From assembly GCA_021792405.1 (NCBI GenBank), contig JAJYUU010000041.1:1-35185 (forward strand): a stretch of DNA of 35,185 nt, written 5' to 3'. A program made the translations under genes and the position numbers. Shown here piece by piece: positions 1 through 35,185 of the stretch. Positions within the stretch are counted from its first letter, which is position 1. Every line of letters begins with the position of its first letter. This DNA comes from Actinomycetes bacterium. Lineage in GTDB: Bacteria; Actinomycetota; Actinomycetes; Streptosporangiales; Streptosporangiaceae. The notes under the pieces were generated by a model. The model worked only from the letters and a program-made list of their open reading frames with translations, was not told the origin of the DNA and did no database searches.

Positions 1-34
1 GGTGCCCGGCGCACCGCTCGGCGCGGGCGTGAGG

Positions 35-910
35 CTACGGCTGGCTCGCGCACAGCAAGCTGAGGAGCTGGATGGCCGGCTGCCGACCGCGCGGACTGGG
101 GCTGGCCAGGCACTCAGGCTGACCCCCACGCGTGCGCGCGGATAAACCGCCCGCCTCCCCGAGTGCGGTCTTGTAGAGGGCCGAGAGGTTAGCGCTGAAC
201 TTGGCCGCGTACGACACCGACGCCCGGTAGCCGCCCTGATGGTAACCGCCGATCACGCCGATCACCGTCGCCTGGCCGCCTGGCACGCCGAGGTTCATGA
301 GCAGCGGGCTGCCGCTGGTGCCATCGGTGAACCCGCCGCAATTGAACTGGTATTGCGTCGGGCTGAAGGCGAGAGCGATGTTGGCGCAGCTGATCAGCCC
401 ATCCTGATTGTCCGGGTAGCCGAACACCTCGACGGTCTTGCCAGCCGGCACGTCCACGCCGATTGCCATGCCGCCGGTGAGCTTCTCGACGCCACCGTGG
501 GCGCCTTCCTGGCGGACGATCAGGAAGGCGAAGTCGTCATCGGGGTCGGCCGAAGTCATCCAGGCCTGGTCTTCAATGATCCGCTTCACCGCCCATGTGC
601 CGAACGGCGCCTGGCCGTGCGAGTAGCCGGGAACGAACACCACGCCGCCCGCGCTACGTCCGTTCATGCAGTGGGCGGCAGTGACGATGAGATCCCCGGC
701 CGGGCTGTCCACCACGCTGGCGGTGCAGAAGTGGGTTCCGATCCCGCCCGATGGCGTGCGAGTGAACAACGCGCCGACCGCCGAGGTCAGCCGGTTCGGG
801 CCGCTCTGCGCGTCGACCGATCCGGCTGGCGTGTCGAGCGAGAAAGTGACCGTGGCGGCCAGCACAGCCGCAGCGACCACCAGGGCAGGCCGCCCCAGGC
901 GCAGGCGCAT
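35..910 (-). CDS. Secreted trypsin-like serine protease
   Basis: A 291-residue protein of the chymotrypsin/trypsin fold (S1-like), probably exported and acting outside the cell. Residues 1-34 look like a signal peptide: a basic start MRLRLGRP, then an Ala/Val-rich hydrophobic core. The triad can be read as His80 in TAAHC, Asp126 in PDDDFAF and Ser199 in GTSGSP. The last motif replaces the usual GDSGGP, which is typical of divergent actinobacterial S1 proteases. Cys62/Cys81 and Cys175/Cys191 are spaced as two likely disulfides. The start ATG (910) has GGAGGG just upstream at a short spacing. The gene stands alone and is divergent from the cupin operon. Substrate specificity cannot be read from sequence. 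The family assignment is firm because all three catalytic motifs are in order. Confidence 0.9.
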   Translation of the reverse strand: MRLRLGRPALVVAAAVLAATVTFSLDTPAGSVDAQSGPNRLTSAVGALFTRTPSGGIGTHFCTASVVDSPAGDLIVTAAHCMNGRSAGGVVFVPGYSHGQAPFGTWAVKRIIEDQAWMTSADPDDDFAFLIVRQEGAHGGVEKLTGGMAIGVDVPAGKTVEVFGYPDNQDGLISCANIALAFSPTQYQFNCGGFTDGTSGSPLLMNLGVPGGQATVIGVIGGYHQGGYRASVSYAAKFSANLSALYKTALGEAGGLSARTRGGQPECLASPSPRGRQPAIQLLSLLCASQP

Positions 911-1105
911 CCACCCTCCATCGCCGAGCCAGGCCCGCCGCTCGCGGGCTAACCTGCCGGGCCGTGACCCGGCTTTGTGACCATTTTGAAACCATGGTAT
1001 AGACGGCGCAAGTGTGTCCAGCTACATAGCAGCTGTGAAGTTCCTCCTAGTGACGCCGATCATGAACCGCGAGGGCGCGGGGCCGCCAGCGCGGACCGGT
1101 ATTCA

Positions 1106-1134
1106 TTGACTCGGGTGCGGCCAACGGTCAGACT
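1106..1134 (+). promoter_or_regulatory. Candidate sigma-70 promoter of cupin-Rieske operon
   Basis: TTGACT (1106-1111) is followed after 17 bp by CAGACT (1129-1134). The -35 is close to consensus and the -10 is weak. The predicted transcription start falls at about 1141, at the edge of the operator-like palindrome, which suits repression by a bound regulator. It is supported only by motif match and position. Confidence 0.35.
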
Positions 1135-1140
1135 GGTTCC

Positions 1141-1154
1141 TGCAAACGTTTGCC
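1141..1154. promoter_or_regulatory. LacI/GalR-family operator-like palindrome
   Basis: TGCAAACGTTTGCC contains the perfect 12-bp palindrome GCAAACGTTTGC with a central CG. It matches the known LacI/GalR-family operator form TGnAAnCGnTTnCA at all but the last base. It lies about 60 bp before the cupin start and directly after the candidate promoter. No LacI-family gene lies in the window, so the regulator would be encoded elsewhere. Confidence 0.55.
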
Positions 1155-1212
1155 GCGAGGACGTGCCCCGCCTGGGCCGGTCCTCGCTCCCGACTTCGCT
1201 AGGAGGCGCGCG

Positions 1213-1965
1213 ATGCCGGTCATCCGCGAGGCAAGCCAGCTCAACCATCGCAGCGGCCCCGGCTGGGATTGCCAGGCCTGGGCTAGCGCGGACGCGTTCG
1301 GTGCCCCGGTCCCGATGCGCGCTGATCGGTACCGGCTTGCACCGGGCGCGCGCAGCGAGCTGATCCCGCTCGGCGGTCAGGAAGCCGTCGGTTACGTGAT
1401 CGCGGGCACTGGCATCGCGCACGCGTCCGGCGAGGCCTTTCCGCTGGCCCGCGAGAGCATGCTGTGGCTGGCGGCCTGTTCTGGACTGGAACTGGAGGCC
1501 GGGCCGGACGGCCTGGACCTGCTGGTCGCCGAGTCGGAGGCTGCGGACGCCGAGGCGCTGGCCCCGCTGCGGAAGGTCCTGGCGGCTGGGGAACTGCCGC
1601 ACCTGACGTCTACCCGCGACACGCGCGACCGGCTCGACCTGGTTACGGACGAGGTACCGGTGGGAGCCACGCTGCTCCGCGCGGACCGGATCAGCTACCA
1701 CCCTGGCGACACCGCCGCCGCGCATTATCACACGGACTGCCACCACGTGTTCTGCGTGCTGACGGGATCGGGGCTGCTGTACTCCGGTGAGCAGGCGTAC
1801 CGGCTCACCGCAGGGGACAGCGCGCTGGTCGGGCCGGGCGAGGTGCACTGGTTCGAGAACGACACGACAGAGAGCTTCGCGTTCGTGGAATTCTGGGCAC
1901 CGCCCCCCGCCGACACCGTCTGGACAGTCACCGGCGACCGCTGCACCTGGGCGCCGGCTGGCTGA
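1213..1965 (+). CDS. Bicupin-domain protein
   Basis: A 250-residue protein with two cupin barrels. The C-terminal one is the clearer. Its motif 1 has HYH followed by CHH, so His replaces the usual Glu ligand. Its motif 2 (GPGEVHWFEN) fits the cupin consensus G-x5-P-x-G-x2-H-x3-N exactly, so a metal site is likely. The N-terminal half has the cupin-like strand pattern without a clear His set. The ATG at 1213 is chosen because AGGAGG lies 7-12 bases upstream. The open frame itself extends further back. It is the first gene of an operon, 32 bp before the Rieske oxygenase. The known roles of cupins range from dioxygenase to isomerase to sugar sensor, so the reaction is not assigned. Association with the oxygenase suggests a catabolic or tailoring step. 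Confidence 0.85.
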   Translation: MPVIREASQLNHRSGPGWDCQAWASADAFGAPVPMRADRYRLAPGARSELIPLGGQEAVGYVIAGTGIAHASGEAFPLARESMLWLAACSGLELEAGPDGLDLLVAESEAADAEALAPLRKVLAAGELPHLTSTRDTRDRLDLVTDEVPVGATLLRADRISYHPGDTAAAHYHTDCHHVFCVLTGSGLLYSGEQAYRLTAGDSALVGPGEVHWFENDTTESFAFVEFWAPPPADTVWTVTGDRCTWAPAG

Positions 1966-1997
1966 CCGGGGCCCAGCGCTGGCGAGAAGGAGCCGCC

Positions 1998-3095
1998 GTG
2001 ATACGCAACGCCTGGTACGTCGCCGGCTTCTCGGCCGAATTCGCGCCGGACAGCATTACCGGGCAGGTGATCACCGGCAGGCCAGTGGTGCTGTGGCGGA
2101 CCCGGCAGGGTCGCGCGGTCGCGCTCGACGCGCGCTGCGCGCACAAGCGGTTTCCGCTCTGGGAGGGCAGGCTCCTGGCAGGTGACGTGCTCGAGTGCGC
2201 CTACCACGGGTTCGCCTACGACCCGTCCGGGAAATGCGTCGCGATCCCCGCGTTGCACGAGACCGGGCAGCACATACCCCGGACTGCGCGGCAACGGGCG
2301 TTCCCCGTGGCTGAGCAGGATGGCGTCGTGTGGCTGTGGCCGGGCGACGCCGAGCCCGCCAGCCACCCGCCGCGCACCGTCGAGATCGGGTCGGATGGCT
2401 GGGACACCATCAACACCGAGCCCATGGAGGTCGCGGCCAACGCGCGGCTGCTGATCGAGAACCTGTTCGATCTCACTCACTTCTACCCGTTGCACGCGGG
2501 CAACATCGGCTCGCTGGCGGACGCGCGGGTGCCGGTCGAGATCGAGCGCGGCCGCCGCGACGGATTGCCGTACCTGAAGACCGTCAGGCGCCGGCATAGC
2601 TTCACACTGCCGCCGATGACCCGTGACCGGTTCGGCCTCGAGGTGGCCGACCAGTTGCAGGAGCACACCATGGTGGGGCCGGGCCTGTTCCACGTGGTCG
2701 TCACCGTCGCTCCGCCCGGCCGCCTGGGCACCGGCGATGAGCAGGGCTTCGTGCTGTACCAGAGCATCACGCCGCGGGATGAGTCCAGCCACGTCTGGCG
2801 GCGCTCGACATCATGCCGGTCCGGCACCACATGGGCAGCTTCGCCGGGCAAGAGCCTGGTGGAAGCGATCGTGGCCGGCGCGCCGACCGTCATAGAGCAG
2901 GACCGGTGGGCGATCGAGCAGCAGCAGAAGATGTTCGGCTACCCCGACGACGACTACCGGGAGGTGCACATCAAGACCGACGGCGCGGTCGTGATGGCGC
3001 GCCACCTGCTCGACGAGATGGAGGCCGCGGAGGGCACCGCAGGCCCGGCGCAGGTACGCAGCCAGCGGTCACGGCAGTCGTCGGACGCGCGATGA
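1998..3095 (+). CDS. Rieske non-heme iron oxygenase (VanA-like), with internal compensated frameshift
   Basis: A 365-residue oxygenase alpha subunit. The N-terminal Rieske [2Fe-2S] motif is Cys47-x-His49 with Cys67-x2-His70. The catalytic domain has the mononuclear-iron signature D-x2-H-x4-H within ENLFDLTHFYPLH, and a later Asp in EQDRWAIEQQQ is a likely third ligand. The architecture resembles vanillate O-demethylase oxygenase subunits, which need a separate reductase. None is encoded here. The GTG start (1998) has AAGGAG five bases upstream, and the stop overlaps the next gene (ATGA). Residues encoded at about 2800-2848 look foreign to the family: the +1-shifted frame there has G/C at every third codon position and reads more naturally, suggesting a one-base loss and a one-base gain that cancel. 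Whether the product is active is uncertain. The substrate is unknown, possibly a methoxylated or other aromatic compound. Confidence 0.85.
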   Translation: MIRNAWYVAGFSAEFAPDSITGQVITGRPVVLWRTRQGRAVALDARCAHKRFPLWEGRLLAGDVLECAYHGFAYDPSGKCVAIPALHETGQHIPRTARQRAFPVAEQDGVVWLWPGDAEPASHPPRTVEIGSDGWDTINTEPMEVAANARLLIENLFDLTHFYPLHAGNIGSLADARVPVEIERGRRDGLPYLKTVRRRHSFTLPPMTRDRFGLEVADQLQEHTMVGPGLFHVVVTVAPPGRLGTGDEQGFVLYQSITPRDESSHVWRRSTSCRSGTTWAASPGKSLVEAIVAGAPTVIEQDRWAIEQQQKMFGYPDDDYREVHIKTDGAVVMARHLLDEMEAAEGTAGPAQVRSQRSRQSSDAR

Positions 3096-3304
3096 CCGTT
3101 CCGGCACCCGCGCAGCCGGCCGTCTGGGGCTTCTGCGGGACCTGCGAGCGATGGCAGCTCAGTGCGGCATGGGGGAGCCCGCCCGCTTGTCCCGAGTGCG
3201 GAAGCCTGCCCCAGCCGCTGGAGTCCTGGGCGGACGGCACCGGCCGGCTCACGCTGATCCTGGAACTGGCGCTCAGCACAGCCGGGGGCCAGCCTGCGGG
3301 CTGA
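3092..3304 (+). CDS. Small CxxC-CxxC (zinc-ribbon / rubredoxin-like) protein
   Basis: A 70-residue protein whose ATG overlaps the stop of the Rieske oxygenase (ATGA at 3092-3095), so translation is probably coupled. It has two Cys pairs, Cys15-x2-Cys18 and Cys33-x2-Cys36, spaced like a small zinc ribbon or rubredoxin knuckle fold. The typical rubredoxin aromatic residues are not obvious. Because it ends an operon with an oxygenase and no reductase, it could be an electron carrier or a structural partner of the oxygenase, but this rests on context only. The stop lies 20 bp from the convergent thiolase gene. Confidence 0.75.
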   Translation: MTVPAPAQPAVWGFCGTCERWQLSAAWGSPPACPECGSLPQPLESWADGTGRLTLILELALSTAGGQPAG

Positions 3305-3324
3305 CGACTCCGCGGCTGGAGCGC

Positions 3325-4521
3325 TCAGGCGGCGGACTTTTCCAGGATGTGCACGGCGCACGCGCTGCCGAGCCCGATCACGTGGGTCAGCCCGACTTTG
3401 GCGCCCTCGATCTGCCGGTCCCCTGCCTCGCCGCGCAGATGCGTCGACACCTCGTAGATATTGGCGATGCCGGTCGCGCCCAGCGGATGACCCTTTGACA
3501 GCAGGCCCCCGGAGACATTGACCGGGATCTGCCCGTCACGCCACGGGCCGCGCCGGTCGATGAACTCCCCGGCACCGCCCTCCGGGCACAGCCGCAGGTT
3601 GTCGTAGTGGCATAGTTCCGCTGTCGCGAAGCAGTCGTGCAACTCGACCAGGTCCAGGTCCCCGGGGCCGACGCCCGCCTGCTCGTAGGCCTTGTCGGCA
3701 GCCTGGCGGGTGAGCGTGTTGACGTCGAACTGCACCGCGCCGCCGTCGACGTAAGGGTCGCTCGTCATGACCGACGCCGACACTTTCACCGCGCGCCGCC
3801 GCACGATGTCCGGCATCGACTTCAGCCGCTCGCCGCTGCAGAGCACGGCGGCTGCCGCGCCGTCCCCGGTCGGGCAGCACATCAGCAGCGTGTTCGGGTA
3901 GGCGATCATCTCCGCGGTCATGACGTCCTCGAGGGAGAACGCCTTCTGATACTGGGCCAGCGGATTCAGCGTCGAGTGCGCGTGGTTCTTCTCCGCCACC
4001 CTGGCGAACTGCTCGAAGCCGACGCCGTCATGCTGGTAGGCGTACTCCATGCCGGCTTGCGCGAACGTTCCCGGCATCAGGCTGGTGCCAAGGACGCCCT
4101 CGACCGGGCCGACGGCGCCGTACCGGCCGGACGGCTGGTACGGCCTGTCCTTGCCGGCCGGCTGGGCGCCGAGCAGGCCGCGCTTGCCCATCTGCTCCAA
4201 GCCGACGGCCAGCCCGATGCTGGCCTCGCCCGCCTTGATCGCCATCGCGGCAACCCTGAAGGCGGTTGCGCCGGTGGCGCAGGCGTTGGTCACGTTGTAC
4301 ACCGGGATCCCGGTCTGGCCGATCTGCTTCTGGAGCCGCTGGCCGACCCCGCCGGTGTCAAACAGGCAGCCGGCCGCGAGGATGTCCGCGTCGAAGATCG
4401 TCAGGCCCGCGTCGGAAAGCGCCGCGGTGGCCGCCTCGGTGCCGAGGTCGATGAGATCCCTGTCCTTGTAGCGCATGAACTTGGTCATCGCCACACCGAT
4501 GATCCACAGCGAGTCGGCCAT
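3325..4521 (-). CDS. Thiolase-family protein (SCP2/lipid-transfer type acyl-CoA thiolase)
   Basis: A 398-residue thiolase-fold protein. The nucleophile is Cys81 in NACATGATA. His295 lies in ELHDCF, His345 in SKGHPLGATG and Cys388 in GSACAV, in the order seen in the SCP-2/Ltp branch of actinobacterial thiolases. The ELHDCF motif replaces the NEAF motif of classical thiolases. Such enzymes act in lipid, sterol side-chain or related acyl-CoA degradation, often with a DUF35 partner. A DUF35 protein is encoded 3 kb away (7539-7940) but not in the same operon. The frame is open 39 codons further upstream. I chose the ATG at 4521 because GGAGGG precedes it at a good distance and the protein then begins directly with the conserved beta strand. 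Substrate is not predictable. Confidence 0.88.
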   Translation of the reverse strand: MADSLWIIGVAMTKFMRYKDRDLIDLGTEAATAALSDAGLTIFDADILAAGCLFDTGGVGQRLQKQIGQTGIPVYNVTNACATGATAFRVAAMAIKAGEASIGLAVGLEQMGKRGLLGAQPAGKDRPYQPSGRYGAVGPVEGVLGTSLMPGTFAQAGMEYAYQHDGVGFEQFARVAEKNHAHSTLNPLAQYQKAFSLEDVMTAEMIAYPNTLLMCCPTGDGAAAAVLCSGERLKSMPDIVRRRAVKVSASVMTSDPYVDGGAVQFDVNTLTRQAADKAYEQAGVGPGDLDLVELHDCFATAELCHYDNLRLCPEGGAGEFIDRRGPWRDGQIPVNVSGGLLSKGHPLGATGIANIYEVSTHLRGEAGDRQIEGAKVGLTHVIGLGSACAVHILEKSAA

Positions 4522-4712
4522 CGCAGCTGCCCTCCAGTGAGCTACCTCCACCATAACGTCGCAGACCGGATCGCCATAGCTGGCCGACTCGGCAGCACGG
4601 GGACTGGCGGAACGCAACGACAGGGCCCGGCACTGCAACCTAGCGGGCGCGCCGCGAATCTATCTATGCGACAGCGGTCGGCTGGCGGCCGCGGTGAAGG
4701 AGCGCTTGTCAC

Positions 4713-5261
4713 GTGACGACGGCGGAGGATGAGTTCGTTGAGTTCGCCGAGGCGGCAGCGCCGCGCCTGCGGCGGACCGCCTTCCTGCTCTGCGGCGACT
4801 GGCACACCGCGGAGGACTTGGCCCAGACGACGCTGGTCAAGATGTTCGCTTCCTGGCGGCGGATTAGGCGGCGCGACGCAGTCAACGCATATGCAATGCG
4901 GACACTGCTGAATACCTACCTGGCCGGGAGCCGGAAGAAACGGCCGGGGGAGGTGCTCACCGCGCGGTTGCCCGATCCGCCCAGTGAGGTGCCGTCCCCA
5001 GAACTCCGCATCACCGTGCTGGAGGCGCTGGCCACGCTGTCGCCCAAGTCTCGCGCCGTCGTGGTGCTGCGGTACTGGGACGACCTGAGCATCGAGCAGA
5101 CTGCCGCGCTGCTCGGCTGCACACCTGGCAACGTCAAGAGCCAGAGCGCTCGGGCGCTGGACAAACTGCGGCTGCTGCTCGATGACGCGGCGGGCGAGCC
5201 CAGCCCGGCAAGGCTCGCGGCCGCCAATCAGATGACACCGGGGAGGACCGGTCATGAATGA
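4713..5261 (+). CDS. ECF RNA polymerase sigma factor, SigE family
   Basis: A 182-residue group 4 sigma factor. Region 2 spans about residues 12-75, with the DWHTAEDLAQTTLVKMF core-binding segment. Region 4 spans about 100-155, with the helix-turn-helix SIEQTAALLGCTPGNVKSQS. The segment between is short and there is no C-terminal extension, so this is the compact actinobacterial SigE-type family. The GTG start (4713) has GAAGGAG ten bases upstream. Its 3' end overlaps the next start codon by 8 bp (5254-5261), so the two products are very likely co-translated. The downstream product is membrane anchored and is the natural candidate for its regulator. No target promoter is assigned. Confidence 0.93.
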   Translation: MTTAEDEFVEFAEAAAPRLRRTAFLLCGDWHTAEDLAQTTLVKMFASWRRIRRRDAVNAYAMRTLLNTYLAGSRKKRPGEVLTARLPDPPSEVPSPELRITVLEALATLSPKSRAVVVLRYWDDLSIEQTAALLGCTPGNVKSQSARALDKLRLLLDDAAGEPSPARLAAANQMTPGRTGHE

Positions 5262-6600
5262 GACATCGCTTCGCGCCCAGCTTGAGCTTGCTGTATCCGC
5301 CGAGCCGCCACTCGGCCTGCTTGTCGGCAATTCCCTGCGTGCGGGCCGCAAGCACCGGCGGCGGCGCCGGACGGCCGGAGCTGCCAGCCTGTCGGCAGCC
5401 GCGATCGTGCTGCTCGGTGCCGTTCCCGCGCTCACCACGGGCCCGGGCCACCAGGCCGGCCGGTCACGCTCGGCAGCGGGCAGGCACCCTGCGGCGGCCA
5501 GCACCGCGTACGTCGCGACCAGCAAGGGCACAGTCGTCCCGATCAGGCTGGCCACCAATACGCCCGGCGCGCCGATCCGGGTACCGGAGGGGATGCCTGG
5601 CCCGTTTATCACCAAATCTGCAGCTAGCGCGGATGGCCGGACTGTCTATGAGGTTGGCGACACCAGCGGCGGGGCGACGGTAACCTCGATCGACACCGCT
5701 ACCAACACGGCGGCGCGGCCGATCACGATCAAGGGCGCCTATGGTCCGCTGGCCTTCATGCTCGCTCCGGACGGGAAGACCGCATATCTGAGCTCCCCTG
5801 GCGGCCTGTTCCAGGTCAGCCTCGCCACGAGCACCGCACGCCGGGTGACCGGTTGCAGTTGGTCCGGCTGCCAGGCCATCGCGTTGACGCCAAACGGCAG
5901 GGCACTGTACGTGATCAGCGGCGACAAGTCCGTGATCGTGGTCAGGACGGCTACCAACACCGTCCTCAGCCGGATCAAGCTGCCTGCGAACTCGCCCGGC
6001 AGCCCGCTCAACATCGGGATCACGCCCAACGGCAAGACGGCTTATGTGGTGGACGCAGTTGCCGGGGCCAAGCCCGGCACCAACTCAGTTGTGCCTATCA
6101 ACCTGGCGACCAACACCCCGCTCCCGCCGATCAAGATCTGGGCGCCTGGGTTGGCGGACGGCCTTGTGATCGCGCCCGGCGGCCGGACTGCCTACGTGCT
6201 GAGCAGTCGCGGGGTCACGGCCATCGATACCGCGACAAACCAGGCCGAGGCGACTATCAGCCTGCCGGAGGCGGCCGGGAACGCCTACTACATGGTGCTC
6301 GCGCCGGACGGCAAGACCCTGTACGTGCTCACGCCGCGCGGGATCGTGCCGATCCGGACTGCCAGTGGCACCGTTCTGCCGACGATTGAGGTTCCTCACC
6401 TAACGACCTTCACCGTCATCGCGATCTCGCCCGACAGCCGGAGGATCTATGTGGGCGCAGCCATCAGCCACAGGGCATCAGGGCGCCGCTGGCCGAAGAT
6501 CGTGACTGCTGGCGTTGTCCCGGTCAATACTGCGACCCGCACGGCCGGCCGGTTCATCAACCTCGGCGGGGATCCATTCAGTATCGCCTTCGGCCAGTAG
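5254..6600 (+). CDS. Membrane-anchored YVTN-type beta-propeller protein, candidate sigma regulator
   Basis: A 448-residue protein with three parts. Residues 1-40 form a short cytoplasmic segment ending in a basic KHRRRRR run. Residues 41-60 form an Ala/Leu-rich membrane helix, giving an N-in topology. Residues 85-448 hold about eight repeats built around strands such as TATNTPL/PI and APDGKTAYV, the YVTN/surface-layer beta-propeller pattern. Overlap with the sigma gene suggests that the cytoplasmic tail acts on the sigma factor while the propeller senses something outside, but no classical zinc anti-sigma motif is present. It could equally be a surface protein controlled by the sigma factor. 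The propeller assignment is firm. The regulatory role is inferred from context. Confidence 0.85.
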   Translation: MNETSLRAQLELAVSAEPPLGLLVGNSLRAGRKHRRRRRTAGAASLSAAAIVLLGAVPALTTGPGHQAGRSRSAAGRHPAAASTAYVATSKGTVVPIRLATNTPGAPIRVPEGMPGPFITKSAASADGRTVYEVGDTSGGATVTSIDTATNTAARPITIKGAYGPLAFMLAPDGKTAYLSSPGGLFQVSLATSTARRVTGCSWSGCQAIALTPNGRALYVISGDKSVIVVRTATNTVLSRIKLPANSPGSPLNIGITPNGKTAYVVDAVAGAKPGTNSVVPINLATNTPLPPIKIWAPGLADGLVIAPGGRTAYVLSSRGVTAIDTATNQAEATISLPEAAGNAYYMVLAPDGKTLYVLTPRGIVPIRTASGTVLPTIEVPHLTTFTVIAISPDSRRIYVGAAISHRASGRRWPKIVTAGVVPVNTATRTAGRFINLGGDPFSIAFGQ

Positions 6601-6615
6601 GCCGCGGGCCACGCC

Positions 6616-7449
6616 TCACCGGGCGAGCGGGCCGATGCGGGCGATGCCGGGCCTGAACAGCGTTTCCTGCGCGATGCCCGCGGCAAGCACGCCGTCCCGG
6701 CTGAAGATCCGGCCGGTGTACATGCCGCGACCACCGGAAGTTGACTCGGGCTCCAGGTCCATCAGCACCCAGTCGTCGACCGCCGCCCTACGGAAGAACC
6801 AGACCGAATGGTCGATGCTGGTCAGCGGCCCGGAGATGGTGATGCCCGGCGTTGCCGCGAGGCCGGTGAACATGTCCGAGACATACGCCAGCGCGCACGC
6901 CTGCAGCGTGTCGCCGGCCAGGCTGTGCCGCGAGCGGATCCACATCCGGGACGGCCACTGCAGGCCGGGCTGCGGCTGCGGCGGCAGCCGGATCTCGACG
7001 CCGTGCATCCGGTGCCAGCGCTCGTCGTCGGGCAGGTCCTCCGGCGGCGGCACGTCCGGCATGGCGTGGGCCTGATAGTCCGAGCCTTCCTCGGCAACGT
7101 GGAAGGAGGCGGCCATGTTGAAGATGACCTTGCCGCTCTGCACCGCGATGACCCGGCGGTTGGAATACGAGCCGCCGTCACGGTCCCTGTTGACGGTGAG
7201 CAGCACCCGCCGTGACGCGTCGCCCCGGCTGAGGAAGTAGCCGTGCAGCGAGTGCGGCTGCCGCCCCTCCGGCACGGTCTGCGCCGCGGCGCGCAGCGCC
7301 TGCGCCGCGACCTGCCCGCCGAACAAGCCGGCGGGATCCTGGCTCACCACGACCGAGCGGAACATGTCGTCCTCGATCTGCTCCAGCGTGAGCAGATCAG
7401 GCAGCCCGGTGCCGGGAGTGCCGATGACAGGCTCGGCCAGACTCGCCAT
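6616..7449 (-). CDS. tesB: Acyl-CoA thioesterase II
   Basis: A 277-residue double-hotdog thioesterase that hydrolyses acyl-CoA to free acid and CoA in the cytoplasm. The catalytic residues known from E. coli TesB (Asp, Thr/Ser, Gln) align with Asp192 in YVSDMF, Ser211 in TSIDHSVWFFR and Gln261 in AQETLF. The N-terminal hotdog has the conserved GLFGGQVAAQAL and HSLHGYFL segments. Length is near the usual 285-290. No strong ribosome site precedes the ATG at 7449. It follows the DUF35 gene on the same strand by about 90 bp and may be co-transcribed with it. It is convergent with the beta-propeller gene, with only 15 bp between the stops. Confidence 0.93.
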   Translation of the reverse strand: MASLAEPVIGTPGTGLPDLLTLEQIEDDMFRSVVVSQDPAGLFGGQVAAQALRAAAQTVPEGRQPHSLHGYFLSRGDASRRVLLTVNRDRDGGSYSNRRVIAVQSGKVIFNMAASFHVAEEGSDYQAHAMPDVPPPEDLPDDERWHRMHGVEIRLPPQPQPGLQWPSRMWIRSRHSLAGDTLQACALAYVSDMFTGLAATPGITISGPLTSIDHSVWFFRRAAVDDWVLMDLEPESTSGGRGMYTGRIFSRDGVLAAGIAQETLFRPGIARIGPLAR

Positions 7450-7538
7450 GGGCCATTGATATCACAGCGGCCAGTCGCTCCGGAAAGCCATGAGCTCGGT
7501 CGCAGCCCGCTGTGGCGGTCCCGCCTGAAACGGGGCCG

Positions 7539-7940
7539 TCAGGCTGGCTCGTACCCGAAGCTGATCGCTTCGGTGCCCGCCGAGTCGGTTCCGATCGGAA
7601 AAGTGGTCAGCCGTACCTTCATGCCGAGCGTCACGTTGCCGGGCTCTGGCTCGATGCCGACGATGTTGGCCTTCACCACGCCGCCGCCGTCGAGGTCGAC
7701 GATGCCCGAGACGTACGGGACCGTTACCTCGGGCGTGGCCCGGTGCACGATCGTGAACGCCCGGAGGACTCCGGAGTTGGCCAGCCGCCGGGGCCGGAAC
7801 TCGCGCCTCCCGCAGTTCGCGCAGGCGTTGCGCCGGTCGAAGAACAGCGCTCCGCAGGACTCGCATTCGCTCGCGACCAAGTGCGGGTCGTCGCCAAGGC
7901 TGAGGTAGCCGACGTACGGAACTTGTCCCGGCATAGTCAC
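7539..7940 (-). CDS. DUF35 zinc-ribbon / OB-fold protein
   Basis: A 133-residue protein with an N-terminal rubredoxin-like zinc ribbon (Cys26-x2-Cys29 and Cys40-x2-Cys43) followed by an OB fold, the DUF35 arrangement. Members bind acyl-CoA and partner with SCP2-type thiolases or acyl-CoA hydratases, as in the mycobacterial steroid enzyme ChsH2. No partner thiolase is adjacent; the nearest is at 3325-4521. The start is either GTG 7940 or ATG 7934; neither has a clear ribosome site. It lies 54 bp downstream of ppc on the same strand. The family call is secure and the exact role unknown. Confidence 0.88.
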   Translation of the reverse strand: MTMPGQVPYVGYLSLGDDPHLVASECESCGALFFDRRNACANCGRREFRPRRLANSGVLRAFTIVHRATPEVTVPYVSGIVDLDGGGVVKANIVGIEPEPGNVTLGMKVRLTTFPIGTDSAGTEAISFGYEPA

Positions 7941-7994
7941 AGGCTAGCGCCCGGAATGTCGGCCCGCACTCCCGGCGAGTGCCGGATCCGCCGG

Positions 7995-10727
7995 TCAGCC
8001 GGTGTTCTGCAGGCCGGCGGCCACGCCATTCACGGTGAGCAGCAGGAACCGCAGCAGCGCTGCCTGCTCTGCCCCGTCGCGGGCAGCGCTGTCCCCGGCG
8101 GCGCGCACTTCGGCCAGCGCGCGCAACTGCAGATGCGACAGCGCGTCGACGTACGGATCGCGCAGCGCGACGGCCCGCGACAGCACCGACCGGTTGGCTA
8201 GCAACCGGGCGTGCCCAGTCACGTCGAGGACCAGCTTCCGGGTCAGGTCGTACTCCGCCAGTACCTGCGCCGCCAGCCGCTCATCGTCGCCAAGTGCCAG
8301 GTAACGGGCCGCGATGCGCCGGTTCGTCTTCGCCAGGCTCATCTCTGCGTTGTCCAGCAGGACGGCCAGCAGCGGCCAGCCCGAGTAGGCGGCGCGAACC
8401 GCGTCCAGCCCGCCCGGCCCGCTGATCGCCGCCGCCAGGCCGCTCCCCAGCCCGTACCAGCCCGGCAGGTTGACCCTGGTCTGGGACCAGGCGAAGACCC
8501 AGGGGATTGCCCGCAGGTCAGCGAGGCCGATCGGCGCCGCCAGGCCCCGGCGGGCCGGCCGGGAGCCGAGCCGCATGGTGCCGATCTCGGCCAGCGGGCT
8601 GAGCCGGGCGAACCACTCGGCAAACCCGCTGGCCGTCACCAGGTCCCGGTATGCCGACAGCGCGCCGGCTTCGAGTGCCTGCGTCACCGGCGCGAACGAC
8701 GCGGCGGGCTCGGTCGTCCCGGCATCGCCCGCCGACGCGAGCAGCACAGCCGAGGTGAGTTGCTCCAGGTGCCGCTGCGCGATGACCGGATCGCCGTACC
8801 GGGCGAAGATGACCTCGCCTTGCTCGGTGACCTTGAAACGGCCGTCGACCGAGCCGGGCGCCTGCGCTAGCACGGCGCGGCCGGCCGGCCCGCCACCACG
8901 GCCCAGCGCGCCGCCCCGGCCGTGAAACAGCACCAGCTTGATCTGCTGCCTGGCGGCCCAGCGCGCCAGCCGCTGCTGCGCGTCGAAGAGCCGGAAGGTA
9001 GCGCTGACCGTACCGAGTTCCTTGGCGGAGTCGGAGTAGCCGAGCATTACCTCGAGCCGCCGGCCGGTGGCGTAAAGCCGCCGCTCGACCGGTGCCAGAG
9101 CGATCATGCCGTCCAGGATCGCGGCCGCATTCGCCAGGTCGTGGCCGCTTTCGAAGAGCGGCACCACGTCGAGGACGGGCGGCTGGCCGGCGCACGCGAG
9201 TTCCGCCAGCTCGTACACGGCGGCAATGTCTGCTGCCGAGGTCGTGAAGCTCACTACGTACCGGCGGCAGGCGTCCACGCCGTGCCGCCGCTGGATCGCA
9301 GCGATTGCCGCGAACGTCGCCAGGACCTCGCTGGTCTGTGGTGACGGCTGCTGGCCGACGCGCACTTCGCGTAGTGCGGCGGCGTGCACCGCGCTGTGCT
9401 GCCGGACTTCCAGCTCGGCCAGGTGGAAGCCGAACGTCTCGGCCTGCCAGATCAGGTGCTGCAGCTCGCCGTAGGCCTGCCGGTCCGCGCCGGCCTCCGC
9501 GAGCGCGCGCTGCAGCAGCCGCAGCTCGGCGATGAACTCACTGGCCGACCCGTAGGCAAGGGCGGACGCCCCGCCGTCTGCCAGGCTGCTCCGGGTCGCT
9601 TGCAGCCGGTGCGCGGCAGCCAGCAGGAAGGTGCGAAACGGTTCGCCGGGCGACCGTGACGCCAGCTCGGCCAGCAGCGCCGGGTGCGCGTCAGCCAGCG
9701 CGGCGAGCGCGGCGTCCAGCTCGGCGAGTGCGCTCGCGCCACCGCGGCCGGCGGCTGACTCCGCCAGCAGCACCGCGTCGATGGTCAGCGACCGGCCGAT
9801 CCGGGTGGCCGCATTCTCCAGCGCGCGCAGTGCGTGATCGGCCTGGATGCGGACGGCCTGCTCGGTCACCGTTGCCGTCACGAACGGGTTGCCGTCCCGG
9901 TCGCCGCCTATCCAGCTGCCGAACCGGAGGAACGCCGTCGCCTGCGGCAGCACCGACCCAGACGCATCGCCCTGCAGTGCCAGGTCCAGCGCACGGTAAA
10001 CTCGCGGCGCCAGCCTGAAGAGCGTCGCATCGAAGATCGCGGTGCCGGACCGTACCTCGTCCAGCGGCTGCATCGCCTGGGTCCGCAGCGCGGAGGTGCG
10101 CCACAGCAGGTCGATCTCCTCCCGCAAGCGGCGCCGCGCCTCCGCGTGGGCGGCAGCCCCGAGCCGGGCATCGTTCACCCTGTCGAGCTGCGTGCCGATC
10201 CGGCGGAGTGCCTCGGTGACGGCCCGTCGTCGTGCCTCGGTCGGGTGGGCCGTCAGCACCGGATGCACCTCGAGCCGGCCAAGCAGCGCGGCACGTTCGT
10301 CCTCGCCGATTGCCGCGGCCAGCGTTGCCATCGCGGCCGCGAGCGACTCGCGAACCGGCTGAGCGCCGGCATCCCGCTCGCGCAGCGTGCGGATGCGCTG
10401 GTGCTCCTCCGCGAGGTTCGCCAGGTGGAAGTACACGGTGAAGGCCCGCGCCACCGCCTCGGCCCTGGCCAGCGGCCAGCCGGCCACCAGCGCCGCGATC
10501 TCGTCATCCGCAGCTGCCGCCGATTTGGTGACGTGCGCGCCGGCCCCGTCGTGCTGGCGGGCGGCGATCACCCGGCGGCGCAGGTCCTCGACATCGGCAA
10601 GCAGATCGTCGCCGTCCGATTCAGCGATCACCCGGCCCAGCATCTCGCCCAGTAGCCGGACATCCCGCCGCATCGCGGCCGGTACCCGCCGCGAAGCCGC
10701 GTTCCGGCTCTCGGTGTTGGAGACCAC
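7995..10727 (-). CDS. ppc: Phosphoenolpyruvate carboxylase
   Basis: A 910-residue enzyme that carboxylates PEP to oxaloacetate, an anaplerotic step of central metabolism. All hallmark motifs are present: the catalytic His161 in VLTAHPTE, GGDRDGNP at 274-281, GFHLAELEVRQH at 433-444, GYSDSAKE at 563-570, the PEP-binding glycine-rich HGRGGALGRGGGP at 602-614, and the C-terminal NTG. The length is normal. The annotated start is GTG 10727, without a strong ribosome site. ATG 10673 is an alternative because the first 18 residues look unconserved. The gene stands 81 bp downstream of the ftsH stop, and both are on the minus strand, with ftsH reading toward ppc. Allosteric control cannot be inferred. 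Confidence 0.97.
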   Translation of the reverse strand: MVSNTESRNAASRRVPAAMRRDVRLLGEMLGRVIAESDGDDLLADVEDLRRRVIAARQHDGAGAHVTKSAAAADDEIAALVAGWPLARAEAVARAFTVYFHLANLAEEHQRIRTLRERDAGAQPVRESLAAAMATLAAAIGEDERAALLGRLEVHPVLTAHPTEARRRAVTEALRRIGTQLDRVNDARLGAAAHAEARRRLREEIDLLWRTSALRTQAMQPLDEVRSGTAIFDATLFRLAPRVYRALDLALQGDASGSVLPQATAFLRFGSWIGGDRDGNPFVTATVTEQAVRIQADHALRALENAATRIGRSLTIDAVLLAESAAGRGGASALAELDAALAALADAHPALLAELASRSPGEPFRTFLLAAAHRLQATRSSLADGGASALAYGSASEFIAELRLLQRALAEAGADRQAYGELQHLIWQAETFGFHLAELEVRQHSAVHAAALREVRVGQQPSPQTSEVLATFAAIAAIQRRHGVDACRRYVVSFTTSAADIAAVYELAELACAGQPPVLDVVPLFESGHDLANAAAILDGMIALAPVERRLYATGRRLEVMLGYSDSAKELGTVSATFRLFDAQQRLARWAARQQIKLVLFHGRGGALGRGGGPAGRAVLAQAPGSVDGRFKVTEQGEVIFARYGDPVIAQRHLEQLTSAVLLASAGDAGTTEPAASFAPVTQALEAGALSAYRDLVTASGFAEWFARLSPLAEIGTMRLGSRPARRGLAAPIGLADLRAIPWVFAWSQTRVNLPGWYGLGSGLAAAISGPGGLDAVRAAYSGWPLLAVLLDNAEMSLAKTNRRIAARYLALGDDERLAAQVLAEYDLTRKLVLDVTGHARLLANRSVLSRAVALRDPYVDALSHLQLRALAEVRAAGDSAARDGAEQAALLRFLLLTVNGVAAGLQNTG

Positions 10728-10789
10728 CGCGACAGCGTAATCGGTCGGGGTCGGCTGCGCTGAACTCGCTCGGGTCGCTGAGGCCGGCC

Positions 10790-10819
10790 AGGGGATGGCT
10801 AGGGGTGGCTAGGGGTGGT
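10790..10819. repeat. Short tandem repeat at ftsH stop codon
   Basis: About three copies of a 10-11 bp unit (AGGGGTGGCT and variants) run across the ftsH stop codon between ftsH and ppc. It is one of several short tandem duplications in the window. No function is apparent. Confidence 0.5.
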
Positions 10820-12812
10820 CGGCAGGCAACGTCGCCGGGCTGGGCTCCGGGCCGACCGGCAGCGCGCCCGCCGCCTTGGCGCCGTGCGGGGCAACAGTCA
10901 GCTCCTCGAGCCGGCGCTCCGGCAAGGGCCTGCCGACGATCCGGTACACCTCGCCGCCGTCCACGGTCTCCTGGTCCAGCAGCAACGCGACAAGCTGACC
11001 GAGCTCGTAATGGTGACTGCGGATGAGCGAGATGGCAGTTTCCTCGGCCTCGCGCAGCAGCCGGCTGACCTCGGAGTCGATGGCAGCTTGCGTCGCCTCG
11101 GCGAACGGCCGGCTGGACAGTCCGGGGCCGCCGCCGCCGAGGAAGACCGAGCCGCCCTCGGGATAGCCGACCGGACCAAGCGCGGCCGACAGGCCGAACT
11201 CCCTGACCATCTTGATGGCCAGCTCGGTCGCCGATGCCAGGTCGTTCGCAGCACCAGTGGAGCCCTGGCCGAGCTCGACCAGTTCCGCCGCGCGGCCGCC
11301 GAGCCGCACCGCCAGCGATTCCGTCAGGTAATCCTCGCCGTACATGTGGCGCTCGAACAGCGGAAGCTGCTGGGTCACCCCGAGCGCCTGCCCGGCCGGC
11401 AGGATGGTGACCTTGGCCACCGGGTCGGTGTGATCTGATACGGCGGCCACGATTGCGTGCCCGGCCTCGTGAATCGCCACCGCGTGCTTCTCCTCCGGCA
11501 GCAGCACGTTCGTGCCTTCCCTGCGGCCGAGCAGGATGCGGTCCCTGGCGTTGTCGAAGTCTGCAGCGGACAGCACCTGGCGGCCGGTCCGGACCGCGAA
11601 GATAGCCGCCTCGTTCGCCAGGTTAGCCAAATCCGCGCCGGAGAAACCGGGCGTTCCCCTCGCTACTACCACCAAGTCGACATCCGCGCCGAGGCGCTTG
11701 TCCCGGCAGTGCACCGCGAGGATCGCCGCGCGCTCGTCGAGCGTCGGCAGCGGGATGACGACCTGCCGGTCGAACCGGCCCGGCCGCAGCAGTGCGGGAT
11801 CGAGCACCTCGGGACGGTTGGTAGCGCCAAGGACCACAATGCCCACGGACGTGTCAAAGCCGTCCATCTCGGATAGCAGCTGGTTGAGCGTCTGCTCGCG
11901 TTCGTCGTTGGCGACCACCGCCCCGCTTCCGGCCCGGCGCTGCCCGATGGCGTCGATCTCGTCTACGAAGATGATGGCCGGGGCAGCCTTGCGGGCCTCC
12001 TGGAACAGGTCCCTGACGCGCGCCGCGCCGACACCAACGAACATCTCCACGAAGCTGGATCCGGTGACCGAGAAGAACGGCACCGACGCCTCGCCGGCGA
12101 CCGCGCGCGCGAGCAGGGTCTTGCCGGTTCCCGGCGGGCCGACCATCAGCACGCCGCGCGGCGCCATCGCGCCGGCTGCCCGGTAGCGGCCCGGATTGCG
12201 GAGGAAGTCCACAACCTCGGTGATCTCTTCCTTGGCACCCTCATATCCGGCCACGTCAGCAAACCTGGTAGTGGGCCGCTCGGCATCAAAGACCTTGGCG
12301 CGGGACCGGCCGACGCCCATGACACCTTGCATGGAACTGCCTGCGGTCCTGGCCATCCGGCGGAACAACCAGAAGATCACCGCTAGCGGAAGAACGACAA
12401 TGAGCAGGAAATAGAGTACTTCGCCCCAGATTGAGCTACTGGGCGCCTGGTAGCTGACATTCACGTGGCTGGCCTGCAGCGTGCCGGCCGCCGGGGATCC
12501 CGGCGTGATCGGCGGGGTGACTACCTCGAACTGCTTGCCGTTCGCGAACGTGCCGGTCACCGTCACGTTCGCGCCCGCCGATGCCGGGCTGGGGATGTCC
12601 GCCGTCTTCACCTTGTGCGCGCCGACGTCACTGATGAACTGCGAGTACGTCAGATGCGTCGGCTGCGTGGTGTGCACGAGGCTAGGGATGACATAGAGCA
12701 GGATTAGGACGAGCCAGCCCAGCCACAGCCAGTGCCGCCAGGCGGGGGCCGGCGGCGGCGCGGTGCGCACGGGCTTGTCACCTGGCGGGGGCGCCTGCGG
12801 AGTTTTGCTCAT
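10809..12812 (-). CDS. ftsH: ATP-dependent zinc metalloprotease FtsH
   Basis: A 667-residue membrane AAA+ protease that extracts and degrades membrane and misfolded proteins. Two transmembrane helices (about 27-46 and 129-150) flank a roughly 80-residue extracytoplasmic domain. The AAA module has Walker A GPPGTGKT (225-232), Walker B IIFVDEID (280-287) and the arginine-finger segment RPGRFDR (343-349). The protease domain has the zinc site HEAGH (448-452) with Asp524 as probable third ligand. The length is typical. No ribosome site precedes the ATG, and an AT-rich TAAGAAT ends a few bases before it, so a leaderless transcript is possible. In many actinobacteria ftsH neighbours hpt and folE; here it does not. 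Confidence 0.97.
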
Positions 12813-12896
12813 GAATCATTCTTACGCGGTTAGCAGAGCGGTACGTGCACCAAGCCCGTGCAGCGCCCTGATGACGCCCGCCCTGCCGGGCAGCGA

Positions 12897-12929
12897 CTGT
12901 CCCGCGCTCGCGGCAAGAGCGCGGGACAG
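12897..12929 (-). terminator. Perfect 13-bp hairpin terminator after the SigR-like gene
   Basis: CTGTCCCGCGCTC and its exact reverse complement are separated by a 7-base loop, 19 bp beyond the stop of the ECF sigma gene and before ftsH. There is no U tract on the minus strand, which is common in high-GC actinobacteria. On the plus strand a short TTT follows. It probably insulates ftsH from the sigma transcript. Confidence 0.6.
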
Positions 12930-12947
12930 TTTCCGAGGCTGTGCAGG

Positions 12948-13580
12948 TCAGGCCGCGAGCAGCCCGGCATCCGGCCCGGCCGGAGAGGTGCGCTGGCGCG
13001 GTGGCTTAGGTACCGGGCCGGCCGCGGCCGGTGCCGCCGCCAGCAGCCGAGCCCGCAGCATCTGACGACCGCGGTATATCCGGGACATCACCGTCCCGAC
13101 CGGCGTGTCCATGATCTCGGCGATGTCGGCGTACTGGTAGCCCTCGATGTCTGCGAGGTAGATGACGGTCTTGAAGCTCGCCGGCAGGTCACCGAGAGCC
13201 GCCATGATGACCGAGTCGCTAACGCCGGAGAGCGCCTCGGCCTCGGCCGAGCGGGATGGTGCGCCCAGGCCTTCCTGGCCGTCGGCTGACTCGTACACAT
13301 CCGCTGTCAGGACCTCGGCCGGTCGGCGGCTCTTCGTCCGGCACATGGTGTAGAAGGTGCGCACCATGATGCAGTAGAGCCACGCCCTCAAGTTCGTGCC
13401 GGGGGTGAACTGCCCGAACTTCTGGTACGCACGGGCGAAGGTCTCCTGAATGAGATCCTCGGCGTCGCATCGCTCCCTGGTAAGGCTCAGTGCAGCCGGG
13501 AACATCTGCCGCATGTAAGGGATCGCGTCCGCCTCGAATCGAGCCCGGTGATCGCTGGTGGGGTCAGCGTGTACCGTCAC
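12948..13580 (-). CDS. ECF sigma factor, SigR/SigH-like
   Basis: A 210-residue group 4 sigma factor. Region 2 (about 15-85) contains AEDLIQETFARAYQKFGQF and GTNLRAWLY, close to the oxidative-stress factors SigR of Streptomyces and SigH of Mycobacterium. Region 4 (about 125-180) contains YQYADIAEIMDTPVGTVMSR. The last 30 residues are Pro/Ala-rich and look unstructured. Known family members have a zinc anti-sigma gene (rsrA/rshA) directly downstream. Here a terminator and ftsH follow, so no cognate anti-sigma is adjacent. The GTG start has AAGGAGG ten bases upstream. The likely role is control of thiol or envelope stress genes, inferred from family similarity only. Confidence 0.92.
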   Translation of the reverse strand: MTVHADPTSDHRARFEADAIPYMRQMFPAALSLTRERCDAEDLIQETFARAYQKFGQFTPGTNLRAWLYCIMVRTFYTMCRTKSRRPAEVLTADVYESADGQEGLGAPSRSAEAEALSGVSDSVIMAALGDLPASFKTVIYLADIEGYQYADIAEIMDTPVGTVMSRIYRGRQMLRARLLAAAPAAAGPVPKPPRQRTSPAGPDAGLLAA

Positions 13581-13683
13581 GAGGTCTTCCTCCTTCGCCT
13601 GGCACCGGTCAAGCCGGACTGCTGCCAGGACTCATCGAGGCCTCGAGGCGGCAGGACTGGCCGGGGGGAGCCGGTGCTGCAGG

Positions 13684-13707
13684 TACTAGCCGTTAGAAGC
13701 TACTAGC
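13684..13707. repeat. Direct repeat upstream of the SigR-like gene
   Basis: Two TACTAGC copies start 17 bp apart in the 263-bp gap between the sigma gene and the LuxR-type regulator. On the minus strand a TTGCTA hexamer overlaps one copy and GTACCT lies 17 bp downstream, so the pair could cover a promoter of the sigma gene. This is motif reading only. The rest of the gap has a GC-rich palindrome near 13725-13737 and nothing else recognisable. Confidence 0.3.
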
Positions 13708-13843
13708 AAGAAGAATCCGCTATCCGGGGGGCCCCCGCATCGGGCCCAGCCTGAGCTAGTGCGCGGCGGATCCTGAGTTAAGCAACTGCCCTAGAGCGAA
13801 TCATGCGGAGCGCGGTGAATTAGCCAATCAACGGCTAGCTCTA

Positions 13844-16807
13844 TCATAACTGGACGAACCGGGCAGCATGCGCGACGAGCTCGCGCCTGCCGGACTGCCC
13901 CGTCTTGGCGACCAGGTTCGCGACGTGCGTCTCGACGGTCTTGGGCGAGATGAACAGCCTCGCGGCGATCTCGGCATTTGAGTAACCCTGCGCTACCAGC
14001 AGGAAGACGTCCATCTCTCGGCTGGTTACGCCAAGGCGCCGCATCTGCGGCGGTACCCGGGCCGCGCCGCGGCCGGCCCGCGGCACCCGGACGCCTGCCT
14101 TGCGCAAGATGCCGCGGCACGCCGTCGCGAGCCGATCATGGCCGCTAGCCTCGAATCCGGCTGCGGCCTCGCGCATCCAGGCGACCGGCTCGCCCCAGCC
14201 GTCTGTCAGCGCGCTCGGCGCGACGAGTCGCTGTGCCAGGTGATTCCACCAGGGGGCGAACGGCGCGAACGCCGCGCTGCCTTCCTCCGCTAGTGCCGTG
14301 GCCCGATCTCGGTGGCCCGCCTTGCCCTCGAGCACGGCCTCGGCGTAGGCGAGGCAGCCCCGGTTCCAGCCAGCGGTGGCCCCGACCGCAGCGGCCAGCT
14401 CGATCCCGCGCCCGCCGGCGCCGCTGACCGCCTGCAGCAGCGCGGCAATGCTCCATGATCTGCCGCGAGCCACCAGCGGCGCCTGCGCGGGGGAGTAGAA
14501 GCCGCGCTCGCCCTGCGGCGCGCCCAGCACGTGCAGTGCGTCAGCGCCGTGTGCCATGACAGCCGCGCTCTGCTTCACCGCCTGCGAGACGTCGTCGCGG
14601 AACAGCGCGGCAAGCACCGCGACCTGACCCCTGGAGTGCATCCGGACGGCCCCGTTGCCGGGCCGGATCGCCTCGGCTCGCTCTAGGGTCTGCTCGGTTG
14701 CCCGGCCGTCGGTCCGGATCGCGAACGCGAGCGCCTGCAGGCAGACGGCCATCGCCTCGGCCCGGCGGGCGCTGATCTGAGCCGCGCTCCGTTCGGCCAG
14801 GCGGGCCGCTTCGAGCGCTGCATCGAGGTCCGGCCCGAGGCTGAGCTGGTTCGCCAGCTGCAGGTCGACGATGGTCGCTATCGAGCGGATACCAGCGTCG
14901 AGCGCGGCTTGCCGTACCTCATGCAGCCTGGCTGTTGTCCCGTCAGCCAGCATGTCAATGGTGGCAAGCTCGTGCAGCAGGGTGATCCGCCAGGAGCCAA
15001 GGCCGAGGTCGTCGGCGATCTGGTACGCGCGCTCGAACGCGGCGCGGCCGGCGTCGAAGTCCCTGATCCGCCGCCTGCGCCCGATCACGTCCAGCGATTC
15101 GATCGCGACTTCCGCGGCCCAGCTGGCCTGCCAGGCATGTTCGGCCGCGGCAAGCGACCGGATGGCAAGGTGCTCTGCCTGGTCTAGCTCGCCGGTCACC
15201 AGCGCGTACCGCGCCGCCGCCGCGTCGACGCGGCTCGCCAGCTCGGCGTCGTGCAGCTCGGCGGCGATGACGCGGGCGTGGGCCAGCTGCTCAGCCGCAG
15301 CCACCACGTTGTCCTCCGGCCGGGTGCTGGCCGCCCTGATCCGGATGAGAGCTGCTCGGCGCGGCTCCGCTCCCACTGCCGCGAGCCGCCAGATCAGGTC
15401 CTCGGCCAGCAGCCCCACCTGCTCGAAGTCACCGGCCAGCGCGAGGCCATCGACGAGCGCCTCGGCGATCTCGATGTCCAGCGTGCTGTCGGCCTCTGCT
15501 GTCCCTGCCAGTAGCTTCTGCGCATCCTGCAAGCACGCGATCGCGCTGGCGGCAGCGCCCTGGGTGATGGCGCGAGATCCGGCCGCCAGCAGCAGCCGCG
15601 CCGCATCCACCGGCTGCCCGGCGGCTGTCCGGAGCTCGGCGACCAGCTCGCACCACGATCCGGGCAGGTCGGGGTGCGCTTGCTCGATAGCAGCAGCAGC
15701 GCGCTGGGACCGGCTCGCCAGTTCCGGCGGCAGCAGATCCGACACGATCGCGTCACGGGTCAGGCTGTGCCGGAAGCGGAACGTATGGCCGTCGGCGGCG
15801 GCCGGCTCGATCAGCTGCACCTTGTGTGCCTGGTCCAGCGCTTCGAGGACGTCGGTCTCGCTGACCTCGGCCACGCTGGGCAGCAGCTTCCAGTCGAACT
15901 GGCGGCCAAGGATGGCGGCGTCCACGATCACGGCCCTGGCCATCGGCTCGAGAGCGGCGAGCCTGTTACGGACCGAGCCGATGATCGAGGCGGGCACGCC
16001 GGTCACGATTTGGTCGTTGACCTCCCAGCCGGCCTCGCCGCGGACCAGCTCCCCGGACGCGACGGCGGCGGCGAGGATCTCCTCGACCGCGAACGGGAGG
16101 CCGTCGCAGTCGGCCAGCAGCTGGCTGACCGCCGGGGGCACCTCGGAGGTATGCAGGCACGCTGCGGCCATTGCCGTGACCCCCCGTCTGGGCAGCCGGG
16201 GCACTTCGATCCTGCTCGCCACCCGCCGGGCACACACCGAGTGCATCAGGTCGAGGCACGCCGACGGCTCGGTATCGCGAAGCGTGACAAGCGTGAGGAC
16301 GCGCGCCGTGGCCACGTTGTCGGCCAGGTACTCCACGATGGCAAGCGTCTCGGGGTCAGCCCAGTGCAAGTCCTCCAGCATGAGCAGCCCGCCCGGCCCG
16401 TCGGACGGCGTCAGCAGGCGCAGCAGCGCCTCGCCGAAGATGACCGGCGAGACCTCCGCATCGGCGTCACCCGGTCGGCTCCACTCCGGGACCAGAGTGC
16501 CGAGCGCCGCGCGATATTCGGCGATGCCCGGCGAATCCGGAACGATACCGGCCCGCGCGGCGCCCATCAATGCTTCGGTCACTGGCCGGTAAGGCACAGG
16601 CACCGCCGACTCCGCTGCCCGTCCTCCGAGCACTCGCAGGCCCTGCCGGGAGGCCAGGCTCACAGCTTCCCGTGCGAGCCGCGACTTTCCCACCCCGGCA
16701 TCTCCGGTGACGAAAACCGTCCCGCCGCGGCACTCAGCCGCCGCGTCCAGCGCGGCGCCGAGAGCGCCGAGCTCAGCACCACGGTCGATGAGGACATCAC
16801 ACAACAT
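13844..16807 (-). CDS. LuxR-family LAL-type ATPase transcriptional regulator
   Basis: A 987-residue regulator of the large MalT/LAL type. The N-terminal nucleotide-binding domain has Walker A GDAGVGKS (about 35-42) and Walker B LLMLEDLHWAD (about 141-151). A long Ala/Leu-rich helical middle region resembles tetratricopeptide repeats. The C-terminal LuxR helix-turn-helix (last 60 residues) reads LGVTSREMDVFLLVAQGYSN and continues with a typical KTVETHV recognition helix. The frame is open to ATG 16861, but ATG 16807 is preferred because GGGAG lies eight bases upstream and homologues begin with this IDRGAEL motif. It is not adjacent to a biosynthetic cluster, so target genes are unknown. The N-terminal ATPase probably responds to ATP and a small ligand. 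Confidence 0.92.
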   Translation of the reverse strand: MLCDVLIDRGAELGALGAALDAAAECRGGTVFVTGDAGVGKSRLAREAVSLASRQGLRVLGGRAAESAVPVPYRPVTEALMGAARAGIVPDSPGIAEYRAALGTLVPEWSRPGDADAEVSPVIFGEALLRLLTPSDGPGGLLMLEDLHWADPETLAIVEYLADNVATARVLTLVTLRDTEPSACLDLMHSVCARRVASRIEVPRLPRRGVTAMAAACLHTSEVPPAVSQLLADCDGLPFAVEEILAAAVASGELVRGEAGWEVNDQIVTGVPASIIGSVRNRLAALEPMARAVIVDAAILGRQFDWKLLPSVAEVSETDVLEALDQAHKVQLIEPAAADGHTFRFRHSLTRDAIVSDLLPPELASRSQRAAAAIEQAHPDLPGSWCELVAELRTAAGQPVDAARLLLAAGSRAITQGAAASAIACLQDAQKLLAGTAEADSTLDIEIAEALVDGLALAGDFEQVGLLAEDLIWRLAAVGAEPRRAALIRIRAASTRPEDNVVAAAEQLAHARVIAAELHDAELASRVDAAAARYALVTGELDQAEHLAIRSLAAAEHAWQASWAAEVAIESLDVIGRRRRIRDFDAGRAAFERAYQIADDLGLGSWRITLLHELATIDMLADGTTARLHEVRQAALDAGIRSIATIVDLQLANQLSLGPDLDAALEAARLAERSAAQISARRAEAMAVCLQALAFAIRTDGRATEQTLERAEAIRPGNGAVRMHSRGQVAVLAALFRDDVSQAVKQSAAVMAHGADALHVLGAPQGERGFYSPAQAPLVARGRSWSIAALLQAVSGAGGRGIELAAAVGATAGWNRGCLAYAEAVLEGKAGHRDRATALAEEGSAAFAPFAPWWNHLAQRLVAPSALTDGWGEPVAWMREAAAGFEASGHDRLATACRGILRKAGVRVPRAGRGAARVPPQMRRLGVTSREMDVFLLVAQGYSNAEIAARLFISPKTVETHVANLVAKTGQSGRRELVAHAARFVQL

Positions 16808-17137
16808 CGACTCCACTCCCGAGATACTACAAGAGTAATCAGGGTCATTACTATGCGTCATTCATGCAGGTCCAGGCCTTAGTTCATGGACCGAAGGGGC
16901 GAAAGCCTCGTGACGCCGACACCGCTCGAATCGTCTATTTAGTTTTATTTCGTCACACAGGTAACACCTTGCCGGCCGACGCTCAATGAAGGGATAGCGG
17001 ATATCACGGACAGTGACCGCGCTAGCGTCCCGAGCGGCCAGCCGGAAACCAGCCCGCCAGCCACTGGATGGAGGGCAAACTGTCACCTGGGACGATCCGG
17101 ACGGGGAAGTCGCCCGCGAACGCAGGGAGGCGGAACG
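16808..17137. other. Intergenic region with AT-rich island
   Basis: About 330 bp upstream of the LuxR-type gene. It contains an AT-rich island near 16930-16955, striking in this GC-rich DNA, which is a probable promoter or nucleoid-protein site, but no clean -35/-10 pair is evident. An open minus-strand frame here (16862-17086) has no ribosome site or recognisable domain and was not called. AGG-rich sequence at 17125-17130 is the ribosome site of the next gene. Confidence 0.5.
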
Positions 17138-17380
17138 ATGGCCAGGAACGGCGCGAAGTTCGCCGCCGCACAGCGGCGGTGGGCAAAGCTCAGCGATCGC
17201 CAGCGGACGTTGCTGCTCGTCGCGGCGGGGGCCGAACTCTCGCTCAAGATCGCTGCGCTGATAGACATCAAGCGCCGGCCTGCGACCCAGATCCGCGGCC
17301 CTAAAGCGCTATGGCGGGCTGCGATGGCCGTCAACCTGCTCGGCCCGCTGTCCTACTTCGCCGTAGGCCGCAAGCGCTGA
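17138..17380 (+). CDS. Small membrane protein, PLDc_N-like
   Basis: An 80-residue protein with two hydrophobic segments (about 24-43 and 60-76). The C-terminal half carries the pattern RRP, QIRGPKALWR, then NLLGPLSYFAVGRK. This resembles the two-helix PLDc_N domain found alone in many actinobacterial membrane proteins and at the N-terminus of cardiolipin synthases. The ATG at 17138 has GGGAGG seven bases upstream. Function of stand-alone copies is not established. It is possibly monocistronic. Confidence 0.8.
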   Translation: MARNGAKFAAAQRRWAKLSDRQRTLLLVAAGAELSLKIAALIDIKRRPATQIRGPKALWRAAMAVNLLGPLSYFAVGRKR

Positions 17381-17538
17381 CTAGCGCCGCGCCGGGCCCC
17401 CTGCTGCGGTCGGCTCCGCTAGCCGGATCGGCAGAGGAGCAGCTCATCGGTCCGCAATCAGCGCCAGATTCACGTCCTCGCCGCCGGTAGCGTTCGGCGC
17501 GGCTAGCGGCCGTGGTCGGTGCTCGGGATAATGATCGG

Positions 17539-17892
17539 GTGGCCGATCTCTATCATGACCGGTGGATCACCTGCACCGACGACGCACTCGTCATCCGCTG
17601 GTACTACCTGTGGGGTCCTAAGCGGATCGCCTATGCGTCGATCCGCTCGGCCAAGCGCGTTGAACTCGGCACCTTCCGCGGCAACCTGCGGATCTGGGGC
17701 TCGGCCAACCCGCGTTACTGGGCAAGTCTTGATCCGAGCCGGCCGGGCAAGTCAGCCGCGCTGATCCTTGACCTCGGAGCCGCCGTCCGGCCCTTCATCA
17801 CGCCCGACGACGTGCAGGCGGTCGAGGGCATCCTGATTGAGCGCGCGCACCTGGCGAGCGTCCCGCAGGCCGGCGCAGGACCGTACCTCTAG
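17539..17892 (+). CDS. Hypothetical protein, PH-like fold suspected
   Basis: A 117-residue protein I do not recognise by family. It begins with a strand pattern (DRWITCTDDALVIRWYYLWG, then RIAYASIRSAKRVELG) followed by GNLRIWGS and a C-terminal helix ITPDDVQAVEGIL. This order resembles small bacterial pleckstrin-homology-like proteins. GTG 17539 is preferred to the upstream in-frame start at 17512 because GATAAT (17527-17532) lies just ahead of it and no ribosome site exists for either, so a leaderless message is plausible. The neighbours give no functional clue. Confidence 0.6.
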   Translation: MADLYHDRWITCTDDALVIRWYYLWGPKRIAYASIRSAKRVELGTFRGNLRIWGSANPRYWASLDPSRPGKSAALILDLGAAVRPFITPDDVQAVEGILIERAHLASVPQAGAGPYL

Positions 17893-17976
17893 CTGCGCGC
17901 GCCTGGGCGGGGACAAGTGAGCCGTGGCGCATCACGATCGAGACGCCGGCCGCTGGACCAGCTGAGCCCGCGCCGG

Positions 17977-18837
17977 TCATGCCAGCTCAGGCGAGGGCAC
18001 CGCGCGCCGGGCGTCGAGCAGGGCCGGATCGGTGGCCATGAACAGATCGAACTCCTCGAAGCGCCAGCCGGCTGCCAGCAGGGCCCGGACCGCCGGATGC
18101 GGCGCGGGCAGGCAGACGTGCCCGATCTCGTGCTCTGGGCCGCCCAGCTGAGCCAGCGCCTGCAGTACCGCGGCAGCCGCGGCACCGTCGTCGGCCGCCG
18201 GGGATGTCGCCAGGTGCACCATCCCGCGGTCCGGGCCGCTAGTGATGACCGTGGCCGCGCCGACGACCTCGAAGTCACGACTGACCAGCACGCATTCGCC
18301 GGCCGGGCGTGTTGCCCAGGCCTCGTGATCGGCGAGCCGGTTCGCGCTAGTCCAGTCAAGCTCGCGCCTGGCAACTGATTCAGCAGTGACGGGCTTCACT
18401 GCCCACCCCTTGGTGATCGGCAGCGCAGCGGTGTCACCGTGCAGGTACAGCAGCGGCCACCAGGCGTCGAGGCCGAAGCTGGTATACAGCGGCATAGCGT
18501 TCGCGTGCAGGCTGCTGAAGGTCATCCGGTGCTGGGCGTCCGCCCACAGCTCAGCCAGCATTGCCCGGCCGCAGCCGCGGCCCTGCGCGGCCGGGTCCAC
18601 GAACAGATCGCACAACATGCTGACGGTGGCGTCGCCGGCGCCGATCCGGCGGGCCGCGCCGAAAGCCGCGACCTGGCCGCCCAGCTCGGCTACGACGACG
18701 CGGCCGTGCTCGAGCATGTGCCCGAGGTAAGCGGGATTGGTGCCCGCCCACTCATCGTGCTGCCCCGTCGCAACGGTCACTGCGGCGATGGCGGCGAAGT
18801 CGGCGCTGGTCGCGGACCGTACCAGCAGGCCGGCCAT
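17977..18837 (-). CDS. Tandem-domain GNAT acetyltransferase
   Basis: A 286-residue protein with two GNAT halves. The N-terminal half has the acetyl-CoA-binding motif A (LFVDPAAQGRGCGRAML, with QGRGCG at 85-90). The C-terminal half (about 145-286) is a second, more degenerate GNAT fold without an intact motif. The frame is open to 18867, but ATG 18837 has GAGGAG seven bases upstream and starts directly with the GNAT first strand. It is convergent with the PH-like gene. The acceptor substrate is unknown and could be a small molecule or a protein. Confidence 0.85.
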   Translation of the reverse strand: MAGLLVRSATSADFAAIAAVTVATGQHDEWAGTNPAYLGHMLEHGRVVVAELGGQVAAFGAARRIGAGDATVSMLCDLFVDPAAQGRGCGRAMLAELWADAQHRMTFSSLHANAMPLYTSFGLDAWWPLLYLHGDTAALPITKGWAVKPVTAESVARRELDWTSANRLADHEAWATRPAGECVLVSRDFEVVGAATVITSGPDRGMVHLATSPAADDGAAAAAVLQALAQLGGPEHEIGHVCLPAPHPAVRALLAAGWRFEEFDLFMATDPALLDARRAVPSPELA

Positions 18838-18961
18838 TGCGGATCTCCTCGTGACGGTGGCAGCCAAGGCGGCTGGGCCGGCAGACCCCGGCCGCTGCTA
18901 GCCTGACCTGCGGCCGGCACTAATGCAACACTGCGAAGCCAGGCTGGAGGTGCGTGTCTAG

Positions 18962-19762
18962 GTGCGGTCGGACGGAACGACGGTGGCTGCTGAGTCAGTG
19001 CCGCGAGTGGGAACGTTCGTCGCCCTCGGTGACAGCTTCACCGAAGGAGTCGGTGATCCGTATCCGGACGGTACGTTGCGGGGCTGGGCTGACCGCTTCG
19101 CCGGGCAGCTGGCGACCGCCTCGCCGGGGCTGCGCTACGCAAACCTCGCGATTCGCGGCAAGGTACTCCGGCAGGTTGTCGATGAGCAGGTCCCTGCGGC
19201 CGTAGCCCTGGCACCCGGCCTGGTCAGCATCGCCGCGGGCGGCAACGACCTGCTCCGCCCGAGAGCCGATCCGGACGCCCTGGCCGCCGTCTTCGAGCAC
19301 GCGGTCGTCGCACTCCGGCAATCTGGCAGCCAGGTCATGCTGTTCACCGGGTTCGACCCCGGCGGCTTCCCGCTATTCAGGCTGATCCGCGGCAAAGCCG
19401 CCGCCTTCAACGCCCACCTGCGGGAAATTGCCCGCAGGCACGGCTGCCTGCATGTCGACCTCTGGTCGATGCGCGTCCTGCACGATCGGCGGGAATGGTG
19501 CGAGGACCGGCTGCACCTGGCGCCGGACGGGCACCGCCGTATTGCGCTGCGCGCATGCGAGGTGGCGGGCATTCCCGTGGTGGCGGACTGGCGGGAGCCG
19601 CTGCCGCCGGACCCGGCTGGCGCGCCGCGCTGGCTCACGGCCCGGCAGCAGGACATGTACTGGGCGCGGACTTATGCGCTGCCGTGGCTGCAGCGGCGGC
19701 TGCTCGGCACATCCAGCGGCGACGGGATGCAGCCCAAGCGCCCGGACCTGGCGCCGCTCTAG
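18962..19762 (+). CDS. SGNH/GDSL-family hydrolase
   Basis: A 266-residue esterase-like protein. The SGNH blocks can be seen: Ser25 in ALGDSFTEG (block I), Gly66 in NLAIRG (block II), Asn95 in AGGNDL (block III), and Asp182/His185 in EDRLHLAPDGH (block V). There is no signal peptide, so the enzyme is probably cytoplasmic. The GTG start (18962) follows an in-frame stop immediately upstream, and GGAGG lies eleven bases before it. GTG codons further in could also serve. Related actinobacterial proteins are lipases or esterases of unknown natural substrate. It is divergent from the GNAT gene. Confidence 0.9.
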   Translation: MRSDGTTVAAESVPRVGTFVALGDSFTEGVGDPYPDGTLRGWADRFAGQLATASPGLRYANLAIRGKVLRQVVDEQVPAAVALAPGLVSIAAGGNDLLRPRADPDALAAVFEHAVVALRQSGSQVMLFTGFDPGGFPLFRLIRGKAAAFNAHLREIARRHGCLHVDLWSMRVLHDRREWCEDRLHLAPDGHRRIALRACEVAGIPVVADWREPLPPDPAGAPRWLTARQQDMYWARTYALPWLQRRLLGTSSGDGMQPKRPDLAPL

Positions 19763-19847
19763 CGCCCGTCGCGGTTGACCGGCAGATGGTCTGGCGCTGG
19801 GCTATTCAGGTTGCCGGTGCCCGGTCCGGCATGGTGGGCTGCAGGCT

Positions 19848-20645
19848 GTGGATATCGACGCAGTGCGGGAAGCCTTCGACGCACAGATCCGCCGTAAGAC
19901 GGAGCCGGACGAGCCGGGTGCGGTACTGGAGGCGGACGAAGGGGTGCTGCGCTGGATAGCCCCAGGCCACGAGACTTCCTGGATCATCTGGTCGACGCTG
20001 ACCGACAGCACCGCCGACACGGTGATCGCCGCGCAAGTGGCCTACTTCACCAGCCGGGGGACGCCCGTGGAATGGAAGTACTACGACTACGACCAGCCCG
20101 CCGACCTGCCGGCCAGGCTCCTCGCTGCCGGGTTCGAGCCGGACGACGAGGAGGTGATGCTGGTGGCGGAGACGAGCGCGATCGACTCCCGGGTGGTACT
20201 GCCGCCCGGCGTCCGGCTGGTGCCAGTGATGGACGAGGCCGGGGTAGCGGCGCTGATGCGGGTGCACGACCTGGCGTTCGCCGAGCACCCCTCGCCCGAG
20301 CTAGGAGACCGGCTGCGCCAGCAGCTCAGATCAGCGCAGGTCGCCATGGTCGTCGCGATGGCGGGCGACGAGCCGGTCAGCGCGGCCAGGATCGAGTTCG
20401 TCGCTGACGCCGATTTCGCCGGCCTGTGGGGCGGCGGCACTGTCCCGGCCTGGCGAGGCAAGGGCATCTTCCGGGCGCTGGTCGCCTACCGGGCCGGCCT
20501 TGCCGCTGTGCGCGGATACCGGTACCTGCAGGTGGACGCGCTGCCGACTAGCCGGCCAATCCTGCAGCGGCTGGGTTTCGTGCCGGTCGCCAGGACGACG
20601 CCGTACGTATTGAGGCCGGATGTGCAGTCCGGGATTGCGAACTGA
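19848..20645 (+). CDS. GNAT-family N-acetyltransferase
   Basis: A 265-residue protein. The C-terminal half is a GNAT domain with motif A VPAWRGKGIFRAL (199-211, containing R-G-K-G) and the following LQVDALPTSRPILQRLGF motif B region. The N-terminal 110 residues appear to be a diverged GNAT half or accessory domain. The GTG start at 19848 has only a weak ribosome site, and no better in-frame start is visible. It ends 12 bp before the methionine aminopeptidase start, so the two may be co-transcribed. The acceptor is unknown. Confidence 0.85.
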   Translation: MDIDAVREAFDAQIRRKTEPDEPGAVLEADEGVLRWIAPGHETSWIIWSTLTDSTADTVIAAQVAYFTSRGTPVEWKYYDYDQPADLPARLLAAGFEPDDEEVMLVAETSAIDSRVVLPPGVRLVPVMDEAGVAALMRVHDLAFAEHPSPELGDRLRQQLRSAQVAMVVAMAGDEPVSAARIEFVADADFAGLWGGGTVPAWRGKGIFRALVAYRAGLAAVRGYRYLQVDALPTSRPILQRLGFVPVARTTPYVLRPDVQSGIAN

Positions 20646-20657
20646 CACCATAGATCC

Positions 20658-21425
20658 GTGGTAGAGCTGAAGTCACCAGCCGAGATCGAGGCAATGCGGG
20701 AGGCCGGCCGCGTCGTCGCCAGCGCGCTGCTCCAGATGCGCAAGCACGCGGCCGTCGGCGTGAGCTTGCGTGAGCTTGACGAGATCGCCAGGGGGGTACT
20801 GGCCGAGCATGGCGCTACCTCGCCGTTCCTGCATTACCAGCCGAGCTTCGCCCATAGCCCGTTCCCCGCGGTGATCTGCGCGTCGGTCAACGACGCGGCG
20901 CTCCACGGCATCCCGGATCGGTACCGGCTCGCGGACGGCGATCTGCTGAGCATCGATTTCGGCGCGACGCTCAACGGGTGGACCGGCGATGCGGCGATAT
21001 CCCTGACCGTGGGCACGCCCCGGCCAGATGACCTGCGGCTGATCGACGCAGCCGAACGGGCGCTGGCGGCCGGGATCGCGACGGCCGTGCCGGGCCGTCG
21101 GCTGGGCGACATCTCGGCAGCGATCGCGGCCGTGGCGCGCAAGGCGGGTTACGGCCTGCATACCGACTTCGGCGGGCATGGCGTCGGGCGCACCATGCAT
21201 GAGTCGCCGTCGGTGCCAAATGACGGCAAGGCCGGACGTGGGATGAAGCTCGAAACCGGGCTGGTAATCGCCATCGAGCCGTGGTTCATGGCCGGCGGTA
21301 ACGACAGCTACCGGGTAGATCCCGATGGCTGGACGCTGCGCAGCGGCGACGGAAGCAGGGCCGCCCACGTCGAGCACACTGTCGCGATCACGGCCGACGG
21401 ACCGCGCATCCTCACCGCGCCCTGA
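20658..21425 (+). CDS. map: Methionine aminopeptidase, type I
   Basis: A 255-residue cytoplasmic dinuclear metalloprotease that removes initiator Met from nascent proteins. The five metal ligands are all visible: Asp100 in SIDFGA, Asp111 in TGDAA, His174 in GGHGVGR, Glu207 in IAIEPW and Glu239 in VEHTVAIT. His83 and His181 are the conserved substrate-pocket residues. There is no N-terminal zinc-finger extension, as in type Ia enzymes. Actinobacteria usually carry two or more map genes, and this one is not in the common secY-adk-map position, so it is probably an additional copy. Confidence 0.95.
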   Translation: MVELKSPAEIEAMREAGRVVASALLQMRKHAAVGVSLRELDEIARGVLAEHGATSPFLHYQPSFAHSPFPAVICASVNDAALHGIPDRYRLADGDLLSIDFGATLNGWTGDAAISLTVGTPRPDDLRLIDAAERALAAGIATAVPGRRLGDISAAIAAVARKAGYGLHTDFGGHGVGRTMHESPSVPNDGKAGRGMKLETGLVIAIEPWFMAGGNDSYRVDPDGWTLRSGDGSRAAHVEHTVAITADGPRILTAP

Positions 21426-21427
21426 CG

Positions 21428-22161
21428 GTGCCTGGCGCCGGGCCGAAATCCGGTTGCCGTGGCGGAGCAGTTCAGACGATCATCAACGAGTGGCGGGACG
21501 GGACGGATTGCGAGCGGCGCATCTCGGCAGCCCTGCCGGCGTCCGCGCCCGCCGCGCGACTGCTCGCGTCGCTGGACACCGACGGCTGGGTGATCCTGAT
21601 CTTCGAGGACATCGAGGGCCGGATGCCGACCCAGCCGTGGCAGCCGGCTGAGCTCGGCCGGGTGCTCGACGCCATGGCCGACCTGGCCGTGACGCTTACC
21701 CCGGCGCCTGTCGAGGCGCCGGCGGCGGCCACACGGTTCAGGCACCTGGGTCGCGGCTGGCAGCACCTTGCCGATGCTGCGAGCACGGGCGACGACCTGG
21801 TCGGGCTGGATCCATGGGCGCGCTCGGCTCTGCCCGACCTGGCCGCGCTCGAGACCGGATGGGCAGCCGCCGTTGAAGGCACCACGCTCGCGCATGGGGA
21901 GGTGCGAGCGGACAACATCCTGCTGACCCCATCCTGCTGACCCCGGACCGGGTCTGCTTCGTCGACTGGCCCTGGGCGTGCCTGGCCCAGCCATGGTTCG
22001 ATCTGGCGGCGATGCTGCCCAGCGTGGCACTCAACGGGGGCCCGCTACCTGAGTCGGTACTAGCGGCGCACCCGGCCGCCCGCGGCGCGGACCCGGACGG
22101 CGTCACAGCTGTCGTGGCCGCGCTCGCCTGGCTGAAAACCCGAATCATCCCGGCCGGGTGA
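21428..22161 (+). pseudogene. Degraded aminoglycoside-phosphotransferase-like kinase
   Basis: Two frames together encode the central and C-terminal part of an APH-fold kinase. Frame one reads from 21428 to a stop at 21938-21940 and contains the hinge-like WVILIFEDIEG and the catalytic loop LAHGEVRADNILLTP. The second frame continues TPDRVCFVDWPWACLAQPWF, with the DW metal-binding motif, to 22161. The shift is caused by a perfect 14-bp tandem duplication (21917-21944). Removing one copy restores ADNILLTPDRVCFVDW. The catalytic Asp of HGD is Glu here, and the first 80 or so residues of the family (ATP-lobe glycine loop and lysine) are missing, since map ends just upstream. The gene is therefore probably dead. 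The fold assignment is firm. Confidence 0.82.
21917..21944 (+). repeat. Perfect 14-bp tandem duplication causing frameshift
   Basis: ATCCTGCTGACCCC is present twice without a gap (21917-21930 and 21931-21944). The second copy brings in the stop codon that ends the first reading frame of the kinase pseudogene. Confidence 0.95.
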
Positions 22162-22228
22162 TGCCGAGCCCGGAACCTTCCCGGCAGCCTGTGAGAGTTC
22201 TGCCGGCTCCGATGACCGAGGGGGCGCT

Positions 22229-22735
22229 GTGGCCAAGACCGAAGACACGTTCGTCTACCTAGCCACGTATCCGGACGAGACCGCAGCGCGAGCCGACTAT
22301 CAGGCTGTCAAGCAGTTGCACGCCAGCGGCCTGGTGGGTGCCTACGACGCGGCGCTGGTGACCAAGGACGCGAACGGTCATGTGCATGCGAACAAGGATG
22401 AAACGGCTACCCGTCATGGCGCATGGTGGGGCGTCGCGGCGGGCGCTGCCATCGGATTGCTGTTCCCGCCGGCCGTGCTCGGCGCGGCGGCAACGGGCGG
22501 CGTGATCGGCGCTGTCAGCGGCCACCTGGCCAGGGGCATGTCACGGTCACGCGCGAAGGAACTTGGCGACTTCATCGATCCCGGGCAGGCCGGACTCGTA
22601 GTGGTGGGCGACGTCAAGATCGAGCAAGCGATCCAGCAGGCAGTGACCAGGGCCGAGAAGGAGACGGCCGAGGAGCTAGGGGTCGATCCAAAGGAGATCG
22701 ACGCAACCGTCCGGCAAGCCGTCACGGGCGGCTAG
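22229..22735 (+). CDS. DUF1269-family membrane protein
   Basis: A 168-residue protein. An N-terminal alpha/beta region (FVYLATYPDETAARADYQAV) is followed by a Gly/Ala-rich hydrophobic hairpin (about 64-103, with repeated GxxxG spacing) and a C-terminal helical tail rich in Lys and Glu. This is the DUF1269 layout. Members are found near stress genes but have no established function. The GTG start has GAGGGGG just upstream. The gene is convergent with the sigma-70 gene, with a strong hairpin between them. Confidence 0.85.
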   Translation: MAKTEDTFVYLATYPDETAARADYQAVKQLHASGLVGAYDAALVTKDANGHVHANKDETATRHGAWWGVAAGAAIGLLFPPAVLGAAATGGVIGAVSGHLARGMSRSRAKELGDFIDPGQAGLVVVGDVKIEQAIQQAVTRAEKETAEELGVDPKEIDATVRQAVTGG

Positions 22736-23145
22736 CCGGGCTCCGAGCGCCGCGCGACAGTGGGCAGGCGATCGCGGTCGACGGCAAGCTGCTCGCCGGT
22801 TCGCTGCGGCGCAACGCCCCGATGGCCAGGGCCGAGGTACAGGAACTCATCAGGCAGTCTGCCCGGCAGTGACACGGCAGAAAGCATGGGGAGCCCGAGA
22901 GCCGTGCACTGCGCACCAGTGCCGGCGTCGGCGCCGGCGCCCGTCCAAGGCCGGGAATGCGGCGAGCCGGAAATGCAGCGAAGCCGGGCCCGGCGGGGGG
23001 ACGGGCCCGGCCTCGCTGGCCGGATCGCTCGGATGCCTGGCGGCGGCCCAGGCGCGGGCGGGCCTTACCGAGCTGCAGCCGAGCTCGTGAGTTGCCGTCT
23101 GCGCTCGCCGGCAGGCTGGCGCAGCGCGGCTGGCTAAGACCGCAG
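22736..23145. other. Intergenic region with a possible gene fragment
   Basis: About 410 bp between convergent genes. The segment 22747-22872 is open in one frame and ends in TGA. Its third codon positions are nearly all G or C, so it may be the tail of a decayed gene. It encodes GQAIAVDGKLLAG and then about 25 further residues, has no start codon of its own and matches no family I know. The AVDGK string is faintly like ISAs1-type transposases, but this is too short to claim. A terminator-like hairpin follows at 22979-23015. Nothing else is recognisable. Confidence 0.4.
22979..23015. terminator. Bidirectional terminator-like hairpin
   Basis: GCCGGGCCCG (22983-22992) pairs perfectly with CGGGCCCGGC (23002-23011) around a 9-base G-rich loop. 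After one mismatch, CGA/TCG extends the stem by three pairs. It lies between two convergent genes, where a shared terminator is expected. There is no T tract. Confidence 0.55.
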
Positions 23146-24447
23146 TCAGCTGGCGTAATCCAGCAGCGGCTGGGCGCGACTCGGGTGCCGCAGCTTGGAC
23201 AGCGACTGCTTCTCGAGCTGCCTGATCCGCTCCCTGGTCAGGCCGAGCGCCTTGCCGATCTCGTCGAGCGTGTGCGGGTTGCCGTCGTAAAGACCGAACC
23301 GCATCGACATGATCGTTGCCTCCCGCGGCGTGAGGGCGTCCAGTGCGTGCCGGAGCTGATCTGCCATGATCTGGCGATCGACGAGCTCGCCGGCCTCGGG
23401 CGCGTCGATGTCCTCGATCAGGTCGCCGATGCTCGTCTCGCCGTCCTCGCCGATCGTCGAGTCCAGGCTGATGGGTTGCCTGCTCGTGCGCAGCAGCTCC
23501 TCGATCTGGTCCGGCGTCCGGTCCAGCTCGACGGCCAGTTCCTCCGGGGTCGGCTCGCGCCCGAGCCGCTGGTGCATATCCCGCTCGACCCGGCTCAGCT
23601 TGCTCAGCATCTCCAGCACGTGCACCGGAAGCCTGATGGTGCGGGCCGAGTCGGCGAAACCGCGCTGAATCGCCTGCCGGATCCACCACATCGCGTAGGT
23701 GGAGAACTTGTAGCCCTTGGTGTAGTCGAACTTCTCGACCGCCCGGATCAGGCCAAGGTTGCCCTCCTGGACCACGTCGAGCAGCGACAGACCGCGATCG
23801 GAGTACTTCTTCGCGACCGAGACCACCAGCCGCAGGTTCGCCTCCAGCATGTGAGCCTTGGCGCGCCTGCCATCCTCGGCCACCGCCTCCAGGTCCGCGC
23901 GGAGCTGCCTGGACAGCCGGCTCTCGGACTCCAGCTTGTACTCGGCGTACAGCCCTGCCTCGATCCGCTTGGCGAGGTCGACCTCTTCCTCGGCGGTCAG
24001 CAGCTGCCGACGCCCGATGGACTTGAGGTAGGTGTGCACCGAGTCGCCCATGACCGAGGTCTGGTCATCAAGGTCGGACTCGGGCGCGCTCGCGCTGGCG
24101 TCTTCGGCAGCCTGGGCGGCATGTGCCTGCCGTAGGGCAGCCATCTCGGCATCGGCGTCGGCGGGCCCGGCGTCGGCCTGGCCGGCTTCGGGCGCTGCCG
24201 CCCTGCCGGGTTCCGGGGCAACTCCGGTACCGTCGGCGGGCTCGTTACCGAGCACCACGCCGGCCTCGGTGAGCTCGCGGATAATGGAACGGGCCTCCGT
24301 CGGGGACACTCGCGCCTGGTCAAAGGCATCGCGAAGTTCGGGCAGGGACAAGTAGCCCTGGCCACGGCCGCGCTGGATTAGCTCGTCCACGTGGGTCGTG
24401 GTCTCCTCATCCTCGCGGGCAGCAAGTACGGTCGCTGTCCTCGGCAT
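23146..24447 (-). CDS. Sigma-70 factor, group 1/2 (HrdB-like)
   Basis: A 433-residue sigma factor. Region 1.1 is at about 20-66, then an acidic Ala-rich linker, region 1.2 at about 134-165, region 2 with the invariant EGNLGLIRAVEKFDYTKGYK and TYAMWWIRQAI, region 3, and region 4 ending in TLDEIGKALGLTRERIRQLE and HPSRAQ. Region 1.1 and the intact region 2.4 (QAIQRGFADSARTIRLP) point to a principal-type factor. Several positions differ from the usual HrdB (for example HVLEMLSKLSRVERDM in region 3 and the tail LLDYAS instead of LRDYLD), so it may be a second, group 2 factor. The ATG has GGGAGG six bases upstream. An ECF-type promoter-like pair lies 127 bp upstream. Confidence 0.93.
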   Translation of the reverse strand: MPRTATVLAAREDEETTTHVDELIQRGRGQGYLSLPELRDAFDQARVSPTEARSIIRELTEAGVVLGNEPADGTGVAPEPGRAAAPEAGQADAGPADADAEMAALRQAHAAQAAEDASASAPESDLDDQTSVMGDSVHTYLKSIGRRQLLTAEEEVDLAKRIEAGLYAEYKLESESRLSRQLRADLEAVAEDGRRAKAHMLEANLRLVVSVAKKYSDRGLSLLDVVQEGNLGLIRAVEKFDYTKGYKFSTYAMWWIRQAIQRGFADSARTIRLPVHVLEMLSKLSRVERDMHQRLGREPTPEELAVELDRTPDQIEELLRTSRQPISLDSTIGEDGETSIGDLIEDIDAPEAGELVDRQIMADQLRHALDALTPREATIMSMRFGLYDGNPHTLDEIGKALGLTRERIRQLEKQSLSKLRHPSRAQPLLDYAS

Positions 24448-24573
24448 GAGACACCTCCCTTCGTGGGCGCATAACAGGCATGCGCTGGTTACCGCGCCGT
24501 ACGACGCGTAACTCCTTCTTCGGCGGGGACCTCCGGCGGGACTTGGCAGTACACGCCTCGGGCACTATCTTGT

Positions 24574-24599
24574 AACGCACGGGGTGGCTAATTGTTCCC
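24574..24599 (-). promoter_or_regulatory. Candidate ECF (SigR/SigE-type) promoter of the sigma-70 gene
   Basis: Read on the minus strand, GGGAAC (24599-24594) is followed after 17 bases by GTT (24576-24574). SigR-type promoters are known as GGAAT-N18-GTT, and Streptomyces hrdB has such a promoter. The spacing here is one base shorter and the -35 ends in C, so it may serve another ECF factor. Confidence 0.4.
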
Positions 24600-24638
24600 G
24601 TGCGATTTTGCGTGCCTGTTTACCTCGTCCTGCCGGTA

Positions 24639-25838
24639 TCAGGCGCGCTGTGCCCCGATCCGTCGCAATGCCGCCCTGTCCGGCTTCCCGGACGGCAGTA
24701 GCGGGAATTCTGGCACGAACACCAGGTTCCTCGGTGCCGCACACGCCGGCAGGACCTCTCGGACGGCGGATCTGAGCCGGTCCAGCTGAGGCGGGCCGCC
24801 CCGATCCGCCGGTACGACGAACGCCGTCACGGCCTCGCCCCACTGCGGATCCGGAAGCCCGACTACTACAACGTCAGCAACGCCCTCGCACGTTCCCAGG
24901 ACAGCCTCGACCTCGCCAGGCACGACTTTCTCGCCTCCGGTGTTGATGACGTCGTCGGCCCTGCCGCGGACCACCAGGCGGCCGTCCGGCCCCGACTCGC
25001 CGAGGTCGCGGGTGCGGAACCAGCCGTCATCGAGGACGGCCGATGTCAGCGCGGGCTGCCCGAGGTATCCCGAGAACAGGACCGGCCCGGTGATCTCGAT
25101 CTGCCCGGCCGACCCGATGCGCACCTGCACGTCATCGAGGGGAACGCCCGCATACACGCAGCCGCCGCTGGTCTCGCTCATGCCGTAGGTGGTAATCACC
25201 GGCCAGCCGGCTGCCTGCGCGTCTGCCAGCAGGCTGTCAGCAGCCGCCGCGCCACCGAGCAGTACCGTGCTGAGCAGTCCCGGACCGCCACCCGCGTCCA
25301 GCAGCCGGCGCAACTGGGTCGGCACCAGGGACACATGTGCGCAGGAGCTGGCGGCAAGCACGTCCGGGCTCACGGACGTCGCCAGCACCGGGTCGGTGCC
25401 GGCCAGCAGCGAGCGGACCAGCACCCCGATCCCGGAGATGTGAAAGGTCGGAAGGCAGCACAGCCACCGCTCGCCGGGGCGGGCTCCGATCCGGCGCAGC
25501 GATGCGGCCGCCGAGGCCGTCAGCGCGGCCGCGCTGAGCTGCACGCCCTTGGGGACGCCGGTAGAGCCGGAGGTCGCGATCACCGCCGCAGTGTCGTCGC
25601 TGATCGCGGGCGGCGGGTCGCTGCGGGCGCTCACCCCGACGGCGCTCGTGCCCGCCATGGTCTCGATAGTGGCGGGCGCGAACGCCTCGAGCGTCCGGGT
25701 GAGCGCGGCCGCCGGCAGGCCTGGATCCAGCGGCAGGATGGCCGGACCTGACCCGTCCAGCGCCGCGGCCAGCGCGGCGAGCATCCGCTGGCCGCCCGAG
25801 GGCGGGAACTGGACCGCGTGCAGGGGCCTGGATGTCAC
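24639..25838 (-). CDS. menE: o-Succinylbenzoate-CoA ligase
   Basis: A 399-residue ANL-superfamily adenylating enzyme that activates o-succinylbenzoate to its CoA ester in menaquinone synthesis. Motif A3 [10 protein letters not shown] is at 89-98, motif A5 [12 protein letters not shown] follows, then A7/A8 ([31 protein letters not shown]) and the catalytic Lys in LLPSGKPDR (about 385). It is short for the superfamily, as actinobacterial MenE proteins usually are. The GTG start at 25838 is divergent from menB with only 48 bp between, so both promoters must overlap or be leaderless. Identification rests on the motif set plus the adjacent men genes. Confidence 0.93.
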
Positions 25839-25886
25839 GACGTAAGGTTAATCGGGCAGATCGGGGCAACAGCAGGAGGGCGCGCG

Positions 25887-26717
25887 GTGATCGACTGGAA
25901 GGCTTGCGGGCCGGCGGACGGACAGGAGTACGCCGACATCCGGTACGAGACCGCCGAGGGGATCGCCAAGATCACCATCAACCGGCCCGAGGTGCGGAAC
26001 GCGTTCCGCCCGACGACGCTGTTCGAGCTGTCGCATGCGTTCAACGTCGCCAGGGACGATCCCGGCATCGGCGTGATCATCCTGACCGGCGAGGGTGACA
26101 AGGCGTTCTGCTCCGGCGGCGACCAGCGCGTCCGCGGCGACGACGGCTACAAGGATGCCCGCGGCGTCGGCCGGCTCAACGTACTTGACCTGCAGGTGCA
26201 GATCAGGCGGACGCCGAAGCCGGTGATCGCGATGGTGGCCGGCTATGCGATCGGCGGCGGCCACGTGCTGCACGTCTGCTGTGACCTGACGATCGCGGCT
26301 GACAACGCGATCTTCGGCCAGACCGGCCCTAAGGTCGGCTCGTTCGACGCGGGCTACGGCTCGTCGCTGCTTGCCGCGACGGTCGGGCTGAAGAAGGCCC
26401 GCGAGATCTGGTACCTGTGCCGGCAGTACTCCGCCCAGGAGGCCCTGCAGATGGGCCTGGTCAACACCGTGGTCCCGGTGGACCGGCTGGAAGAGGAGAC
26501 GGTCAGCTGGGCGCGCGAGATGCTGGCTAAGTCGCCGCTGGCGCTGCGGATGCTCAAAGGCGCGCTGAACGCGGTGACCGACGGCGCGGCCGGGATGCAG
26601 CAGTTCGCCGGCGACGCCACGATGCTCTATTACATGAGCGAGGAGGCGCAGGAGGGCCGGGACGCTTACGTGGGCAAGCGCACTCCCGATTTCGGCAAGT
26701 TCCCGCGCCGGCCGTGA
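25887..26717 (+). CDS. menB: 1,4-Dihydroxy-2-naphthoyl-CoA synthase
   Basis: A 276-residue crotonase-fold enzyme that cyclises o-succinylbenzoyl-CoA. The MenB signature is present: [11 protein letters not shown] (75-84), [12 protein letters not shown] (119-130) with the oxyanion-hole glycines, [14 protein letters not shown] (145-158) with the catalytic Asp, and the C-terminal [12 protein letters not shown] tail. The start is GTG 25887, since AGGAGG lies seven bases upstream. The frame is open further back but without a ribosome site. The stop overlaps menC by GTGA (26714-26717), so the two are translationally coupled. Confidence 0.96.
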
Positions 26718-27703
26718 CCGCGCCGGCCGCCCGCATCGACGCCGGCCTGGCAGCCGAACTGCTGCCGACGCTGCGGGCGTTCGCGATTCCGATGCCTACC
26801 AGGTTCCGCGGCATCACGCTGCGCGAGGGCGCGCTGCTGCGCGGTCCGGCCGGGTGGGGGGAGTTCTCCCCGTTCGCCGAGTACGGCCCGCGCGAGGCCG
26901 CCCGCTGGCTGTCCTGCGCGCTCGAGGCCGCCGCGCACGGCTGGCCCGCGCCGGTTCGCGACAGCGTGCCGGTCAACGTGACAGTGCCCGCCGTAGGCGC
27001 CGAGCACGCCTACAAGATCGTCGCCGAGTCTGGCTGCCGGACCGCCAAGGTCAAGGTCGCCGAGCCCGGCCAGGCCGCCGCTGACGACATCGACCGGGTC
27101 GCCGCTGTCAGGGACGCGCTCGGGCCCGACGGCAAGATCAGGGTGGACGCCAACGGCGGCTGGCCGGTGGAGCAGGCTGAGCGCCAGCTCAAAGCCCTGT
27201 CTGCGGTCGGCCTGGAGTACGCCGAGCAGCCGTGCGCGACGCTGGCCGAAATGGCCCGGCTGCGCCGCCGGGTCGACGTGCCGCTCGCCGCCGACGAGTC
27301 GATCCGCCGCGCTGAGGACCCGCTGAAGGTGCGCGCCGCCGGGGCCGCCGACATCGTGGTGCTGAAGGCACAGCCGCTCGGCGGGGTGCGGTCGGCGCTG
27401 GAGATCGCCGGGCAGTGCGGGCTCCCGGTGGTGGTATCCAGCGCGGTGGACACCTCGGTCGGGCTGGCCGCCGGGGTCGCGCTTGCTGCCGCGCTGCCGG
27501 AACTGCCGTACGCCTGCGGACTGGCCACGATGAGCCTGCTCTCCGGCGACGTGACCACGGACCCGCTCGCGCAGGCGCACGGACAGCTGCCGGTCCGGCC
27601 AGCCGTCGTCGACGAGGAAGCACTGGCGAAGTACGAGGTGGACCCAGCCGGCTGGCGGGACCGGCTGCTCGCCGCGGCGCAGTTCCTGCCCCTGAGGTCG
27701 TGA
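26714..27703 (+). CDS. menC: o-Succinylbenzoate synthase
   Basis: A 329-residue enolase-superfamily dehydratase acting on SHCHC to give o-succinylbenzoate. The catalytic lysines KVKV (Lys112/Lys114) and LKAQPLGG (Lys218), and the metal ligands Asp145 in RVDANGGW, Glu171 in EQP and Asp194 in ADES are all in place. The length is typical of actinobacterial MenC. It is the middle gene of a tightly packed operon, with GTGA overlaps at both ends (26714 and 27700), so synthesis of MenB, MenC and MenD is probably coordinated. Confidence 0.95.
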
Positions 27704-29508
27704 CCAGCACTGTGGTCATGAACAATGCCAAGGTCATGCACGATGCCGGGGCCGTGAACCCCTCGACCGCGCTCGCCACCGTGCTGGCGGACGAGTTCAT
27801 CCGGTGCGGCCTTCGCGACGCGGTCATCGCGCCCGGTTCCCGCAGTGCCCCGCTGGCGCTGGCGTTGCATGCCGCCGCCTCTGCGCCGGGCTCGCCGCTG
27901 CGGCTGCACGTGCGGATCGACGAGCGGTCGGCGTCGTTCCTCGCGCTCGGCCTGGCGAAGGCTTCCGGTCGTCCGGCGGTGATCGTCACGACGTCCGGGA
28001 CGGCCGCCGCGCACTGTCACGCCGCGGTGATCGAGGCCGACGAAGCCGGCGTGCCGCTGCTGGTGCTCACCGCTGACCGGCCGCCCGAGCTGCGGGGCAC
28101 CGGCGCGAACCAGACGATTGACCAGCTCAAGCTCTACGGCAGCGCCGTCCGGTGGTACTGCGAGGTCGGCGTGCCGGAGAACCGCCCCGGCCAGGTCGCG
28201 TACTGGCGGTCGCTCGCCTGCCGGGCCTGGTCCTGCGCGGCCGGTAACGGGCTCGCGTTCGCCGGGCCGGTCCACCTGAACCTGGCATTGCGTGAGCCGC
28301 TGGTGCCCGGCCTTGCCGATCCGGCCGTGACCGACGGCCGGTGGTGCGAGCCGCTGGCAGGCCGACCGGACGGTGCAGCCTGGACCCGGTTCGCGGCCGG
28401 ATCGGGTGCCGACGTAGCGCCCGTTCCCGCGCTGATGCTGAACCGGACGCAGCGCGGGATCGTGGTCGCGGGCGACGGGACCGCCGGTCCGGCCGGCCTG
28501 GCGGCGCTCGCCGCGGACGCCGGCTGGCCGCTGCTGGCCGAGCCGTCCTCTGGGGCCCGGCACGGGCCAGCCGCCCTCGGCTCGTATCCCTACCTGCTCG
28601 ACGCGCCGGCCTTCACCCGCGCGCACCAGCCGGACCTGATCATCTCGGCCGGTCGCCCCGGCTTGTCCCGCGGGCAGCTCGCGCTGCTGCGCGGCGCCGC
28701 TGACGCCGGGACACGCCTCGTGGTGCTGAGCCAGGGTCCTGCCCGCTGGTCCGACCCGTCCCGGACGGCCAGCGAGGTCGCCGCGAGCGTGCAGCTGACC
28801 GGGGCGCTCGCCGCGGCCGGACCCGCCGGGCAGCCGGAGTGGCTCGGCTCGTGGCTCGCCGCCGACGCCGCGGCCCGCCGGGCTGCCGACGAGGTGCTGG
28901 CGGCCGACGGCAGCCTCAGCGAGCCGCTGCTGGCCCGCGAGGTGGCCGCCGCGCTGCCGTCCGGCGCGCTGCTCTGGGCCGCTTCCAGCATGCCGGTCAG
29001 GGACCTGGACCGGCACATGGCCGGCCGGCCCGACATCCGGGTGCTCGCCAGCCGGGGCGCCAGCGGGATCGACGGGCTGGTCTCGGCGGCGATCGGCGCG
29101 GCACTCGCGCATCAGGCGGCCGGCGGCGGCCCGGCCGTGGCCCTGCTCGGCGACCTGGCGCTGCTGCATGACGCGCCGGGCCTGCTGCTCGGACCGCTTG
29201 AGGCACGGCCAGACCTGTGCCTGATCGTCGTCAACAACGACGGCGGCGGGATCTTCTCCACGCTGGAGCAAGCAGCGTTCCCGGACGCGTTCGAACGGAT
29301 TTTCGGCACGCCGCACGGCGCCGACCTGCCGGCACTCGCCGCCGCTGCCGGGCTGCCCTACGCCAGGCTCCGCCGCGCCGATGAGCTGCCGGCTCTACTG
29401 GCGGGCAAGGGCCTGCGGCTCGCCGAGGTCCGCACCGACCGGGCCGAGGGCGCCAAGCTGCGGGTGGCGATCGCGGAAGCCTGCGCGGCTGCGATCGGCC
29501 TGGGCTGA
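27700..29508 (+). CDS. menD: SEPHCHC synthase
   Basis: A 602-residue thiamine-diphosphate enzyme joining 2-oxoglutarate to isochorismate, the committing step of classical menaquinone synthesis. APGSRSAPLALAL (45-57) and RIDERSASF with the cofactor-activating Glu75 are present. TSGTAAAHCHAAVIEA and DRPPELRGTGANQTIDQ follow. The ThDP-binding GDLALLHD to NNDGGGIFSTLE segment is at about 483-518. GTG 27700 overlaps the menC stop (GTGA). ATG 27718 and GTG 27754 are alternatives, the last matching how many homologues begin (NPSTALATVL). Residues 7-18 come from a short DNA repeat. Partner genes menA, menG and menH are not in the window. Confidence 0.95.
   Translation: MTSTVVMNNAKVMHDAGAVNPSTALATVLADEFIRCGLRDAVIAPGSRSAPLALALHAAASAPGSPLRLHVRIDERSASFLALGLAKASGRPAVIVTTSGTAAAHCHAAVIEADEAGVPLLVLTADRPPELRGTGANQTIDQLKLYGSAVRWYCEVGVPENRPGQVAYWRSLACRAWSCAAGNGLAFAGPVHLNLALREPLVPGLADPAVTDGRWCEPLAGRPDGAAWTRFAAGSGADVAPVPALMLNRTQRGIVVAGDGTAGPAGLAALAADAGWPLLAEPSSGARHGPAALGSYPYLLDAPAFTRAHQPDLIISAGRPGLSRGQLALLRGAADAGTRLVVLSQGPARWSDPSRTASEVAASVQLTGALAAAGPAGQPEWLGSWLAADAAARRAADEVLAADGSLSEPLLAREVAAALPSGALLWAASSMPVRDLDRHMAGRPDIRVLASRGASGIDGLVSAAIGAALAHQAAGGGPAVALLGDLALLHDAPGLLLGPLEARPDLCLIVVNNDGGGIFSTLEQAAFPDAFERIFGTPHGADLPALAAAAGLPYARLRRADELPALLAGKGLRLAEVRTDRAEGAKLRVAIAEACAAAIGLG
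27714..27749 (+). repeat. 18-bp imperfect tandem repeat at menD 5' end
   Basis: GGTCATGAACAATGCCAA is followed by GGTCATGCACGATGCCGG, giving VMNNAK and VMHDAG. It adds extra Met codons and blurs the true menD start. Confidence 0.7.
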
Positions 29509-29585
29509 CTAGTGCGAGTCGCCAGGGACCAGGCCGAGGTCAACAACGATCTGCTCGCTCGCGCCGCTGCAGGTCAGTTGGCTGA

Positions 29586-29849
29586 GCTGGCAGACTCCAG
29601 CAAGTTCGTGCCGTCCACGTCGAGGCTCTGCTGTCCAGCTTGCCGATCGAGCCCTACAGCCTCGGCGTCGCCCGGGTACACGCCCGGCTCGCCGTTGAGG
29701 CCATGTCGACGGGCACGTCGCGATCTGCCTACGACATGATGATCGCCGCCACGGCTGCCGCGACGAACCGGATCCTGCTGACCACGAACGCCAGCGCGGC
29801 ATGCGGCGAGCTGTCAGGCGTGCAGGCAGAGGTGCTGCCCATCGCCTGA
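29586..29849 (+). pseudogene. VapC-type PIN toxin fragment
   Basis: An open frame without its own start encodes only the C-terminal half of a PIN-domain ribonuclease of the VapC kind. It reads VEALLSSLPIEPYSLGVARV, then the helix with HARLAV, then SAYDMMIAATA (with the third conserved Asp), then ILLTTN and the ending VEVLP-like AEVLPIA. The N-terminal strand with the first catalytic Asp and the middle Glu are missing. An in-frame stop lies at 29583, and no start or antitoxin gene is recognisable in 29512-29606. It is thus a remnant of a toxin-antitoxin module behind menD. The rest of the 29509-29932 gap holds nothing else I can name. Confidence 0.62.
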
Positions 29850-29908
29850 CCGGCTGTTGCGGGTAGTCCTCGCCGGGCCAGCCGGTCTCCAGGCGCGCTG
29901 TTTCGCGG

Positions 29909-29924
29909 GCCGGGCTGACCCGGC
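29909..29924. terminator. Weak hairpin between convergent genes
   Basis: GCCGGG and CCCGGC pair around a CTGA loop, 8 bp beyond the stop of the Mut7-C gene. The stem is only 6 bp, without a T tract, so this is a tentative terminator. Confidence 0.25.
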
Positions 29925-29932
29925 ACCTGAAG

Positions 29933-30664
29933 TTAAGGTTCGCTGCCTGCCCGGCTGGCGGCGCCGCTGGCGCCGTCGACGATTGCCGTCAGCCTGGCCG
30001 CGTGCGCGCCGCGCCAGTACACCTGCCCGCATGCCTGACACTGCGCGAACTCCTGGTAAGTCCGCCGCGTGCCGGGTTCGAGCAGCGGTTCCACGAGCGG
30101 CTTGGCCACCGGCCGGAGCCGCCCGTTGCAACGCGTGCACCGAGTCCATGGCGCGAGCGGAGGAGCGAACCGGTCCAGCACGTCGCGGAGCTGATCGTCG
30201 GGACGAGCGCCGTGCACGAATGCCCCGGCCCACAGCTTCCGGCGGCAGAGCAGACCGCGGTCCTGGGTGAGCAGCACCCGCTTCTCGGCGTTCGCCTGGG
30301 CGATCAGGCGGTCGTCGTCCGCATCGTTGGCGTAGGCGGCATCCACCCCCAGCAGGCGCAGGCGCCGTGCCAGGGCGCCGAGGTGGACATCGAGCAGGAA
30401 GCGCGCGGTGGCCAGCGGCTGCGGGCGCGGTACGGCGCGCACCTGCACGATGTCGCCGCCGCTCGGCCGGTAACGGGCCGTCTCCGGCTGCCCGTTGACC
30501 ACCAGGCCGCCGACTTCGGTGCGGGGTACCCCGAGCGACTCCACGACATGACCGAGCGACGAAACGCCGTCGCAAGCCACCGCAATCCGCTCAGCCCGCC
30601 GGCCGCGCCGGAGGAACATGCGCAATTCGGGCGCGACGGTCACGACCGCCTCGGTTGTGCCCAT
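29933..30664 (-). CDS. Mut7-C RNase-domain protein with ubiquitin-like N-terminus
   Basis: A 243-residue protein. Residues 1-80 look like the ThiS/MoaD-like Mut7-C ubiquitin domain (VVTVAPELRMFLRRGRRAER, then PSGGDIVQV). Residues 87-165 form a PIN-related Mut7-C RNase domain, with Asp92 in FLLDVHLGALARRLRLLG and Asp135 in LLTQDRGLL as probable metal ligands. A zinc ribbon follows (Cys176-x2-Cys179, Cys209-x2-Cys212). This is the standard bacterial arrangement. The presumed activity is RNA cleavage, but the biological target is unknown. It starts 71 bp from, and divergent to, the DUF1810 gene. Confidence 0.88.
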   Translation of the reverse strand: MGTTEAVVTVAPELRMFLRRGRRAERIAVACDGVSSLGHVVESLGVPRTEVGGLVVNGQPETARYRPSGGDIVQVRAVPRPQPLATARFLLDVHLGALARRLRLLGVDAAYANDADDDRLIAQANAEKRVLLTQDRGLLCRRKLWAGAFVHGARPDDQLRDVLDRFAPPLAPWTRCTRCNGRLRPVAKPLVEPLLEPGTRRTYQEFAQCQACGQVYWRGAHAARLTAIVDGASGAASRAGSEP

Positions 30665-30735
30665 CCCGGTACCGTTCCCTGGCCTGGCCGCTGGTCACCG
30701 TCCGGGCCGTTCCCCGGCCGGCGCAGACTTTGACT

Positions 30736-31170
30736 ATGCGACCCGATGAAGACCGGTACAACCTGGGACGCTTCCTCGCCGCTCAGGACGCCGGCCAGAC
30801 CTTTGCGCGGGCAACCGCCGAACTGCGGCAGGGCCGGAAGACAAGCCACTGGATGTGGTTCGTGTTCCCGCAGGCTGCCGGGCTCGGGCACAGCCCGGCA
30901 GCGCAGCTGTACGCCATCGGCTCGCTCGCGGAGGCCCGCGACTACCTCGCGCATCCCGTCCTCGGCCCGCGCCTTGTCGAGTGCGCCGAGATCGTCTGCG
31001 GGATCGAGGGCCGGACCGCTGAGGAGATCTTCGGCCAGGTCGACGCGCTGAAGCTCCGGTCGTCCGCGACGCTGTTCGCGCGCGCCGATCCAGCAGCGCG
31101 GGTATTCCGGCGAGTCCTCGACCGGTACTTCGGCGGCGTCCCCGACCCGGCGACCGAGGCGCTCATCTGA
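30736..31170 (+). CDS. DUF1810-family protein
   Basis: A 144-residue protein with the strongly conserved DUF1810 core: NLGRFLAAQD, ELRQGRKTSHWMWFVFPQ, GLGHSPAAQLYAI, AHPVLGPRLVEC and DALKLRSSATLF. Proteins of this family are about 140-150 residues and of unknown biochemical function. The start is set at ATG 30736, where family members begin. The upstream open frame lacks conservation. No good ribosome site is seen, so the message may be leaderless. It is convergent with menF. Confidence 0.88.
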   Translation: MRPDEDRYNLGRFLAAQDAGQTFARATAELRQGRKTSHWMWFVFPQAAGLGHSPAAQLYAIGSLAEARDYLAHPVLGPRLVECAEIVCGIEGRTAEEIFGQVDALKLRSSATLFARADPAARVFRRVLDRYFGGVPDPATEALI

Positions 31171-31270
31171 CCCCGCCGGACTGTTCAAGCAGGTTCGGTC
31201 AGCGCCGCGTGAGCTCGACATCGGCAATGCCGGACCGCATGCGCACGAACGTCAGGACCAGGACCGCGCG

Positions 31271-32491
31271 CTAGCCCTCGAGGGCACGGCGCATCGGCCG
31301 GAACTTCGTCTCGGTCTCGGCGAGTTCCGATTCCGGCTGTGACCCGGCCACGATCCCGCAGCCGGCGAACAGCCTGGCGCGGTTGCCGTCGATCTCGCCG
31401 CACCGCAGCGCGATGGCCCACTCACCGCTGCCATGCGCGTCCACCCAGCCGACCGGGCCCGAGTACCGGCCCCGGTCCATCCCTTCCAGCTCCCTGATCA
31501 GCTCCATGGCCGCATCCGTGGGGGTGCCGCAGATCGCGGCGGTCGGATGCAGCGAGGCGGCCAGCGCGAGCGCCGACGCGTCCCTGGCGAGCACGCCCGA
31601 CACCGAGGTCGCCAGGTGCTGGTAGTCGGCCATCTGCAGCAGGAAAGGGGCCGGATCCACCCGCAGCTCCGCGCACAGCGGCTCGAGCAGCTCGCGAACC
31701 GAGTCCACGGAATACCGGTGCTCTTCGGCGTTCTTGGCCGATGCCAGCAGCGCGCTGCTCAGTGCGTCGTCGTCGGCTTTGCTGCCGCCGCGGGCCATGG
31801 TGCCGGCCAGTACCAGTGAGCTGACCTCGCGGCCTTCGCGGCGGATGAGCAGTTCCGGGGTCGCGCCGACCAGGCCCGCGCAGGCAAACGTGTAGCAGCC
31901 GGGGGAGCGGGCGGCCAGCCGGTCCAGCAGGACCCTGATGTCGATCGGGGCCGACGCGTGCGCCTGCAGGTCCCTGGCGAGCACGACCTTGCGCAACTCG
32001 CCTGCCCTGATCCGGGTGACCGCCGCACAGACCGCCTGCTCCCACTGCGGTGCGGTCAGGCTGCCGTCGCTCCAGCGCACTTCGGCCGGGCTTGTCCTGG
32101 CCAACGGGCCAACCTCCGGCGCCGGGGCACCCGCGGTGATGCTCGTCTGCCAGCTGACGCCCGACCTGCGGCCGACGACGACAGCCGGAACGATCAGCAC
32201 CGATCCGTCGGATGCCGGGTCGAATGTGAAACTGCCGAATGCAACCGGCCCGCTGCCCGGCACGTTCACCTCGTCGCGCACCGTGGCCGCGTCGAAGAGC
32301 TCGGCCAGCCACTTCTCGCCGGCCGCGAACCGGTCCACTCCCGCCGGGATGGTCAGCCTCGCGGCCTCGCCCCAGCCGACCAGGCCGTCACCCTGGTGAA
32401 TCCAGGCCGAGGCGGCCGGACCCGGCAGCCGGGACAGCAGATCACCGGGATCGGGGATGCTGACTGAATTTACAGTCAGGCCGCCCGGCAT
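31271..32491 (-). CDS. menF: Isochorismate synthase
   Basis: A 406-residue chorismate-utilising enzyme that makes isochorismate. The catalytic Lys168 lies in GELRKVVLARDL and the Glu in GATPELLIRREG. HPTAAICGTP, the DRGRYSGPVGWVDAHGSGEW segment and the C-terminal FAGCGIVAGSQPESELAETE with metal-binding Glu residues follow. A partner salicylate or siderophore gene is not nearby, while menE, menB, menC and menD are, so a menaquinone role is favoured over EntC or DhbC. ATG 32491 is preferred to 32530 because AGGAG lies seven bases upstream. Codons 5-11 form a perfect palindrome, listed separately. Confidence 0.92.
   Translation of the reverse strand: MPGGLTVNSVSIPDPGDLLSRLPGPAASAWIHQGDGLVGWGEAARLTIPAGVDRFAAGEKWLAELFDAATVRDEVNVPGSGPVAFGSFTFDPASDGSVLIVPAVVVGRRSGVSWQTSITAGAPAPEVGPLARTSPAEVRWSDGSLTAPQWEQAVCAAVTRIRAGELRKVVLARDLQAHASAPIDIRVLLDRLAARSPGCYTFACAGLVGATPELLIRREGREVSSLVLAGTMARGGSKADDDALSSALLASAKNAEEHRYSVDSVRELLEPLCAELRVDPAPFLLQMADYQHLATSVSGVLARDASALALAASLHPTAAICGTPTDAAMELIRELEGMDRGRYSGPVGWVDAHGSGEWAIALRCGEIDGNRARLFAGCGIVAGSQPESELAETETKFRPMRRALEG
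32460..32479. promoter_or_regulatory. Perfect 7-bp inverted repeat at menF 5' end
   Basis: CTGACTG and CAGTCAG flank a 6-base AT-rich loop, 12 bases inside the menF coding region. It could be an RNA hairpin near the ribosome site or a protein-binding site. Chance occurrence is possible. Confidence 0.3.
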
Positions 32492-32558
32492 GGCCCGCTC
32501 CTGGCCGTTGCGCTGACATTCCACGGCCATCCACTCTACGTGCGGCAGCCGGCCGACC

Positions 32559-32966
32559 TTACCCTGGGGCGCAGCGCCCCGGGGTTCCGCGCACCGGTAA
32601 GACCGCGCCTGCCAGCAGGAGCCCTAGCCAGGCCAGCAGTACGCCGGCTACCAGGCTGCCGATGACGTTCACCCCTGCCTCCGCCACGGCGCCATCCTCC
32701 AGCAGCCGCAGCGTCTCGTAACCGAAGGTGGAGAACGTCGTCAGGCCGCCGCAAAGACCGGTGCCGAGCAGCGCGAATAGGACGGGCGGCAAGCCCAGGT
32801 GACGCACCGCGCCGAGCAGGAAGCCGAGCACTGCCGAACCGGCCATGTTCACCGCGAACGTTCCCCACGGGAACACCGAGTCGTGCCTGGCCTGGACGAA
32901 CCGGTCAGCCAGGTACCGGGCCGGCGCGCCGATCATGCCGCCAGCCAGCACTGCCAGGATGATCAC
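32559..32966 (-). CDS. crcB: Fluoride channel subunit CrcB/FluC (copy 1)
   Basis: A 135-residue, four-helix membrane protein that exports fluoride. The family motifs are [15 protein letters not shown] (9-23), Asn40 in [11 protein letters not shown], and the phenylalanine-box stretch GLTTFSTF (74-81). The ATG overlaps the DUF190 stop (ATGA, 32963-32966). With the second crcB in the same operon it may form a heterodimer, as described for paired Gram-positive FluC genes. Confidence 0.93.
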
Positions 32967-33388
32967 GACGTGGTGCCGCCCGCTGCTGCGGTGCCGTCGG
33001 CCCGCGGCCCGCCCGCGTAGGTGTGCACCTGCACGTCGTCGACGATCACCAGGCCGCCGGTCACCAGCTCGGCGACCTCCTCAAGGAATGCCTCGGTCCG
33101 CTCGGCGGTGTCGACGATGATGATGGCCAGCGGCAGGTCCTCGCTCAGCGACAGCAGCCGGCTGGTGTGGATCCGGGACGCAGCGCCGAACCCCTCGATG
33201 CCGCGGAACACGCTGGCCCCGGCCAGCCCGCGCTGGTGAGCCCGGTGCACGATCTCGGCGTACAGCGGCTTGTGGTGATACCGATCGGATTCGCCGATGA
33301 AGATCGTGATGCGCCGGGCCGCGCCGTCCAGCATCATCGGGCCGCCCTCAGCTGGCAGCGTCTCATCTGGCACCGCCTCATCTGGCAC
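32963..33388 (-). CDS. DUF190-family protein
   Basis: A 141-residue, PII-like (alpha/beta) protein of DUF190 with [20 protein letters not shown] and [15 protein letters not shown]. The family is often encoded beside crcB, and its role is thought to be regulatory, but no mechanism is established. The start at 33388 has GAGG six bases upstream and overlaps crcB copy 2 by 11 bp. ATG 33337 with GAGGG is an alternative. The first 15 residues are three five-residue units ([15 protein letters not shown]) from a DNA repeat and are probably not structural. Confidence 0.88.
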
Positions 33389-33392
33389 CTCG
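33348..33392. repeat. Three 15-bp tandem repeat units in DUF190 N-terminus
   Basis: CTCATCTGGCACCGC and two variants occur in tandem (33348, 33363, 33378), spanning the DUF190 start and the crcB copy 2 stop. The unit is a multiple of three, so the reading frame is kept. Confidence 0.7.
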
Positions 33393-33851
33393 CTCGCGCC
33401 CGCGGCCGGCGAAGAGTCCCGGCAGCCCGGCAGCTGACCTGGCCGCCTTCATTCCGCACCATACAGCCACCAGCGCGGCCACGATGCTGGTGAGCGCGTA
33501 TGCGTCAGCCAGTGCCTCGGCGTGTCCGGTCAGCAGCGTCAGCACGCCAGCCGCATAGGTCGAGAACGTGGTGTAACCGCCCAGCAGGCCAACCGCCAGC
33601 AAGGGGCGCAGGAATCGCCGTGGCGGCCAGACCTCCAGCAGGTAAACCATGAGCAGCCCAAGGCAGAAGCAGCCGGAGACATTCACTGCGAAGACGCCCC
33701 ACGGGAAGCCGTGCCCGGCAGGGAAGGCCGCCGAGAGCAGGTACCGCGCCACGCTGCCGACGCCGCCACCGGCCGCCACCGCTGCCAGGTCAGCCGCACC
33801 CGGCCCGGAGGCGCGATGCGGCCGTCGGCTCGGCGCCATGCTGGCAAGCAT
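33378..33851 (-). CDS. crcB: Fluoride channel subunit CrcB/FluC (copy 2)
   Basis: A 157-residue, four-helix membrane protein. [13 protein letters not shown] (28-40), Asn57 in FAVNVSGC and GYTTFSTYA (92-100) are the family motifs. The second Phe of the F-box is Tyr here, unlike copy 1, so the two subunits are not redundant. The frame is open to 33920 but that part covers an 11-bp tandem repeat. ATG 33851 is taken, with ATG 33839 also possible. It is the first gene of the crcB-DUF190-crcB operon. Confidence 0.9.
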
Positions 33852-33881
33852 CGAATCCGTTCCTGGCAATCGGTCTCCTCG

Positions 33882-33903
33882 CGTCATCCCGGCGTCATCC
33901 CGG
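33882..33903. repeat. 11-bp perfect tandem duplication upstream of crcB
   Basis: CGTCATCCCGG occurs twice in direct succession in the leader of crcB copy 2. It creates extra in-frame ATG codons and obscures the start. Confidence 0.85.
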
Positions 33904-33982
33904 CAAGCGCCGCGGTGCACCGCTAGCGGCGAAGCGACTCCCCGCCGGCAGTGAAAAGCCTAGACAACCGGGGATGAGCGGC

Positions 33983-34941
33983 TCACAGCAGCGACAGTTG
34001 CACCGGGGCCGGCTGGCCTTCCGCCCGCTGCGGGCCCCGCCCGGCATTCGCTCCGGGAACGCGCCGGGCGCTGGCCGGCGTGGTACGTCCCACGCCGTGC
34101 TTGCGGGCTAGCTCGGCCACTTGCCCGGCAATCTGCCGCTGATAGCTCGCCGGGGCGTACGCGCGCCCGCCGTACAGGTCACGGTAAGCGCCCACCAGTC
34201 CCGGGTGATTGGCTCCCAGCCAGCGCAGGAACCACTGCCTGGCGCCGGGCCGCAGGTGCAGGACGATCGGGCTGACGTGGGTCGCCCCGGCATCGGCGAT
34301 CGCGCGCACGGCGGCATCGAGCTGGCCGGGTGAGTCTGACAGGAACGGCAGCACCGGGCCCATCAGCACCCCGCAGCGCAGGCCGCGCCGGCTGAGGGCG
34401 GCGCAGGCAGCCAGGCGCCGGCCCGGAGCGGGCGTCCCTGGCTCGATAGATCGAGAAAGCGCTTTGTCGACAAAACCTACGGAGAAGTTGAGCCCGACGT
34501 CGGTGACCGCTGCGGCTCGCGCGAGCAGGTCGATATCCCGCAGTATCAGGGTGCCCTTGGTAAGGATCGAGAACGGATTCGCCGCTTCGGCCAGCGCGGC
34601 GACCGCAGCTCCCGGCGCAGCAGGTCCGCCGCGTTGACCTTGACCACGATCTGGCTGTCGAAGTCGTGCCCGGAGTCGAGGTCGAGATAGGTATGGGTGT
34701 TGCGAGCGAAGCAGTAGACGCAGGCGTGGCTGCAGCCCCGGTACGGGTTGACCGTCCAGCGGAATGGCACCCGCGATTCCGGCGGGACCTTGCTGATCAG
34801 GCTCCGGGCGCGTACCTCGTGAAAGGTGATGCCGCGGAAGCCGGGCGTGTCGAACGTCCTGCTGACAACAAGGTCACGGTCGAACAACGCCTGCTGTTCC
34901 CTGGGCCCGTCGTCAGCCAACCGGAGGGAATCCCAGCGCAT
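33983..34941 (-). pseudogene. Radical-SAM protein (Rv2578c-like), frameshifted by internal deletion
   Basis: The first frame (34941 down to about 34591) has MRWDSLRL, TFHEVRARS and the radical-SAM cluster site YRGCSHACVYCFAR, then DLLRRELRSPRW. A second frame resumes at AALAEAANPFSILTKGTL and runs through RGLRCGVLMGPVLPFLSD to 33983. The family normally has about 30 residues between these, including GTNTDPYQ. The loss falls on the 12-mer TCGCCGCGCTGG, in which both frames match the family, as if two copies recombined. The deletion is about 91 bp (3n+1), which fits the frame change. The enzyme class is clear from CxxxCxxC. The function of this family is not established. The product is probably inactive. 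Confidence 0.85.
34591..34602 (-). other. Deletion junction in radical-SAM gene
   Basis: The 12-mer TCGCCGCGCTGG (minus strand) reads SPRW in the upstream frame and the start of (I)AALA in the downstream frame. Both match the family, so a single copy seems to stand for two ancestral copies. This is an inferred junction. Confidence 0.6.
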
Positions 34942-34948
34942 GGACGAG

Positions 34949-34977
34949 ATTATAGAACGGTTATTCGATTTACTCAA
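34949..34977 (-). promoter_or_regulatory. Strong leaderless sigma-70 promoter of the radical-SAM gene
   Basis: On the minus strand TTGAGT (34977-34972) is followed by exactly 17 bp and a perfect TATAAT (34954-34949). The ATG lies 7 bp after the -10, where transcription would start. There is no room for a ribosome site, so the mRNA is leaderless, a common mode in actinobacteria. The site is AT-rich against the GC-rich background. Confidence 0.8.
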
Positions 34978-35174
34978 ATATGATTTCGAGCGCAGGGCTC
35001 AGATCAGGGCATTCCAGGACTGAAGCGACTCAGGCTGCGCTCGCGGTCGCATATCGAGCTGATCGGCACGCCGAGTTCCTCTTGCCGACCGCAAAGGCCT
35101 GGTAAAGAATCGGGGGAAGGGGTGGCGAGCGATAGCCGCCCGCGGCGTACCGATGTCCGGCCGGAGGTGGCGCT

Positions 35175-35185
35175 GTGGCCTTGTC
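35175..35185 (+). CDS. Possible start of a truncated gene at the window edge
   Basis: A GTG at 35175 has GGAGG seven bases upstream, a good ribosome site, but only three full codons are in the window. An in-frame-independent GTG at 35122 behind a G-rich run is another option. The product cannot be named. The stretch 34978-35174 otherwise holds no recognisable feature. Confidence 0.3.

Follow-up and report, generated by a model that had tools for sequence, protein, structure and literature searches.

An ECF sigma factor gene overlapping the gene of a membrane-anchored YVTN propeller: a probable sigma/anti-sigma receptor pair of the SigE family

The overlapping gene pair and its promoter

The window, which is the whole stretch of 35,185 nucleotides that was analysed (contig JAJYUU010000041.1 of an Actinomycetes bacterium, forward strand), carries two overlapping genes on the plus strand. 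The first (4713-5261, 182 aa, GTG start), with a Shine-Dalgarno-like AAGGAG 5' of its start at 4697-4702 on the same strand, encodes an ECF sigma factor. Pfam placed Sigma70_r2 at residues 13-77 and Sigma70_r4_2 at residues 102-152, that is, regions 2 and 4 only, and residues 3-157 scored 161.9 bits against the SigE-family model TIGR02983 (curated cut-off 141.55), which makes the protein a member of that family. The second gene (5254-6600, plus strand, 448 aa, ATG start) encodes a putative anti-sigma receptor and has a Shine-Dalgarno-like GGAGG within the sigma gene (5242-5246, plus strand). An earlier reading of this DNA, made from the sequence alone (the sequence-only reading), had proposed an ECF sigma gene sharing 8 bp with its neighbour; the sigma gene is real and the overlap is exact (5254-5261, plus strand).

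The membrane partner has one hydrophobic segment only, a single predicted membrane helix at residues 42-60 (5377-5433, plus strand), so its basic inner tail is about 41 residues long. This tail (residues 1-41; 5254-5376, plus strand) is the putative sigma-binding segment, and its family consensus is MDETxLRxLLDxAxxxEPPxGxLVxNAxRAGxRLRRRRR. The ectodomain (residues 83-448; 5500-6597, plus strand) contains eight repeat-like units, whose starts lie between residues 84 and 397. Against TIGR02276, the model of the YVTN repeat, the partner scored 38.6 bits (cut-off 27.85). A single-sequence structure model (pLDDT 59.6, pTM 0.59) had as its best PDB match 1l0q_A, an archaeal surface-layer YVTN propeller (E 3.4e-16, 24% identity). 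By repeats and fold, the exterior is a YVTN beta-propeller, and the layout given in the sequence-only reading (an inner tail of about 40 residues, one helix and an external propeller) agrees with these results, as does its remark that a zinc anti-sigma motif is missing: HxxxCxxC occurs in neither protein.

Residues 1-60 of the partner hold no Cys and one His, and the identity of a zinc anti-sigma factor (class I, ZAS) was ruled out since neither protein carries HxxxCxxC. The available part of PMC7406223 gives about 101 ± 33 residues for the inner domain of class I anti-sigma factors and fewer than 50 residues for class II; with 41 residues, the inner part of the partner lies outside the first range and within the second, CnrY-like one. 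In CnrY, as described there, a very short inner segment of two helices wraps CnrH and suffices to hold the ECF sigma (PMC7406223). The window tail is short like that of CnrY, but it showed no sequence match to any PDB chain at E up to 1. It also had no Pfam match at E up to 0.1, and the partner matched no Pfam anti-sigma family. When sigma and tail were modelled jointly from the single sequence, with the overlap read as one continuous protein through a single four-letter step and with no alignment, the tail was drawn as two short helices at low confidence and no reliable complex was obtained (pLDDT 45.4, pTM 0.27, too low to use).

Upstream of the pair lies a putative ECF-type promoter on the plus strand, with a -35 element TGCAACC at 4634-4640 and, 17 bp past it, a -10-like ATCT at 4658-4661. 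The dyad of CAACC and ATC was found in 11 of 14 regions 5' of related sigmas, a count inflated by kinship among these upstream sequences, against a maximum of 6 in 30 single-base shuffles. The set covered related sigmas only, not more distant ones, and excluded L002, L003 and L028 as near-duplicate or too short. TGCAAC was readable in 13 of the 14 regions, and the promoter pattern matched once within the window against 0.04 expected. It agrees with the core of the S. coelicolor SigE promoter, AAC and TC, given in the available part of PMC6767563. An ECF-type promoter common to the relatives suggests that the sigma may autoregulate its own operon. In the whole genome the strict promoter occurred at 3 sites against 4 for the reversed control, and we therefore claim no regulon; the two other genome sites had no filter-passing ORF starting on the same strand within 400 bp.

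Pfam scanning of eight neighbouring proteins encoded between 35 and 12812 identified a trypsin-like protease, a cupin, a Rieske oxygenase, a thiolase, an acyl-CoA thioesterase, a ChsH2-like OB protein, a PEP carboxylase and FtsH, with no hint among them at the target of the sigma. The pair, itself on the plus strand, sits amid minus-strand genes (3325-4638 and 6616-7940) for the thiolase, the acyl-CoA thioesterase and the ChsH2-like OB protein, and it looks as if inserted into a lipid-metabolism cluster.

Pairing and tail conservation among propeller loci

The partner was searched in 149 genomes, the window's own included, and the matches, in 14 of them, returned 30 loci. The tail scored at least 60 bits in 12 of the 30, and at all 12 a same-strand sigma of at least 287 bits lay directly upstream. 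Because these very pairs served to build the tail and sigma profiles, the scores are not independent, whereas the adjacency is. One of the 12 is the window (L001) and another a near-identical sister (L002), which leaves 10 pairs independent of the window. Neither tail nor sigma was present at 14 loci (12 distinct genes), among them L025 and probably L023, which start at a contig edge and whose N-termini are unseen. Three loci (L004, L013 and L030) had a more distant sigma together with another tail. A scan of genome contigs with the partner found the sister locus L031 only, and one further pair (L041) came from the sigma search. At L018 the partner frame is broken past 214 residues, and at L027 the contig ends.

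The sigmas of the 11 other pairs are 55-99% identical to the window sigma. Nine of the 12 pairs, the window's among them, have a gene overlap of 8 bp, and the other three one of 32 bp. Among 10 full-length partners (L002, L018 and L027 excluded, L041 added), mean pairwise identity was highest in the tail (residues 1-39, 52%), equal in the helix and the ectodomain (31% each) and lowest in the linker (22%). These results indicate that overlap and tail are kept in relatives while the propeller diverges, and that the pairing is beyond chance. The sequence-only reading had named a lack of conserved co-occurrence elsewhere as evidence against itself; instead, the pairing recurs in relatives, with 12 pairs when the window is counted.

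The same loci bear on another explanation, in which the propeller would be a conventional effector, secreted or anchored, that simply shares a transcript with the sigma, and the tail would be the long n-region of a signal peptide with a VPA-like motif past the helix. A motif of the form [VIL]P[ASTGLV] does lie near the helix end in 8 of 10 propeller partners and fits signal peptidase cleavage; class-wide, however, this signal-peptidase-type motif is weak (25 of 87 partners against 14.0 expected). The sigma-less propellers L008, L011, L017, L021 and L022 start, by eye, with short signal-like N-termini, unlike the paired ones. Against it, too, the tail is better conserved than the ectodomain and is shared by many unrelated exteriors next to SigE-family sigmas. 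We consider this explanation quite improbable.

Two groups of loci show variation around the pair. The sigmas of L004, L013 and L030 scored 145.4, 134.4 and 124.5 bits against TIGR02983, with only L004 over the cut-off, and the protein encoded downstream of each has a propeller-like exterior and a different tail. This suggests that propellers were joined to this sigma/partner layout more than once. L015 (G002 contig 602), the last of the 30 loci, is a decayed relative of the partner: its tail is degenerate (19.1 bits), two stop codons interrupt the match, and no sigma was found upstream.

Short-tail partners across the SigE family

Tails of the same kind also occur on shorter exteriors, next to closely related sigmas (L044, L054 and L056); the partners of L044 and L054 were scanned and had no NCBIfam match. 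A tail-only profile searched in 296 class genomes gave 14 matches outside the window. A same-strand sigma was present at 12 of these, in 9 directly upstream within 53 bp. At L060 the sigma is upstream of the tail, with only its first half readable in that frame; at L071 it is weak and separated by a 143-bp gap, and at L064 it lies downstream of the tail. The tail matches at L062 and L067 had no sigma. A phylum-wide tail search in 198 genomes returned the window, the already-known L066 and two low matches.

The family was then surveyed from the sigma side. TIGR02983 was searched in 60 class genomes and matched in 46. From the matches listed, which were ranked by score so that weaker members are under-sampled, 110 sigmas were taken, all over the cut-off; they comprise 30 loci (one per genome) and 80 other listed places. 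A partner was called when its helix started at residue 25-75 and a large exterior followed. By this rule, the 110 sigmas among the matches listed gave 87 short-tail membrane partners, 15 cases classed as "other" and 8 with none. After removal of L114, on inspection a lipoprotein with an extended start, 86 of the 110 SigE-family sigmas among the matches listed have a short-tail partner directly 3'. L080, called partnerless, shows a short-tail partner under a looser rule, and eight of the "other" loci (L084, L087, L120, L122, L129, L130, L151 and L168) resemble the layout by eye, with a weaker helix or a longer tail. L171 ends at a contig edge. Rule-called partners overlap their sigma by 4 bp in 68 cases and by 8 bp in 8. 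The SigE family thus seems mostly to carry short-tail membrane partners.

The exteriors of the 87 partners fell into 57 sequence clusters (56 without L114). One representative of each of 20 exterior clusters was scanned with Pfam: 5 were over the cut-off (PASTA at L083, Kelch at L161, FG-GAP at L096, Germane at L143 and Gmad2 at L100), 5 matched below the cut-off only, including a BNR-like domain at L144 and PD40 at L145, and 10 had no match. On a profile built from 79 tails found across the class but outside the window's genus, the window tail scored 16.6 bits against 6.8 for the best of 200 shuffled controls; of the 10 propeller-set tails, only 6 exceeded that highest control. Other SigE-family partners matched two NCBIfam models weakly, NF052375 (anti-sigma factor) with 18.5 bits and NF038083 (CU044_5270 family) with 16.9-18.3 bits, each against a cut-off of 100, and we take both as leads only.

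We tentatively propose that the tail of about 40 residues may be an unrecognised anti-sigma module carried by dozens of unrelated sensors. The SigE family would then consist mostly of receptors, to which propellers (YVTN, Kelch, perhaps FG-GAP and BNR-like) may have been added several times independently, and the window pair would be one YVTN version, with several paralogues in some congeneric species.

Tail similarity correlated with sigma similarity (r = 0.262), a value that none of 500 within-genome permutations reached; r was 0.058 for the helix region and -0.075 for the ectodomain. When sigmas more than 0.6 alike were removed, r fell to 0.115 (91 of 500 permutations; first 33 residues 0.102, 27 of 500), and at a similarity limit of 0.5 to 0.036 (220 of 500; first 33 residues 0.081, 53 of 500). 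Both correlation runs included L114. The correlation may reflect co-inheritance, and co-evolution of tail and sigma was dropped as support because it fails this redundancy control.

Some members of the family are arranged differently. Three high-scoring SigE-family sigmas from three genomes, L079 (G000 contig 276, in the window's own genome), L074 and L075, have no short-tail partner next to them; the gene 41-79 bp 3' of each is acyl-CoA or AMP-forming ligase-like by eye. At L111 and L114, both within the TIGR02983 set, the sigma gene is followed by a lipoprotein-like gene and then by a response-regulator-like gene. We take these sigmas to be SigE-like and their gene order to be that of sigE-cseA-cseB.

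L111 and L114 pass the same TIGR02983 cut-off as the window sigma, and loci of this kind in the same sigma family fit a further explanation, in which the window sigma is controlled by transcription alone and its partner is a CseA-like accessory envelope protein. The model would be S. coelicolor SigE (ECF39), which the available part of PMC6767563 describes as under two-component transcriptional control through CseBC within the CseABC system, with no anti-sigma, whereas the window sigma has a membrane partner. That partner has a conserved tail and a helix, unlike the lipoprotein-like start in L111 and L114. Moreover, Pfam found no two-component domain in the eight proteins encoded between 35 and 12812, and the window sigma has an ECF-type promoter of its own. 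Control by transcription alone therefore appears very improbable here.

Characterised precedents and a proposed mode of action

The beta-propeller is also a feature of TolB, and Thermoanaerobacter tengcongensis belongs to a different phylum from the window organism. In this bacterium Tt-RpoE1/Tt-TolB (TTE0323/TTE0322) is an experimentally shown ECF/anti-sigma pair: according to the available part of PMC3397946, residues 1-39 of Tt-TolB bind the sigma in a two-hybrid assay and transcription is inhibited in vitro. Like the window pair, it consists of a sigma gene followed by an anti-sigma gene whose product has a helix at residues 39-61 and a large TolB-annotated exterior (PMC3397946). The Tt genes are separated by a 2-bp gap and the Tt exterior extends to residue 645, whereas the window genes overlap by 8 bp, and the two pairs are likened by layout, not by tail sequence. 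RsgI of Clostridium thermocellum is similar in plan to the window partner, as far as described in the available part of PMC12203970: its inner N-terminal domain binds SigI, one helix follows, its outer sensors (CBM3, CBM42, PA14 and GH10) are swappable, and release is by stepwise proteolysis. SigI/RsgI differs in using a sigma-I factor, while the window sigma is a SigE-family ECF sigma; RsgI also has a periplasmic autocleavage domain.

With a layout whose precedent is characterised and which is frequent within its own SigE family, the window pair is not a new kind of system. The sequence-only reading knew of no characterisation of the arrangement, and this part does not stand as worded, given Tt-RpoE1/Tt-TolB (PMC3397946) and a layout that most of the SigE-family sigmas examined share. 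Its other part, that the partner would be an anti-sigma-like receptor sensing through the propeller, finds good support in the comparisons: the pairing is conserved, the tail is more conserved than the propeller, a close sigma accompanies the tail wherever it occurs among propeller loci, and ectodomains are swappable.

We consider it likely that the window pair is an autoregulated two-gene unit of a sigma and its anti-sigma receptor. The SigE-family sigma would be held inactive at the membrane by the inner tail of about 41 residues, which may serve as a minimal anti-sigma domain built of two short helices. The condition of the outer YVTN propeller would be relayed into the cell through the single helix, and the propeller ligand is probably a component of the cell envelope or surface. 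Once the ligand is met, stepwise proteolysis or a conformational change would make the tail release the sigma, which would then transcribe its own operon from the TGCAACC-N17-ATCT promoter, plus further targets. A site-2 protease (PF02163) is encoded in the source genome and likewise in 14 of 14 controls, and is thus uninformative.

The conserved pairing, the overlap and the tail predict contact with the sigma but not its sign. The partner might accordingly be a positive or dual regulator, whose tail would tether the sigma or make it more stable and would be required for its activity, instead of being simply inhibitory; a dual activator-inhibitor behaviour has been claimed for RskA in the available part of PMC7509140. 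Tt-TolB and RsgI, which share this layout and have been characterised, are both inhibitors, however, and we regard a positive or dual role as unlikely. An inhibitory receptor remains our preferred reading.

The window pair looks like the YVTN variant of a broad and little-described class of partners of SigE-family sigmas. This class looks underexplored: the family seems mostly to carry such partners, though its model, S. coelicolor SigE, has no anti-sigma. A literature search, with the 2021 ECF reclassification outside its scope, gave no description of a short-tail SigE-family partner class, which may already be in print; in the available portions of the YVTN literature, propeller genes are mentioned solely for being sigma-dependent or located nearby. 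Should the tail prove a genuine anti-sigma module, a large fraction of actinobacterial SigE-family sigmas would become one-step membrane receptors, whose inputs could be guessed from their outer domains, for example peptidoglycan for PASTA and surface ligands for propellers. Many regulators that lack a known input would thereby gain testable signals, and the sensor design would be compact and swappable.

Two species of the window's genus (G007 and G008) carry six and four close paralogues of the sigma, respectively. Propeller partners lie beside 8 of these 10 paralogous sigmas (L005, L010, L018, L020, L027, L028, L029 and L041). GCAACC is present in the promoter of 7 of the 8 pairs, namely the 7 whose upstream sequence was read, and this common element suggests cross-talk among the paralogues.
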